Part shown: positions 1 to 49,890 of the stretch, one piece after another
Layout: each line of letters opens with the position of its first letter
Position numbering within the stretch: position 1 is the first letter of the stretch
Origin: a virus
IMG/VR virus record: IMGVR_UViG_3300020439_000009
Span: 1-49,890 of that record
Strand: one strand, 5' to 3'
Length of the DNA stretch: 49,890 bases
The notes under the pieces: generated by a model
Told to the model about the DNA's origin: nothing
Databases searched by the model: none
Seen by the model: the letters and a program-made list of their open reading frames with translations, nothing else
Made by a program: the position numbers and the translations under genes

Positions 1-911
1 GCAACACCATCCGTACCCATAGCACGAATACCCAACATACGCTCAATACCGTCAGGAATCAATTTGATTTGCTTTTCGATATTGTCACGCAATTTGAGTT
101 TGAGTTGGTCAAGGTCGATTTCACCTCGGTGAACTACCTTGATTTTCTCGCCATACGCCTGACCCCAGATGCAACCATTCATACAGATTGCACGGAACAG
201 GCTAGGCAATGAACCCAACGCACGTTTACCAATCTCGCAATTTGAGACAGATACCATACCACCGTACTCGGAGTCGAACTCTTCGCGGATAGTGTCGGAA
301 ATGAGGACGTTACCCCAAATCGTATCGGCATCACCTCGCCAGTGAGATAGGCGGCCTACTGGAATGATATTCTTGACCTGCTCAAGATACCAGCGGTTAT
401 CAACCTCAGAATAGGAGTCAGACAACCAAGCCCGCAGAGTACCATCGGAGTACGTCCGCAGTTTCATTTTCTTGGTTGGGTCAATCCGACGTTTTCCATT
501 CTGTAGGATATGTCGCAGAACATCAGCGTCCTGACCATCACGAGTGATGTTCTTGTTGCCCTTTTCATAATCGTTCGACAGGTAACGAATAAAGGCAGTG
601 CCTTGACCGTCTAACAAGTTAGCGGCCATTTGGCTAATAGCATGGTCGGTCGGTGTAAACTTCCGGCCATTGTAGTCAACTTCAAACTTGCCATCCTCAG
701 AGGCAAACCGAAGCTCACGCATTTCGACTAGGTAGTCCTCGCGCTGCTCGACATCGTTCTCAAGCAACTCGAATCCCTCGTCATAAGAAATGGTCTTGTC
801 AAACCATGACTTTGAAACATTACGGTATCCATCACTGGAAGCCATAGTTTGGTTAGCGTGAACAAAGTCACCATCACGCTTTTGGTTTTCGATGGGTGTT
901 AAACCTTCCAT
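1..911 (-). CDS. DUF932-like phage protein (3' end outside window)
   Basis: An uninterrupted minus-strand frame runs from ATG at 911 to the window edge (303 codons), so the C-terminus is missing. It begins MEGLTPIENQKR and contains a segment like 'LRAWLSDSYSEVDNRW' followed by a region ending near 'SLFRAICMNGCIWG'. These are reminiscent of the DUF932 / 'phage-plasmid-like' proteins of many large phages, whose function is unknown. The start is supported by an AGGAG Shine-Dalgarno (SD) preceded by a T-run, a leader shared with other early genes here. Family assignment is from memory of motifs; being a real gene is near certain. Confidence 0.6.
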   Translation of the reverse strand, partial: MEGLTPIENQKRDGDFVHANQTMASSDGYRNVSKSWFDKTISYDEGFELLENDVEQREDYLVEMRELRFASEDGKFEVDYNGRKFTPTDHAISQMAANLLDGQGTAFIRYLSNDYEKGNKNITRDGQDADVLRHILQNGKRRIDPTKKMKLRTYSDGTLRAWLSDSYSEVDNRWYLEQVKNIIPVGRLSHWRGDADTIWGNVLISDTIREEFDSEYGGMVSVSNCEIGKRALGSLPSLFRAICMNGCIWGQAYGEKIKVVHRGEIDLDQLKLKLRDNIEKQIKLIPDGIERMLGIRAMGTDGV

Positions 912-958
912 CTCATTCTCCTAAAAAAGTGTGTACCGTTGCGACTTGCAACTCTCTT

Positions 959-985
959 AATATACTCTATATCGACATGGCTGTA
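959..985 (-). promoter_or_regulatory. Possible early promoter upstream of the DUF932-like gene
   Basis: On the minus strand a TATATT (-10-like, 959-964) lies about 50 nt upstream of the ATG at 911, after a TGTCGATATAGAG stretch resembling the spacer of the promoters at 2869 and 4154. No good -35 is visible. A small dyad GTTGC-AAGTC-GCAAC follows at about 938-952. Confidence 0.35.
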
Positions 986-1061
986 TAGCGGTCTTGAGGA
1001 AAAATCCAATCTTTTTTTTCTCTCGGTCAGTGGTTGCTGACTCACTCCCTCGCCCACCGCA

Positions 1062-1138
1062 AGCGGCCTTGTTGTAGTAATACAAGCGTGGCGCACAAGG
1101 CCGCTCGTCTTACCCTATGGTACTGAGTACCACAGGGC
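1062..1138 (-). repeat. Tandem hairpins, copy 1 of intergenic hairpin family
   Basis: Reading the minus strand, a hairpin with stem CCCTGTGGTAC/GTACCATAGGG (about 1113-1138, overlapping the end of the upstream gene) is followed by GGGTAAGACGAG. Then comes a second hairpin with perfect 11-bp arms AGCGGCCTTGT (1062-1072) and ACAAGGCCGCT (1095-1105). The loop contains an inner TTGTA/TACAA pairing. Arm sequence differs from the other copies but the flank and position are the same. Confidence 0.7.
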
Positions 1139-1525
1139 TTCGACGTGCGTTTTCTGCTTGAATACGTCCATCTGGACGAACTCGGAACTATAGATCGGCT
1201 CCTCACTACCCTTAATGACGAACGAATCGTGCTTGTACGGGTTGTAGGTCACCAGCTTGATGTCCTCGGGAAATATGCTGAGACTTCTAGGCTCATGCAC
1301 ATAGCCGCTGATGTAGGCGTGAACGTTCTTTCGCTTCTCGCTCCTGACTCGCTTATTGCCTGCGGCACTGACGACGTACTTAGGATCTCTCAATACGATG
1401 CTATCGACATGAGCAACCACCAAACCATTCTGCCTGACCGACCATATTTTGTGATGCAAGTTGAAATAGACTTGGACTCGTTTATCGGTTTCAATTTCTC
1501 GGTTCTCCCTTGTTGCGATCTTCAT
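1115..1525 (-). CDS. Conserved phage hypothetical protein (136 aa)
   Basis: The 136-aa product has an N-terminal part with 'VQVYFNLHHKIWSVRQNG' and 'RVRSEKRKNVHAYISG'. This pattern recurs in a widespread phage family of small basic proteins of unknown function. The start codon overlaps the stop of the sigma-factor gene by a few bases, so the two are probably translationally coupled. Its 3' end runs into the hairpin pair at 1062-1138, which likely ends or processes this transcript. No catalytic motif is visible. Confidence 0.75.
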   Translation of the reverse strand: MKIATRENREIETDKRVQVYFNLHHKIWSVRQNGLVVAHVDSIVLRDPKYVVSAAGNKRVRSEKRKNVHAYISGYVHEPRSLSIFPEDIKLVTYNPYKHDSFVIKGSEEPIYSSEFVQMDVFKQKTHVEALWYSVP

Positions 1526-2100
1526 TATGCGTATCTCCGTTTAGTGTGTCTCATTGCTTTCTCTAGCCGACGTTCGGCTTTGGCGACTATCTGCCTGACT
1601 CGCTCCCTACTCACGCCGTACTCATCACCCAAGTCTTGAAGCGTCCGACCATTGTAACGCTGCATCAATAGCTCGGATGCGGTTGTCTGGCCGTCAAATA
1701 CTGGTCGATTGTTTACTCTCTCATTCTCTACGGTGAGCTTTGATAGTAGCTCGTCATTGTCACGCCTAGACTCTGAATCGTAAATCACTTGGCTCGTATG
1801 CTTGGTGTCGATGTTGTCGAACTCGACGTTCCCAATATGAAGTCCCATAGCTCGAACTTTGGCTTGGTCACTACGGTTATACTCGTTGAGCAATCCCCAC
1901 TTAACGTGATTCACTACATGCGTACTCAATGCGTGATTGTATTGCTTTGCGTTGTAGTCCTCGATAGCTTTCCATCCGGCAAGTAGTGCGATAGACTCCA
2001 TCTCCTCACGACTCCAAATATTTTGCCAACGGTAGCCAATTAGATTAAGGGCATAAAAGATGATTGATTGATTGTCTTCAAAGGTGTGTTTTTTCGACAT
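1525..2100 (-). CDS. RNA polymerase sigma factor, sigma-70 family (191 aa)
   Basis: The C-terminal third is a clear sigma region 4 helix-turn-helix: 'TLQDLGDEYGVSRERVRQI' at about residues 152-170, followed by a basic helix. The first ~80 residues resemble a reduced region 2 ('LAGWKAIEDYN', 'VNHVKWGLLNEYNR'). Such a protein would bind host core RNA polymerase and redirect it to phage promoters. It could be the factor that reads the 36-bp GATAATA elements at 7744-11264; that link is inference. It is separate from the gp55-like sigma at 13,026. The start follows an AGGACG-type SD. Confidence 0.82.
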   Translation of the reverse strand: MSKKHTFEDNQSIIFYALNLIGYRWQNIWSREEMESIALLAGWKAIEDYNAKQYNHALSTHVVNHVKWGLLNEYNRSDQAKVRAMGLHIGNVEFDNIDTKHTSQVIYDSESRRDNDELLSKLTVENERVNNRPVFDGQTTASELLMQRYNGRTLQDLGDEYGVSRERVRQIVAKAERRLEKAMRHTKRRYA

Positions 2101-2139
2101 GGTACGTCCTCCAATTAAATTCCTGATGTGTACAGCATA

Positions 2140-2835
2140 TCATACGGTTACGGACTCGTCAAGCAACTTGGCCGAAAGTTTTTTCCGACGTGAGCCGTGA
2201 GCCTTAAAGCCTACGATTGACTTCCTGTCCTGCACTTGGCATAGCTTACAACGATTGCAAGCCATATCGTCCTGAGTTTGTGCGGGACATATTACAATAG
2301 GTAGGCCGTTTGGTGTTTTGTTCCCCATGTTCGGTGCATCTTCCGGTAACACTACGGTCACTGGTGCAATTCCTAATTCGTGGTACGTCTCGGCCTGTTC
2401 CATTGTGTCGGCTGATAGATTAACCACTAGCCCACCAACTTCGTTCATACCCTTGATAACTGAATTGTTGTGGGCGTCCGTTGGGTCATAGTGGGTGTAA
2501 GTCCAACCATTGGTGTGACTAGCTGCGTTTGCTAGCTGCTCGCACTTCTGCTCGTCTAACTTTCCATCTTCGTTCGGTGGTAGGTCGCCCGCTTGATTGT
2601 GTCGCCATAGCTCGTTTTTGTGAAAACGTCTAACTCGCTTGGTGAATGCTTCCCAATTATCGCCGCGTTGACCTTCGCCGACTTTGTTCCAATGGATAGC
2701 AAGAGGGCCGCCGCCTGCATAACATTCGTCCATAACGCCACACTCGGTAGGGCATGAACTCTTTTCTGTAGTAGTGACCTTAATCGGCCCGACTTTGCGA
2801 TTACCTGATACGTTTGTTAAGTGAACCCAACTCAT
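2140..2835 (-). CDS. Cys-rich conserved phage protein, DUF7227-like (231 aa)
   Basis: The 231-aa product has two cysteine clusters: 'SCPTECGVMDECYAGGG' near residue 27 and 'CNRCKLC' near residue 193, the latter shortly after 'VICPAQTQDDMA'. The layout suggests a zinc or Fe-S protein. It resembles a protein common in phages of Gram-negative bacteria (I believe DUF7227) whose biochemical role I do not know. It has its own promoter (2869-2896) and SD (AAGGAG), and is the only gene between that promoter and the sigma gene. Confidence 0.7.
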   Translation of the reverse strand: MSWVHLTNVSGNRKVGPIKVTTTEKSSCPTECGVMDECYAGGGPLAIHWNKVGEGQRGDNWEAFTKRVRRFHKNELWRHNQAGDLPPNEDGKLDEQKCEQLANAASHTNGWTYTHYDPTDAHNNSVIKGMNEVGGLVVNLSADTMEQAETYHELGIAPVTVVLPEDAPNMGNKTPNGLPIVICPAQTQDDMACNRCKLCQVQDRKSIVGFKAHGSRRKKLSAKLLDESVTV

Positions 2836-2868
2836 AATTTTCTCCTTTGCTTATTGTGTATGATAGCC

Positions 2869-2896
2869 ATTCTATCATAATTATCGGCACTTGCAA
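2869..2896 (-). promoter_or_regulatory. Early promoter, TTGCAA-N16-TAGAAT
   Basis: On the minus strand TTGCAA (2891-2896), a 16-nt spacer containing GTGCCGATAATTATG, and TAGAAT (2869-2874) lie 34 nt upstream of the ATG at 2835. The GTGCCGAT-ATTAT-ATAG core is shared with the promoters at 4154 and 11546. Confidence 0.6.
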
Positions 2897-2944
2897 CCAC
2901 TCTCTGAAATAAAATTCCTCAAATTCCTGAGATTGTGCCCCTCT

Positions 2945-3062
2945 TGAGCTGCTTTGTTGCCCTGAGACGGTGAAGGGCAACAAAGCACCTCGTATTACCT
3001 AAATGAAGCCCCTATCGGTATCCAGTGGAACAGATATTGTTATGGCACTACCGATAGAGGCA
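2945..3062 (-). repeat. Tandem hairpins, copy 2
   Basis: Two hairpins in series on the minus strand. The first is CCTATCGGTA/TACCGATAG (about 3006-3062). The second has 13-bp arms GCTTTGTTGCCCT (2951-2963) and its complement (2974-2986), preceded by AGGTAATACGAGG and with loop TCGCCGTCTC-type sequence. It lies between the lipoprotein-like gene and the promoter of the Cys-rich gene. Confidence 0.75.
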
Positions 3063-3069
3063 GGGAAGT

Positions 3070-3261
3070 CTACTTCCAATCTGGTTCGGCTTCTTGTAAA
3101 TACAAGCCGCCGCCAAACTCTACTTGACTATCAAACACTCTTGTTTGCGTTTTACCAGCGGTTGAACAGCCGCCGCAAAATACAACCATACATCCTATTG
3201 TGAACGCTATGATGCAAAGCATCGAAGCCCGTAACTGTTCGTGTGTTTTAACCTTCATCAT
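3070..3261 (-). CDS. Small membrane/lipoprotein-like protein (63 aa)
   Basis: A basic N-terminus is followed by one hydrophobic segment ('MLCIIAFTIGCMVVF', residues 14-28) and then 'CGGCSTAGK', which resembles a lipoprotein cleavage site but is not an ideal lipobox. The rest (about 30 residues) would be outside the inner membrane. Phage lipoproteins of this size can be exclusion proteins or outer spanins. No holin or endolysin is nearby, so neither role is supported. It overlaps the end of the upstream gene (3248-3451). Confidence 0.6.
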   Translation of the reverse strand: MMKVKTHEQLRASMLCIIAFTIGCMVVFCGGCSTAGKTQTRVFDSQVEFGGGLYLQEAEPDWK

Positions 3262-3451
3262 ATAACCTCTCTGAAATTTTCTCGTGAATGATTTCTTCTT
3301 GTGAAAACATCCAGTTGATGTCTTTTAGTCTAAATTCTTTATCCTCCAAAAACGTCATTACATCGGCTTCGGTTGGATAGTCATCTTCCAAGTGAAACCT
3401 ATGACAGGTTGCGTTACATGGATTCAAAACATAAATATAACAACCCTTCAT
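3248..3451 (-). CDS. Hypothetical protein (67 aa)
   Basis: Acidic 67-aa product beginning MKGCYIYVLNPCNATCHRFH, with three Cys and a His in the first 20 residues that could bind metal. Its ATG overlaps the preceding stop (TAATG), indicating coupled translation with 3451-3687. I do not recognise the family. Confidence 0.65.
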   Translation of the reverse strand: MKGCYIYVLNPCNATCHRFHLEDDYPTEADVMTFLEDKEFRLKDINWMFSQEEIIHEKISERLYDEG

Positions 3452-3687
3452 TATGCAACCTCCAAATATTCTGAATAAACTTCAACTATCATACCATCAT
3501 AGACGCCATGGTTTTTAGATTGGTCAGAGGGATTGATGACCTTGCAAAGGTAGACATTCTCAAAATGATATTCGTCAAACCTATGTAGTCTATGAATTCG
3601 TACCTCTTGCCCCTTTTCCAATAGTGCAACCTTCTTGTCTCTGTATTCGTCGTAATAACGTGTCTCTGTAATTCTTGCGTCACCCAT
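3451..3687 (-). CDS. Hypothetical protein (78 aa)
   Basis: 78-aa product, MGDARITETRYYDEYRDK..., with alternating charged and hydrophobic residues ('KVALLEKGQEVRIHRL', 'MIVEVYSEYLEVA') suggesting a small beta-barrel. The start overlaps the stop of the 57-aa gene upstream as TAATG and its own stop overlaps the next ATG in the same way. These genes form one tightly coupled chain. Confidence 0.65.
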   Translation of the reverse strand: MGDARITETRYYDEYRDKKVALLEKGQEVRIHRLHRFDEYHFENVYLCKVINPSDQSKNHGVYDGMIVEVYSEYLEVA

Positions 3688-3860
3688 TATTCAAACTCCA
3701 CTACTTGATATTTATTGCCGTTATCCAATGTGATTGTCCCACCAAAGAACTGCCACATCACATCAGTTTCCATTGCATGTTTATGCAGTACAAGCAAGTC
3801 AGCCATATCTTCTTTTAGCTGTTCGTCCGTACAATTTTCGCTGATAACTTTCATAACCAT
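3687..3860 (-). CDS. Hypothetical protein (57 aa)
   Basis: Short frame starting MVMKVISENCTDEQ and ending in ...NKYQVVEFE. It is supported by a GGAAGG SD 8-10 nt upstream and by an exact TAATG overlap with the next gene. It may start at the second Met. No domain recognised. Confidence 0.6.
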   Translation of the reverse strand: MVMKVISENCTDEQLKEDMADLLVLHKHAMETDVMWQFFGGTITLDNGNKYQVVEFE

Positions 3861-3953
3861 AATAGACCTTCCCTTTATTGTAAAATGAACCGCCTACGCC
3901 ATACGTCATCAAGAGTGTTAAATACAACGTAGACGGTTCTGCCAACGCAATCT

Positions 3954-4130
3954 CTACTTCGAGACTGCTGCGAGTTTCTTTTGTTTGTATTCCCGTTCCA
4001 TCATTACCAACGCCCACTCTAAAAGGTCTTCACCGTCTAGAGGTTCGCCATCCCAAATTGACTGACCTTTTTCATATCGGTCTGCCATCTTCTGGACTTT
4101 TTCATCTCGTCCTGTTTCTTTGATTACCAT
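3954..4130 (-). CDS. Hypothetical protein (58 aa)
   Basis: 58-aa charged helical product (MVIKETGRDEKVQKMADRYE... ending KKLAAVSK). It has a strong GGGAG SD and its own TTGCAA-type promoter immediately upstream (4154-4181). It is the first gene of the chain 4130 to 3070. Function unknown. Confidence 0.62.
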   Translation of the reverse strand: MVIKETGRDEKVQKMADRYEKGQSIWDGEPLDGEDLLEWALVMMEREYKQKKLAAVSK

Positions 4131-4153
4131 AATTTTCTCCCTTATTACCTAAT

Positions 4154-4181
4154 AAGATACCATAAATATCGGACATTGCAA
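4154..4181 (-). promoter_or_regulatory. Early promoter, TTGCAA-N16-TATCTT
   Basis: Minus strand TTGCAA (4176-4181), 16-nt spacer with TGTCCGATATTTATGG, TATCTT (4154-4159), 24 nt before the ATG at 4130. Same type as 2869-2896. Confidence 0.55.
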
Positions 4182-4191
4182 GCACTAATCG

Positions 4192-4368
4192 TTAATCAAA
4201 ATCACGAATTGCTCGATTATTCCTATCACTTCTTGTACGCTCTTTACGAGGCCTATTGTCATGGGCACCAGTACCAGTCTTATGTGGCTGATGGCCGATT
4301 GACACATTGATGCCTGAAGCCTTGATGACCACTTTGAATTCGCCTTTTTTCTTATTCTTCTTGCTCAT
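4192..4368 (-). CDS. Small basic hypothetical protein (58 aa)
   Basis: 58-aa product rich in Lys/Arg (MSKKNKKKGEFKVVIKASG... RPRKERTRSDRNNR). The composition suggests nucleic-acid binding. Its start lies 17 nt inside the end of 4352-4750, so translation is probably coupled. Family not recognised. Confidence 0.55.
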   Translation of the reverse strand: MSKKNKKKGEFKVVIKASGINVSIGHQPHKTGTGAHDNRPRKERTRSDRNNRAIRDFD

Positions 4369-4750
4369 AGTTCGGAAACCTCACACTTGCTTCTGCTGTG
4401 TACAACACCGACATACATGCCAGCCACAACATTGTTTCTCTGTCGGTCAACTCAATTAGATATTCTCGAGCCATTAAATTGCGAATCTCAATTAACCGCA
4501 CAGGCCTCGCGCCGTCGAACTCGAATTCATTTTTCCCGACACCGACGACTATTTCATCACATTCTTGGCAAATTGACTCTGTCCGACGTAATGTGTCGAT
4601 TAAGGTGACATCATTCCAAGAATCCAAATCCTGTAGCTTTTCCTTGAATCTCTTTGACAGGGATTGATAGGTTACGGATTCCACGTCACTTACTTGAGCC
4701 CAAGAGGACTCAAACCACTCGTTCAATTCTGCTTTTTGCTCTTCGTTCAT
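4352..4750 (-). CDS. Hypothetical protein (132 aa)
   Basis: Acidic, largely helical 132-aa product with 'SICQECDEIVVG', a CxxC pair near residue 78. The start is well defined: the AGGAG SD is the 3' edge of hairpin copy 3, so the hairpin sits directly on the ribosome-binding region. No family recognised. Confidence 0.7.
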   Translation of the reverse strand: MNEEQKAELNEWFESSWAQVSDVESVTYQSLSKRFKEKLQDLDSWNDVTLIDTLRRTESICQECDEIVVGVGKNEFEFDGARPVRLIEIRNLMAREYLIELTDRETMLWLACMSVLYTAEASVRFPNYEQEE

Positions 4751-4756
4751 TCTTCA

Positions 4757-4872
4757 CTCCTGAGCCGCTTTGTTCTCGTGAGACGGGCGAACGAGAACAA
4801 AGCGCCTCGTTTTACCCAAACTAATCTCCGAAGCTCCCTGCCGGTGAAAGGATAAGGCCGACAGGGAGCTGG
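4757..4872 (-). repeat. Tandem hairpins, copy 3
   Basis: First hairpin AGCTCCCTGTCGG/CCGGCAGGGAGCT (about 4830-4872). Second has 14-bp arms CGCTTTGTTCTCGT (4766-4779) and complement (4791-4804), loop TTCGCCCGTCTCA on the minus strand, flanked by GGGTAAAACGAGG. The SD of the gene at 4750 begins right after the second stem. Confidence 0.78.
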
Positions 4873-4884
4873 AGAAAACACGTT

Positions 4885-5485
4885 TATAGTCCGCCGACTA
4901 ATACCGCACACGGGACTTGCACCCGTTCCGCAGGGTATGCAGCCTACGGGACACTATGCAACGGCACGACCACCTGTTCTCAAACGGACGCCTAGTTCTC
5001 AACCGAGAGGCCGTCCACAAGTCCTTTGTCACTTCCTCGCTTCTATTTCTTGCCGCCAGCGTACACGGCTTACCATTGCGTCAAAACGTTAAAACCGCAA
5101 TAGGAAAGTTCAAAGCCACAAAGCCACATCGGGCAAGGGTCTGGATTTTATAAGTGTCTTACCACTTCGGTAAATTGGTGACTTGAAGGGGAATCAAACC
5201 CCTAACCGATTGCATGATGATGTTGACCTTTAGCTCGGTCAGTGTATCCGTGAATACCTTTGCTGCTGAGAGGTTCACTTCGTGTCGTCATATCATTGCT
5301 GGGCAATTAAATCCGTCCCAACAAAAAAACATCTTCATGGCTAATCAATCGGCACATCAGTCAAGCCATTGTATTAAAAGTGGTGTGCGGTAGCCACTCC
5401 GCATAAATCCTAAATTGTCCTACCAATCCTGTCACCCGAAGGTGCGACGAAGGCTTACACTGGACACCAGTACGGCTTACGCCGT
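4885..5485 (-). ncRNA. Putative large structured RNA with tRNA-like end (~600 nt)
   Basis: No convincing gene lies in this 600-nt stretch, but the minus strand is packed with helices. At the 5' side are ACGGC-GTAA-GCCGT (5472-5485, GNRA loop), ACTGG-TGT-CCAGT (5459-5471) and CACC-TTCG-GGTG (5433-5444, UUCG loop). A 10-bp stem TACCGCACAC (5383-5392) with GTGTGCGGTA (4902-4911) encloses the rest. Inside lies a 192-nt tRNA-like unit (5176-5367): acceptor GGCTTGA/TCAAGTC, a 12-nt helix with one mismatch (5328-5339 with 5213-5224), GCCGATTG/CAATCGGT, a 17-nt T-arm with 7-nt loop TTTGATT, then A-CCA. Further hairpins occur at 5073-5103 and 4986-5016, and a terminal TAGTC-GGCG-GACTA at 4887-4900. 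GOLLD- or ROOL-class phage RNAs and tmRNA are the nearest known concepts; identity is unproven. Confidence 0.6.
5176..5367 (-). ncRNA. tRNA/tmRNA-like domain within the large RNA
   Basis: Minus-strand 5' GGCTTGA (5361-5367) pairs with TCAAGTC (5180-5186), which is directly preceded by the T-arm AGGGG-TTTGATT-CCCCT (5187-5203). It is directly followed by discriminator A and CCA (5176-5179). D- and anticodon arms are replaced by a long interrupted helix, the tmRNA topology. No mRNA-like tag frame was found, and position 56 of the T-loop is T instead of C. Confidence 0.5.
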
Positions 5486-5878
5486 TTGGGCTTTCTTACT
5501 TCGGCGACCTAGTGCTGACTTTAGCCGCTTGATAAAACCCCTCTTGGATTTCTCTGGTCGGTAGTACAGCATCATCATTCTGCCATCGTAGAATGTTTGA
5601 ACCGTACCGTCGTCAGCTTCCACTGTGTAGAGGAACCGTGAACGGCGACCCTTGATATTACCATAAGCGATAGTTCGCTCACTTAATGGATGCTCGTCCA
5701 AGTCACGAACATCGGTAATTGTGCCAGCATATTGTTGTGCTGACTTAGTGTAGTCGGTGTACTGCATGTTGTTCTTTTCGCTGAACTCATGCTCGATTTC
5801 CTTCATGTAGTTAAATCGAACGTAATCACCAACTTGTAATTCTTTGCTTGTATTCATGTTTTCTCCTAAAAAAAGCAA
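5477..5878 (-). CDS. Hypothetical protein (133 aa; probable start 5857)
   Basis: The open frame begins at 5878, but the T-run/AGGAG leader points to the ATG near 5857 (MNTSKELQVGDYVRFNYMK...), giving about 126 aa. The N-terminus 'LQVGDYVRFNYM' and the 'RRSRFLYTVEADDGTVQTFYDGRMM' segment look like a small SH3-like beta-barrel. The C-terminus is basic (KSKRGFIKRLKSALGRRSKK), suggesting nucleic-acid binding. It is driven by the strong promoter at 5891-5919. Its last codons overlap the first hairpin of the structured RNA, so the RNA may be processed from this transcript. Confidence 0.68.
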   Translation of the reverse strand: MLFLGENMNTSKELQVGDYVRFNYMKEIEHEFSEKNNMQYTDYTKSAQQYAGTITDVRDLDEHPLSERTIAYGNIKGRRSRFLYTVEADDGTVQTFYDGRMMMLYYRPEKSKRGFIKRLKSALGRRSKKAQTA

Positions 5879-5890
5879 ACCCTATACATT

Positions 5891-5934
5891 GTTATCCGAT
5901 TGGGTAGGGGATTTGTCAACCCCCTACCCGTCAG
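5891..5934 (-). promoter_or_regulatory. sigma70 promoter with -35 inside a dyad
   Basis: Minus strand TTGACA (5914-5919), 17-nt spacer, GATAAC (5891-5896), then AATGTATAG. The -35 sits in the loop of a 9-bp inverted repeat, GGGTAGGGG / CCCCTACCC. That dyad could be an operator or the terminator of the upstream gene, which ends at 5938. Confidence 0.75.
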
Positions 5935-5937
5935 ATT

Positions 5938-6219
5938 TTACTCGTCTTCCGAGCCTTCAACTTCCGACACTTTCTCCGCAAGCTCTTTGGCCTCTTTGGC
6001 CTTCTGCTTGTCATAGTGTTCAAGGTCGGCGTTCAACTCGTAAGCCAAAGCACGAGCCCTATCCAGCGGTAGCTGAACATTCAGCTTGTACTCTGAGCCG
6101 TCTGACTCGTAGCCGCTGAACTTGAGTTCGCAGGTGCCAGACCAAGTCGAGACATAAGTGTTTAGGTAGACTTCGTTGTTGCACTCTACCTGTAGTGCGT
6201 TGGTTTTCTGAATCTTCAT
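5938..6219 (-). CDS. Hypothetical protein (93 aa)
   Basis: I place the start at ATG 6219 (MKIQKTNALQVECNNEVYL...), because a promoter (6262-6290) overlaps the longer frame and an AGGAG SD precedes this ATG. The N-terminal ~60 residues look like beta-strands ('STWSGTCELKFSGYESDGSEYKLNVQL'). The C-terminus is a charged helix with Glu/Lys repeats. Family unknown. Confidence 0.65.
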   Translation of the reverse strand: MKIQKTNALQVECNNEVYLNTYVSTWSGTCELKFSGYESDGSEYKLNVQLPLDRARALAYELNADLEHYDKQKAKEAKELAEKVSEVEGSEDE

Positions 6220-6261
6220 CAGACTCTCCTGAAAAACTAAAAACTGAAATGTGTATACATT

Positions 6262-6295
6262 GTTATAAGGTTGGGGAGGTGGTTTGTCAACCCAC
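6262..6295 (-). promoter_or_regulatory. sigma70 promoter with -35 inside a dyad
   Basis: Minus strand TTGACA (6285-6290), 17-nt spacer, TATAAC (6262-6267), AATGTATA downstream as at 5891. The -35 is centred in GTGG-GTTGACAAA-CCAC. The promoter overlaps the stop of the 38-aa frame. Confidence 0.78.
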
Positions 6296-6403
6296 TCGGT
6301 AAAAAAAATCTTTATGGGTGCGGATTTCACCTGCTGAATATCTCTCGGGCGACACGCCTTCGAGTTGCTCCTGCTTACCGGAGCCACCGCTCAAGTTGTC
6401 CAT
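6287..6403 (-). CDS. Possible small protein (38 aa)
   Basis: Frame from ATG 6403 (MDNLSGGSGKQEQLEG...) to TGA 6287, with AGGAC just upstream, following hairpin copy 4. It is hydrophilic with no domain. It could be a genuine tiny early gene or chance; evidence is the SD and the otherwise regular gene spacing. Confidence 0.35.
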   Translation of the reverse strand: MDNLSGGSGKQEQLEGVSPERYSAGEIRTHKDFFYRVG

Positions 6404-6430
6404 TGTCCTAGTTCACTTACTCCTTCGTCT

Positions 6431-6530
6431 TGAGCTGCTTTGTTGCCCTGAGACGGCGAAGGGCAACAAAGCACCTCGTATTACCTAATATAAACCCCTA
6501 CCGCCATGGAATGATGGAGCGGCGGCAGGG
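6431..6530 (-). repeat. Tandem hairpins, copy 4
   Basis: First hairpin CCCCTGCCGCC/GGCGGTAGGGG (about 6495-6530). Second has 13-bp arms GCTTTGTTGCCCT (6437-6449) and complement (6460-6472), flanked by AGGTAATACGAGG. Confidence 0.75.
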
Positions 6531-6552
6531 GAGAGAGCGACGGGCGTTAACG

Positions 6553-6708
6553 TCACTCACTTTTTAGTGATTCGCACCACTTACTGAATATTTCACGAGC
6601 CTCTTTTTTGTCTAGGTCAAAATCGGCTTGTAGCATGGTCGGCGCCCACATCATATTGAGAGTGCCACCATCTCGTAACTCAGTTAGGTATTCAAAATAT
6701 TCTTGCAT
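6553..6708 (-). CDS. Hypothetical protein (51 aa)
   Basis: The ATG at 6708 (MQEYFEYLTELRDGG...) is chosen over the longer frame because GAGGAGG lies 7 nt upstream. The product is helical and charged. It follows the HTH gene directly, suggesting a partner or accessory role, but nothing specific can be said. Confidence 0.55.
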   Translation of the reverse strand: MQEYFEYLTELRDGGTLNMMWAPTMLQADFDLDKKEAREIFSKWCESLKSE

Positions 6709-6709
6709 C

Positions 6710-6904
6710 TCAATCCTCCTCTCGTTGAGTCCATTTTTCAAATACTGGCACAGTTGTCATTCGTTTATGACCAACTTTCACATACGGAAGCCCTTGGTTC
6801 TCCATCCAACGACATACAGTATGTGGGGTTACGTTGAAACGTTTTACGAGGTCGGGAACTGTCAACACTTCGTCTGTAAAAATTTTAACTTCTTCTTTAT
6901 TCAT
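6710..6904 (-). CDS. Excisionase/MerR-type HTH protein (64 aa)
   Basis: A winged helix-turn-helix of the HTH_17/excisionase type is visible: 'LTVPDLVKRFNVTPHTVCRWMENQGLPYVKVG' at about residues 14-45 contains the turn and recognition helix. Such proteins act as DNA-bending directionality factors or small regulators. No integrase is seen in the window, so a regulator of early promoters is the simpler inference. Start supported by AAAGGAG SD; it overlaps the upstream stop as TGAGATG. Confidence 0.75.
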   Translation of the reverse strand: MNKEEVKIFTDEVLTVPDLVKRFNVTPHTVCRWMENQGLPYVKVGHKRMTTVPVFEKWTQREED

Positions 6905-6905
6905 C

Positions 6906-7079
6906 TCAATTCTCCTTTTGTAATTTTCTTAGTTGACTCGAAGTTAAACCCTTAAACTTTGATGTTGACGGGGTTTGTCTAATTCTTTTCTTTCCGCCCC
7001 TCGCGTAACTCAGGAGGAGGGATTCGAGGTGACCCCTCCCCATTTGCCGCCTAGAGAAAAAGTAATTGTTCTTTGCCAT
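6906..7079 (-). CDS. Small basic hypothetical protein (57 aa)
   Basis: Frame from ATG 7079 (MAKNNYFFSRRQMGRGHL...) ending ...SSQLRKLQKEN. It is strongly basic and probably nucleic-acid binding. The start codon lies just after the stop of 7081-7359 with an AAGGAGAAT SD, and it is coupled to the HTH gene downstream. Confidence 0.55.
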   Translation of the reverse strand: MAKNNYFFSRRQMGRGHLESLLLSYARGGKKRIRQTPSTSKFKGLTSSQLRKLQKEN

Positions 7080-7080
7080 T

Positions 7081-7359
7081 TTAATTCTCCTTTTCTAACC
7101 ACTCCCAACCTTCCGGCGGGGCTATTTCCCATAAATCAAATCTTTCGGCGACCACATTAGAAACGTCGTATAACTCGGCTTCGTGTTGGCTTCCCCACTC
7201 AGGGCAAGGGCAATTTGTCATGTACCCCATCACCACGCCGAACTCATCAGCGGGTTCTGTCTGGTAAAATTCCCAACCCTTCATCCAAAACCACTTATAA
7301 ACTTCGTGGGTGTTTCCTCGGTGGTCTTTGACTTTCCTCGTCAATGGCTTAGTCTTCAT
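7081..7359 (-). CDS. Hypothetical protein (92 aa)
   Basis: 92-aa product rich in Trp and Glu ('EVYKWFWMKGWEFYQTEPADEFG', 'WEIAPPEGWEWLEKEN') with a CPCPEW motif near residue 50. It looks like a small beta-rich domain. An AGGAGG SD precedes the ATG. Family not recognised. Confidence 0.65.
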   Translation of the reverse strand: MKTKPLTRKVKDHRGNTHEVYKWFWMKGWEFYQTEPADEFGVVMGYMTNCPCPEWGSQHEAELYDVSNVVAERFDLWEIAPPEGWEWLEKEN

Positions 7360-7370
7360 CCTAATTCCTC

Positions 7371-7460
7371 CTAATTCGTGAACTCGTCAATCAAACCTAG
7401 TAAAACAGGAATAACAATTCCTACACACATCAAACATTCCCAAAACCATACTGGAGCCAT
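7371..7460 (-). CDS. Tiny membrane peptide (29 aa)
   Basis: Frame MAPVWFWECLMCVGIVIPVL... is almost entirely one transmembrane helix with an acidic tail. Its ATG overlaps the stop of 7460-7714 (TAATG), the coupling used elsewhere here. It could modulate a host membrane protein; function unknown. Confidence 0.45.
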   Translation of the reverse strand: MAPVWFWECLMCVGIVIPVLLGLIDEFTN

Positions 7461-7714
7461 TACACGCCTACCTTTCCGTTAACGTCAACTCTTACAATGT
7501 CGGACAGCCTAATGAGGGCATTCCAACAACTACCATCAGCATCATTATAAAATGAGTACTCAACCAATCCCGTCGACCCTAGCCATATATCACTAACGGA
7601 AACCTTTCGGCTAACCATAGACTTGGACGGTCTTTTATATGGGCTAGTCTGCCAGTGTACAATCGTGACTTTGTCCTGATTTTTAATTGCCGCTTTGAAA
7701 TCTGCTAAATTCAT
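7460..7714 (-). CDS. Hypothetical protein (84 aa)
   Basis: 84-aa product with beta-rich pattern ('KVTIVHWQTSPYKRPSK', 'GLVEYSFYNDADGSCWNALIRLSDIVRVDVNG'). It is the first gene after dyad-promoter copy A (7744-7779), with an AAAGGA SD. Family unknown. Confidence 0.65.
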   Translation of the reverse strand: MNLADFKAAIKNQDKVTIVHWQTSPYKRPSKSMVSRKVSVSDIWLGSTGLVEYSFYNDADGSCWNALIRLSDIVRVDVNGKVGV

Positions 7715-7743
7715 ATCTACCCTTTCCTTTATTGAACTATATT

Positions 7744-7779
7744 TATTATCGTCGGTTGGTGTGACACATTAGGTCACTC
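7744..7779 (-). promoter_or_regulatory. 36-bp dyad/GATAATA promoter element, copy A
   Basis: Minus strand GAGTGACC-N4-GTGTCAC, ten bases, then GATAATA. The GTGAC/GTCAC arms form a dyad. It lies 30 nt before the gene at 7714 and directly after the stop of 7783-7998. Identical spacing occurs in copies B-D. Confidence 0.75.
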
Positions 7780-7782
7780 GGC

Positions 7783-7998
7783 TCAACATTCTTTATAAAT
7801 TTTTGGGTTTTTTCTGTCTGCCAATCGAGCTTCTAATTCTCGCATATACTGCCAGTTTTCTTCGATAGCCTGCCAAGCCGCTTGGCTATCTTGGTCAATC
7901 AGCGTGCGATTGGTCTTGTAAAGCTCATCGAGCTTAGCGACGATATTGGCACAGATTCTCTCGTTGTCTTCTTTGGCTACTAGGTATCGAGTTGACAT
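7783..7998 (-). CDS. Hypothetical helical protein (71 aa)
   Basis: The ATG at 7998 (MSTRYLVAKEDNERICANIVAK...) is preferred to the longer frame because an AAGGAAAAATTTCAAA leader like that at 9104 precedes it. The product is predicted all-helical and possibly coiled coil. It ends just before dyad-promoter copy A. Confidence 0.58.
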   Translation of the reverse strand: MSTRYLVAKEDNERICANIVAKLDELYKTNRTLIDQDSQAAWQAIEENWQYMRELEARLADRKNPKIYKEC

Positions 7999-8079
7999 TT
8001 TGAAATTTTTCCTTAAAAAATCGGGGAAATTTGGAGCGGCCACAGTGGTCGTGGAGCTTGTCCTCCGTTGTTCCCCTTT

Positions 8080-8160
8080 GAGCTGCTTTGTTGCCCTGAG
8101 ACTGCGAAGGGCAACAAAGCACCTCGTCTTACCTCACCCATGTCAATAGGTCTTATGCCT
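8080..8160 (-). repeat. Intergenic hairpin, copy 5
   Basis: 13-bp arms GCTTTGTTGCCCT (8085-8097) and complement (8108-8120), loop with GCAGTCTC, flank GGTAAGACGAGG. Upstream on the minus strand is CCTATTGACATGG, a mini-hairpin also seen near copies 7 and 8. Confidence 0.75.
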
Positions 8161-8251
8161 TTTTTCCTATTTTTAGAGGCTTTATTTTTTGGTGCGTTTG
8201 CTTCAACGTACCGGCTCGCAAGCAGCCCGTGAATATATTTGCGTGTCTCAT
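8153..8251 (-). CDS. Doubtful small basic protein (32 aa)
   Basis: Frame MRHANIFTGCLRAGTLKQ... to TAA at 8153, with only a weak GAG SD. It is basic and has no domain. It occupies space that would otherwise be empty between 8293 and hairpin copy 5. Confidence 0.28.
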   Translation of the reverse strand: MRHANIFTGCLRAGTLKQTHQKIKPLKIGKKA

Positions 8252-8292
8252 TTTACTCGCGTTATGTTTTGCTATTGCTATTTTTCTATTGT

Positions 8293-8445
8293 TTAACATT
8301 TTTGCGATTCTTTCCTCTTTGCTCGTTTCTCTGCCGCGATAGCTTCGCGGCGTTTACGGTCTGCCTTTTCTTCGGCAGTTTCCGGCGCGACTGGTTTCCA
8401 CGCCCAAGGGTCATAATTCAATCTGTGATAATTTCGTTTACTCAT
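8293..8445 (-). CDS. Small Lys/Arg/Glu-rich protein (50 aa)
   Basis: Frame MSKRNYHRLNYDPWAWKP... with a C-terminal charged helix of alternating Ala, Glu, Lys and Arg. The start overlaps the end of 8438-8554. 'YDPWAWKPV' is the most distinctive part. It resembles short helical phage proteins of unknown role and is similar in style to 9580-9726. Confidence 0.5.
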   Translation of the reverse strand: MSKRNYHRLNYDPWAWKPVAPETAEEKADRKRREAIAAEKRAKRKESQKC

Positions 8446-8554
8446 TTTCTAATTCCTCTAATTCGGTGTCGATTTTATCTAGTGCGACTTTATCATACTT
8501 TGGGAATTTGTCAACTATCTCAAGCCACTCAGCCCATTCCATGTAATAATCCAT
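8438..8554 (-). CDS. Small acidic protein (38 aa)
   Basis: Frame MDYYMEWAEWLEIVDKFPKY... starting exactly in the TAATG overlap with the stop of 8554-8811. It is acidic and helical. The coupling and its own overlap with the next gene argue that it is real. Confidence 0.5.
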   Translation of the reverse strand: MDYYMEWAEWLEIVDKFPKYDKVALDKIDTELEELENE

Positions 8555-8811
8555 TATGTCCAGCTCTCCCATTTACAATTGCACTCGTTACAAACCACGG
8601 TAGTCTTTACGCTGTGAGTACCAACCTTAGTCGCTACAGTGTCATACTTGCGACGTGTTTCTTGTCGCTCTTTACGCACTAGGCCAACGCCGTTAGGGTT
8701 TGGCTCGTTGTAGATTATAGTGGCTTGGTACTCAGTACCACACTCGGCAAGGTGCTTTGTGTATTCTGCCGGTTGTTCTTTCCAACCGTTCATGATTCCT
8801 AGATTTTTCAT
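8554..8811 (-). CDS. Putative zinc-ribbon protein (85 aa)
   Basis: The 85-aa product ends with 'VVCNECNCKWESW', a C-x2-C-x-C knuckle, and has a further Cys near residue 24 ('LAECGTEYQ'), so it may bind zinc. It follows dyad-promoter copy B and an AAAGGAA SD. Function not recognised; zinc binding is inference. Confidence 0.62.
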   Translation of the reverse strand: MKNLGIMNGWKEQPAEYTKHLAECGTEYQATIIYNEPNPNGVGLVRKERQETRRKYDTVATKVGTHSVKTTVVCNECNCKWESWT

Positions 8812-8842
8812 TTTATTTCCTTTCGTTGATTTCTTATATTAT

Positions 8843-8878
8843 TATTATCGTATAGGGGTGTGACACATCTGGTCACTC
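8843..8878 (-). promoter_or_regulatory. 36-bp dyad/GATAATA promoter element, copy B
   Basis: GAGTGACC-AGAT-GTGTCAC, ten bases, GATAATA on the minus strand. The TGA stop of the upstream gene (8873) is part of GAGTGACC. Drives 8554-8811. Confidence 0.75.
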
Positions 8879-9103
8879 TGCCGACCCAATTAGCGGATAA
8901 TATCGTTCTTTTCCGAACATTTTTCGCCATTCTTTTAGGACATAATCCCACTGTCCCTGACACTCAACAGTGCCCATAGATGAGCCGGTTGAACCGACCC
9001 AAGTCGTGATGGCGTACTTCCCTAGTCGATTGCACTTCACTAGGTAACGCATTCCAGTTGCGGTTTCTTTACTTCTTTTAATTTCGTATGCTACGTATGC
9101 CAT
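8873..9103 (-). CDS. Hypothetical protein (76 aa)
   Basis: 76-aa product MAYVAYEIKRSKETATG... with beta-strand pattern in the first half and 'WDYVLKEWRKMFGKERYYPL' helix in the second. The leader is a T9 run plus AGGAAAATTT. It follows hairpin copy 6. No family recognised. Confidence 0.62.
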   Translation of the reverse strand: MAYVAYEIKRSKETATGMRYLVKCNRLGKYAITTWVGSTGSSMGTVECQGQWDYVLKEWRKMFGKERYYPLIGSAE

Positions 9104-9154
9104 AATCTCAAATTTTCCTAAAAAAAAACGTGTTTATTTTCCTGTTCTCTGCCG

Positions 9155-9215
9155 CCCTCAAGCCGCTTGCTTCACCTGAGACGGTGAAGGCGAAGCAAGC
9201 GCCTCGTCCTACCTG
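9155..9215 (-). repeat. Intergenic hairpin, copy 6
   Basis: Arms CGCTTGCTTCACCT (9164-9176) and AGGCGAAGCAAGCG (9188-9201), one A/C mismatch, flank GTAGGACGAGG on the minus strand. A separate perfect 7-bp hairpin AGTGGGA/TCCCACT lies about 9273-9292. Confidence 0.72.
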
Positions 9216-9281
9216 AAGCTTGGCGATGGGGATGCAGTGGCTCTTAACCCTAGCCTTATGGCTCCAGTTCCCAGTGGGATG

Positions 9282-9479
9282 CTAGTCCCACTCCCGCACG
9301 GCGTGGAAGTCCCACTCCCCGCCATAGAGATCGACGGGGTCGTCATAGTCATCCCAGTCATGACCCTGATCACAGGCGTTGTGATACGCCTGCTCATCGC
9401 GTGATACCTCACGCTGCTCGGCGATCTCGTTCACACGGGCGCAGTCGCGCAGTTCGGCGTTGAATAGTGAATCCGTCAT
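9282..9479 (-). CDS. Acidic hypothetical protein (65 aa)
   Basis: The start at ATG 9479 (MTDSLFNAELRDCARVNEIAEQ) is fixed by GAGGAGG 6 nt upstream, itself the edge of hairpin copy 7. The C-terminal half is very acidic ('DQGHDWDDYDDPVDLYGGEWD'), which is typical of DNA-mimic or metal-binding phage peptides. That reading is only suggestive. Confidence 0.6.
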   Translation of the reverse strand: MTDSLFNAELRDCARVNEIAEQREVSRDEQAYHNACDQGHDWDDYDDPVDLYGGEWDFHAVREWD

Positions 9480-9489
9480 AAATGTCCTC

Positions 9490-9560
9490 CTCAAGCCGCT
9501 TAGTTGTCGTGATACGGGCGAACGACAACTAAGCGCCTCGTCCTACCCGACCTATGTCAA
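9490..9560 (-). repeat. Intergenic hairpin, copy 7
   Basis: 14-bp perfect arms CGCTTAGTTGTCGT (9497-9510) and complement (9522-9535), loop TTCGCCCGTATCA type, flank GGGTAGGACGAGG. A mini-hairpin CCTAT-TGAC-ATAGG lies just upstream on the minus strand. The SD of 9479 begins right after the stem. Confidence 0.78.
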
Positions 9561-9579
9561 TAGGCATTCTAGGATTTTT

Positions 9580-9726
9580 CTAAGATTTCTCCGACTTTTT
9601 TTGGTCTTGTTCTTTGCGCCAACGCTTATAGATTTCGGCGTCATTTCGCATATCTTGACGCCTCTCGGCTACTGGATTGTAGCTATTGTATGGAACGTTC
9701 CATTGATTAGTTCTTTTAGTTTTCAT
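9580..9726 (-). CDS. Small charged protein (48 aa)
   Basis: Frame MKTKRTNQWNVPYNSYNP... with a C-terminal Arg/Lys/Glu helix. AAGGAG SD 8 nt upstream and location just after 9736-9933. The 'WNVPYN-YNPVAERR' pattern echoes 8293-8445. Confidence 0.52.
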   Translation of the reverse strand: MKTKRTNQWNVPYNSYNPVAERRQDMRNDAEIYKRWRKEQDQKKSEKS

Positions 9727-9735
9727 AATTTCTCC

Positions 9736-9933
9736 TTAATGAGCTAGCTCAAGCGCTAACTCGTGAACTTCGCTGGCATACTCGGCCTGCACTTCTTCCA
9801 ACTGTTTAACAGTTAGAGCCTTGCCATCAATTTCAGCGTAGAGAATGAAGGCGTCGGCCAAATCGGGATAATCCCGAGTGTCAATGCCATCAATTTCAAT
9901 GGCTTCCAAATCTGAAAATTCAAATTTAATCAT
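9736..9933 (-). CDS. Acidic hypothetical protein (65 aa)
   Basis: 65-aa acidic product MIKFEFSDLEAIEIDGIDTR..., helical C-terminus. Strong AGGAG SD with T-run leader and dyad-promoter copy C upstream. Function unknown. Confidence 0.65.
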   Translation of the reverse strand: MIKFEFSDLEAIEIDGIDTRDYPDLADAFILYAEIDGKALTVKQLEEVQAEYASEVHELALELAH

Positions 9934-9975
9934 TTTGTTTTCTCCTAAAAAAACTCTTAACTTCTTAACTATAAG

Positions 9976-10011
9976 TATTATCGCCTATGGTCGTGACACG
10001 GTTGGTCACTC
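9976..10011 (-). promoter_or_regulatory. 36-bp dyad/GATAATA promoter element, copy C
   Basis: GAGTGACC-AACC-GTGTCAC, ten bases, GATAATA on the minus strand. It drives 9736-9933 and follows the 75-aa paralog gene at 10027. Confidence 0.75.
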
Positions 10012-10026
10012 AAGGCAATAATTATT

Positions 10027-10254
10027 TTATTTTTTCCTAAATTCTTTACTACAAGCCAAGTATCCCGTATTCTCGTGATACTTCAAGAATACGTCCATTC
10101 TCTCATCTATGCCTTCCCAACCGTAACGGTTGGCTAATGCGTACATCCAATCCCAACATTGTTGGTTGGCTTGGCCATCATAGCCTAATGCCAATGATAT
10201 GCGTTGCATTGTGTCCCTGATGTAGGTCGGTGATTCTGTATTTAGTAAACTCAT
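10027..10254 (-). CDS. Hypothetical protein, paralog of 11279-11506 (75 aa)
   Basis: 75-aa product starting MSLLNTESPTYIRDTMQRIS. It is about three-quarters identical to the product at 11279-11506, including 'SLALGYDG', 'NRYGWEGIDERMD', 'HENTGYL' and the terminal KEFRKK. Conservation of Trp and Asp/Glu positions argues for a functional fold, not recognised. Each copy is followed by a dyad promoter, so a gene-plus-promoter block was duplicated. Confidence 0.72.
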   Translation of the reverse strand: MSLLNTESPTYIRDTMQRISLALGYDGQANQQCWDWMYALANRYGWEGIDERMDVFLKYHENTGYLACSKEFRKK

Positions 10255-10283
10255 AATTTTTCCTAAAAAATGTCGTTTTTTTT

Positions 10284-10301
10284 CTTATTGAGACCAGTCT
10301 C
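10284..10301. promoter_or_regulatory. Palindrome TGAGAC-GTCTCA, possible operator
   Basis: ATTGAGACCAGTCTCATT is a near-perfect inverted repeat between hairpin copy 8 and the gene at 10254. A similar ATTGAGAC-TAT-GTCTCAT occurs at about 11870-11886. Confidence 0.35.
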
Positions 10302-10310
10302 ATTAAGCCC

Positions 10311-10380
10311 TCAAGCGGCACGCATCACCTGAGACGGGTGAAGGCGATGCTAAGCCGCCTGTCTTACCCGATGTCAACAG
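10311..10380 (-). repeat. Intergenic hairpin, copy 8
   Basis: Arms GCGGCACGCATCACCT (10315-10330) and AGGCGATGCTAAGCCGC (10342-10358), mostly paired with small bulges, loop TTCACCCGTCTCA type, flank GGGTAAGACAGG. CCTGTTGACAT precedes it on the minus strand. The arms are the most diverged of the family yet still pair. Confidence 0.72.
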
Positions 10381-10469
10381 GTATTCTAGAATTTTTTAGA
10401 AATAAATAGAGATTTATTTTTCTGCTCGGCGTGGGCGTGGCTGACCCATCGCCCTCATGGCTCGCGGCG

Positions 10470-10727
10470 CTAGTCTAGCGCCGTCCCCCATTTGGCGTGG
10501 TACTTGGCTTGGCTTTCCATCAAGCTACGGTCAACCTTTGTACAGGTGATAACCTCACACCATTGCGAACGGTCTTCACGTCCACGATTGTACCAAGTTT
10601 CACCGTCGATAGTGGTAAGCTCTCGACGTTCTACTCTCGTACCAGTTTCACCCCAGCTAGGGTGAACGTATCTAATATCGAACCAATCAACATCTCTAAG
10701 CGGTGCATTGTGTTTTACTACTGACAT
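10470..10727 (-). CDS. Hypothetical protein (85 aa)
   Basis: 85-aa product MSVVKHNAPLRDVDWFDIRY... with beta-rich middle ('TRVERRELTTIDGETWYNRG'). Start overlaps the previous stop (TAATG). Its stop lies within a 9-bp-arm palindrome (about 10465-10483, CGGCGCTAG/CTAGCGCCG) that may end the transcript. Family unknown. Confidence 0.65.
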   Translation of the reverse strand: MSVVKHNAPLRDVDWFDIRYVHPSWGETGTRVERRELTTIDGETWYNRGREDRSQWCEVITCTKVDRSLMESQAKYHAKWGTALD

Positions 10728-10924
10728 TATACTTCTACTCCTTGACTATTAGCGAATTCTACTAGGTGTCGCTTCTGATTCCAAAGCGACTCCAAACCCC
10801 TTTCGGCTTTGGCCTTGTCTTCGTCGGTCTTAGCCGCCGCACTTCGGACAATCTTGTCTTCGATGCGTAGGTTAACTTTGAACAGTTCTAGTTTGACGTT
10901 TTGTTTTGTGATTGTCTTAACCAT
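10727..10924 (-). CDS. Helical hypothetical protein (65 aa)
   Basis: The start at 10924 (MVKTITKQNVKLELFKVNLR) is chosen because of the GGAGAAAACAAA leader. The C-terminal 40 residues form a charged helix, probably a coiled coil. Coupled to 10470-10727 by TAATG. Confidence 0.6.
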   Translation of the reverse strand: MVKTITKQNVKLELFKVNLRIEDKIVRSAAAKTDEDKAKAERGLESLWNQKRHLVEFANSQGVEV

Positions 10925-10963
10925 TTTGTTTTCTCCAAAAAGTTTATTAAGAGGGGCATCCAA

Positions 10964-11191
10964 CTACGCAGCGACTTCGCTACGTAATTGGTCTTCGACT
11001 TCCCAACTCACAACGTCCTCACCGCCGAGGGTGATTTCGTCAAATGTGACACGGGTGTCGTTCACATAACGACCACCACCAGCACCGACTTGAATGTCGG
11101 TTTCAACTGTGGCGACATACTCCACAGTTTCAAGTTCGTTGGCGAGCCAAACACTAGCGACGCCGTTGACTGTTTTAGTTTCTGTAATCAT
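10964..11191 (-). CDS. Hypothetical protein (75 aa)
   Basis: Acidic 75-aa product MITETKTVNGVASVWLANEL... with a Gly-rich turn (GAGGGRY) and alternating strand pattern. T-run/AGGAG leader and dyad-promoter copy D upstream. Not recognised. Confidence 0.65.
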   Translation of the reverse strand: MITETKTVNGVASVWLANELETVEYVATVETDIQVGAGGGRYVNDTRVTFDEITLGGEDVVSWEVEDQLRSEVAA

Positions 11192-11228
11192 TTGTTTTCT
11201 CCTAAAAAACGTTTAATTGTTATATGTA

Positions 11229-11264
11229 TATTATTGTCTATGGTTGTGACACATTAGGTCACTG
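11229..11264 (-). promoter_or_regulatory. 36-bp dyad/ATAATA promoter element, copy D
   Basis: CAGTGACC-TAAT-GTGTCAC, ten bases, then AATAATA (one change from GATAATA). Drives 10964-11191 and follows the gene at 11279. Confidence 0.7.
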
Positions 11265-11278
11265 TGCCCGATTATTTT

Positions 11279-11506
11279 TTATTTTTTCCTAAATTCTTTA
11301 CTCATAGCCAAGTATCCCGTATTTTCGTGGCACTTTAAGAATGCGTCCATTCTTTCGTCTATGCCTTCCCAACCGTAACGGTCGCTTAATGCATTAATCC
11401 ACTCCCAACACTGACAATTGCTTTCGCCATCATAGCCTAGCGCCAATGAGATTCGGGTCATTGTGTCTTTAATGTATGTCGGTGATTCTGTGTTTAACTG
11501 TGACAT
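11279..11506 (-). CDS. Hypothetical protein, paralog of 10027-10254 (75 aa)
   Basis: 75-aa product MSQLNTESPTYIKDTMTRIS..., same length and nearly collinear with 10027-10254. It has its own promoter of the GTGCCGAT type at 11546-11573, unlike its paralog. Function unknown. Confidence 0.72.
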   Translation of the reverse strand: MSQLNTESPTYIKDTMTRISLALGYDGESNCQCWEWINALSDRYGWEGIDERMDAFLKCHENTGYLAMSKEFRKK

Positions 11507-11545
11507 TTTGTTTTCCTTTTAATAACGTTGTCTCTTATGCTTTCT

Positions 11546-11573
11546 ATTATAATCATCGGCACGATAAAGTCAA
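11546..11573 (-). promoter_or_regulatory. Early promoter, TTGACT-N16-TATAAT
   Basis: Minus strand TTGACT (11568-11573), 16-nt spacer with CGTGCCGATGAT, TATAAT (11546-11551). It shares the GTGCCGAT-ATTAT-ATAG core with 2869 and 4154 and has the best -10 of the three. It reads into 11279-11506. Confidence 0.7.
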
Positions 11574-11644
11574 GCACATTAGCAAAAAAACTTTATTTTG
11601 TGACATTCATTTGAGCCTATAAAAATAGGCATTTGAGAATGTTT

Positions 11645-11755
11645 TTAGTTTATTTTGTTTTTCTTTCGATTTTGTTTTTCTGCCCATGCCATAGAATAGA
11701 CAAAGCCAATAAAGATAGTAGCGGCGATTATCATCATATCTTCAGGAGTGTGCAT
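11645..11755 (-). CDS. Tiny membrane protein (36 aa)
   Basis: Frame MHTPEDMMIIAATIFIGFVY... ending NRKKNKIN: one transmembrane helix with a short acidic N-terminus and a basic C-terminus, predicted N-out/C-in. GGAAG lies 9 nt upstream. Function unknown. Confidence 0.5.
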   Translation of the reverse strand: MHTPEDMMIIAATIFIGFVYSMAWAEKQNRKKNKIN

Positions 11756-11764
11756 TGTGTTCTT

Positions 11765-12005
11765 CCTTATGTGTTGTTTAGTTGTTTAGTGAACTATTAA
11801 AACATAACACCTATATTCAGCCATGACGGATAATTCTAGAAAATAAAGAAAATAATTGTTGATAGTATACTATTGAGACTATGTCTCATCATGGCCACGG
11901 GTACTAATTTGTTTAAGTCGCATGGTAGTCTTTTTTTTCTTTTTTGGGCGGGTGGTTCATTCACAGTACAGCCCTTGCAAAGCAAAAGTATTAGCTAAAC
12001 CTTAC
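11765..12005. other. Gene-free AT-rich stretch
   Basis: No supportable gene. It contains the palindrome ATTGAGAC-TAT-GTCTCAT (about 11870-11886) next to GTATACTAT, and a poly-T stretch at about 11932-11946. It may hold the 3' end of the 12844-12008 transcript or control sites; nothing decisive is visible. Confidence 0.4.
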
Positions 12006-12007
12006 TG

Positions 12008-12193
12008 CTAAGGCCTATTACTTAGCCAATCCACCAACATCTTACTCAGAAACGGCCCGAAGAATATAATAAAAAGGATCACAACGATCCAAAAGAAATC
12101 AAACCAATCGACTACATCTGGCCGATGCACCTCGCCCCAACGATCTCTTACTTTGTTGTCCTCTGTTTTTGGAGGCTCATACGGGTTACGCAT
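12008..12193 (-). CDS. Small membrane protein (61 aa)
   Basis: A hydrophilic N-terminal 28 residues precede one long hydrophobic helix ('WFDFFWIVVILFIIFFGPFL', about residues 30-49) and a short tail. It overlaps the end of the HNH gene. A holin is possible by shape, but no lysis gene is nearby. Confidence 0.6.
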   Translation of the reverse strand: MRNPYEPPKTEDNKVRDRWGEVHRPDVVDWFDFFWIVVILFIIFFGPFLSKMLVDWLSNRP

Positions 12194-12653
12194 CTAGCGC
12201 CCGTCTATTCCCCGCCTTTTGCATTGCCATCTCAGGATGTATACCCTTTTTAAGCCGATTATAAAATGCGGCATATGATACTTCACATCTCTCGTCGTCC
12301 ACCCACTCGGATATGTTCTTCTCCTCGCCGAATGCCTCTATCTTGACATTGGACTTCATATTATTCGCATTTTCTTTGGGAGTGAGCTCTCTGAGGTTAT
12401 CTCGGGTATTATTAAGACGATCTTTGTCGATATGGTCAACAAACACATACGGATTGGTAGTTCCGAGAACCATCCTGTGCATAGACCTGTGGCTTCCTTT
12501 TATTTTACTAACCGCATACCCATTCTTGTTCATATGCCAGCTATGCGCACTGAGGTATGGATAATCTTCTGGACTAACTTTAGCAGCCTTACCAGCTCCT
12601 CTTATGCCACTTAAAGGTATTTCTACATACCTCTCTTCTTCTCTCTTAGACAT
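12186..12653 (-). CDS. HNH homing-type endonuclease (155 aa)
   Basis: The central HNH_3 motif reads 'MHRMVLG' (about residue 58), then 'VFVDHIDKDRLNNTRDNLRELT' with conserved His-Ile-Asp and Asn residues (about 70-91). The C-terminal part ('ISEWVDDERCEVSYAAFYNRLKKG') resembles a modular DNA-binding helix pair found after such domains. Free-standing phage HNH genes of this type are mobile. Its start overlaps the upstream HTH gene by about 30 nt. Confidence 0.82.
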   Translation of the reverse strand: MSKREEERYVEIPLSGIRGAGKAAKVSPEDYPYLSAHSWHMNKNGYAVSKIKGSHRSMHRMVLGTTNPYVFVDHIDKDRLNNTRDNLRELTPKENANNMKSNVKIEAFGEEKNISEWVDDERCEVSYAAFYNRLKKGIHPEMAMQKAGNRRALDA

Positions 12654-12844
12654 TTTCCACTTCCCTTAGTCTTTTTTATGTTTTGCTTGTATCTTGACTT
12701 ACGTACTTGGTCTATTGTGACCCTATCCTTCTCGCCGATGCTGTATCTTATCCTTGTAAGCTCGTCAGCCATCATGCTGTCTGAATAAATTCCAGACATC
12801 TTCTTAATGAAGTCGTGTTCGTTGTCACTTAGTTTCCGTACCAT
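12623..12844 (-). CDS. Small basic protein, possible HTH (73 aa)
   Basis: I choose ATG 12844 (MVRKLSDNEHDFIKKMSGIYSD) because GGAGC precedes it and the upstream codons overlap the divergent promoter region. 'NEHDFIKKMSGIYSDSMMADELTRI' could form a helix-turn-helix and the C-terminus is highly basic, so DNA binding is likely. A role as regulator at the divergent switch is speculative. Confidence 0.55.
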   Translation of the reverse strand: MVRKLSDNEHDFIKKMSGIYSDSMMADELTRIRYSIGEKDRVTIDQVRKSRYKQNIKKTKGSGKCLREKKRGM

Positions 12845-12858
12845 ATTTTCTGCTCCAA

Positions 12859-12868
12859 GTGTATAATA
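12859..12868 (+). promoter_or_regulatory. Late promoter motif 1 (GTGTATAATA)
   Basis: First of six GTGTATAAT-like motifs, 40 nt upstream of the first plus-strand gene. No -35 is evident, as in T4 late promoters. The complementary strand shows TATTAT within a possible minus promoter for 12844. Confidence 0.6.
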
Positions 12869-12907
12869 CATTAGCCATAGCGTTTTACACAACAATAAGG
12901 TAATACA

Positions 12908-13066
12908 ATGAAGAAGATAGAAACTAGATTGACCGCCAAAGCGAGCCTTGATCTAGAGAGGCAGGTAGAAGAAGAATTAAATGTACCTGACCCTGAAGAA
13001 GAAAAGGCAGAAGCTTTATTCAAAGATGAAGATACCGAAGGGAATGACGGAGCAACAAGTTCTTGA
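12908..13066 (+). CDS. Small acidic leader-gene product (52 aa)
   Basis: Frame MKKIETRLTAKASLDLERQV... ends at TGA 13066, acidic C-terminus. AAGG SD 9 nt upstream and position right after the late promoter support it. Its last 41 nt overlap the sigma gene in another frame, implying translational coupling. Not recognised. Confidence 0.6.
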   Translation: MKKIETRLTAKASLDLERQVEEELNVPDPEEEKAEALFKDEDTEGNDGATSS

Positions 13067-13577
13067 GATAATCGAGAGAGTTGCCTCTAGATATGCCCAC
13101 AAGTTCAGATTCGGCTACTATACTGCCGAAGACATCAAGCAAGAAGCTATAATCATCGGAATGGAAGCTTTGAATAGATATGACGAAGCTCGCCCATTAG
13201 AAAACTTTTTAGCCGTACATATAAAAAATAGGCTTAATAACTTTAAGCGCGATAAATATTACCGGCAAACCAAAAAAGAAAACGATGAACGCACACAAAT
13301 GCTTAACAATAGCAAGAAGTTCCTAATGGAACCTCTTGATATTGATTATATTCGTGACGAAGAAGAAGATAACATGAAAGTCTTCTTTGACGAAGTTGAT
13401 CTCATTACTGTAAATGAGATGCTTGAACTCATCGACGAAGAATTAGATATATCTCTACGTGCAGATTATCTAAGAATAAGAGATGATGTGTATGTACCCA
13501 AACAAAAGCGGGAAGAAATATTTGCCCGCATAAAAGATATTCTCAAAGAAGGAGGATATGACTATGAAGAAGGGTAG
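13026..13577 (+). CDS. T4 gp55-like late sigma factor (183 aa)
   Basis: Region-2-like core: 'YYTAEDIKQEAIIIGMEALNRYDEARPLENFLAVHIKNRLNNFKR' spans about residues 30-74 and has the pattern of sigma region 2 in phage late factors. No region 4 is present and the length matches the T4 family. I set the start at 13026 (MKIPKGMTEQQVLEI); the frame is open from 12981 and Met at 13044 is an alternative. The protein would direct core polymerase to -35-less late promoters, fitting the GTGTATAAT motifs. Family-level confidence is good; target pairing is inference. Confidence 0.8.
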   Translation: MKIPKGMTEQQVLEIIERVASRYAHKFRFGYYTAEDIKQEAIIIGMEALNRYDEARPLENFLAVHIKNRLNNFKRDKYYRQTKKENDERTQMLNNSKKFLMEPLDIDYIRDEEEDNMKVFFDEVDLITVNEMLELIDEELDISLRADYLRIRDDVYVPKQKREEIFARIKDILKEGGYDYEEG

Positions 13578-14346
13578 ATTTTCTAAATCCGAGCAGGCAT
13601 TTATAAAAGAAAACTTTGAAAAGCTCTCAGTACAACAAATAGCCACTGAGTTAGATAGAGATCCTGACAGTATAGGTTCTTATATTATAAAAACTCATGG
13701 TGCTATATCTGACAAAGACATATATGATCTCAAGAAGCGCCCGTTTTGGAGAGATCTAACACAACAATTCTCTGAAGAAGAGCTTGAGACTGTTATTTAT
13801 CACTGGCAGAGAATTATCAGTCAATTCCGTGATGATGTTCTACCAACGGAAGAATTACAAGTTCTTGACGCCGTGAAGCTTGAAGTACTCATGAATCGCG
13901 CTCTCAAACAACAGCAGATAAATATGAACGATATCTCAATGTATGAGCAGATGATTACTGACGAAAAAGGAAAACCCATTGAAGATCAGGACAGAGACTA
14001 CCTGTTTAACCTAGAAAGACAGATAGCAGTCGCTAGAGCCGCGTTTGACAGCCTGTCGCGCGATTACAGAGACTTACAAACCAAAAAGGGCTCAATGCTC
14101 AAGGATTTAAAAGCCACCAGAGAACAGCGTATAAAACGCCTAGAGGATTCCAAGCAAACGTTCATTGGATGGGTAAGAAACCTCATGTCTAATAGCGAGG
14201 TTCGGCAAGAACTCGGCATGAAGATGGAAAAAATGAGGATGGCTATGGCTAATGAAAAAGCTAGAATGTCAGAATACCATACATACGAAGACAATATGGT
14301 AGATCAACCTTTTTTAACACCGGATACTGTTAAGGACAACGATTAA
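13564..14346 (+). CDS. Probable terminase small subunit (260 aa)
   Basis: An N-terminal helix-turn-helix ('KSEQAFIKENFEKLSVQQIATELDRDPDSIGSYI') is followed by a long, helical, charged region with coiled-coil character. This is the layout of small terminases that recognise phage DNA and assemble rings. It lies at the start of the packaging/head module, although 2.3 kb of other genes separate it from the large subunit. GGAGG is 8 nt before ATG 13564; ATG 13558 is too close to it. It is assigned by context and architecture. Confidence 0.65.
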   Translation: MKKGRFSKSEQAFIKENFEKLSVQQIATELDRDPDSIGSYIIKTHGAISDKDIYDLKKRPFWRDLTQQFSEEELETVIYHWQRIISQFRDDVLPTEELQVLDAVKLEVLMNRALKQQQINMNDISMYEQMITDEKGKPIEDQDRDYLFNLERQIAVARAAFDSLSRDYRDLQTKKGSMLKDLKATREQRIKRLEDSKQTFIGWVRNLMSNSEVRQELGMKMEKMRMAMANEKARMSEYHTYEDNMVDQPFLTPDTVKDND

Positions 14347-15440
14347 TGAAAACCGCTCTCATATATGGAGCCACAGGACAAGACGGTTCCTACTTATGTG
14401 AATTCCTATTAGAGAAAGACTATAAGGTTATAGCTGTCTCTCGTAGAACCTCATTTGATAACACAACCCGACTGAATCACTTACTATTGTACAACCAAAG
14501 CCTCATATTGGAGCGTGGTGATGTAACTGATTCCGGCAGCATCTATAGGCTTTTGAACAAGTATAAGCCCCAAGAAGTGTATAATCTTGCAGCACAGTCA
14601 CAAGTTTGGACTTCCTTTGAGCAACCTCAGTTGACATGGGATGTAACGGCGAATGGCTGCATGAATATATTGGAAGTTATTAGGAACATGCCAGAAGCAG
14701 ACAGGCCTAAGTTTTATCAGGCTTCTTCTTCTGAAATGTTTGGAGATTCATATAATGCATTCAACCGACAAGACGAGGAGACGAGGTTTAATCCGCAATC
14801 TCCATACGCTATTGCTAAGTTGTCTGCTCACCATTCAGTTGCCCTTTACCGCCAGTCTTATGGTTTATTTGCCTGTGGTGGCATTCTTTTTAACCATGAG
14901 TCAGAAAGAAGAGGCGAGCATTTCGTTTCTCGTAAAATAACAAGGTGGATTGGCGATTTTGTTTGGTGGTGTGAAAAACAAGGACTAGATCCAAGTCGCG
15001 CGCATTTTGATTTGGATTTTGAAGACGAAGACTATATCCATAGTAATCGTGAGGAGTTTCCTAAGTTAAAGCTGGGGAATCTCAAGGCAAAGCGGGATTG
15101 GGGACATGCGGAAGATTATGTACGGGCCATGTGGCTTATGCTACAGCATGAAGAACCAGATGATTTTGTTATCGCTACAGGCGCAACACATGAGATCACT
15201 GATTTTCTTGAAGAAGCATTTAGTTGCATTGGCTTGGATCAGTATCAGAAATTTATACGCATAGACTCGGATCTGTTTCGCCCTTCGGAGGTTCCTTATT
15301 TGCGAGGAAGTGCAAATAAGGCGAAGACGCAGCTTGGCTGGATGCCAAGCATTTCGTTTGAAGAACTAGTAAGCAGAATGGTCGAACATGACATCATACG
15401 AAGTCGTGGTGGATGTCTCCAAGGTAGTTCACCTAGCTAG
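14346..15440 (+). CDS. gmd: GDP-mannose 4,6-dehydratase (364 aa)
   Basis: Extended short-chain dehydrogenase that converts GDP-D-mannose to GDP-4-keto-6-deoxymannose, the precursor of GDP-fucose, rhamnose and perosamine. Visible are the NADP Rossmann motif GATGQDG (residues 8-14), the catalytic SSSE (127-130) and YxxxK (Y154, K158), and the family signature 'NHESERRGEHFVSRKI' (183-198). Length is normal. It is encoded among packaging genes with an overlapping start at the terminase stop. The phage may alter host surface glycans or supply sugar for virion decoration. Confidence 0.93.
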   Translation: MKTALIYGATGQDGSYLCEFLLEKDYKVIAVSRRTSFDNTTRLNHLLLYNQSLILERGDVTDSGSIYRLLNKYKPQEVYNLAAQSQVWTSFEQPQLTWDVTANGCMNILEVIRNMPEADRPKFYQASSSEMFGDSYNAFNRQDEETRFNPQSPYAIAKLSAHHSVALYRQSYGLFACGGILFNHESERRGEHFVSRKITRWIGDFVWWCEKQGLDPSRAHFDLDFEDEDYIHSNREEFPKLKLGNLKAKRDWGHAEDYVRAMWLMLQHEEPDDFVIATGATHEITDFLEEAFSCIGLDQYQKFIRIDSDLFRPSEVPYLRGSANKAKTQLGWMPSISFEELVSRMVEHDIIRSRGGCLQGSSPS

Positions 15441-15666
15441 GAGGCATGGGATACCATGCAAAAAATCTAAATTTAGATCTTTTGAAGTTCAGGCTAATGA
15501 CCCTGATGAAGTTTGTTATCTAGTTATAACTAAACTATGGTTTGAATTGACTAAAGAAGCATTTGTGAGCGCGCCGGAAAAGGTGGTCGAAAACTTACGT
15601 TCTAATGACGACCTATACAATAAATTCATGCAGAGAGTGAAGGTGATAAAAATTAAAAAATCTTGA
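15388..15666 (+). CDS. Hypothetical protein (92 aa)
   Basis: Starts inside the end of gmd in another frame. 92-aa product with 'VVHLARRHGIPCKKSKFRSFEVQ' and a basic C-terminus. No SD of note. Not recognised. Confidence 0.55.
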   Translation: MTSYEVVVDVSKVVHLARRHGIPCKKSKFRSFEVQANDPDEVCYLVITKLWFELTKEAFVSAPEKVVENLRSNDDLYNKFMQRVKVIKIKKS

Positions 15667-15711
15667 TAAACAAGGCAGGACACATAAAAGGCTTACATAT
15701 GAGAAACCAAA

Positions 15712-16041
15712 ATGAAGAAAATACTTTTATTCGGTGTCCTAAATATCATCGCATTAAGCACATTTATTTATTATACCCATAAGAAAATTACAGTGATTGA
15801 GTCTAACCAAGACAAAATCGCCAAGCGTATAGAAGAGCAAATTGCTGAAGACATGAGATGGAGAACATATTCTTCTCAGTTCTTCCAAACTTTCTTTTCT
15901 TTTCAACAAGAGTTACTTAAACAAGTAATGCAAAGGAACACAGCCTCAGATGAAGAGGAACTATCAGGACCCCGTTTACAAACGGTGGAGACAAGAAATC
16001 TACCGGAGAGACCGGTTCAAATGCCAGATGCCGACAGCTAA
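15712..16041 (+). CDS. Membrane-anchored coiled-coil protein (109 aa)
   Basis: A hydrophobic N-terminal anchor ('ILLFGVLNIIALSTFIYY', residues 4-21) is followed by a charged helical region. It has the shape of an inner-membrane protein with a small external or cytoplasmic domain; an i-spanin shape is possible, but no partner is seen. Its last 92 nt overlap the HNH gene in a different frame. Confidence 0.6.
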   Translation: MKKILLFGVLNIIALSTFIYYTHKKITVIESNQDKIAKRIEEQIAEDMRWRTYSSQFFQTFFSFQQELLKQVMQRNTASDEEELSGPRLQTVETRNLPERPVQMPDADS

Positions 16042-16225
16042 TGGTAAATGCGGGTCTACTAGACAAATACAGGCCCACCATATAAAGACTTGGGCAAATG
16101 CTAGTTATCTACGTTACGATGTAGATAACGGCATAACCCTTTGTCGTCATTGTCATGAAAGAGTGACAGGACATGAAAACCACTACGAACAAATATTTAG
16201 TGAGATTGTAAGAAATAAGAAATGA
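15950..16225 (+). CDS. HNH endonuclease (91 aa)
   Basis: Compact HNH domain: 'WRQEIYRRDRFKCQM' (about residues 13-27), 'QAHHIKTWANASYLRYDVDNGITLCRHCHERV' (about 41-72) gives the His-His, Asn and Cys-x2-Cys positions. HNH proteins beside large terminase are known to cooperate with it in cos cleavage in HK97-like phages, and the location just upstream of terL fits. Confidence 0.85.
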   Translation: MKRNYQDPVYKRWRQEIYRRDRFKCQMPTANGKCGSTRQIQAHHIKTWANASYLRYDVDNGITLCRHCHERVTGHENHYEQIFSEIVRNKK

Positions 16226-16707
16226 GCGGGTCTTATACCATCATACAAGACTCCAGAGAAAAGAACGGCTGGACCTTTGCTTCTTACGAGAAATGCAAAG
16301 AACTAAAAACAAGAACTTTATGTACAGGTGACTACACCGCTAGAGGTTTAGAAAAATATCTAGCGATAGAAAGAAAAGCTAGCACCGGAGAACTAAACTT
16401 AAATCTTGGCAAAAAAAGAAAAGCTTTTGAGGCTGAGATGAAGAGATTATCTAAGTTTAGATTTAAGTACATTATATGCGAGTTCTCAATTGAGGATTTA
16501 ATGAAGTTTCCTGAGAATTCTGGCATACCTAAGAAACAGTGGCAGTTCACACGCATGAATGGAAAGTTCATGCTTAAGAAGTTATACGAATACCAAGATC
16601 TATACGATATCCCTACCATATTTTGTGGGGATAGACTTGCCGCAGAGGAAAGAGCGATAAGGATATTCGACGAAGTTTCGGAGATGCTATTACGTGGATC
16701 AAACTAA
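16222..16707 (+). CDS. ERCC4-type nuclease (161 aa)
   Basis: The N-terminal half shows the XPF/ERCC4 nuclease signature: 'QDSREKNGW' (about residues 9-17), 'TGDYTARG' (35-42) and 'IERKAS' (49-54), the GDx..ERKxxxD-type active site. Such enzymes cut branched DNA, useful for clearing junctions before packaging. ATGA overlaps the HNH stop, and its own end overlaps the terL GTG start, so HNH-ERCC4-terL are one coupled block. Confidence 0.83.
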   Translation: MSGSYTIIQDSREKNGWTFASYEKCKELKTRTLCTGDYTARGLEKYLAIERKASTGELNLNLGKKRKAFEAEMKRLSKFRFKYIICEFSIEDLMKFPENSGIPKKQWQFTRMNGKFMLKKLYEYQDLYDIPTIFCGDRLAAEERAIRIFDEVSEMLLRGSN

Positions 16708-18664
16708 AAGAATTGAAGAAGTAATCGAAGAAGCTTGGTTGAACATCGACGTTGATGAGACAAAGCTAATCAATCCTTTTTCTATAGACGCAGATGTTCC
16801 GTTCGAGACAAAACTAACTTGGCTTATGTCTCAACCAGAGTATTTCTCTTTTGTAGCCAAGGAGCTCTTAAATATAGAGATACTTCCACTACAGGCATTA
16901 ATGCTTGAGGAAATGTGGAATCGGAAGTTTCCTATGTTAATAGCCTCTCGTGGTTTTGGTAAATCTTTTATACTCTCTCTTTACTCAATACTTCGCGCAT
17001 TGCTAATGCCGGGTAGAAGAATAGTTGTTGTTGGTGCTGCCTTTAGACAATCTAAAGTTCTCTTTGAATACATGAGTACGATGTGGAGGAATGCCGCTCT
17101 ACTCAGAGACATAGTTGGAACGACAGGAGGCCCAAGAAGTCAGGTAGATATGTGTCGTCTTACAATAGGCGAAAGCACAATCACATGTTTGCCGCTTGGC
17201 GATGGTAGTAAAATTCGTGGTCAAAGAGCCAACGATATTATTGCCGACGAGTTTGCATCTATACCTCGTGACATATTTGAAAATGTTGTTGCTGGTTTTG
17301 CTGCTGTTAGCGCGTCTCCTGTAGAAAATGTAAAGCTAGAAGCCGCAAAGAAGAAAGCCATAGAGCTTGGTACTGAGTTTACTGTAGAAGAAAAGAAGAC
17401 TACTAAGACAAACCAAATCATATTGTCCGGTACTGCCTTTTATGACTTTAATCATTTTGCCGATTACTGGAAAAGATATAAAAGCATAATTGAGAGTAAG
17501 GGCGAAGAAAAGAAACTTAGAGAAGTATTTAAGGGCGAAGTACCTTCTGATTTTAACTGGAAAGACTATAGTGTAATCAGAGTTCCTTTTGAATTGTTAC
17601 CTCATGGATTTATGGACGCTGGGCAAGTGGCAAGGTCTAAGGCAACAGTTCACTCTGGTATTTACCAGATGGAATACGGAGCTTGCTTTACTACAGACAG
17701 TCAGGGATTTTTCAAAAGGTCTTTGATAGAAAGCTGTGTAGTATCTCCAAATAATGTCATAGATTTAAGAAGTGGTCAGGTCAACTTTCAGCCAATGATA
17801 CGAGGCAATCCTCAAGCTAAGTATATATATGGTGTTGACCCAGCTTCCGAAGTTGACAACTTTAGCATTGTTGTTTTAGAGGTGCATGAAGACCACAGAA
17901 GAGTTGTGTATTGCTGGACAACAAACAGACAGCAGCACAAAGAAGAGCTAAAGGCAAAACTAGCAGACGAGGATGATTTCTATTCATACTGCGCTAGAAA
18001 AATTAGAGATCTTATGAGAACCTTCCCTTGTGAGCATATAGCCATGGATGCTCAGGGTGGAGGTATTGCTGTGATGGAAGCACTTCATGACAAAGACAAG
18101 ATTAGAGAAAACGAAGTAGCTATCTGGCCGATTATCGAAGAAGGAAAAGAAAAAGACACAGATGGAAATCCCGGATCGCATATCCTAGAAATGTGCCAAT
18201 TTGCAAAGTATGATTGGCTCGCAGAAGCTAATCATGGACTTAGGAAAGACTTTGAAGACAAAGCTTTACTATTCCCATATTTTGACGCGGCGACCATAGG
18301 CCTAGCAATCTCTGACGACAAACTAAGAGGAAGAAAATACGATACTCTAGAAGATTGCGTGATGGAAATAGAAGAGTTGAAGAATGAGCTTTCTATGATA
18401 GTAGTCACGCAGACAAACTCTGGTCGTGAAAGATGGGACACTCCTGAAGTGAAACTTCCGGGCGGTAGAAAAAATAGAATTCGTAAAGACCGTTATTCAT
18501 CTTTAATAATGGCAAACATGGCCGCTAGGAGTAGACAAAGGGCTCCAGCTCCAGTAAATTATGAGACATATGGCGGATTTGCCAATACAGAAAGTAAGTC
18601 GGATTCGGGTCCTGAATATATGGGTCCTGCTTGGTTTACCGAAGGAATGAAAGATGTTTATTAA
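16694..18664 (+). CDS. terL: Terminase large subunit (656 aa)
   Basis: Starts at GTG 16694 with GGAG 11 nt upstream. The ATPase domain shows a Walker A-type 'SRGFGKS' (residues 85-91) and a Walker B 'DIIADEF' (181-187), with a coupling motif around 'ILSGTAFYD'. The C-terminal RNase H-like nuclease begins at 'YGVDPASEVDNFSIVV' with a second acidic site at 'HIAMDAQGG'. It powers DNA translocation into the prohead and cuts the concatemer. Length and motif order are typical of the T4/HK97 terminase superfamily. Confidence 0.93.
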   Translation: MDQTKRIEEVIEEAWLNIDVDETKLINPFSIDADVPFETKLTWLMSQPEYFSFVAKELLNIEILPLQALMLEEMWNRKFPMLIASRGFGKSFILSLYSILRALLMPGRRIVVVGAAFRQSKVLFEYMSTMWRNAALLRDIVGTTGGPRSQVDMCRLTIGESTITCLPLGDGSKIRGQRANDIIADEFASIPRDIFENVVAGFAAVSASPVENVKLEAAKKKAIELGTEFTVEEKKTTKTNQIILSGTAFYDFNHFADYWKRYKSIIESKGEEKKLREVFKGEVPSDFNWKDYSVIRVPFELLPHGFMDAGQVARSKATVHSGIYQMEYGACFTTDSQGFFKRSLIESCVVSPNNVIDLRSGQVNFQPMIRGNPQAKYIYGVDPASEVDNFSIVVLEVHEDHRRVVYCWTTNRQQHKEELKAKLADEDDFYSYCARKIRDLMRTFPCEHIAMDAQGGGIAVMEALHDKDKIRENEVAIWPIIEEGKEKDTDGNPGSHILEMCQFAKYDWLAEANHGLRKDFEDKALLFPYFDAATIGLAISDDKLRGRKYDTLEDCVMEIEELKNELSMIVVTQTNSGRERWDTPEVKLPGGRKNRIRKDRYSSLIMANMAARSRQRAPAPVNYETYGGFANTESKSDSGPEYMGPAWFTEGMKDVY

Positions 18665-18668
18665 TTTG

Positions 18669-18678
18669 GTGTATAATC
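18669..18678 (+). promoter_or_regulatory. Late promoter motif 2 (GTGTATAATC)
   Basis: Lies directly after the terL stop and 51 nt before the portal ATG. No -35 visible. Confidence 0.6.
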
Positions 18679-18728
18679 AATTAGATTAATTTATACATCA
18701 TTCAAATTGCAATCTGATTGGGGCCAAA

Positions 18729-20939
18729 ATGCCAGAAGACAACATCCCAGAACAACAAAAAGCAAACGGCTTCGTTACTTGGACAGACGAGCAGGGTATG
18801 CAAGATGCCCTCGATCAGACCTATGACAATGTAGACCATTATGATGGTGTGCAAAAAGCAGTTGCTTATAGCGGTGTATCTGGTCGTCGTTCTTTTATTG
18901 ATATTGAGCCAAACAGATCTGTAAGGGTTGGCTTTGACCGTAGTGATTACAACAGATTTCGCCCTACGGAAACTGTACCAAAAGAGCAGAAGAATGCAAT
19001 TCGTATGTGCATGGCTGCTTATGACAAGGTTGGTATCATCAGAAATGTTGTTGACCTTATGTCTGACTTTGCTTGTCAGGGCATTTCTATTGTCCACCCA
19101 AATAAAAGAATAGAGAAGTTTTACAACAAATGGTTCTCAAAAATAAATGGTAAAGAAAGAGCTGAAAGATTTCTAAACCTTTTTTACAGAACCGGAAATG
19201 TAGTAGTAAAAAGAAGAACTGCTAAATTAAGCAAACAAGCAGAGCAAGACCTAATGAAATCTGCCGGACAGGTAGATACAAAAATCCGTAGAAGAAAAGT
19301 AAACCAAAGAGAGATACCTTGGGGATATGACTTCCTAAACCCTCTATCTATAGAAGTAGAAGGCGGACAGCTAGCTAGATTTGTAGGAGAGCCTCGTCTC
19401 GTATTGAAGATATCAAAATCAATTACGAAGATGACACAAAATCGAAGATACTCTACTAGCTTAGTTTCTCAGTTGCCGCCAGATATATTAAAGGCCATAA
19501 ACAACGGTGACAACACAGTACCTTTAGATCCTGAAAAAGTCTCTGTCCATTATTATAAAAAGGATGACTGGTTGGTTTGGGCGAATCCAATGATTTACTC
19601 AATCCTAGATGATATCATCATGCTAGAAAAAATGAAGCTAGCTGATGTCGCTGCTCTAGATGGCGCTATATCTAATGTCCGGCTTTGGAGTCTTGGTGAT
19701 ATAGATAACAAAATCTTGCCTACAAAAAATGCGATCAATAAGCTAAGAAATATTTTAGCTAGTAATGTTGGCGGCGGTACTATGGATTTGGTATGGGGTC
19801 CTGAATTAAGTTTTACAGAGTCAAGCACTCAAGTATATAGATTCTTAGGAAAAGAAAAATACGAACCAGTCCTTACCAATATTTATGCTGGACTTGGTAT
19901 ACCTCCTACTCTTACTGGGCTCGCTAGTAATGGTGGAGGTTTCACTAATAACTTTATTAGTTTGAAAACTCTTGTAGAAAGATTAGAGTACGGAAGATCG
20001 GCTCTTATTAATTGGATGAATGAAGAGCTTGAAGTCATACGAAAAGCCATGGGCTTTAGACTCCCTCCGCAAATTCATTTTGACCAAATGATACTTTCTG
20101 ATGAGTCGGCAGAGAAAAATCTGCTAATTCAACTCGCTGATAGAGACATTATTAGCGGCGAAACATTACTAGAAAGATTTGGAGAGATTCCGTCAATCGA
20201 AAAAATAAGAATAAGAAGAGAAGTAAAAGACAGAGATGGAGATTCACTTACTCCTCCCAAGGCAAGTCCGTACCACAACCCTCAACACAAAGAAGATGTG
20301 GCAAAGCTTTCTATTAATAAAGATATTCTTGACAACGAAGAATATTTAGAAAGCATCGGACTTCCGCCGAAGGACGAGGAAGTAGAGGTTGATACTGAGA
20401 AAGAAGGTCAGCCACAAGAGAAGCAACAGCAAGAGAAAGAGTTTGATCCTGTAGGAAGGCCTGAAGATGGTCGTCCTAAAAATGCTAAAGATAAGCAGAA
20501 AAGAAAACAGAAGATTGTTAATCCTCGTTCTGGGCCTCCAACATCTAGTAATGATAAAAGGTCTGACATAAATTCTGTGGACTATATATCTGTCAATGAC
20601 TTAGTTTGGGCTTCGGAAGCTCAGAAGAAGATCTCTGAGATAATTAACCCAGCAGTCCTTGCATCATTAGACAAAAAGAACTTAAGAAGTCTTACAAAGA
20701 AAGAAGTCAAAGACTTAGAGAACTTGAAGTTCAATGTTCTTTGCGCGATGGATAGCGGACAAGATGTTACCGCAGAGACCGTCAATCATGCACTTAAGTT
20801 TTCAAAACCAGACATGAATAGTTATAATTCAACCTTAGCTTCTTTAGTGGATGGCTTTGTCGAATCCAATTCTAGACAACCAACCATTGATGAATTTAGG
20901 AGCATTAGAGTTTCTGCATACGTGGCTACTAAAAACTAA
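18729..20939 (+). CDS. Portal protein (736 aa)
   Basis: The dodecameric DNA gate at the capsid vertex. It is assigned by position immediately after terL, size, and portal-like features: an N-terminal wing region, 'SPASIEVEGG'-type domain organisation around 'DFLNPLSIEVEGGQL', and a central 'GLGIPPTLTGLASNGGGF' near residue 390 typical of phage portals. The C-terminal ~200 residues are charged and low in complexity (GQPQEKQQQEKEF), then a helical tail. Longer than the common 450-550 aa portals because of that extension. Confidence 0.85.
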   Translation: MPEDNIPEQQKANGFVTWTDEQGMQDALDQTYDNVDHYDGVQKAVAYSGVSGRRSFIDIEPNRSVRVGFDRSDYNRFRPTETVPKEQKNAIRMCMAAYDKVGIIRNVVDLMSDFACQGISIVHPNKRIEKFYNKWFSKINGKERAERFLNLFYRTGNVVVKRRTAKLSKQAEQDLMKSAGQVDTKIRRRKVNQREIPWGYDFLNPLSIEVEGGQLARFVGEPRLVLKISKSITKMTQNRRYSTSLVSQLPPDILKAINNGDNTVPLDPEKVSVHYYKKDDWLVWANPMIYSILDDIIMLEKMKLADVAALDGAISNVRLWSLGDIDNKILPTKNAINKLRNILASNVGGGTMDLVWGPELSFTESSTQVYRFLGKEKYEPVLTNIYAGLGIPPTLTGLASNGGGFTNNFISLKTLVERLEYGRSALINWMNEELEVIRKAMGFRLPPQIHFDQMILSDESAEKNLLIQLADRDIISGETLLERFGEIPSIEKIRIRREVKDRDGDSLTPPKASPYHNPQHKEDVAKLSINKDILDNEEYLESIGLPPKDEEVEVDTEKEGQPQEKQQQEKEFDPVGRPEDGRPKNAKDKQKRKQKIVNPRSGPPTSSNDKRSDINSVDYISVNDLVWASEAQKKISEIINPAVLASLDKKNLRSLTKKEVKDLENLKFNVLCAMDSGQDVTAETVNHALKFSKPDMNSYNSTLASLVDGFVESNSRQPTIDEFRSIRVSAYVATKN

Positions 20940-20941
20940 AC

Positions 20942-20990
20942 CCTCATTTTAAGCACGATTAAAAAAAAGAAGTGTATACTAAAATGAGGT
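20942..20990 (+). promoter_or_regulatory. Late promoter motif 3 inside an inverted repeat
   Basis: GTGTATACTA (20972-20981) lies within arms CCTCATTTTA (20942-20951) and TAAAATGAGG (about 20980-20990). The 10-bp arms with an A-rich loop could end portal transcripts while the promoter starts the next unit. Confidence 0.55.
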
Positions 20991-20996
20991 GATACG

Positions 20997-22553
20997 ATGA
21001 ATATACCTATTTATAAAGATGAAATTGAAGCAGGGATCGCCGAGCAAGTAAAAGCCTCCGCTAGCATAGCTTTTCTTTCCCAGCTTAATGGCATTGAGCC
21101 AAACCAAATAGACCTTGATAATGCTAAGAAAATTGTCAAGGCTAGCGAGTTATTCGCACAGGCTGAAAGTAATCAAGATCAGATTGATCTTTATTATATT
21201 AATTCAGTCCTCGTTTCTACAGGTTGGAATAGAAACGACGACGTCTTTGAAAAAGAACAAACTTGGGCAGCTAGAAATACACCTGAAGACAAGCCCTTCA
21301 ATCTTATGCACAATGAAAAAGAAATCATTGGGCACATTACTGGAAGCACCGTAATCGACAAGCAAGGCAAAGACCTTACTTTAGAAGAGATGTATCCAGA
21401 AGAGGACTTTGATATCGTAACAAGTGCTGTTATCTATAAAAGCTGGACAGATCCAGAAACTAGAGAACGCATTAACGAAATCATTTCTGAGATCGAGGCA
21501 GGAGAATGGTTTGTTTCCATGGAATGCTTGTTTAATGACTTTGATTATGCCGTGTCTCGTGAAGACGATCCCGGCTTCAACAAAGTTATTGCAAGAGATG
21601 AAGAATCCGCTTTTTTAACTAAACATCTTAGAGCGTATGGAGGAACTGGAGAATATAAAGGACACAAATTAGGAAGAATGTTAAGGAATATTTCTTTTTC
21701 TGGAAAGGGTCTTGTAAGAAAGCCTGCTAACCCTCGCAGTGTTATTCTAAATACAAAACCTTTTCTATCCACTGAAAAAGTTCAAGCTACTGTATATTTT
21801 ACGGAGACTAATAATATGTCTGAAAATGTATTTGAAGCTCAGATCGAGGAGCTTAAGTCACAGCTATCTGAGGCTAAAGCTAATGAAGCTGCTCTAAGAG
21901 ATGAGGTTTCTAAACAGAAAGACGAAGAAATTCGTGCTAAAGTAGAAGCTTTTGAAGCAACTATTGCCGAAAAAGAAGAAGCAATTACTGAAGCCGAAGC
22001 TAAGGTTCAAGAAACTGAAGCTAAGGTGCAAGAGTTGGAAACAACTTTAGCGGAAACCCAAGAGAAGCTCGACGAAGCTGTTGCCGCTGTGGAAGCACAG
22101 AAAGCAGAAGCTAAGTTAGCTGCTCGCAAAGCCGCTCTTATTGAAGTCGGTGTATCTGAAGAAGAAGTCGAAGAAACTTTGGCTACTTTTGCAGAAGCAT
22201 CAGATGAAATGTTTGAGCAAATCCTAGCTTTCCGATCCGAAGCTAAACCTGCTCCACCAACAATGCCTAAAGGCAAGGTTGACGAGAAGGAAGAAGAAGA
22301 CGAGATGAAAGCTAAGTCCAAGCCAGAAGAAAAGGCTAAATCAAAGCCTGTTAAAGCTGGTGAAGACGAAGAAGAAGTTGCTGAAGAAGAAGTAGATGAA
22401 GCTGAAGCCGGTGAAGAAGTCCTTGAAGACTTCGAGGAAGAAGCAGAAGCTACTCTTGCAGATGCTGGTGATGATGTCGTTGAAGAAATGAAATCTGTCG
22501 CTAGTGAATGGTTAGAAGAAAATGTTCTTCGCTCAACTTCCAACATTAAGTAA
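20997..22553 (+). CDS. Prohead protease-scaffold fusion (518 aa)
   Basis: Residues 1-265 resemble a phage prohead maturation protease, with a putative catalytic His105 in 'LMHNEKEIIGHI' and Ser174 in 'WFVSMECLFND'. Residues 274-518 are a highly charged coiled coil rich in Glu, Ala and Lys, with an acidic Ala/Glu-rich tail, as in scaffold proteins. The fusion would place the protease inside the prohead with its scaffold. An internal Met274 codon (21816) has GGAG 9 nt upstream, so a separate 245-aa scaffold may also be made. The third catalytic residue was not assigned. Confidence 0.82.
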   Translation: MNIPIYKDEIEAGIAEQVKASASIAFLSQLNGIEPNQIDLDNAKKIVKASELFAQAESNQDQIDLYYINSVLVSTGWNRNDDVFEKEQTWAARNTPEDKPFNLMHNEKEIIGHITGSTVIDKQGKDLTLEEMYPEEDFDIVTSAVIYKSWTDPETRERINEIISEIEAGEWFVSMECLFNDFDYAVSREDDPGFNKVIARDEESAFLTKHLRAYGGTGEYKGHKLGRMLRNISFSGKGLVRKPANPRSVILNTKPFLSTEKVQATVYFTETNNMSENVFEAQIEELKSQLSEAKANEAALRDEVSKQKDEEIRAKVEAFEATIAEKEEAITEAEAKVQETEAKVQELETTLAETQEKLDEAVAAVEAQKAEAKLAARKAALIEVGVSEEEVEETLATFAEASDEMFEQILAFRSEAKPAPPTMPKGKVDEKEEEDEMKAKSKPEEKAKSKPVKAGEDEEEVAEEEVDEAEAGEEVLEDFEEEAEATLADAGDDVVEEMKSVASEWLEENVLRSTSNIK

Positions 22554-22582
22554 TTGTTTCCAATAACTAAGGAGTAATTGAA

Positions 22583-23083
22583 ATGGCTTTAAAAGCTGAT
22601 AGAAATGAACTCGATGTAGATATCTCCTTCTTCTATGACGAAGGTACAGCTACTCGTGGTGGTATCGTAATCCTCGATACTGTTGGTTCTGGAGCTGCTA
22701 TGGACCAGTCGCAAGCTAAAGTTAAATATGCTTTGGCGACGGTTAATAGCGTCCCAGTTGGTGTTCTTCTGAATGATGTTGTTAACATTGACCTTACTCG
22801 TCAACATATTAACTGGCACAAAGATGAAGTTCAAAAGGGTAACAAAGTTGCAATTCTTAAGAAGGGCACGATTGTTACTAATATGATTTCGACTGAGTTG
22901 TATGGTACTACACCTACCGCAGGTCAAGTGGCTTATGTAAGCTCAGGTAATGCTGGATACTTCAGCAACATTGCTACCCACGATGCCGGTGATGATGAAG
23001 CACTAGCTGTTGGTCGATTTATGTCAACGGTAGATGAAGACGGTTATGCAAAAATCGAAATCAATCTGCCTAACCACGGTTAA
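22583..23083 (+). CDS. Virion structural protein, possible capsid decoration (166 aa)
   Basis: 166-aa beta-rich product between scaffold and capsid genes, with AAGGAG SD. 'YALATVNSVPVGVLLNDVVNIDLTRQHINWHKDEVQKGNKVAIL' and 'TAGQVAYVSSGNAGYFSN' suggest a compact barrel as in decoration proteins. Function inferred from position only. Confidence 0.68.
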   Translation: MALKADRNELDVDISFFYDEGTATRGGIVILDTVGSGAAMDQSQAKVKYALATVNSVPVGVLLNDVVNIDLTRQHINWHKDEVQKGNKVAILKKGTIVTNMISTELYGTTPTAGQVAYVSSGNAGYFSNIATHDAGDDEALAVGRFMSTVDEDGYAKIEINLPNHG

Positions 23084-23112
23084 TTTTAGATTCCTATAAG
23101 GAGATAACTATA

Positions 23113-24117
23113 ATGAGTATGACTCGCCCTGATGATAAGTTTATCGACCTTGTGAAACGCTCTGGTAGCGTTGACAGAGTCGAAGCGTTGGATGCGCAGC
23201 GCGAATTAGCCGTCGCCTTGGAGCAGCCGCTCCGAAAAGGTGTTTTGGTTGGTGACGTTCTCGGCGGTATCTTTGAAAAGATGCCAATGGAACCCGGTGC
23301 TGCTGCTGAATTTCCACTAGATTTGCTTTCTCCCGGTACTGAGAGTGAGCATGTTGCCTACACTAATCCCGGCCACGGAAGAATTCCTGAACGTGCTGTC
23401 GAAGGTGATTACGTCATGGTTCCAACCTACACGGTTGCTTCCTCGATTGATTACCTACTTCGCTACGCTCGCGAAGCCCGTTGGGATGTTGTAGGTCGCG
23501 CAATGCAAGTTCTGGAAGCTGGTTTCACTAAGAAAATGAACGACGACGGATGGCACACATTGTTGGCCGCTGGCGTAGATAGAAATATCTTGGTTTATGA
23601 TGGTGATGCAGCTAACGGACAGTTTACAAAGAGACTTATCTCTCTGTTGAAAACTGTTATGCGTCGCAATGCTGGTGGTAACACTGGTTCTATTAGTCGT
23701 GGTGCCATGACTGATTTGTACTGTAGCCCTGAAGCTATTGAAGATATCCGTAACTGGGGTATCGACCAAGTTGACGAAGTAACTCGTCGCGAGATTTACA
23801 ATTCTAGCGATGATGGTGCTCCTCTTACTCGTGTATTTGGTGTAAACCTGCACGATATTGATGAGCTTGGCGAAGGCCAAGAATACCAGTTGTTCTACAG
23901 CAACCAACTTGGTGGTAGTCTCAACGGTTCTGACCCTGAGTTGGTAGTAGGTTTGGACCTTTCCGCAAATGATAGCTTTATTATGCCTATCAAGCAGGAA
24001 GTTCAAGTTTACGAAGATGCCTCTCTGCATCGTCAGCAACGCGCTGGCTTCTACGGTTGGGCTGAGATTGGATTCGCTGTTCTTGATAACAGACGAGTTC
24101 TTCTTGGTTCCTTCTAA
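23113..24117 (+). CDS. Major capsid protein (334 aa)
   Basis: Position after protease-scaffold, strong AAGGAG SD, balanced composition and length fit the HK97-fold coat protein. Features include 'LRKGVLVGDVLGGIFEKMPMEPGAAAEFPLDLL' early, 'GAMTDLYCSPEAIEDIRNWG' in the middle, and the C-terminal 'GFYGWAEIGFAVLDNRRVLLG', typical of capsid subunits in aquatic phages. A strong terminator follows the gene. Codon choice is more GC-rich than flanking genes, as expected for the most highly translated product. Confidence 0.87.
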   Translation: MSMTRPDDKFIDLVKRSGSVDRVEALDAQRELAVALEQPLRKGVLVGDVLGGIFEKMPMEPGAAAEFPLDLLSPGTESEHVAYTNPGHGRIPERAVEGDYVMVPTYTVASSIDYLLRYAREARWDVVGRAMQVLEAGFTKKMNDDGWHTLLAAGVDRNILVYDGDAANGQFTKRLISLLKTVMRRNAGGNTGSISRGAMTDLYCSPEAIEDIRNWGIDQVDEVTRREIYNSSDDGAPLTRVFGVNLHDIDELGEGQEYQLFYSNQLGGSLNGSDPELVVGLDLSANDSFIMPIKQEVQVYEDASLHRQQRAGFYGWAEIGFAVLDNRRVLLGSF

Positions 24118-24137
24118 GTTAGAAGTAACGTTTATAA

Positions 24138-24173
24138 AAGCCGCCTGCGATTCATTTCGTGGGCGGTTTTTTT
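24138..24173 (+). terminator. Rho-independent terminator after capsid gene
   Basis: CCGCCTGCGA-TTCATT-TCGTGGGCGG forms a 10-bp stem with two G-U pairs, followed by T8. Confidence 0.9.
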
Positions 24174-24179
24174 TGTATG

Positions 24180-24189
24180 GTGTATAATA
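24180..24189 (+). promoter_or_regulatory. Late promoter motif 4 (GTGTATAATA)
   Basis: Follows the terminator directly and precedes the fibre module by 50 nt. Terminator-promoter adjacency supports its being a true start site. Confidence 0.68.
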
Positions 24190-24238
24190 AGATAGAATAT
24201 TCTGTCTAAAAGACTTCTATATATAGAGGAGCAAAAAT

Positions 24239-24655
24239 ATGTCGGCAATGTCAAATTACCTTGAAGGTAAGTTGCTAGATCATCTTTTTAGAGATGATAC
24301 ATACTCAAAACCATCGAACATTTATGTTGGGCTAGTAAAATACTATGTGGCCGGAACCTTAGAGGCTGGCACCCTGACTCAAGAACTCTCTGGTGGTAGT
24401 TATGCTAGAGTAGCTCATGGCCCAGACAATGATAATTGGGAAACTGTTGGAGCTGCTGGTGCTACTCAAAATATGGGTAGTATATCTTTCCCTACTGCTA
24501 GCAGTGACTGGGGAATGGTTTCTGGTGTGATTGTTACAGACGCTGCTAGTGCCGGAAATGTATTACTGCACGGAGCTCTCACGACTCCAAGAGACGTTAG
24601 AAATGGCGATCAATTTATTTTTGCTAGTGGCGACTTAGATATTACATTTGCATAG
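24239..24655 (+). CDS. Conserved structural protein, Gp80-like (138 aa)
   Basis: The start 'SNYLEGKLLDHLFRDDTYSKPSNIYVGLVKYY' is characteristic of a small beta-sandwich family found next to fibre genes in many phages (Gp80-like, to my recollection). It is probably a virion protein linking fibres or head ornaments. GAGG SD; first gene of the transcription unit. Confidence 0.72.
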   Translation: MSAMSNYLEGKLLDHLFRDDTYSKPSNIYVGLVKYYVAGTLEAGTLTQELSGGSYARVAHGPDNDNWETVGAAGATQNMGSISFPTASSDWGMVSGVIVTDAASAGNVLLHGALTTPRDVRNGDQFIFASGDLDITFA

Positions 24656-24685
24656 TCTCCACGATTCCAATAATGGGGATGTAAA

Positions 24686-27600
24686 ATGGCACTTGTAATA
24701 GCCGACAGAGTAAAAGAGACCACGACCACTACAGGCACTGGCAATCTTAATCTTGCTGGTGCTGCTAGTGGTTTTCAGTCGTTTGTTTCTGGTATTGGTG
24801 ATACCAATACTGTATATTATGCCTTGATAGATGCTAATGGTGCGTGGGAAGTTGGTCTTGGGACTGTTTCTGATGGTGACCCAGACACTCTATCCAGACC
24901 TGATAACGCTAGTGTCATTGCTAGTAGCAATAGCAATAATAGAATTAACCTCTCTTCAGGCACGCATACAGTTTTTGCAACTTACCCTGCTGGAAAAGCT
25001 GTATACCTAGATGCTAGTGGAAATCTTTCTTATACTGTCGATATTAGCTCTGATACCAATCTTGCTGCTGGTACTGGTATAACTCTCACAGGAGACACTC
25101 TTTCTACCAACGACAGCGAAATTGATCATGATAGTCTTAGTGGTTTTGTAGCTAATGAGCATATTGATTGGACGACTGATCAAGGCTCTACAAATATTCA
25201 CTCAGGTAACTATACAGACACCAATACAATGGGTAGCGGTTTTGTATTAGAGGATGGCGATGGTACTGAAGTAACAATAACTGAAAACAAAGAAGTTAAA
25301 TTTGTTGAAGGTGCTGGTATAGATATTGATTGGACTGATACCAGCGATGGTTCAGACGCTGATCCTTATGATTTAACTTTTACTGTAACAGGACTTACTA
25401 CAACTGAAATTGCTGCGGCGACCCTTGTTACAGAAGCAGACGACATAGCAGATAATGATAACGATACAACAATTCCAACTTCTGCTGCGGTAAAAGACTA
25501 CGCTGATCATTCAGAAAGTATTCTTAAATGTATAAACGCTAGTGGCTCAACTCTCAATGCGGGCGAATGTGTTTATCTTTCTGGCCACAGCGGAACGCAA
25601 ATACAGGTAGATTTAGCAGATAATAGTGACTCGGCTAAGATGCCAGCTATAGGTATAGTTAAGACTTCCGCTGCAAATAATGCGGCAGTAGATATTGTCA
25701 CGCATGGAAAACTTTTGGATCTTGATACATCTACACCCGCATACTCTGTCGGAGATGAACTATATGTTAATTCCACTGGAGGTCTTACAACTACATTTCC
25801 CGCAGGAGAATCCGGCTTAATACAAAAGATAGCAAAGGTTGTAAGAGTTCACGCTAGTAGTGGTGAAATATACATTATGGGTGCAGGAAGAACTAATGCT
25901 GTACCTAACTTGAATTCAGCTAAAATATTCTTAGGAAACTCTAGCAATAAGGCGGTAGCAGCTGCTATAAGCGGCGATATTTCTATTAGCAATACTGGTG
26001 CTGTAACTATATCTAATGATACTATAGGAATAGCTCAGCTAGATTCGATGGGGAGAGGTAAGCTATTTGTTGGAGATGCTAGCGGCGATCCTTCGTTATT
26101 AGCCGTGGGAAGTGCTAATACTGTTTTACAATCTGACGGATCAGATGCTACTTGGGGATCAGTTTCTAACGCTATGTTAGCAAACTCCGCTATCACTGTA
26201 GCTGCGGGCTCAGACAGTACTGCTATATCGCTTGGCGAAACCATAACGTTTGCGGGTACTACTAATGAAGTTGAAGTAAGTGAATCTTCGGGGACAGTCA
26301 CTATTGGTCTTCCAAATAACGTGACTATTGCTGGAAATCTCACTGTTAATGGTACTACAACAACTGTTAACTCAACCACACTTAGTGTTGCAGACCCATT
26401 AATTATATTAGCCAATGGAAATGACACAACCGATAGTGTTGATATCGGTTTCTATGGTCTCTACGACACTTCTGGCAGTCAAGATCTTTATGCAGGACTA
26501 TTTAGAGATGCCAACGACTCTGGTAAGTTTAAGCTCTTTAAAGATTTACAAGCCGCGCCAACGACAACTGTCAACACTTCAGGAGCAGGTTACGCCGTAG
26601 CTACTCTTGTTGCTAATATAGAAGGGGATGTTACTGGAGACCTGACAGGAAATGCTGACACCGTAACAACCAACGCGAACCTAACAGGCCATGTAACCTC
26701 CACGGGAAACGCTACCGTTTTAGGATCTTTTACTGTTGCTCAGCTTAGTACAGCTTTATCTGACGCAAGTATATCTGGCAACAATAACGGAGACGTGACC
26801 TTAGCTGGCTCTCTTGACTACATAACCATATCAGGCCAAGAGATAACGAGAAACGCAATAGACTTAACGGCAGATGTTACGGGCACACTGCCTGTGGGCA
26901 ATGGTGGTACTGGACTAACGTCTATAGCAACCTTGTTAAATTCAAATGTTACCCCCACAAGCCTTGGCCTTGTGATCGGAACTGACGTTCAAGCTTATGA
27001 TGCCGACATTGCTGCGATTGCTGCACTAAGTAGTGCAGATGGTAATTTCATTGTAGGAAGTGCTAGTGGCTGGGTGGCAGAAAGTGGAGCTACCGCAAGA
27101 GCTTCTCTTGGCCTTGGATCTATCGCCACCTTAAGTAGCATTGATATTAGTGCCAATACAAACTTAGCGGGAGGTACTGGAATAACCCTTACGGGTGATA
27201 CCCTTTCTACAACTGACAGTGAAATTGTTCACGATAATCTTAGCGGTTTTGAGCCCAATGAGCATATTGACCACTCTAGCGTTAGTATTACTGCTGGCAA
27301 TGGATTAACTGGTGGTGGTACGATTGCGTCCACTAGAACGATTAATGTTGTTGGTGGTGACGGGATTACTGCTAATGCTGATGAAATTGAAGTAAGCGTT
27401 GATGGTAGTACGATTGAACTATCAGCTACTGACGGTTCAGGATCTGTTCGTGTTAAAGATGGTGGTGTTACTAATGCCAAACTAGCAAACTCTTCTATAA
27501 CAGTTTCTGATAGCGAAAGTACACCCAATACAACTGCTATAGCTTTAGGTGGCACTTTAACATTCGCAGGCACAGCCAATGAAACAACAGTAATAGAAAG

Positions 27601-28396
27601 TGGAGGAACAATTACTATTGGATTGCCTAGTAGTATCACTGCGGATCTGACTGGTGATGTAACTGGAAATGCTGATACAGTTACGGTAACTGACTCGACT
27701 TCTAATACAGATTTTCCTGTTGTATTTCATGATGAAAGTAACGCTCTTCTCGATGACACTGGAGCTTTTGAATACAATCCTAGCACAGGAACAATAACTC
27801 TTACTGGTGCAGTCATTGATTTTAATGGCAGTACAGGAAACAACAAGCTTGAATTAACAGACAACCTTGCTAGTGCACTAGATATCACAGAAAGTTCCAA
27901 CTCTTATATTAAATTTAATACGCAAGACAAGACTGATGAGGTAACATATAGTAAGGAGGCGGTTGAAATATCAAAGCCTCTTAAATGCACACAAGCGATT
28001 CATTCTTCGATCTCTAAAGCTAATGCTGTATCAACTGGACAGACTTTGAAAGGCGGAGGAACGGGAAACGTCGTAACATTAGACCTTGCATCCGCTGGTT
28101 TCTTTAGGGTTCAGTTAGACAATAACGTAGATGAAATTTGGTTTAAAAATCAGGCTGAAGGACAAAAAGTAATAATCAGATTTGAACAAGATGGTACTGG
28201 CAGTAGGACAGTAGACTTCTCTGCTTTTTATGCTTATGATGGAACTGCCGTTGTTGTCAACTTTGCGGGAGGTACTGCTCCAACTTTGACAACCACAGCC
28301 AGCAAAGCAGATATTATAGGATTCTTGAACTTTGGTATTCCCGCTGGCAGTGTGCATTATTATAATGCTGTAGTTGTAGGACAAGATTTTAGTTAG
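24686..28396 (+). CDS. Large modular tail fibre (1236 aa)
   Basis: N-terminal 'IADRVKETTTTTGTGNLNLAGA...YYALIDANGAWEVGLGTVS...TLSRPDNASVIASS' is an attachment domain shared by many aquatic-phage fibres. The body contains repeat modules: two copies of a 'NTNLA.GTGITLTGDTLST' block (about 25,057 and 27,157), two of 'GTIGLP' type (about 26,255 and 27,570), 'LPVGNGGTGLTS', and 'VDIGFYGLYDTSGSQDLYAGLFRDANDSGKFKLF' typical of trimeric fibre shafts. It probably binds the host surface. The C-terminus ends in a compact beta domain. Confidence 0.85.
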   Translation: MALVIADRVKETTTTTGTGNLNLAGAASGFQSFVSGIGDTNTVYYALIDANGAWEVGLGTVSDGDPDTLSRPDNASVIASSNSNNRINLSSGTHTVFATYPAGKAVYLDASGNLSYTVDISSDTNLAAGTGITLTGDTLSTNDSEIDHDSLSGFVANEHIDWTTDQGSTNIHSGNYTDTNTMGSGFVLEDGDGTEVTITENKEVKFVEGAGIDIDWTDTSDGSDADPYDLTFTVTGLTTTEIAAATLVTEADDIADNDNDTTIPTSAAVKDYADHSESILKCINASGSTLNAGECVYLSGHSGTQIQVDLADNSDSAKMPAIGIVKTSAANNAAVDIVTHGKLLDLDTSTPAYSVGDELYVNSTGGLTTTFPAGESGLIQKIAKVVRVHASSGEIYIMGAGRTNAVPNLNSAKIFLGNSSNKAVAAAISGDISISNTGAVTISNDTIGIAQLDSMGRGKLFVGDASGDPSLLAVGSANTVLQSDGSDATWGSVSNAMLANSAITVAAGSDSTAISLGETITFAGTTNEVEVSESSGTVTIGLPNNVTIAGNLTVNGTTTTVNSTTLSVADPLIILANGNDTTDSVDIGFYGLYDTSGSQDLYAGLFRDANDSGKFKLFKDLQAAPTTTVNTSGAGYAVATLVANIEGDVTGDLTGNADTVTTNANLTGHVTSTGNATVLGSFTVAQLSTALSDASISGNNNGDVTLAGSLDYITISGQEITRNAIDLTADVTGTLPVGNGGTGLTSIATLLNSNVTPTSLGLVIGTDVQAYDADIAAIAALSSADGNFIVGSASGWVAESGATARASLGLGSIATLSSIDISANTNLAGGTGITLTGDTLSTTDSEIVHDNLSGFEPNEHIDHSSVSITAGNGLTGGGTIASTRTINVVGGDGITANADEIEVSVDGSTIELSATDGSGSVRVKDGGVTNAKLANSSITVSDSESTPNTTAIALGGTLTFAGTANETTVIESGGTITIGLPSSITADLTGDVTGNADTVTVTDSTSNTDFPVVFHDESNALLDDTGAFEYNPSTGTITLTGAVIDFNGSTGNNKLELTDNLASALDITESSNSYIKFNTQDKTDEVTYSKEAVEISKPLKCTQAIHSSISKANAVSTGQTLKGGGTGNVVTLDLASAGFFRVQLDNNVDEIWFKNQAEGQKVIIRFEQDGTGSRTVDFSAFYAYDGTAVVVNFAGGTAPTLTTTASKADIIGFLNFGIPAGSVHYYNAVVVGQDFS

Positions 28397-28410
28397 TAAG
28401 GATTCATTTT

Positions 28411-29787
28411 ATGGCTACTACAACAGTCAGCATAGGATCAAACCAAAGTATAGATACAGAAACTCCCGCCACTACTTCAGGCAGTGGACCTTCTTATACT
28501 GTCACCTTTGAAACAACTCCAACAGGTATCCATGTTGGCGATATTGGTTTTATGGATACTGAAGACGCTGGTGGTGGAAATGCATCTGACTATACGTTTT
28601 TGGTCACTGCCATCAGCGGAGATGATATAACTTTAAAATATTTGACAGACACTGGTTCAAAAGGTGACGCTTCTCCAGTAGGACTATACGACGGAACTGG
28701 CACTAGCGGCGCCCCAAATCAAGCAGAGATGGTCTTCAAAAGAGCCTTTTCGACAATCACTCTGTTTGAAGCTATGGTAGATGATGCTAGTCCAGACTAT
28801 TGGGGAACTACTGATGATGTTGTTGGCGAGCTTCATGCAGATTCTAATTTTACGGATGCGACTGTTAACTTTGACAACAAGCAAAGTTTGTCTTCTGTAA
28901 CTCTTTCTGTCTATGAAGACGACAGACACGATGGCACGGCGGAGAGTGGAGCTTTATGGAAGCCAACAGCCAATTCTGGTCATAACCAAGGCATTCTTAG
29001 AATTAATATAGACAATATGACCGCTGAGTGGTTGGATATCAGCATGGATAGTCTAGATTCTAGAAACACAAACAAAACAATAGTTCTTGTAGGAACCAAC
29101 GATGACAATATCATAAGAAACAATCTTTTACATGACAAAGGTGGAAATCCCGGAAGCACTGGCCCTAATGTCATTCATGTAATAGCAGCCGGATCTACTA
29201 GTGACGTAATTTATATTCAAAACAATATTATATACAACATAGTTGAAACAAGTGGCGATCACTCGGTAGGCATTAATACTAATCAGTGGTCTGGCACCAC
29301 TCATATTTATAATAATACAGTTTACAACATTGATTCTCAGGGTTCTACAAAAAATGCATATGGCATAATTTATGGTAGCAATGCAAATAACACAACAAAC
29401 GTAAAAAACAATCTTGTAGCGAAGATGGTAGCAGATGGAGGAGCATCTAACGAGAGAGCTTTTCAAAAATCTAATGCCTCAAGCACTGAAAATGCAAGCA
29501 ATAATCTTTCAGACGACACGACAACAGACGCTACTTACAAAGCTCCCGGAACTGATTCACTTCAAGACAAGACTTCAGCCGAAATAGATTTTGTTTCAAC
29601 AACTGCTGGTTCGGAAGATTTACATCTTGACGTTGATTCTGTTTGCATTGGCGCCGGAGTTAACCTTGGTACAACAAATGGAGTTAACATAGATATAGAT
29701 GGCGAAACGATGTCTGGCGATTGGAGTATAGGTGCTGACTGGGTGAGCGCCGGAGGATCAGAGTCATTTTTGGCCTTCATTGATTAG
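28411..29787 (+). CDS. Beta-helix spike or fibre protein (458 aa)
   Basis: Central residues show right-handed parallel beta-helix rungs with Asn ladders: 'IIRNNLLHDKGG', 'VIYIQNNIIYNIVE', 'HIYNNTVYNIDSQG', 'TNVKNNLVAKM' spaced about 25-30 residues. This fold is used by tail spikes that cleave or bind polysaccharide. No catalytic residues can be assigned. It follows the fibre with AAGGA SD. Confidence 0.75.
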   Translation: MATTTVSIGSNQSIDTETPATTSGSGPSYTVTFETTPTGIHVGDIGFMDTEDAGGGNASDYTFLVTAISGDDITLKYLTDTGSKGDASPVGLYDGTGTSGAPNQAEMVFKRAFSTITLFEAMVDDASPDYWGTTDDVVGELHADSNFTDATVNFDNKQSLSSVTLSVYEDDRHDGTAESGALWKPTANSGHNQGILRINIDNMTAEWLDISMDSLDSRNTNKTIVLVGTNDDNIIRNNLLHDKGGNPGSTGPNVIHVIAAGSTSDVIYIQNNIIYNIVETSGDHSVGINTNQWSGTTHIYNNTVYNIDSQGSTKNAYGIIYGSNANNTTNVKNNLVAKMVADGGASNERAFQKSNASSTENASNNLSDDTTTDATYKAPGTDSLQDKTSAEIDFVSTTAGSEDLHLDVDSVCIGAGVNLGTTNGVNIDIDGETMSGDWSIGADWVSAGGSESFLAFID

Positions 29788-29795
29788 GTGAAATA

Positions 29796-30620
29796 ATGGA
29801 AATTATTATAAAAGTAAATGACGGACCTTCTCCAAGTTCATATAAGGATGGCGACATAGTTCAGGCTTTTACTTTGGATGAGATATATTATCACCATGCT
29901 CAGCAGAAGTGTAACGTCCGCAACTTTGGGTTAGATGAGGTTACTGGTAATAGATCGCCAGAACAATTGCTAATAAAGTTTTTGGAAAAAACTAAGACAT
30001 ATAAGTTTGAAAGGCTAAATTCAAACGAAGTAAAAAGAACAAATCTGATTACAAACGAAGTAAGCATACTCAACAAGACGCCAAATGCAGATGGCGAGAG
30101 AATTGATGTACATGCGTATTTGGTTAGAAGACTAAAAAAAGCAAGTCATCTGATATTTGGAAAATCAGGCAGAGAATATTGGTATGGCAAAGAAAAAAAC
30201 AATATAGATATTAGCGCGGTTTGGAATGACATAGAAACTCACACAAATTTTTTGCAATCAGATCATGCAAACTTTCCTTTTTCAGACGTTGAAAAAAGGC
30301 ATTTCATTGCCATAAATACTTCGGGACGAAGCTATGTCGGCGATTCATTTACTAGAGTCGAGCTGTCTGGAGATACTGCTCACGCTCGGCAAGAAATTGC
30401 TTTTGCAGATCCTCCTGAAGAAATACCAGAAGATTACGATCCAGTTGTTTTAGCAAGAAGGAAATGGTTTGTTCCTTATTGGGATCTTACAACTGAGCTT
30501 GGCAGTCCTGTAGACGACCTTAGAAATGTGAACCATATGTGCGATTGCAGAAAGCCAATGGACGAAAGAGAGCACATTGACATCTTAACTTATGATAAGA
30601 TCGCCACAGGAGTTATATAG
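29796..30620 (+). CDS. Unknown protein of the enzyme cassette (274 aa)
   Basis: Not recognised. 274 aa, with a mixed alpha/beta pattern and a C-terminal 'HMCDCRKPMDE' cluster. 'FAINTSGRSYVGDSF'-like segments do not match a family I know. It sits between the spike and the phosphoribosyltransferase gene with no gap (its stop abuts the next ATG). It may be a fibre-associated protein or part of the cassette. Confidence 0.65.
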   Translation: MEIIIKVNDGPSPSSYKDGDIVQAFTLDEIYYHHAQQKCNVRNFGLDEVTGNRSPEQLLIKFLEKTKTYKFERLNSNEVKRTNLITNEVSILNKTPNADGERIDVHAYLVRRLKKASHLIFGKSGREYWYGKEKNNIDISAVWNDIETHTNFLQSDHANFPFSDVEKRHFIAINTSGRSYVGDSFTRVELSGDTAHARQEIAFADPPEEIPEDYDPVVLARRKWFVPYWDLTTELGSPVDDLRNVNHMCDCRKPMDEREHIDILTYDKIATGVI

Positions 30621-31637
30621 ATGGAAAGATGCGAATGCGCATCTGCTGGTTTCTGTGATTTTTATAAACAAGAGATGACTTATGATCCACCAAACTGGCA
30701 GTGGTGTAGAGATGCCTCCTCGGAGGACAGGATAAAATACAAAATCTCATGTGAAAAGAAGCAAGTAAGGGAAGCGAGAGAGAAACACTCTTTCTTGGAA
30801 GCGGACTATATAACGAACTCACAACTCATAAAAGATTGTAAAGATCTTTTACTCCCTAAGATTGCCAAGCTTAACTTGAAGGGAGTTATCGGCATTCCAA
30901 GATCTGGGATGTTTCCAGCAAGCATGATTGCGATGTGGCTCAATCTGCCAATGTATTATCTAGATACTCTTGGGTCTCCTCAACCTCTTTCCGCAGCTAG
31001 TCGTTTTGGCGGAATAAGAATGTTAAAATATAAAGGTAGCAATGGAAGTTTTTTAGTTGTAGATGACACCATTTACAACGGCAAAGCAATGAAAAATTTC
31101 ATGCCCCGCATATTAGAGGATATATATACTTGTTCCGTCTACGTCAGGCCAGAATCTGAATTCAAACCAGATTTTTATGCCAGAGAGCTAAAGGCACCTC
31201 ATTTATTAGAATGGAACCTTTTTAACTGTACTTACATAGAGCATGCACTACTAGACTTTGATGGAATACTTTGCCCTAATGTTCCACAAGAGGTCTGCAA
31301 AGATGAAGATAAATATATAGACTATATTTCTACTGTAGAGCCTTTTTACCACAGAATTCCCAAGACTAAATGTGTAGGGATAGTTACAGCTCGTTTAGAA
31401 AAGTACAGAGCTATAACAGAAGCGTGGCTGAAGAGGTATGGAATTAATTATGGTTTTTTGGAAATGTATCCTACAGAAAAGAAAGACATAAGAGACAAAA
31501 ATCACATCGAAGAATCTTCTACGTTCAAAGCTAAAATATTCAAACGGTCACATGCCAAGTTTTTTATAGAAAGCGAGATCGCAGAAGCCACTAGAATAAA
31601 AGAAAAAAGTGGAAAGTTTGTGGTGTGTCCAAGCTGA
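30621..31637 (+). CDS. Phosphoribosyltransferase-HAD fusion protein (338 aa)
   Basis: A Cys-rich N-terminus (C4, C6, C12, C29, C44) may bind metal. Residues ~80-175 are a type I phosphoribosyltransferase fold: 'GVIGIPRSGMFPA' and the PRPP loop 'VVDDTIYNGKAM' (146-157). From ~208 a HAD-like hydrolase follows with motif I 'DFDGILC' (212-218) and a later 'IVTARLE' Thr motif. The combination could move a ribosyl phosphate and then remove phosphate, but the substrate is unknown. Such fusions occur in phages near fibre genes. It directly precedes the radical SAM gene. Confidence 0.8.
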   Translation: MERCECASAGFCDFYKQEMTYDPPNWQWCRDASSEDRIKYKISCEKKQVREAREKHSFLEADYITNSQLIKDCKDLLLPKIAKLNLKGVIGIPRSGMFPASMIAMWLNLPMYYLDTLGSPQPLSAASRFGGIRMLKYKGSNGSFLVVDDTIYNGKAMKNFMPRILEDIYTCSVYVRPESEFKPDFYARELKAPHLLEWNLFNCTYIEHALLDFDGILCPNVPQEVCKDEDKYIDYISTVEPFYHRIPKTKCVGIVTARLEKYRAITEAWLKRYGINYGFLEMYPTEKKDIRDKNHIEESSTFKAKIFKRSHAKFFIESEIAEATRIKEKSGKFVVCPS

Positions 31638-31638
31638 T

Positions 31639-32673
31639 ATGTTTTGCAATTATCCATTCCATATGCTGCATGTTCTTGAAGATGCCTACATGACTTGCTG
31701 TTATGGCTGGTTTGACCAGCCTGAAGAGTTTGTAGTTAGGGGAACTCACGATAATCTTTGGGATGTCTGGAACCATGAAAAGTTTAAGAAGCTGCGAAAG
31801 ATATGGCTAAAGGGTGATTTTGAGGGAGCGCATCCAAAAGAATGTTCGCCATGTGGCAAACGAGTAGAAGCTGGTTTACAAGATGAAATCTTAGAACACT
31901 ATGATGCTTCTATGTCTAGAGGCCCTAAAATAATTGGATTTTCAAATGATCTTACATGCAATTTACATTGTTGGACATGCAGAGCCAAGCCGATAATAGA
32001 AAAGAAACAAAAGAGAGTTTGGAGGCAAACTAATAATGTTCTTAACACTTGGAAAAAAGATATAAGATTTATAGAGTGCATAGGGTCTGGAGATCCTTTT
32101 GCCAGTCCTGCTTGGTTTGACATTTTGCAGAACATTGATCTTTCAAATTATCATCAAGACTTTAGAATAGGAATATTTACAAACGGACTTTTGCTTCCAA
32201 CCCACTGGGAAAAGATATCAAATATACACTCTTCTATACCAAGAATTAGAATGAGTATTGATGCTGTTAGCAAGGACATATATGAGAGAACTAGACTTGG
32301 TGGAAAGTGGGAAGATTTAAATAAGGCATTGGATTTTGTTTCTGAAATGGATCAAACGCTGACATTAAATATGGTAGTCACTGCTGATAATTTTACAGAT
32401 ATACCTTTAGTCATCAAGAAGGCTATAGAAATACCAAACTGTAACTTATTGAATATAACTACCATGAGATATTGGCCTCAAATGAGAGGGGGTTATGAAA
32501 GGTTTTACGAAATGGATTTAAGCCGAGAAGACCATCCCAAACGGAGTGAGTTTATAAAAGTCCTGAACGATAATAAAGATCTCCTTAATAATTCGATAGT
32601 CTTATCAGAAAGGCTAATGCCCGAGCATCAAGAAGAGCTAGTAAGGAAACCTTCTTTAAAAGGAAAATCATGA
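31639..32673 (+). CDS. Radical SAM protein with N-terminal twitch-like cysteines (344 aa)
   Basis: Radical SAM cluster CX3CX2C in 'CNLHCWTC' (C107, C111, C114), followed by barrel strands such as 'ECIGSGDPFAS' and 'IGIFTNGLLL'. Upstream, C3, C20, C21, C69 and C72 ('CNYPFHML', 'TCCYGW', 'ECSPC') look like ligands for an auxiliary Fe-S cluster placed before the core, not after. This is the twitch-type arrangement seen in aquatic-phage proteins. I start at ATG 31639, one base after the previous stop. Substrate unknown; a role in modifying a glycan, peptide or nucleotide is inference. Confidence 0.82.
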   Translation: MFCNYPFHMLHVLEDAYMTCCYGWFDQPEEFVVRGTHDNLWDVWNHEKFKKLRKIWLKGDFEGAHPKECSPCGKRVEAGLQDEILEHYDASMSRGPKIIGFSNDLTCNLHCWTCRAKPIIEKKQKRVWRQTNNVLNTWKKDIRFIECIGSGDPFASPAWFDILQNIDLSNYHQDFRIGIFTNGLLLPTHWEKISNIHSSIPRIRMSIDAVSKDIYERTRLGGKWEDLNKALDFVSEMDQTLTLNMVVTADNFTDIPLVIKKAIEIPNCNLLNITTMRYWPQMRGGYERFYEMDLSREDHPKRSEFIKVLNDNKDLLNNSIVLSERLMPEHQEELVRKPSLKGKS

Positions 32674-33227
32674 AAATTAAAGAATACGAAACAACTCAAG
32701 AGATGTACCTTGATGTGCCAAAAGGAGGAGTGGGTGTGGAGATAGGTGTATGCAAAGGCATGAATGCAATAAATCTTTGGCATATAACCAGACCTTCCAA
32801 AATGTATTTATGTGATATTTGGAAAGAGAGACATCCAAATATGTGTTTAATAGAAGATACAAGCTTATGGGAAGACGACCATGAAGATCTAGTGAAAAAG
32901 TTTTTTCCGCAAGAGGTACAAAGAGGCACGGTGGAAACACATAGAGAGTGGGGAGGAAACTTTCTACACACTCTACAGGATAACGATCTAGACTGGGTTT
33001 ATATAGATGCGTGTCACGATTACAAGCCGGTCAGTATAGAGTTAGAGGCTTCTTTGCTTAAGGTAAAGCCCGGTGGATTGATTATGGGTCATGATTATGC
33101 ACCAAATGCGCAGGTCTGGAAGGCCGGAGTTGTCAGGGCGGTAAATGAGAAGATACAAGAAGGAAAGATTAGGATGATAGGTATTACCATAGAACGGTGG
33201 CCTAGTTTCATGTGTGAGGTATTATGA
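32670..33227 (+). CDS. SAM-dependent methyltransferase (185 aa)
   Basis: Class I fold: motif I 'GVEIGVCKGMNAI' (about residues 22-34), 'MYLCDIWK' (about 45-52), 'DWVYIDACHDYKPVSIELEASLLKVKPGGLIMGHDY' (about 108-143). The 'IDacHdY...D...W..l...GG.i.GHDY' pattern is the Methyltransf_24 type, often sugar or small-molecule O-methyltransferases. ATGA overlaps the radical SAM stop and its stop overlaps the next ATG, so it is part of one coupled cassette. Confidence 0.85.
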   Translation: MKIKEYETTQEMYLDVPKGGVGVEIGVCKGMNAINLWHITRPSKMYLCDIWKERHPNMCLIEDTSLWEDDHEDLVKKFFPQEVQRGTVETHREWGGNFLHTLQDNDLDWVYIDACHDYKPVSIELEASLLKVKPGGLIMGHDYAPNAQVWKAGVVRAVNEKIQEGKIRMIGITIERWPSFMCEVL

Positions 33228-33754
33228 TTTATTTACCTAAAAGAGCAGTGTTCATACATATACCAAGAACAGGCGGGCACTCTATAAAAAATGCCATAGC
33301 GAAGTCTTGCATTGGGCAGAACATACCAATAGTTGTGAGTACAATCCCAACTTTCATAAAGCAATTTGAGCGTGTGCAGATACATCAAACTGCCTCTACT
33401 CTAAGAGGTTACATACGCGAATGGAATGATATATATAGGTTTGCGGTTCATAGACCAATGCAAGAGAGAATGCAAAGTATATTCAAATGGGTAGAGCATT
33501 TGAAAAAAGAAGGATTTCACGAGCAAGAATATGTTTCCGATGAAATAAAAGAATTTGTAGGCAGAGATGATTACAAAGAATGGATAACGGAAAACTGGAA
33601 AAGTCACACTACGCAGTTTTTCACTGAGGGCGTCTATGGAGAAGATCTTGGTGTTGAAGTCTATAACTTTGAGGACCTGCCTCAAAGATGGGATGAGATA
33701 TGTGACAAATGCAGCATACCAAGATGTGAGCTACCCCATCTAAACACAGCTTAA
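33224..33754 (+). CDS. Sulfotransferase-like protein (176 aa)
   Basis: The 5' phosphosulfate loop 'FIHIPRTGGHSIKNAI' (residues 10-25) and 3'-phosphate-binding 'FAVHRPMQERMQSIFKW' (about residues 73-89) match Sulfotransfer-type proteins that move sulfate from PAPS to sugars or proteins. It is short (176 aa) but includes both cofactor motifs. Last gene of the cassette; ATGA overlap with the methyltransferase. The acceptor could be a glycan on host or virion. Confidence 0.8.
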   Translation: MIYLPKRAVFIHIPRTGGHSIKNAIAKSCIGQNIPIVVSTIPTFIKQFERVQIHQTASTLRGYIREWNDIYRFAVHRPMQERMQSIFKWVEHLKKEGFHEQEYVSDEIKEFVGRDDYKEWITENWKSHTTQFFTEGVYGEDLGVEVYNFEDLPQRWDEICDKCSIPRCELPHLNTA

Positions 33755-33778
33755 TCTTTTTATATTGTATAAAAAAAA

Positions 33779-33788
33779 GTGTATATTC
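33779..33788 (+). promoter_or_regulatory. Late promoter motif 5 (GTGTATATTC)
   Basis: 48 nt upstream of the Ser-rich gene, after an A8 tract. Slightly diverged from the other five motifs. Confidence 0.5.
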
Positions 33789-33835
33789 TTATGTGAGGGT
33801 TGTTTTTTTAGAGTTTTAGCAGATAGGAGCTAATT

Positions 33836-34816
33836 ATGCTTGGTTTTAATGCAATTAGTGGAAATCCTATCTCCTCAATACCAAGAGTTGGCGTTACGAT
33901 AGAAGGATCGTCTTCTGTTTCTTCGTCTGGATCTATTGCATCTAGTCCATTTTTAATATTCAACGTAGAACATTCGCAGTCTTGTTCTTCTAGCACTTCT
34001 GCATCTGCTGTGTTGAATTTCTTTGCTACGTTTGAGGCTTCTTCAAACGCTACAGTTCAGTCTGTAGCTGAGATGAAACTAGCAGGATTTATTTCTGCTT
34101 CATCTTCTGGATCTGTTTCCCCAACACCAAGTTTAGACATATCTGGAAAGTCTTCTAATAGTTCTTCAGGCTCTGTAGCTGCGATTGGCACTAGGGTATT
34201 GTTTGGACTAGCTTCCAAGTCTGCCTCTGGGTCAGTAGCCGCAAGTCCATTTTTGAACATTGTTTCTTCCAGTTCTTTTTCTGCTTCTGCAAGCACTTCA
34301 ATTACTGGTTTTTTGAACTTATCGGCTAGCTCTTCAAGTTCGTCCAGCGCCTCTATGACCTCAACCCCTTTCTTGATATTGGGTGCGAAGGCTAGTAACT
34401 CTTCATCTGCCTCTTTGTCACCGATTCCGAAACTAAACATATCTGGAATAGGTTCGTTTTCTTCTTCGGCTAGTACCTCTGGAATTGGAACGACTCTCGT
34501 TAAAGGGTCTTCAAATCCTACAACTTCGGCAAATATATCATCTATCGGTGTATTATATAATGGAGGCTTTTCATCAATAGTAGGGAATATTTACTTACAA
34601 CCTAGATTGACCAATCCTTTGGACAATCCAGATATTGTTAATTTTACACTATTTTTGAATAAAGAAGAGTCCTTCACAAGTTACATTTCAAAGACTAAGA
34701 GTATGGACGGGCTTATCGACAAGTCATTGGCTATTAGTAGTTATATAGACAAACAATCTGGTGTTGATTCGTATATAGATAAACAAGTAGAAAAAACACT
34801 AACGAGAGAGAGATAA
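33836..34816 (+). CDS. Ser-rich repeat protein (326 aa)
   Basis: Residues 20-230 are about eight repeats of ~25-29 aa with Ser-rich runs alternating with 'SPFL-I' or 'PxLxIxG' strands ('SSSGSIASSPFLIFN', 'SASGSVAASPFLNIV', 'SSSASMTSTPFLILG'). The C-terminus carries a separate repeat 'SYI-K...IDKS..SYIDKQ'. It is probably an extended surface or fibre-like virion protein. Ser content above one third in this part makes it a plausible target for glycosylation or sulfation by the neighbouring enzymes; that is speculation. Confidence 0.72.
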   Translation: MLGFNAISGNPISSIPRVGVTIEGSSSVSSSGSIASSPFLIFNVEHSQSCSSSTSASAVLNFFATFEASSNATVQSVAEMKLAGFISASSSGSVSPTPSLDISGKSSNSSSGSVAAIGTRVLFGLASKSASGSVAASPFLNIVSSSSFSASASTSITGFLNLSASSSSSSSASMTSTPFLILGAKASNSSSASLSPIPKLNISGIGSFSSSASTSGIGTTLVKGSSNPTTSANISSIGVLYNGGFSSIVGNIYLQPRLTNPLDNPDIVNFTLFLNKEESFTSYISKTKSMDGLIDKSLAISSYIDKQSGVDSYIDKQVEKTLTRER

Positions 34817-35133
34817 TGGCAGCTAACGAAATACATGAAAATGATGTCGGCACTAAGTTTAAGCTGACAGTAAAAGATGGCAGTAGTGCTGTTGATATAT
34901 CTAGCGCCGTAGCGGCTGGCACTAAACAGGTGATTATCAAAAAACCATCTGGTGACAAGTTAGAGAAGAACGCATCTTTTACAACCGATGGCACTGATGG
35001 AGTTATGGAATACACAACAGTAGCAAATGACATAGATGAGTCTGGCACATATAAGCTACAAGGCAAGGTTGAGATTACAGACGGTACTTTTTTTACGGAC
35101 GTTCACACATTCAAAGTTTACAGAAACATATAA
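34816..35133 (+). CDS. Ig-like/BppU-N-like structural protein (105 aa)
   Basis: 105-aa all-beta product: 'DVGTKFKLTVKDGSSAVDISSAVA...KQVIIKKPSGDKLEK...DGVMEYTTVANDIDESGTYKLQGKVE' follows the pattern of the baseplate upper-protein N-terminal/Ig-like domain. Its ATG overlaps the Ser-rich gene stop (TAATG). Probably a tail or fibre adaptor. Confidence 0.72.
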   Translation: MAANEIHENDVGTKFKLTVKDGSSAVDISSAVAAGTKQVIIKKPSGDKLEKNASFTTDGTDGVMEYTTVANDIDESGTYKLQGKVEITDGTFFTDVHTFKVYRNI

Positions 35134-35143
35134 GGAGTACTAG

Positions 35144-35662
35144 ATGAGCTGGCAAAATGAAATGACGATCATAGTTCGTCACCTAATCAATGATCTAGAT
35201 TCTAGTTCTTATACTTTTACTGATAGTAGAGTAGAAGAAAGTATACTTGTTTCTGCCCAATTAGTGTTGCACGAAGTAGACTTTGAAAGTTCTTATACTG
35301 TAGATGTTGACTCTTTGACGCTTACTCCAGATCCTACAGCTAATTCAGGAAGCGACGGTAAGGACGATGGGTTTATAAGCCTAGTGTCTTTGAAGACTGG
35401 ATGCTTGTTACTTGGTAGCGAAATGAAAACAAATGCGCTAAGTGCAATATCTCTCAAGGATGGGCCTTCGGCAATCGACACCAGAGGTATCGTTCAAGGG
35501 CTGAACATCTTATATATGGATCTTTGTAAAAAATACGAAGACACCAAAACACAATACAAACTCAACGGAATTGTTGGAAAAGCAATACTTGGTCCTTACT
35601 CTCCGGGTTCAGACAGTATAGCCAGACAACGCTTAGACAACAGATGGGGATATTTTGAATAA
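35144..35662 (+). CDS. Putative head-tail adaptor/connector (172 aa)
   Basis: The N-terminal helix 'MTIIVRHLINDLDSSSYTFTDSRVEESILVSAQLVLHEV' is characteristic of small connector proteins seen upstream of tail genes in aquatic phages. The middle has beta-strands and the C-terminus is helical. GGAG SD; stop overlaps the next ATG. Assignment by pattern and position. Confidence 0.6.
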   Translation: MSWQNEMTIIVRHLINDLDSSSYTFTDSRVEESILVSAQLVLHEVDFESSYTVDVDSLTLTPDPTANSGSDGKDDGFISLVSLKTGCLLLGSEMKTNALSAISLKDGPSAIDTRGIVQGLNILYMDLCKKYEDTKTQYKLNGIVGKAILGPYSPGSDSIARQRLDNRWGYFE

Positions 35663-37482
35663 TGGCTGAGTATACCAACCCTGCACTAAAAAGCTTAATT
35701 GATAGCGAGCTGCCAGATAATACTGTTGGCTCGATTACCGCAGCAAACATTCGTGAGAACATGAAAAATGTTGCGGACTCTATCATACCAATTATGGCTA
35801 GTGGCTCCGATGTTTATTTTAAGAATGACATAGACATCAGGGACAACTCAGTAGCTGCGTCTGGCCAGAAGATTGGTTCTATATTCGGTCAGTGGGATAC
35901 TAACCATGTAGCTGAAGTTAGGTTCATCACTGGTGACGATACTTCAAACAAAGATGATGGAGAGATACATTTTCTGACAGCCGAAGATGGAAGACCTCGT
36001 AAGTCTGTGATAATAGACAATCGAGGATCTTTGGAAGTTCTTGGTAGCGGTAATAGATATGGAGCATACATCAGATCTATTCATGGCTCTGGTGTGAATC
36101 TTTTATTAGACGGCCACAACAACATAGGCTACCCTAGCGGCCAAGGCTTTTCTCTAGGTCATTGGAAAAACAATGACTCAAGCTATACACATAAGTTTGT
36201 AATTACTAAAGATGACAAATTTGGCTTTGGTATTACCAACCCTGAAGAGAAGTTTCACATACGAGGATTGGACTCCTCTTTAAGATATGAACAAAAAACT
36301 GGTGGTACTGAAAGACCCTTCTTAAATCTTCTTAAATATGGAACGGACTACAGCTATGACCAATATCGAGTTGGTTTTGGTCTTGGTGTGTTTTCTCCGG
36401 GAAGTGGCACTGGTTATTTCTACATTGGGACAGACTCAAATAGAGATAAAGTCACCAACAACACAGACGCTTCTTTTGTTTTAGACAGTGGAGGCCATAT
36501 ATCTTTAGCTACATCTGCTAGGCCAGAAGATACCGTTGTCATTGGTAGTAATCTTGGTACGTTCACACCAAGTGGCGTAGGAACTAGTGTTGTCGTTGGT
36601 CACAATGGTGGTCCTTCACAGCTCATCATTGGTTCTGGTGCTGGAGCTTCTTACCAAACTAAATGGGCTAAATTCAAATGGCACAACAATAACAAAAGAC
36701 TTGCGATTACTACTAAAAAGCAGTACGAGCAAGATAACCAGTTGGTTCTTGATGCTTCTACTGGTTATGTAGGTGTAGCCACTTCTGGAGCTCCAGATAG
36801 TCACTGGACTCCTGCATACAACTTCCATGTTTATAACAGCGGAAGTGCAGTACAGTCTACTATAGAAAATGCAACCAATGACGGCGCTGCAATCTACATC
36901 GGAGCAAAAACAGAAGGTAGTGGAAATGCAGAAATAGGACTCTGGTCTGCTATTGGTTATAAAGCATCTACAGATGTTCTAAAGATTAATAACTCAGGAT
37001 CTCTCAACCCTTCAAATCTTACCATAAATAGACACGGCAACGTTGGATTGAACACAGCCGCACCTTATGCTGGTAACTCTATTGGTACTAATAGACTTCA
37101 TGTTTATGGGGACGACTCTGCTGTATTAATTGGTACGCCTGTTGGTGGTGCTGGAAACTCAGCATTAAGATTGCTTGGCTCTCGTAGCACAAATGACTCT
37201 GCTTACATTCAAGCTGGTACAACCGCCGCAGATACTGGAGCAAAGCTAGCAGTCAATAGATTTGACACCGACAATACGAACATAAATCAATTTAATATTT
37301 ATTCAGATGCTAGTACATTTCATGGTTCGCTTACTACTTCTAGTGGTGTAATCATATCAGAAACAAGAACTCCTTTGGCTTCTAGTCCTTGTTCTGCTGG
37401 ACATATTGCTTGGGACACAAGTTATTTGTACGTTTGTACTGCATCTAACACTTGGAAACGAATTACTTTAAGCTCATTTTAA
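35662..37482 (+). CDS. Second tail fibre protein (606 aa)
   Basis: The N-terminus 'YTNPALKSLIDSELPDNTVGSITAANIRENMKNVADSI' is a fibre attachment helix, and the middle is Gly/Asn-rich beta repeats ('HIRGLDSSLRYEQKTGG', 'NPEEKFHI'). The C-terminal 'PCSAGHIAWDTSYLYVCTASNTWKRITLS' is a common ending of aquatic-phage fibres. It likely acts with the 24,686 fibre in adsorption. Confidence 0.82.
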   Translation: MAEYTNPALKSLIDSELPDNTVGSITAANIRENMKNVADSIIPIMASGSDVYFKNDIDIRDNSVAASGQKIGSIFGQWDTNHVAEVRFITGDDTSNKDDGEIHFLTAEDGRPRKSVIIDNRGSLEVLGSGNRYGAYIRSIHGSGVNLLLDGHNNIGYPSGQGFSLGHWKNNDSSYTHKFVITKDDKFGFGITNPEEKFHIRGLDSSLRYEQKTGGTERPFLNLLKYGTDYSYDQYRVGFGLGVFSPGSGTGYFYIGTDSNRDKVTNNTDASFVLDSGGHISLATSARPEDTVVIGSNLGTFTPSGVGTSVVVGHNGGPSQLIIGSGAGASYQTKWAKFKWHNNNKRLAITTKKQYEQDNQLVLDASTGYVGVATSGAPDSHWTPAYNFHVYNSGSAVQSTIENATNDGAAIYIGAKTEGSGNAEIGLWSAIGYKASTDVLKINNSGSLNPSNLTINRHGNVGLNTAAPYAGNSIGTNRLHVYGDDSAVLIGTPVGGAGNSALRLLGSRSTNDSAYIQAGTTAADTGAKLAVNRFDTDNTNINQFNIYSDASTFHGSLTTSSGVIISETRTPLASSPCSAGHIAWDTSYLYVCTASNTWKRITLSSF

Positions 37483-37494
37483 TGGAGAATAAAA

Positions 37495-37710
37495 ATGCCT
37501 GACGCGGTAACAAATGCTCATTCTTCAATCACTGTTGAAAATAATGGTTCTGTAGTGACTGGAGTAGATAGATCTGGCAATACTCATGAAATTAATCCAG
37601 AAGACTCTGGCATGGGTATTAATAAGAAAGGTGAGCCAGCTCAGCTGAATGCCAACCTTTCTACTAGATTTGATGATATTAGATACTACACTGGTGATGC
37701 TGATACTTAA
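37495..37710 (+). CDS. Small structural protein (71 aa)
   Basis: 71-aa hydrophilic product MPDAVTNAHSSITVENNGSV... with GGAG SD, between the fibre and neck genes. The strand-turn pattern suggests a fibre-associated or capping protein. Not recognised. Confidence 0.6.
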   Translation: MPDAVTNAHSSITVENNGSVVTGVDRSGNTHEINPEDSGMGINKKGEPAQLNANLSTRFDDIRYYTGDADT

Positions 37711-37720
37711 TAGGTGATAT

Positions 37721-38233
37721 ATGGCCCTTAAAGGTGAATCTTCAATCAGCATACATCAAAGTGTCTTTGACATTTTCAATGATGCTGTAAAGCTTTTCAA
37801 TCGAAAAGTTACTTTGGTCTTTGCAGACAAAGTGGAAAGATGCAGTAACTGCATTACTAACACCATTGGTGGTCGGTCTATTCATGTTTATAGAACTAAT
37901 GGACCGATCCCTTTTGGGAGAGGTATGCAGTGCCCGCTATGTGGAGGAGCCGGAAATAAAAGGACAGCACAAACAGAAGACTTTTCTATGAGGGTTTATC
38001 ATAGACAAAGAGATTTTCTTGCAGTGCCTAATTTTGAAGTCAACGTACCATCTAACTATATACAAACAATATTTTATCTAGATGATATGCCTGATGTTAT
38101 GAAGGCAAAGGAAATATTAATAGATATAGGCAAGTATGGCAGTGGTCGATATAAACGAGCTACTGAACCTTTTGTCCAAGGCTTTAAGCAAAACAACACT
38201 CAGTATGGCGTTTGTTTTTGGGAGCAAGTCTAG
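37721..38233 (+). CDS. Neck protein with zinc-knuckle (170 aa)
   Basis: Two Cys pairs, 'CSNC' (about residue 47) and 'CPLCGGAG' (about residue 79), suggest a zinc-binding knuckle like that in DnaJ-type proteins. The rest is a beta-rich domain. The position among connector genes suggests a head-tail joining role. Its TAG overlaps the GTG of the next gene. Confidence 0.6.
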   Translation: MALKGESSISIHQSVFDIFNDAVKLFNRKVTLVFADKVERCSNCITNTIGGRSIHVYRTNGPIPFGRGMQCPLCGGAGNKRTAQTEDFSMRVYHRQRDFLAVPNFEVNVPSNYIQTIFYLDDMPDVMKAKEILIDIGKYGSGRYKRATEPFVQGFKQNNTQYGVCFWEQV

Positions 38234-38907
38234 TGACAAATATAGCTGATGTAGAAATCATTATTAAGGAGACCCCAGCACAAATTGCTAAGATGATAGG
38301 GAAAGCCATAGCTTCTGATCTAGACAAAAGGATGGGCGTAGCGGCGAATAAGGCTATCCTTGACATTAGAAAACAGGCAGCTGTTTATCTTAATAAAAGT
38401 CAGATAGCAGATATCCTTCAAGATGATTTGAGAGGTCAATTAGGATTAACTCCCGCCAAGGCCAGAAGTGCTGTCAATGGAATAATAGCTGGCATCACAA
38501 ATAGCGTGATGTATACACATACACCTCTAAAATATAAAAACCGTAGTTTTACTGGAGGGTTTTCAATTCATGTGCAGCCAGAAGACTTTACTAACATCTT
38601 CGCTTCTGTTGGACTAGATTCTGTAATTAGATACTACTCGATGTATTATAAGAAGGTTGTTGAGCTTGATTGGCTTAATTGGATACTAATGAGAGGTGAC
38701 GCAATTATAGTGACCGATGGTCAGTTTACTGCTATGGCCGGAGGCAGGTCTGGACAGGGTAAAATGACGAGGACTGGCAGCATAAATGTTTGGAAGGTTC
38801 CTTCTTCAATATCTGGTACTCAATTTGACAACATTATTACTAGAACTTTGAGAGAAAGTGGCTTCTTAGCACTGGTAAAAATGTCAATACAAAAGCACAT
38901 GAAGTAA
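38233..38907 (+). CDS. Putative tail completion protein (224 aa)
   Basis: Starts at GTG 38233, overlapping the previous TAG, with GGGAG upstream; the longer frame from 38212 lies within the previous gene. An N-terminal helix pair ('PAQIAKMIGKAIASDLDKRMGVAANKAILDIRKQ') and a later 'GGRSGQGKMTRTG' are compatible with HK97-gp10-like completion proteins. Tentative. Confidence 0.55.
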   Translation: MTNIADVEIIIKETPAQIAKMIGKAIASDLDKRMGVAANKAILDIRKQAAVYLNKSQIADILQDDLRGQLGLTPAKARSAVNGIIAGITNSVMYTHTPLKYKNRSFTGGFSIHVQPEDFTNIFASVGLDSVIRYYSMYYKKVVELDWLNWILMRGDAIIVTDGQFTAMAGGRSGQGKMTRTGSINVWKVPSSISGTQFDNIITRTLRESGFLALVKMSIQKHMK

Positions 38908-38908
38908 C

Positions 38909-39892
38909 ATGGTATTAAATAAAATAACTACATTTGGTAAGCCTACATTAAGCACCTTACTTCAAGATAACCTAGTCTCATTTTTTGATTGGGAGTTTTT
39001 GAATGCAGGTGGCTTTACGAATATAGAAATACCTACTAGTGGCTGGTATGGTGCTGATAAGCACCAACTTAGACTTGTTGATGATCCAAGATATGACTCT
39101 GGTCAGGTTTGGGAAGGCTTTAGAAAAAACTGGGTATGGGAGAGTGGATTATCTGCTCCTGAAAGACCCAACACAACAACGACTCCAGCGAATCCGGGAA
39201 TATCTGGAGTTTATGTCGATGGCGCTTTTAAGGCCATTACTAGCAGCGATTCTTACTCCCATTATATTGACTATGATAATGGTAGAGTTGTCTTTGACTC
39301 TGCTATAGATACGAGCAGCACTGTTACCGCTGAGTACAGTTATAAATATGTAGACGTAGTGCCAGCGAATAGTAAGTTTTTTAGGGAAATACAATATAGA
39401 ACCCAAAGAGCAGACGAAGATTTTCAAATGGTGGGCTCTGGCGACTATTCTATCCTTGGAGAAAACAGAATCCAATTACCAGCAGTTGGCGTAGAGATAG
39501 CTGGAAGCAGAAGATTTGAACCCTACGAGCTTGGCAATTCAAAGCATGAATTAGGCTTAGACGTAGTATTTCATATTCTTGCTGAGGAAGATTATGAAAG
39601 AGATCAGCTCATAGATATGATATCCTTCCAAGAAGAAGCGGCAATCGTTCTTTTTGATACAAATGCAATAGGCGAAAATAATGCATTTCCTATTGATTAT
39701 AGGGGAATGGTGAATGCTTATGCTAAGACATACCCAGCCTTAATAAGGCCAAGTGGAGTTGGAGGATTTGCTTACAATGGCGTAGAGGGTGGGATTGCTA
39801 GATTTACGAACACTAGAGTGGCAAATTCAGACCCATTATCTACTAACCTTTACCATGGAACGGTAAGGGTAACTATGGAAGTTATAAATTAA
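38909..39892 (+). CDS. Tail/neck structural protein (327 aa)
   Basis: 327-aa beta-rich protein. 'NKHELGLDVVFHILAEEDYERDQLIDMI' occurs about two-thirds along and the end 'TRVANSDPLSTNLYHGTVRVTMEVIN' suggests a tail terminator or adaptor surface. It lies immediately upstream of the tail-tube promoter. Unspecific assignment. Confidence 0.62.
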   Translation: MVLNKITTFGKPTLSTLLQDNLVSFFDWEFLNAGGFTNIEIPTSGWYGADKHQLRLVDDPRYDSGQVWEGFRKNWVWESGLSAPERPNTTTTPANPGISGVYVDGAFKAITSSDSYSHYIDYDNGRVVFDSAIDTSSTVTAEYSYKYVDVVPANSKFFREIQYRTQRADEDFQMVGSGDYSILGENRIQLPAVGVEIAGSRRFEPYELGNSKHELGLDVVFHILAEEDYERDQLIDMISFQEEAAIVLFDTNAIGENNAFPIDYRGMVNAYAKTYPALIRPSGVGGFAYNGVEGGIARFTNTRVANSDPLSTNLYHGTVRVTMEVIN

Positions 39893-39897
39893 TTTTG

Positions 39898-39907
39898 GTG
39901 TATAATA
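39898..39907 (+). promoter_or_regulatory. Late promoter motif 6 (GTGTATAATA)
   Basis: Six nt after the stop of the preceding gene and 41 nt before the tail-tube ATG, whose SD is AAGGAG. Confidence 0.65.
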
Positions 39908-39948
39908 CTTTGGAAAGTATTCTCAACTTTTAAGGAGTTTAACATAAA

Positions 39949-41115
39949 ATGGCAGTCCCAAACAGACTATATTGGGCTATCACCGCACTTGGAGTCGCGG
40001 ACGATGGCGCAATTAGAACAGACACCGACGACAATGCTCGCACCGACATGAACACACCTGCTAAAAAAGCAGAGTATGTACCGGGCGTTCAGAGTGTCGG
40101 TATTACAACTACATTCAACTTAGAACAAATCTTCCAGCTTGGCCAGCTTGCTTTGTACCAAGACTACGAAGAAGTTCCAGATATCGAAATAACTGTAGAA
40201 AAGACCATTGATGACTACGACCTTCTTTACAATAGAGGTATGGGCGGTCACGGTGGGGTTATTCAGCTTCAGAACAACAAGAAAACTTTGGTCTTCCAAG
40301 TTGGTAACGACGGCAAGAATAACTTAGGCGACGTTGATAATACAACCTTGGGAACATTCATTGTTGCCACTGGTATGTACGTATCTTCTGCCTCTTTTTC
40401 TTTCCCAACCGACGGAAACTTCACCGAGTCCATTACCTTTGTTGGTAATAACAAGAGATTTGTACATCAGCTACAAAGTGGCCAGTCAATTAGGCATCTA
40501 CCAACAAAAGGCGCGCCTAAAAGAGCCAGAGCTACTGATGTTCTTAATGAGAATGACGGATCTTCCACTGTTGCTAAAGATACTGGTGTTAAGAGAAGAC
40601 AGCACTTTGTTAACATGGGTGCTCTCAGTGGTATTAGGTCAACGAACTGGACAGACGCTGTAACCAACGTGAAGAAGTATGGCGTAGCCACTGATACTGG
40701 TAGCAATGCAAGAATTACAAACATTTCTGTAAACGCTGATTTTGGTCGAGAAAATATTAACATACTAGGCCAAAAAGACCCGTTCCTGAGATTTGTCAGT
40801 CTTCCGTTTGAAGTCACTACCGAAGTTGAAGTTTTAGCTTCTGGAACCGACGTCAATGCTTTGAGTAATGAGATTAACACGGGCGCAAGATCTATTGTGC
40901 TTCAGGTTAAGAACACTCCAGACGCTGCTGACAGTAATAGTGCAGCCAACCATACATTCGGATTAGGGGACAATAATACCCTTACCTCCGTTGCTTATGG
41001 TGGTGGTACAACTGGTGGTGAAAACTCAACTATGACTTTCTCTTACCGTAACTTCAACGAACTTAGCGTTGTAAGTGCTAGTGGTGGTCATGGTCAAGGC
41101 GATTACCTCAACTAA
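39949..41115 (+). CDS. Probable major tail (tube) protein (388 aa)
   Basis: 388-aa beta-rich product with its own strong promoter and SD, directly before the tail assembly genes and tape measure, the usual site of the tail tube. 'GVQSVGITTTFNLEQIFQLGQLALYQDYEEVPDIEITVEKTID' and 'VSSASFSFPTDGNFTESITFVGNNK' match strand pairs expected in tube subunits. Codon use is GC-richer than neighbours, as with the capsid gene, in line with high expression. Confidence 0.76.
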   Translation: MAVPNRLYWAITALGVADDGAIRTDTDDNARTDMNTPAKKAEYVPGVQSVGITTTFNLEQIFQLGQLALYQDYEEVPDIEITVEKTIDDYDLLYNRGMGGHGGVIQLQNNKKTLVFQVGNDGKNNLGDVDNTTLGTFIVATGMYVSSASFSFPTDGNFTESITFVGNNKRFVHQLQSGQSIRHLPTKGAPKRARATDVLNENDGSSTVAKDTGVKRRQHFVNMGALSGIRSTNWTDAVTNVKKYGVATDTGSNARITNISVNADFGRENINILGQKDPFLRFVSLPFEVTTEVEVLASGTDVNALSNEINTGARSIVLQVKNTPDAADSNSAANHTFGLGDNNTLTSVAYGGGTTGGENSTMTFSYRNFNELSVVSASGGHGQGDYLN

Positions 41116-41165
41116 ATATATTAGTCGGCATATGCAATCTGCGATAGCCATCGCTTAAGGAAAGC

Positions 41166-41237
41166 ATGTGGAAGATAGGCAAGTGGTATGCTGACTTTTT
41201 TGGACTTATGGGATGGAAGCATACGAAAGAGACTTAA
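41166..41237 (+). CDS. Short leader peptide (23 aa)
   Basis: Frame MWKIGKWYADFFGLMGWKH... with AAGGA SD overlaps the next gene start, whose own SD is poor. A T6 run (about 41,195) lies where a -1 shift would join this peptide to the 41,213 frame. It may be a coupling leader, the true N-terminus by frameshift, or a homopolymer sequencing error. Confidence 0.4.
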   Translation: MWKIGKWYADFFGLMGWKHTKET

Positions 41238-42250
41238 TTGTTTATGAGTTGTTTCTTGGATACAAAGAATACAAAGTCAAAGAGGGTTTGGTACTTCGTA
41301 TTCACAATCCAAGCTTACAGCAATTATACAAGTCTCAAGTAGTATACAAGGAAGCGTATCGAGATGCGTTAGTTAAAGACAATTTGACTTCAGAAGAATC
41401 TGTTGAATTGTTAAAAGCGGAAGGTATTTGGTCTTCAGAAAAGGAAAAAACTTTAGAGCAAATACCTAATGAAGTCGAAGAGCTTAAAATAAAAATATTT
41501 AAGAACTTTCGACAAACTACAGTTAGAGAAGGCTATAGACAGGATTTAAGAAATCTTGAAGATCAATTCACTGAATTGATGCAAGAAAAAATGCAGTATA
41601 ACTATGTAACCTGCGAAGGCTTAGCTACATATGCAAAGCTTAATTGGTTAATAGAAAATACTGTCACATTTGAGGATGGACGGCCTTACGACTGGAAAGA
41701 AGTGGGAATTAACACGGTTCTAAACCATGTTACTAAACACATGCTTTCAGATGGTGATGCTAGGAAGATATCAAGGGAGGAACCTTGGAGAAGCCTTTGG
41801 GCTTCTAGCTCGAAGGAAGGCTCGTCTATTTTTGACAGGCAAATAATTGAGCTCACTCAAGAACAAAAAAGCGTAATTGGATGGTCTAAACTTTATGAAA
41901 ATGTTCAAGAAAGCCCTGACTGTCCAAGCAAGCAAATAGTTGAAGACGATGATGCTTTTGATGGTTGGCTAATACAAGAAAACCGCAAAAGAGACAAGGA
42001 TAAAAAAACCAAGTCCTTAGATGATGGATTATCAGACAAGGTCAAAAACTCTGATGAGATTTTCATCATGGCTGATAGCCAAGAGGAAATAGAAGAAATT
42101 TATGACCTCAATTCAGAACAGTCAAGATTTAATATTGCTCAAAGACAAAAAGCAATAAAGGTTGCTTCTGAAAAAGGCAAGACTGCTCATGATTTAGATT
42201 TCATGGATGTTCGCACAAGAATAGCACAAGAACAAAAAGGAATCCGATAA
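41213..42250 (+). CDS. Tail assembly protein, paralog of 42620 gene (345 aa)
   Basis: Helical, charged 345-aa product. 'AYRDALVKDNLTSEESVELLKAEGIWSSEKEKTLEQI' aligns with 'TFRDAIQSGAVLRRKLDDVLIEQGVWSEEKENRYQEI' of the 42,620 product, so the two are paralogs. Position between tail tube and tape measure is that of tail assembly chaperones. TAATG coupling to the next gene. No classic slippery site at its 3' end. Confidence 0.68.
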   Translation: MEAYERDLIVYELFLGYKEYKVKEGLVLRIHNPSLQQLYKSQVVYKEAYRDALVKDNLTSEESVELLKAEGIWSSEKEKTLEQIPNEVEELKIKIFKNFRQTTVREGYRQDLRNLEDQFTELMQEKMQYNYVTCEGLATYAKLNWLIENTVTFEDGRPYDWKEVGINTVLNHVTKHMLSDGDARKISREEPWRSLWASSSKEGSSIFDRQIIELTQEQKSVIGWSKLYENVQESPDCPSKQIVEDDDAFDGWLIQENRKRDKDKKTKSLDDGLSDKVKNSDEIFIMADSQEEIEEIYDLNSEQSRFNIAQRQKAIKVASEKGKTAHDLDFMDVRTRIAQEQKGIR

Positions 42251-42636
42251 TGGATATGGAAAAGTATCAAGACTTAATAAGAAAGTCTAAAGACTACAAG
42301 GAAACAAGAGAGGAAAGATACAAGCAAATTTCAAAAGACCGCCTTCTTAAAATCTCTCAAAAGAAAATTGAGACAACCATGATAGGCGCTCTTAGTATCA
42401 TAGAAAAACATTTTGGTTTTCTGTGGGGCTACGGCTCAGAAGAAGCCTTAACTCCAGAACAGGAACATATGAGAGAACAGTTCTCTCAAATAAGGTCTGA
42501 GATTTTAGACAAGGGTAACAACCAGTCTAGGAACTTAGAAGGAGAATTTGCTAATTATGATATTAACTGGCGTAGATATGAGATGACTATCCCAGTTAAA
42601 AGTTTAGAAGGAGATGAAGATGCCGGAACGAATTAA
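42250..42636 (+). CDS. Tail assembly-associated protein (128 aa)
   Basis: 128-aa basic/helical product, MDMEKYQDLIRKSKDYKETR..., joined by overlapping start and stop to both neighbours. Likely part of the chaperone set. Family unknown. Confidence 0.62.
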   Translation: MDMEKYQDLIRKSKDYKETREERYKQISKDRLLKISQKKIETTMIGALSIIEKHFGFLWGYGSEEALTPEQEHMREQFSQIRSEILDKGNNQSRNLEGEFANYDINWRRYEMTIPVKSLEGDEDAGTN

Positions 42637-43522
42637 GGTCGAATCTAATGATAATGATGGAAAGAAGGTAACTGTATATATTCAGCTGCCAAATTCCAAA
42701 GTATCTAAAGAATCACAGCTAGCTTACAACAGAACTTTTAGAGACGCAATACAGTCAGGCGCTGTGTTGAGAAGAAAACTCGATGATGTTTTAATTGAGC
42801 AAGGTGTTTGGAGTGAAGAAAAAGAAAACAGATACCAAGAAATACTCGTAAGCATCAACGAAAACGAGAAAAAGATTGCTTCAGGTGGTATTAAGCTTTC
42901 TGAGGCAAAACAAATAGCATTAGAGATGAGAGACTCAAGAGCCGAGTTTAGGAATCTCATTGCAGAACGTACACAGATGGATAGCAGCACCGCAGAAGGA
43001 CAAGCGGATAATGCTAGATTTAATTATCTTTGTTTTGCATGTATTCTTGATGAGAATGGTGAAAAACTATTTGAAAGCCAAGAAGACTATGAAAACGACA
43101 CAGGAACTCCTTATGTAGTTGAAGCCGCTAGAGTTTTAGCCGAACGGCTATACGGCTTGGACGCAAACTTTGAAAAGAATTTACCTGAGAATACTTTCCT
43201 TTCAGATTACAAGTTTGTAGATGACGAACTAAGGTTGATTGATGAGGATGGCAATTTAGTCAACAGAGATGGAGAAAGGGTGAACGAGCTTGGATATCGA
43301 GTAGATGAAGATGGAAAGCTTCTTTCTCACGACGGTATTGAATTAGATGACAAGCTTCGTTACAAGATGGACTTTGTTCCATTTCTAGATGAAGATGGAA
43401 AAGAAGTTACGCCTCCAAACTCAGAAGAAGCTGAAGCTGAAGCAGAGGAGACGGAGATAAAGGAACCTAAGAAAAGGAGAGGTCGCCCTCCTAAAAAGGC
43501 GGCAACAAACAATCCCGAATAG
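42620..43522 (+). CDS. Tail assembly protein with AT-hook-like tail (300 aa)
   Basis: The start at ATG 42620 (MPERIKVESNDNDG) is preferred because GGAG is 7 nt upstream; the ATG at 42614 is too close. The N-terminal half is paralogous to 41213-42250. The C-terminal ~90 residues have acidic repeats with 'DEDGKLL', 'DEDGNLV', 'DEDGKEV', then Glu-rich sequence and 'KKRRGRPPKK', an AT-hook-like motif. It likely chaperones the tape measure; the DNA-binding tail is odd for that role. Confidence 0.7.
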   Translation: MPERIKVESNDNDGKKVTVYIQLPNSKVSKESQLAYNRTFRDAIQSGAVLRRKLDDVLIEQGVWSEEKENRYQEILVSINENEKKIASGGIKLSEAKQIALEMRDSRAEFRNLIAERTQMDSSTAEGQADNARFNYLCFACILDENGEKLFESQEDYENDTGTPYVVEAARVLAERLYGLDANFEKNLPENTFLSDYKFVDDELRLIDEDGNLVNRDGERVNELGYRVDEDGKLLSHDGIELDDKLRYKMDFVPFLDEDGKEVTPPNSEEAEAEAEETEIKEPKKRRGRPPKKAATNNPE

Positions 43523-43536
43523 TAAACTTGGAAAGT

Positions 43537-43586
43537 GGGTATATCGTTAGCGACTTAACTGCGCTATCGGTATGCCCATTTTTTTT
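43537..43586 (+). terminator. Terminator between assembly genes and tape measure
   Basis: GGGTATATCGTTAGCG and CGCTATCGGTATGCCC (43562-43577) form a ~16-bp stem with G-U pairs, followed by AT8. It lies 12 nt before the tape-measure ATG and no promoter follows it. Confidence 0.82.
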
Positions 43587-43597
43587 AGAGGTGTAAA

Positions 43598-46500
43598 ATG
43601 GCGCAACCATTTCAATTGACAGCACAGGTGAATTTCCAAGCACCTCAATTAACTAGATTTGCAACGCAAATTAGACAGCAATTGCAAAATCAGTTAAATG
43701 TAAATGTAAACGTCAATTCTGGTAAGGCTAATCAGCAATTAAAGAACACCGCTAAACAAACTTCCAACGTAGCTAAGCAGGCAAATCTAGCAGCGGGAGC
43801 GATGGGTAAGTTTAGTAGACAGCTTCAGGGTGCTGTTTTCTACGCTCTTAGAACTCAATTAGCATACGCCGCAATAAGAGTCTTGGTTAGAGGCATATCT
43901 GACGCCACTAGCGCAGCACTTCAATTCGAGAGACAAATGATAAAGGTCTCTCAGGTTACGGGCAAAAGTGTAAAACAACTGCAAGGCCTACAAAGATCTA
44001 TTAGTGATATAAGTACAGGTCTTGGGGTTTCGTCATCCTCATTAGTAGATGTCACTAGAATTTTGGCGCAGACTGGTTTAAGTGCAAACGATACCAGAAT
44101 AGCGATGGAAGCTTTGGCCAAAACAACGCTAGCACCTACTTTTGATGATATTAAAAATACAGCTGAAACTGCGGTTGCCGTAATGAGGCAATTCAAAATT
44201 GAAGCATCTGGCCTTGATAGAGTTCTTGGGCAGATTAATGCTGTGGCTGGTCAATTTGCTGTTGAGGCATCTGACATTGGTACTGCTATCAAGCGTGCTG
44301 GTGGTGCATTTAGAGCTGCTGGCGGTAGTGTAGAAGAGCTTATAGCTTTATTCACGTCCGTGCGTTCGACCACTCGTGAAACTGCTGAAACCATTGCTAC
44401 TGGTTTTAGGACTATCTTTACACGTTTACAGAGACCGACAACAATTAAATTCTTGAGGCAGTTTGGGGTTGAGCTTCAAGGTCTTGACGGAAAGTTTGTT
44501 GGTTCTTATGACGCTGTTAGAAGGCTTAATGCTGCTTTGGCTTCTTTAGATCCTAGAGACATCAGGTATTCAATGATTATTGAACAACTTGGTGGCTTCC
44601 GTCAGGTTTCTAAAGTCATCCCTATGATTCAGCAATTCTCTGAAGCGGAGAAAGCTAGAGCTGTTGCCATGGCCGAGTCTGGCTCTTTAGATAGGGACGC
44701 ACAGACAGCCCAGAAGGCTACCATAGTCAGGATGCAAAGACTGACAGAAACAGTCAAGGAACTCTTTAGATCAATCACTGCGACTAAAGGATTCCAAACC
44801 TTTGTAGACTTGATGATTAAGTTGGCTACTGCTGCTACTAGATTGGCTGACGCTCTTAGTCCTTTAATACCTGTCATTGGTGCGATTGGTATAGGCATGG
44901 CTGGTAGATTTGCGGCTAAAGGCTTCGGGAAGATGCTTGGCTTTAATAAGGGTGGCATCGTTCCCGGAAGTGGAAATACAGATAGTGTTCCTGCGATGTT
45001 AACTCCGGGCGAGTTCGTCATCAAGAAGAGCTCTGTACAATCTATTGGCGCGCAAAATCTCTTTGCCATGAATAAGCTTAGTAAAGGTGGTCAGCCACAG
45101 TATAAAGCAAAGTATAAAGGAATGATGTTGCTCGCAGATGCCAAGGCTCAAGACATTGCCAAAGTGACTGCTCCCGGCGGAAAGGGGTTTGTCAATAGGC
45201 TGCTAAATTCTAAGAGCAACCCTTGGAACAACTTACAAGACGGAGACAAATTTGGAGGAAGAGCCAGTGTCTACTCTGTTCCTTTTAAAGGTACTGACCC
45301 GTCAGGGGAAAGGTTTGAACAAAGAGTTGCTATGGCGTTTGGTGCTGGTTATAAAAGGGTTGGTGGAAATGCTCCTATAGACGGCGTATATAAAGGCCGA
45401 CCAGTAGAAGTTAAAGATGTAAAAAGACCAACTCCAAAAAAACAACTTTTGTCGAAGCTGTTTAGAAGAAAAGCTGGCCAAGGCCACACTCAACATAGTT
45501 CTTTATTTGGCAAACTAACATCAGACATCGACAACCTCGCTCTTGGCAAAATGATCTATGTTGTTAACTCTACTAAGCTAGATCCAAAAAGGGATAAAAA
45601 AGCAGGCGTTAGGACATTGAGGTTTGGTAGGAGACCAATGGGCAGAAATAGAGGAGGCGGTATCTCTGGTGGTGATAGCGTCCCTGCCCTTCTAACTCCC
45701 GGCGAATTTGTAGTCAATGCAAAGTCCGCTAAAAGTATTGGCTATGGCAACCTTTCACGAATGAACAGGCATGGAGCTGCTAGGTTCAATAAAGGTGGTA
45801 TTGTTGGATTCAATACTGGAAGTGCTGGAGCTGTTGGTGGTGGCATGGGTGGCGTTGGTGGAATGATGGGCAAGCTTGTCAATTCATTATTCATTTTTAC
45901 TATGTTGCCTGCTCTTCTCGAAGCTGTGGCAGATAGCGCTTCTAATCTAGTTGACAGTATGTCTGGCCAAAATGAGTCGGTTGCTGAAAACATTAAGTTG
46001 TTTGGAGCTCTCGGAATTGCCACAGGCTTGTTAATTGTCGCGAAGCAGAAAGAGGCTATAGCGAGTGCGCTTAGTGGCAAGCTCGGTGGAAAAGGTGGCT
46101 TTTTGACGGCGATGAGGCACACCCAGAGTCCATTTTTTCAGAAGTATGGAGGAGGCGCAGCTACAGCTACGATGGCTGCTAATCCAGCAGCCGTAAACTT
46201 AAGCAAAAGATTTGCCTCAATTGGTAAGAATCTTACTGGCTTTGGTAAAAAATTATCGAGCTCTAGCAGTGTGTTTACAAAAGGTACAGGCCTTTTAAGC
46301 AAGGGCCTTACAAGTGCTGGCTCTGCATTCACAAAGGCTGCTACTGGGGCAGTCGGGCCATTAATTGGATTAGCTGGCGTAGCAGCGGGTGCCGTTGTGG
46401 CTATTGCTGCTATTGCCATGGCTGGTAGTAAGATGTCCAAAAAAGGACAGAAAGCTCTAGAAGAAGGAAAGGCAACAAGCACCTTCTTAGGCATTCAAAT

Positions 46501-49500
46501 GCAAGCCGAAACTATGGTTAAAGTGGGCGAGGCGATCAAGACGGGACTCAAGGTTCTTATCTTTGCCTTTATGGGTCCAGTTGGTTGGATCATGGCTCTT
46601 GTAGAGCTTGCGAATTTTGCTAGCACGGTAGCAGAAAAAATTAATGCCGCTAAAAATAAATTCAAATTTGACTCTATGATAAATGCGTTTAACTCAGCTA
46701 CCAAAGCTTTTGAAGCTGGTGGAATAGAGGCAAGCTCTTACGTAGTACAAGCTGGTCGAACTTTGGCTGGTACAGCTGAAAGACTATATCAGGTAACTAA
46801 TGATGAGGATAGACAGAATGCAGAGAAAGCCAGAACTGAAGTCATCAAAGGGACTGTTGCTGGTTTAGACAAATTAGTAAAAGATGTTGCAAGTGGCGGT
46901 CGTACTGCCGCAGAGGCTCAAGCTTTGTTTGCGACTAATGCCGAAAATGCAGTTAGACAACTTGCATTGATGCAGGGCATACCATTCCATAGGCTCAAAA
47001 AGCAGTATATGGATCAGATAAAAGCTCAAGCTTTGGCAAACAAGCGAACGCAAGATATGGCGGAAACTATAGCTAAGATGAACACTCTTAGGTCTAGTAT
47101 GAACTATCTATTCTCAGCTTTAGAAAATTATTCCAAGTCACTAGACATACAGAAGACCGCGCTGGACAACTTAAGTGCAACTGCCGATAACGCTTCTCTT
47201 TCTTTAGGTAAGTTTGTCAAATTAGATGTTACCAAGCGTGGAATGATTGGACAAAGCGCCGGTATAATGGCAGGCTTTCAGGCCACCTCTACGATTGGAG
47301 GCGCCTCCGTCATGGGCGGTATAGGAACTGCCGCCGGTGTCACTGCTGGTATAGCTGATGTTGTTCAGTCAGATTTGCAAAATATAATTTCAGATGCTTC
47401 TCTTACCCAGCTTGGTGAAGGTGAAGAAATTGAAGATGTCGTTCGGAAAAAGTTAGAAGAGAGACTTAAAAAAGCAGGAATTGACATAAGCCTTCCAGAG
47501 GTTCAGGCTCAGCTAGATGCGTTTAGTGCTAAGCTTGGCAACATGGCTAATGACGCAGACGGAGCAAAGAAAACGCTGAAAGAGTTTGTAGATGCTGACA
47601 TAGAAGGTGCTACTAAAAAGTTAATAGAAGGATTGCCCGGAACTATAGCAGTAGATCTCTTTAATACAATGAGAGAGATCATCAGCAAACAGAACGCACA
47701 ATTAGCTCAGGCACTTAAGAAAAGGACTGACCTTGAGCAAAAATATATTAAGGCGCTTGGAACAGTCGTAAGCGTACAGCAAGACAATGCAAAAATAATA
47801 AGAGAAATGACTGGAGGCTCGATTGCTGCTGGACAACCTCAAGCAGATTTTGAGAGAAGACAGAACGTTTTGCTATCAAACACTCGTCTTGGTTCTGGCG
47901 CCGGTCTTTCCTCTGTTGGAGCTGCCGCTAGAGCAAACAGAGGCAGGATGAGAGAAATAGCTAACAGTCTCAATGAACTTGCGCAACTGCAATCAGACCA
48001 AGGCGGCGGATTAAATGTAGACCAGATAAGAGAACAAAGAGCACTTCTAGATGAGTCAGAGACCTTAAGAAGTGAGTTCCAAAGTCTTACTCAGGTTTTA
48101 GAAAATTATAAGAGCTCCACAGAACTGCTGGCCCAGCTACAAGAACGTCTTTCTAAAGCTAGAAAAGAAAGAGAAGCAAAAGGCTCGATGGCAGAAGACA
48201 TCATGTTTGGTGATGCTAGTAGTTCAAATAGGGCTATTAGGACTGCTCTTGCCACAAGAAGAACTCAAGAAACAGGAAGTCTGGCTGGACTTTCTAGAGG
48301 AAGACAAAAAGATGTAATTGGCTTCCTGAGAGCTCAAGGCAAAGGCAAAGAAGCTGAACAGCTCATGATCTCTGAGTTCCAAAGAAGGTATGCAGGACAA
48401 GCTGATCCTGCCATGCTTGAAAGTCAAGCCAAGGCTTTGTTTGAAGCTTCTAAGACAGAAGTTGACATCATGAGAGAAATCAGAGATGTCCTCAAAGATA
48501 GGGAAGAAGCTGCGAAGATATTAGCAGAGCTACAAGGACAAGCTCTTGATGATATGAATAAAGTCATAGCTAACCAAAATGCTACGTTTTTAGCAGAGCT
48601 CAAGAAGATTATGCTAGAGGCTCAGAAGGGAAGGCTAGAACAAGAACAACGAACCGCTGAGGTAAATTTGAAAGCTGCGGAGTCCAATCAGGATGCGGCC
48701 AATAAGATTAAAAATGATTTTGGATTAAGTGTAGCTGAGTTTGACAAGATCAACACAGAGAGCGGAAGGAATTTAATAAAAAGAATTGGTACTTCTGGAA
48801 TGACGGCAGAAGAAAGGGACATGATAGTAGGACTTAGAAGGGAAGAAAACACGGACGCTACAGGAATTGGAGCCTCTCAAAACTTATTCAAGTTCTTTGG
48901 TGAAGAGTTTGGATTAAAAATGGAAGACTTAGTAGACGAGGGAGGAACAACTCAGGTTATTGATAGGATAGGCCAGTTCTTTGGCATGAGCGACGTAGAA
49001 GTAGATACAGAAGTAGGAAGACAAAAAGTAGCACAAGCAATTGAAGAACAAATGAAGAGAACCTTTGGCGACACTGAGCTAGGAGCTCAAATCATCAAAG
49101 AATTCAGGACTAGGTTTTCTAAAATGGGAGAGTTTGATGACGACATGCTTGGAGATGTCTTGCAAGCTTCGATCATGGCTGGTGTAAGCACAAGAGAATC
49201 AAATGCAGAAGCAATTCGCGAAGAGGCTTTAGCTGCTGGAATTAGCGCTAATACCTTAGATAGGATGCTTGAGTCTGGTATGGGTTTTGAAGAATTGAGC
49301 GCAGCTCTGTCAGGAATACCACTAGGTCCTATGTCAAGCTTTGGAGAAGCTGTGACCAACGCAAACAATGCGCTTAATGCTATTACAGGGTCGCTGACGA
49401 CTTTACAAGTGGAGATAAATGAAGCAAATCAGAAATTGTCGGAAGCTCGTACAGAAGCTGAAACCATAGCCAATCAAAAGGCAGAGGAAAGAAGAAATCA

Positions 49501-49890
49501 AGCAGAAGCGGTAACAAGTAGATATGCAGGAGGTATGATCTACGCAAGTACTGGAGCATTCATTCGTAAAGGTACTGACACTATCCCAGCTATGCTTACT
49601 CCCGGAGAGTTCGTTGTAAGAAAAGCTGCGGTAGATGCCGTTGGTGTTTCAACTTTAAGAAGCATAAACAATATGGGTCGCGCTGGAACCAAGCGTCGTG
49701 GAGGAAATGGGTACTATGCTGATGGCGATTTAGCCAGTGGTGGCGGAGTAGCGATGATAGATGCGTCTCAGTTTGACAAAAGCATACAAAGATTCTCTGT
49801 GCAAATTGACAGGCTAAGTGATGTCCTTAGAGGAGGATTTAGCGTGGATGTCGGTGGTACAATAAATGTAGATGTCCATCTCAATGGAGC
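43598..49890 (+). CDS. Tape measure protein (partial, >2,097 aa)
   Basis: Sets tail length and is ejected with DNA. It starts MAQPFQLTAQVNFQAPQ and continues open to the window edge. Residues ~90-400 are TP901-type tape-measure sequence ('FERQMIKVSQVTG', 'TETVKELFRSI'). Hydrophobic segments ('LSPLIPVIGAIGIGMAG', 'LFIFTMLPALLEAVA', 'VAAGAVVAIAAIAMAG') lie between ~420 and ~950, then long coiled coil. The motif 'PAMLTPGEFV-' occurs three times (about 44,985, 45,690, 49,590). Residues ~570-640 look like a PD-(D/E)XK nuclease core (E574, D595, E604-x-K606). Several ATG-proximal codons follow GAGGTGTAAA as SD. Confidence 0.92.
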   Translation, partial: MAQPFQLTAQVNFQAPQLTRFATQIRQQLQNQLNVNVNVNSGKANQQLKNTAKQTSNVAKQANLAAGAMGKFSRQLQGAVFYALRTQLAYAAIRVLVRGISDATSAALQFERQMIKVSQVTGKSVKQLQGLQRSISDISTGLGVSSSSLVDVTRILAQTGLSANDTRIAMEALAKTTLAPTFDDIKNTAETAVAVMRQFKIEASGLDRVLGQINAVAGQFAVEASDIGTAIKRAGGAFRAAGGSVEELIALFTSVRSTTRETAETIATGFRTIFTRLQRPTTIKFLRQFGVELQGLDGKFVGSYDAVRRLNAALASLDPRDIRYSMIIEQLGGFRQVSKVIPMIQQFSEAEKARAVAMAESGSLDRDAQTAQKATIVRMQRLTETVKELFRSITATKGFQTFVDLMIKLATAATRLADALSPLIPVIGAIGIGMAGRFAAKGFGKMLGFNKGGIVPGSGNTDSVPAMLTPGEFVIKKSSVQSIGAQNLFAMNKLSKGGQPQYKAKYKGMMLLADAKAQDIAKVTAPGGKGFVNRLLNSKSNPWNNLQDGDKFGGRASVYSVPFKGTDPSGERFEQRVAMAFGAGYKRVGGNAPIDGVYKGRPVEVKDVKRPTPKKQLLSKLFRRKAGQGHTQHSSLFGKLTSDIDNLALGKMIYVVNSTKLDPKRDKKAGVRTLRFGRRPMGRNRGGGISGGDSVPALLTPGEFVVNAKSAKSIGYGNLSRMNRHGAARFNKGGIVGFNTGSAGAVGGGMGGVGGMMGKLVNSLFIFTMLPALLEAVADSASNLVDSMSGQNESVAENIKLFGALGIATGLLIVAKQKEAIASALSGKLGGKGGFLTAMRHTQSPFFQKYGGGAATATMAANPAAVNLSKRFASIGKNLTGFGKKLSSSSSVFTKGTGLLSKGLTSAGSAFTKAATGAVGPLIGLAGVAAGAVVAIAAIAMAGSKMSKKGQKALEEGKATSTFLGIQMQAETMVKVGEAIKTGLKVLIFAFMGPVGWIMALVELANFASTVAEKINAAKNKFKFDSMINAFNSATKAFEAGGIEASSYVVQAGRTLAGTAERLYQVTNDEDRQNAEKARTEVIKGTVAGLDKLVKDVASGGRTAAEAQALFATNAENAVRQLALMQGIPFHRLKKQYMDQIKAQALANKRTQDMAETIAKMNTLRSSMNYLFSALENYSKSLDIQKTALDNLSATADNASLSLGKFVKLDVTKRGMIGQSAGIMAGFQATSTIGGASVMGGIGTAAGVTAGIADVVQSDLQNIISDASLTQLGEGEEIEDVVRKKLEERLKKAGIDISLPEVQAQLDAFSAKLGNMANDADGAKKTLKEFVDADIEGATKKLIEGLPGTIAVDLFNTMREIISKQNAQLAQALKKRTDLEQKYIKALGTVVSVQQDNAKIIREMTGGSIAAGQPQADFERRQNVLLSNTRLGSGAGLSSVGAAARANRGRMREIANSLNELAQLQSDQGGGLNVDQIREQRALLDESETLRSEFQSLTQVLENYKSSTELLAQLQERLSKARKEREAKGSMAEDIMFGDASSSNRAIRTALATRRTQETGSLAGLSRGRQKDVIGFLRAQGKGKEAEQLMISEFQRRYAGQADPAMLESQAKALFEASKTEVDIMREIRDVLKDREEAAKILAELQGQALDDMNKVIANQNATFLAELKKIMLEAQKGRLEQEQRTAEVNLKAAESNQDAANKIKNDFGLSVAEFDKINTESGRNLIKRIGTSGMTAEERDMIVGLRREENTDATGIGASQNLFKFFGEEFGLKMEDLVDEGGTTQVIDRIGQFFGMSDVEVDTEVGRQKVAQAIEEQMKRTFGDTELGAQIIKEFRTRFSKMGEFDDDMLGDVLQASIMAGVSTRESNAEAIREEALAAGISANTLDRMLESGMGFEELSAALSGIPLGPMSSFGEAVTNANNALNAITGSLTTLQVEINEANQKLSEARTEAETIANQKAEERRNQAEAVTSRYAGGMIYASTGAFIRKGTDTIPAMLTPGEFVVRKAAVDAVGVSTLRSINNMGRAGTKRRGGNGYYADGDLASGGGVAMIDASQFDKSIQRFSVQIDRLSDVLRGGFSVDVGGTINVDVHLNG

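Follow-up and report, generated by a model that had tools for sequence, protein, structure and literature searches.

The window analysed here is a 49.9-kb IMG/VR virus record that carries a TerL gene at 16694-18664 and thus represents a tailed phage. Hundreds of relatives of this TerL are present in IMG/VR. The nearest is 99% identical and lies on a 100-kb contig, but its match to the window begins only at ~8.7 kb, so the RNA region described below is outside its coverage. The left arm of the window is a block of small minus-strand genes. On this strand, a gap extends from the stop codon of an upstream ORF (5477) to the point at which the following ORF starts (4750). Inspection of ORFs in 5477-4750 reveals no plausible protein, as a sequence-only reading of the gap had concluded, and indels and differing interiors among homologues argue against short plus-strand ORFs. 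The following features, all on the minus strand, lie in or beside the gap.

5477..5854: upstream small ORF; module A begins 6 nt past its stop, and a homologous ORF precedes module A in L148 too
5379..5471: module A, pseudoknotted RNA of ~90 nt (19-sequence covariation, covariance model, cross-validated profile)
5469-5464/5386-5381: module A P1
5444-5433: module A P2 hairpin
5427-5414: module A P3 hairpin, loop GUAGGA
5402-5399/5390-5387: module A P4
5455-5452 (AGCC) with 5395-5392 (GGCU): module A pseudoknot
5176..5367: module T, tRNA-like RNA that lacks an anticodon arm (homologues with compensatory changes, cross-validated profile)
5367-5361/5186-5180: module T acceptor
5353-5346/5212-5205: module T helix P2, 8 bp
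5241-5224: module T hairpin
5203-5187: module T T-arm
5179-5176: module T encoded ACCA
4887..5175: third segment, no homologue, fold z -1.5
5167-5152 (P3-like), 4949-4928, 4926-4910 (T-arm-like) and 4900-4887: hairpins of the third segment
4832..4870: 13-bp G+C-rich hairpin, putative transcript end (sequence and fold)

A promoter-like sequence (TTGACA-N17-GATAAC) is recognizable by eye ahead of the upstream ORF, and the gap RNA is therefore probably the tail of that ORF's transcript. The hairpin at 4832-4870 is the probable end of this transcript as judged from its bases; it has no U run and was not called in a terminator scan. Many early genes are also preceded by a repeated element consisting of GGGTARGACGAG, a long variable stem, a CGTCTC loop and the stem partner. 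It occurs on the window's minus strand at 4763-4817 and 9213, with related copies at about 2935-3000, 6429-6488, 8070-8150 and 10307-10371, and is found in L148 (41, 1306, 4903, 5967), L011, L122 and L143 as well. The element resembles an H-type pseudoknot (GACG with CGTC), and from copy to copy both strands of its stem change.

Homologues of the gap RNA are not found by simple searches. Queries of the region with blastn yield no match in cultured phages and plasmids and only chance or coding matches in 37 TerL-related records. The pattern ACGGGTGCAAGTCCCGTGTGC has no match, and none of the 24 matches to TGCATA-N-GGTGCAAGTCC has a fitting context on inspection. The flanking protein as sole query has no relatives either, but relatives are recovered when it is aligned with its homologue from G012 and the two-protein alignment is used as query. 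G012 itself has the flanking ORF and no module A. In L148, a matching RNA (75% over about 110 nt, E 4e-12) lies immediately 3' of the same ORF. L149 contains two separate promoter-preceded RNAs, each of which matches one half of the window RNA. In viral contigs, patterns derived from these two loci have 25 and 20 matches, of which several are coding or due to chance; among genome contigs they have one, in a SAR202 MAG. L201, a locus from that MAG, shows no difference from IMG/VR record G055 across the 171 bases compared, and its contig is thus probably viral. L201, L242 and L255 lie on contigs that are binned in the SAR202 MAG (G057) and carry modules A and T, a hint that this phage family has hosts among SAR202 bacteria. 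In L122 (record G006), the place syntenic to the RNA is occupied by a 594-aa ORF (16043-17827) with no Pfam match.

Nineteen sequences define helices P1, P2, P3 and P4 of module A, together with a pseudoknot between GGC in the P4 loop and an upstream GCC. In the alignment, 94% of cells pair and 13 pairs change on both sides. Double-sided changes occupy 62 cells, which are not independent events, compared to 15 in the shuffled expectation, and thus give strong support to the structure. The covariation value is 0.473 versus 0.145 for shuffled alignments, and slid partners give at most 0.09. Little of the counted variation comes from the pseudoknot, as its GCC/GGC core is almost constant and its outer pair, which by eye is C-G, A-U or G-C, is partly misaligned. 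Conserved residues concentrate in loops and unpaired segments. Two capped hairpins noted earlier from the bare sequence are indeed present on this side: CACC-UUCG-GGUG at 5444-5433, and the GNRA hairpin ACGGC-GUAA-GCCGU at the 5' edge, with the stop codon of the upstream ORF inside it.

A covariance model of module A scores the window copy at 86 bits and finds no further match in 1.3 Mb of sequence, mostly from TerL relatives. The same model adds copies in L147, L150 and the SAR202 MAG, and it recovers a shorter variant, class B, at E-values of 1e-5 to 1e-7. A profile from which the window, L148 and L191 were excluded still detects the window copy at E 1.2e-11. E-values from shortened calibrations are rough. 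Copies from the window, L188 and L215 produce only chance-level matches to the 4227 models of Rfam 15. Comparison of sequences shows module A as a recurrent phage RNA with a predicted pseudoknot. Structured phage RNAs as such are already known, and module A is a family without a known relative in the sense that it has no Rfam 15 match, which is not the same as being undescribed; literature searches covered open-licence papers.

Module A is found in about 30 other viral loci. Some copies are embedded in permuted tmRNA genes, in the segment that separates the CCA of one piece from the 5' end of its partner; these genes were identified with Rfam (L177), with ARAGORN (L212, L216) or by sequence (L204, L206, L207). 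The intervening segments of the last three contain module A followed by short frames with a Shine-Dalgarno-like sequence, one of which encodes a small membrane-like peptide. Other copies lie immediately before tRNA genes (L178, L188) or within a tRNA cluster (L199). Still others stand alone, such as those in L147, L150, L202, L209-L211, L214 and L215, and some of these have a promoter-like sequence. The window's TerL (54-74% identity) occurs in 11 of 27 records tested, including those of L148, L149 and class B carriers; the tmRNA and tRNA cases checked are without it. In cultured phages, blastn with homologues of modules A and T finds only tmRNA parts, chance matches or nothing. The tmRNA intervening segments of the cultured phages Melnitz, HTVC008M and Mosig are without module A, an absence that rests on blastn for cultured phages generally and on the model in three genomes.

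Its position beside tRNA, tmRNA or tRNA-like RNAs in many loci, along with conserved residues that gather in unpaired segments and loops, might indicate that module A works in cis, as an element or ribozyme that helps to mature the adjoining tRNA-like RNA, and does not act in trans. This reading is rather unlikely given that some copies (for example, L147, L150, L202 and L209) have no tRNA-like neighbour at the junction and that permuted tmRNAs of cultured relatives manage without module A.

Module T in the window (5367-5176) matches L149 (445-619) and L250. Copies in L255, L201 and L193 were located via a model, bringing the homologues with compensatory changes to five, and a weaker further copy is present in L176's record. 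The acceptor, P2 and T-arm covary in the resulting six sequences, three of which are close to one another, and CCA is kept in five. In the window, the acceptor GGCUUGA/UCAAGUC stacks on the T-arm AGGGG/CCCCU, with ACCA next. The acceptor differs in L201 and L193 (GGCGGGA/UCCCGUC), as do P2 (CUCGUAGG/CCUACGAG in L201) and the T-arm. The stems of these two copies remain paired except for one P2 pair in L193, their T-loops are canonical (UUCGAGU in L201), and both copies have their own promoter-like sequence. Acceptor pair seven is G-G in three of the module T sequences. A profile of three homologues finds the window copy at E 1.3e-5 as its sole other match. The acceptor and P2 retain G-U pairs, which on the opposite strand would read A-C, a sign in favour of the window's minus strand.

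A five-bp anticodon arm with a seven-base loop is absent from module T; the 8-bp helix is followed instead by 92-133 nt (133 nt in the window). ARAGORN calls no tRNA or tmRNA in the window. Comparison shows module T to be a predicted tRNA-like RNA with an acceptor stem, a T-arm and an encoded CCA but no anticodon arm. The sequence-only reading had placed a tRNA-like structure at the end of the RNA. Such a structure exists, but it is internal (5367-5176), and the T-arm-like hairpin near the end (4926-4910) has neither CCA nor a homologue. Most genomes with module T homologues also have module A. The two occur together in one record in the window, L149, L193, L176 and L198, and in one MAG contig in L242/L255 and L201.

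Module T could be the functionless, degenerate remnant of a tmRNA or tRNA, as its acceptor, P2 and T-arm are laid out like the tRNA-like half of tmRNA, and the only match of the Rfam tmRNA model is to the T-arm of L201 (8.2 bits versus a gathering score of 47). However, compensatory changes across diverged copies signify continued selection on the fold, and CCA is retained in five of six copies, which makes a remnant very improbable.

The third segment (5175-4887) has no detectable homologue and no significant excess stability: 15 of 200 shuffles are as stable as the last 291 nt (z -1.5), compared to a z of -2.5 for module T. The hairpin CCGTAGG/CCTGCGG described earlier is present here (4949-4928; loop CTGCATA, 4942-4936), and 5171-5153 partially matches module A (E 0.0075 over 1 kb). 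A resemblance of the segment to manA RNA, seen by eye, could not be supported. In L191 (4934-5130, minus strand) and L148 (about 4590-4790), a divergent manA-like RNA directly follows module A. It matches RF01745 at E 2e-4 and 25 bits, under the gathering score of 55, and its pseudoknot strands co-vary (GACGG/CCGTC, GGAAGG/CCTTCC).

The sequence-only reading described a large, ornate RNA with GOLLD and ROOL as analogues, and on such a view the gap would be one RNA of about 600 nt, closed by long-range contacts and working as a single body. As a whole, the minus strand does fold more stably than shuffled sequence (z -3.5, a value that takes in the terminator-like hairpin; 0 of 20 shuffles equally stable), while the plus strand has a z of -2.0. 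In the window, L148 and L191, moreover, module A is followed by more structured sequence with no protein gene. Yet the proposed closing contacts break P4. Strands of this hairpin (GCGG 5402-5399/CCGC 5390-5387) are needed for both, since UACCGCAC (5392-5385) would pair with GUGCGGUA (4909-4902) in the enclosing stem and UAUGCGG (5405-5399) with CUGCAUA in the loop contact. The homologues contradict both pairings because P4 is conserved and backed by covariation in 19 sequences. The second domain after module A also differs between the window and L148/L191, and modules A and T are separate in other phages. A single body is improbable on these grounds, and the gap is a tandem of small RNA modules. 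What stands of the original description is a structured, non-coding minus-strand RNA with tRNA-like character, supported by folding and by covariation in modules A and T, if not in the segment beyond them. Its placement outside known families also holds, as Rfam models (GOLLD, ROOL, tmRNA and introns among them) have no match at gathering, and those at E<=10 are of chance level. Introns were rejected as its identity since neither group I nor group II models match the window.

The preferred interpretation, which has about an even chance of being correct as a whole, treats the gap as the non-coding 3' portion of an early phage transcript with at least two separate structured RNAs that would be released by tRNA-type processing and serve as trans-acting mimics or decoys. 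A stack of acceptor and T-arm with a terminal CCA is a known minimal kind of RNase P substrate, so module T is likely to be excised and module A released upstream of it. Host RNase P would cut ahead of the module T acceptor stem, and tRNA 3' processing would trim the RNA to CCA. Module A would thereby be freed, as it may be when it lies before a tRNA gene or in a permuted tmRNA's intervening segment, settings in which its flank would likewise undergo tRNA-type processing. It also stands alone, and this route is thus not its only one. The 5' end of tmRNA is made by RNase P (PMC3985003). Support for processing in the gap is confined to homologues of modules A and T, and no other sequence backs it. 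Least certain is the last step, in which both RNAs would engage, in the course of infection, host proteins that handle tRNA or RNA; a trans-acting role in the infected cell is our best guess. It would be a long shot for module A to constitute a new functional class, for example one that is catalytic or modulates RNase P on the adjoining tRNA, tmRNA or mimic and takes over host tRNA metabolism together with module T.

Two structured RNA families absent from Rfam 15 are thus found in uncultured marine phages, and one of them, module A, is lodged in phage tmRNA intervening segments and beside tRNAs. Like GOLLD and ROOL, the gap is a large stretch of phage sequence with structured RNA and no protein gene (PMC12286853). 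In contrast to a continuous body of this kind, its parts are modular and separable, and covariance models of the two families have no match in the window at gathering, the matches seen at E<=10 being unrelated chance ones. The manA RNA (RF01745) is a marine phage RNA with a pseudoknot, like module A (PMC2864571), but module A itself gives no match to the manA model, and neither does the rest of the window. Bacterial Y RNAs with a tRNA-like domain share with module T tRNA mimicry without decoding. They were rejected as an identity because the partner gene, Ro60/TROVE, is absent from all 15 records searched (the window and 14 related ones, most of them fragments), a search whose positive control worked.

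Module T resembles tmRNA (SsrA) in its acceptor stem, T-arm and encoded CCA, and in the long helix that replaces the anticodon stem. It differs in its length of about 160-190 nt and apparently in having no conserved tag frame: on inspection, a frame runs open to TAG in L149 and L250, and this stop is missing from the window and L193. Assignment as a tmRNA by the alanine identity pair fails, as G3-U70 is absent and pair 3-70 is C-G in all six sequences; pair 2-71 is G-U or G-C. Such an anticodon-less tRNA mimic raises the testable question of whether it is cut by RNase P, charged or bound by EF-Tu, and how the phage benefits. Permuted tmRNA occurs in marine phages (PMC9004378), and in some permuted phage tmRNA genes module A is physically part of the tmRNA locus.

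Follow-up and report, generated by a model that had tools for sequence, protein, structure and literature searches.

tmRNA is described as combining an acceptor formed from both ends of the molecule, a T-arm, a stemless reduced D-loop, a long disrupted helix and a pseudoknot (PMC3968760). Complete tmRNAs are known in phages, and the two-piece forms are reported mainly from marine or aquatic phages (PMC9004378). Mycobacteriophage DS6A carries a tmRNA described as consisting of the tRNA-like domain (TLD) only (PMC4131195). A molecule similar to the DS6A RNA is said to inhibit tmRNA strongly, perhaps by titrating SmpB (PMC4131195; PMC11915505, the latter naming E. coli). Viral tRNA mimicry is also combined with a pseudoknot at the 3′ end of TYMV, as outlined in PMC4810234. 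GOLLD and ROOL are presented as structured phage RNAs found near tRNA islands, with GOLLD often exceeding 800 nt (PMC12286853).

Here, we describe an RNA gene of a marine tailed phage that shares its tRNA-like ends with tmRNA and carries a different body. It belongs to a family of RNAs of ~150-195 nt, of which seven copies in seven contigs are compared below. Judged from the aligned copies, both the family and the structure proposed for it are very probable. No published description of the family was found among the open-licence PMC papers searched.

Genomic location

The RNA is encoded in a 49,890-base virus record, analysed in full and hereafter called the window. The record is that of a tailed phage whose terminase matches a PHROG terminase and whose best relatives among annotated phages are distant (~25% identity). 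Its genes lie on the minus strand to the left of ~12.9 kb and on the plus strand beyond that point; from gene content, we infer that the minus-strand set comprises early genes and the plus-strand set late genes. The RNA gene spans 5367-5176 on the minus strand, as do all features of the window RNA given below. It occupies a 726-nt minus-strand gap between an ORF of 133 aa (5477-5878) and one of 132 aa (4352-4750), the latter of which returned no relatives when used as a search query. Downstream of the RNA region, a terminator-like hairpin (4838-4877, minus strand) can be read in the sequence and has a relative in contig L001 by blastn; it is absent from the list produced by the terminator scan. 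A repeated hairpin, GAGGCGCTT...AAGCGGCTT, occurs at 4767-4803 and 9498-9534 of the window and also in L119/L120, L109 and L105, and in the window and its relatives it is placed just ahead of several early-gene starts.

The tRNA-like ends

The initial annotation had proposed a tRNA or tmRNA mimic at 5367-5176, and the geometry it described is exact. The acceptor pairs GGCTTGA (5361-5367) with TCAAGTC (5180-5186) through 7 bp, six of them Watson-Crick and one G-U, and is retained in all seven copies. Between the acceptor and helix P2a lies a reduced D-loop equivalent without a stem, CTGATGTG (5353-5360). The T-arm, AGGGG-TTTGATT-CCCCT (5187-5203), has a 5-bp stem that co-varies and a 7-nt loop, with zero nucleotides between the T-stem and the acceptor. 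The discriminator A (5179) is followed by an encoded CCA (5178-5176).

In six homologues, from phage contigs L106, L001, L128, L139, L105 and L150, compensatory changes preserve the acceptor and T-arm, which upholds the proposal of tmRNA-like geometry. Both acceptor strands are altered in L105 (GGCGTGA/TCACGTC) and in L139. Every copy has a 7-nt T-loop that carries U54, A58 and a purine at position 57. Acceptor and T-stem together form 12 stacked bp in six of the seven copies, divided as 7+5 in the window and L105 and as 6+6 in L106, L001, L128 and L150. L139 reaches 12 bp only with one bulged U in the acceptor; counted without the bulge, its acceptor has three Watson-Crick, two G-U and two mismatched pairs. 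The L139 T-arm is identical, letter for letter, to the tmRNA consensus T-arm (a 17-nt local match to RF00023, E 5.1e-4). The initial annotation had expected homologues to keep both the acceptor pairing and CCA. The pairing is indeed kept in all of them, while CCA is encoded in only three copies (window ACCA, L106 GCCA, L150 GCCA), and the remaining four end in GCCT, ACCT, GCCC and ACTC. NCC is thus present in six of the seven, and CCA could be added post-transcriptionally to the copies that do not encode it.

The elbow letters are more variable. C56 and the D-loop GG are both present in L106, L001 and L139 and both absent in the window and L128; L150 has C56 without GG and L105 has GG without C56, so that the two agree in five of seven copies. 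Pair 3-70 is C-G throughout, so the alanine determinant G3-U70 is missing from all seven copies.

A local hairpin, ATGGCT/AGCCAT, could compete with the acceptor. Six copies can form 5-6 of its 6 pairs, and L105 three. Its AGCCAT lies just downstream of the acceptor 5′ strand, with which it pairs. The acceptor is favoured on the compared sequences, because L105 retains it via a two-sided change yet loses the hairpin, and because AAGC is used by the pseudoknot described below.

The body and its pseudoknot

The order of parts is the same in all seven copies: acceptor, short D-loop equivalent, P2a, zero or one base, pseudoknot strand, P2b, junction, P3, P4, P2b′, P2a′, T-arm, acceptor′ and discriminator. 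In the window, P2a pairs CCGATTG (5346-5352) with CAATCGG (5212-5206) through 7 bp, and P2b pairs CATGAAGATGTT (5328-5339) with AACATCATCATG (5224-5213) at 11 of 12 positions. The initial annotation had the D and anticodon arms replaced by an interrupted helix. That helix is present, but the description was incomplete, as the body also contains hairpins and a covarying pseudoknot. P3 (GTGAA...TTCAC, 5250-5278) co-varies in both sequence and length and is followed by P4 (GACC/GGTC, 5225-5240). A further hairpin, GTTGGG...CCCAGC (5298-5322), is shared with L139 only, where it reads GTTGGG...CCCAAC.

The pseudoknot, which the earlier reading did not contain, consists of 5 bp between a strand bulged from the long helix (TTAGC, 5340-5344) and the loop of the inner hairpin P4 (GCTAA, 5234-5230). 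It co-varies: the window has TTAGC:GCTAA, L106, L001 and L150 have TAAGC:GCTTA, L128 has TAAGT:GCTTA, L139 has AAAGC:GCTTT and L105 has TAGTC:GACTA. For all five strand types, no other partner pairs better than the strand's own. The chance that a 5-mer finds 5/5 partners in an 8-nt loop is ~2.9% when G-U is allowed.

Two strands flank P3, namely ACGACACGAA (core strand 1, 5279-5288) and GGATACACT (core strand 2, 5241-5249). The first is identical in six of the seven copies and the second shares GGATACA in the same number, making ACGACACGAA and GGATACA the most conserved unpaired letters of the family; L105 lacks both strands. At the position of core strand 1, ACGACACGA (5288-5279, minus strand) may be complementary to a conserved stretch of 16S rRNA near position 1065.

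Comparison with tRNA and tmRNA models

A cloverleaf with an anticodon arm is absent, which places the RNA outside the canonical tRNAs. ARAGORN, which the initial annotation had suggested running, calls no tRNA or tmRNA in the window and no tRNA at the homologue copies examined. The suggested covariance-model check returns zero Rfam matches at gathering thresholds in the window and no relevant match at E <= 10 in 4600-5600. For L106, L139 and L105, Rfam gives nothing relevant beyond the tmRNA T-arm in L139 and a weak TYMV-type match in L106. An ordinary tRNA or tmRNA is ruled out by ARAGORN and by these sub-cutoff scores. The earlier observation that no tag-peptide frame is visible is supported by the family, as no frame is common to all seven copies. 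A 12-codon frame is readable in L106, L001, L128 and L150, ending in the amino acids GTA-stop or GAA-stop inside the P4 loop. The window, L139 and L105 have lost this frame, and in L001 a stop lies upstream of it. Since no tag frame is conserved, the RNA is not an ordinary tmRNA.

Homologues and covariation

L106 and L001 were first found by sensitive blastn among fetched loci through matches to the 3′ half, and alignment by eye revealed the whole layout to be common to both. L128 and L139 came from an IMG/VR scan for ACGACACGAA...GGATACAC that yielded 21 stretches. L128, L138, L139 and L141 were kept (two of them already-known contigs), and the other 17 were set aside by eye as unrelated, outside the search with the covariance model. 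This model, R1, was built from L106, L001 and L128 only, leaving out the window copy. In 584,359 bases, it recovers the window copy with 57.2 bits (E 5.9e-11), L105 as a new copy with 36.5 bits (E 4.4e-6) and L139 with 29.1 bits (E 2.3e-4). L150 (159.7 bits) comes from the 11 stretches of a further scan, four of which were known and seven run against R1. R1 found no new member over a further 606,927 and 380,211 bases.

Cellular copies are absent among 52 genome stretches, all run against R1. Both weak matches among these stretches (E 0.014 and 1.1) are genuine tRNAs. In the further bases, a third weak match, L213 (E 0.42), was read by eye as a tRNA, and the fourth is L250 (E 1.3). A separate genome search with R1 missed L139 and L105, so its rows without a match carry little weight. 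Among 50,697 phage records, no isolated phage was matched by blastn with the window RNA, the L106 copy or L105 4358-4900 (element B and its neighbours) as queries.

The shared core comprises 32 pairs, or 224 cells over the seven copies, of which four are closely related to one another. Of these cells, 223 pair, and 24 of the 32 pairs change on both sides. In 2000 column shuffles, the means are 170 paired cells and 8.9 both-side pairs, with maxima of 185 and 16, and exchanging entire 3′ strands leaves no more than 180 cells paired. These counts refer to an alignment made by hand to fit the structure, in which the L139 acceptor is counted with its bulged U. An alignment of four copies by MAFFT gives 99.4% paired and seven both-side pairs, a score reached by 0 of 500 shuffles.

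Other measures were taken on single sequences. T-arm, 7-bp acceptor and CCA occur in order in 2/60 and 2/100 shuffled windows; when a 6-bp helix immediately inside is also required, the count falls to 0/100. In a scan of 110 sequences (1,794,440 bases counting both strands), the 109 loci apart from the window contribute a single T-arm site with the CCA form, listed twice. For the fold of 5367-5177, z is -2.45 (3/200 shuffles equally good), and for the whole 726-nt gap it is -4.62 (0/20 shuffles).

Neighbouring RNA elements

The initial annotation had also placed an outer acceptor module around the RNA. Its letters are present, namely a T-arm-like ACGGG-TGCAAGT-CCCGT (4926-4910) and a 10-bp match between TACCGCACAC and GTGTGCGGTA, but relatives do not support the pairing. 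The CCGC that GTGTGCGGTA would need forms a local pseudoknot with GCGG, part of a separate upstream element (element B, 5377-5466, minus strand) that lies outside the tRNA-like RNA. The outer module is not accepted because this CCGC pairs in the element B pseudoknot in all five copies, window included, and because L105 keeps that pseudoknot and has, by eye, no long-range partner.

Element B is 77% identical to L105 4374-4472 and has relatives in L107 (~2740-2866), L104 (~830-950) and L103 (~1330-1480). AAGCC...GGCTT is interleaved with GCGG/CCGC, GGGG/CCCC, GGTGG/CCACC or GATGG/CCATC, and the comparison indicates a small pseudoknot RNA, with pairs that co-vary, in several of the phages. A search with GGTAGGACNNTTTAGGATTTATG returned the L105 contig only.

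On the other side, 5172-4890 (minus strand) reads as a structured domain that opens with a D-loop-like GAAGTGGTAAGA and includes the second T-arm, ACGGG-TGCAAGT-CCCGT. The second T-arm may belong to another RNA, and the domain is possibly another tRNA-like one. It has a weak TACCG/CGGTA reading, and an exact 25-mer of its T-arm gave zero matches. As a candidate second copy of the family, it was unmatched by R1.

Further elements recur in related phages. A conserved element, CTGGCGAG...GGATAAGCCAG, is found in L105 (4477-4574) and L122 (1397-1498, minus strand); it lies upstream of manA in one of them and downstream of it in the second. manA itself (RF01745) appears below threshold in 3 of the 25 records searched, including L105 (4587-4787; 31.1 bits, E 3.7e-6). 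manA-like stretches lie at ~1501-1668 of L122 and ~1367-1557 of L124, and L108 ~2451-2678 resembles the L105 stretch by blastn only. In L128 and L150 (minus strand), a second conserved RNA upstream of the copy ends in a T-arm-like hairpin followed by CTCACCA. A spacer AATACA (window 5379-5368; also L105, L107, L108, L128 and L150) precedes many RNA elements and could be a processing or promoter signal.

Promoters and gene context

In L139, a TTGACA-16-TATAAT promoter (12/12) lies 12-14 nt before the acceptor, T8 follows right after ACC, and another 12/12 promoter follows T8. L106 has an 11/12 promoter 12 nt ahead of its copy. With these near-perfect promoters, the two copies look like stand-alone small RNA genes. 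The window copy follows element B, and the promoter scan reveals no convincing separate promoter immediately ahead of it; there, the RNA is therefore probably excised from a longer transcript. A window stretch beginning GGCTTGACTGATG was considered as a promoter and rejected: it has no -10 and is unlisted by the scan. TTGACA promoters in related phages have a GCCGAT spacer resembling this stretch.

Other copies sit among RNA genes. L105 carries tRNA-Asp and tRNA-His ~380 nt downstream of its copy, forming an RNA/tRNA array, and in L128 and L150 the copy is preceded by two further stretches that look like structured RNA. Positions 1-62 of L001, immediately ahead of its copy, read by eye as a tRNA truncated by the contig end, for which ARAGORN makes no call.

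Possible functions

The RNA probably acts in trans. The best explanation, in which our confidence stays slightly below even, is that a pseudoknotted phage RNA family with a tRNA upper half acts in trans as a mimic for the translation machinery. In the corresponding mechanism, the RNA would be transcribed singly or in tRNA/RNA arrays, its 5′ end would be trimmed by RNase P and its 3′ end finished as for tRNA. Acting in trans, it would occupy part of the host tRNA/tmRNA machinery (SmpB, EF-Tu or the stalled ribosome), and the core strands would give further contact. Host ribosome rescue would thereby be blocked or diverted during infection, either turned off or put to the use of the phage. That the decoy or diversion concerns, within the translation machinery, most likely ribosome rescue is suggested by the DS6A precedent together with phage tmRNAs; by this analogy, the RNA is perhaps a decoy like the TLD-only RNA of DS6A, and trans-translation as its specific target is a tentative proposal. 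It is likewise doubtful, though conceivable, that the family constitutes a new class in marine tailed phages, a messenger-less tmRNA mimic with a pseudoknotted effector body that enters stalled ribosomes or titrates SmpB/EF-Tu.

The main rivals are a stability role of the tRNA-like ends and a defence decoy. The ends may serve only as a maturation or stability device, the real function residing in a pseudoknotted core that binds a protein or RNA of the phage or host. The conservation of ACGACACGAA and GGATACA in six of seven copies, while elbow letters and CCA drift, speaks for such a division, but L105 retains acceptor, T-arm and pseudoknot with neither core strand. The tRNA-like part thus outlasts the core, and we consider this reading unlikely, if deserving of real weight. 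Alternatively, the RNA might act as a decoy or substitute in a tRNA-directed host defence, absorbing tRNA-cleaving or -modifying enzymes and sparing the real tRNAs. Phage tRNAs are proposed to counter anticodon nucleases (PMC10264068), and the copies of L105 and, by eye, L001 are found within or close to tRNA genes. However, the RNA has no anticodon arm, the very part that anticodon nucleases cut, and a defence decoy seems rather unlikely.

The remaining readings have low probability. One is that the RNA controls the following gene in cis, as a leader or a riboswitch-like element. In its favour, the RNA occupies gaps ahead of early genes, and manA-like elements, considered to be cis-regulatory, occur in related phages. 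The downstream gene, however, varies among copies, and in L139 the RNA runs directly into T8, beyond which lies a further 12/12 promoter, which makes a leader improbable. That the RNA is a true tmRNA in minimal form, with a short tag frame, is, if anything, more improbable still. Its tRNA-like ends, long helix and the 12-codon frame of four copies are set against the loss of the frame in the window, L139 and L105, the upstream stop in L001, the absence of G3-U70 and the lack of a tmRNA call in the window by ARAGORN or at the Rfam gathering threshold. Chance pairing could be entertained for a single sequence, given that the pattern without the inner helix arises in 2/100 shuffled windows, but six homologues with covariation leave it hardly any credit.

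If the RNA does act as a mimic for the translation machinery, it raises a testable question, namely whether phages block or redirect trans-translation by RNA; the TLD-only RNA of DS6A is the sole phage precedent that we met in the accounts consulted (PMC4131195; PMC11915505). The family would add to DNA phages a group of tRNA mimics missed by standard tRNA, tmRNA and Rfam searches. Its pseudoknot and 12-bp acceptor/T stack could furthermore provide a natural probe of the parts of tRNA that are read by the processing and rescue machinery.

Relation to known systems

As a structured RNA of marine phages, the family resembles manA RNA (RF01745), which has zero matches in the window record and is unrelated in sequence. 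GOLLD and ROOL are likewise structured phage RNAs near tRNA genes, but they are much larger, have other folds and find no Rfam match in the window. The plant-virus TYMV-type elements (RF00233) share tRNA mimicry combined with a pseudoknot and a GUGCAA-type T-loop, and L106 gives a weak Rfam match to them (E 1.8; 13.3 bits against a gathering threshold of 40). They reside in the 3′ UTR of RNA genomes, whereas the RNA described here is internal to a DNA phage contig.

The likeness to tmRNA (RF00023) is more extensive. All seven copies have a tRNA-like domain with an acceptor made from both ends, a T-arm and a reduced D-loop, and the long disrupted helix formed by P2a and P2b, which co-varies in the seven copies, lies beside this domain as H2 does in tmRNA. 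In contrast to tmRNA, family members measure 150-195 rather than 230-400 nt, have C3-G70, are devoid of a conserved tag frame and do not score above the Rfam cut-off. PK1, which in tmRNA lies between H2 and the messenger part, and the further pseudoknots of tmRNA have no counterpart; the single pseudoknot here instead connects the loop of an inner hairpin with a strand bulged from the long helix. The RNA of DS6A, to which the family is likened by description, is also a phage-borne tRNA-like domain without a messenger and is the source of the proposed mechanism. While DS6A has little beyond the TLD, the RNAs described here carry a body of ~100 nt with its own conserved core.
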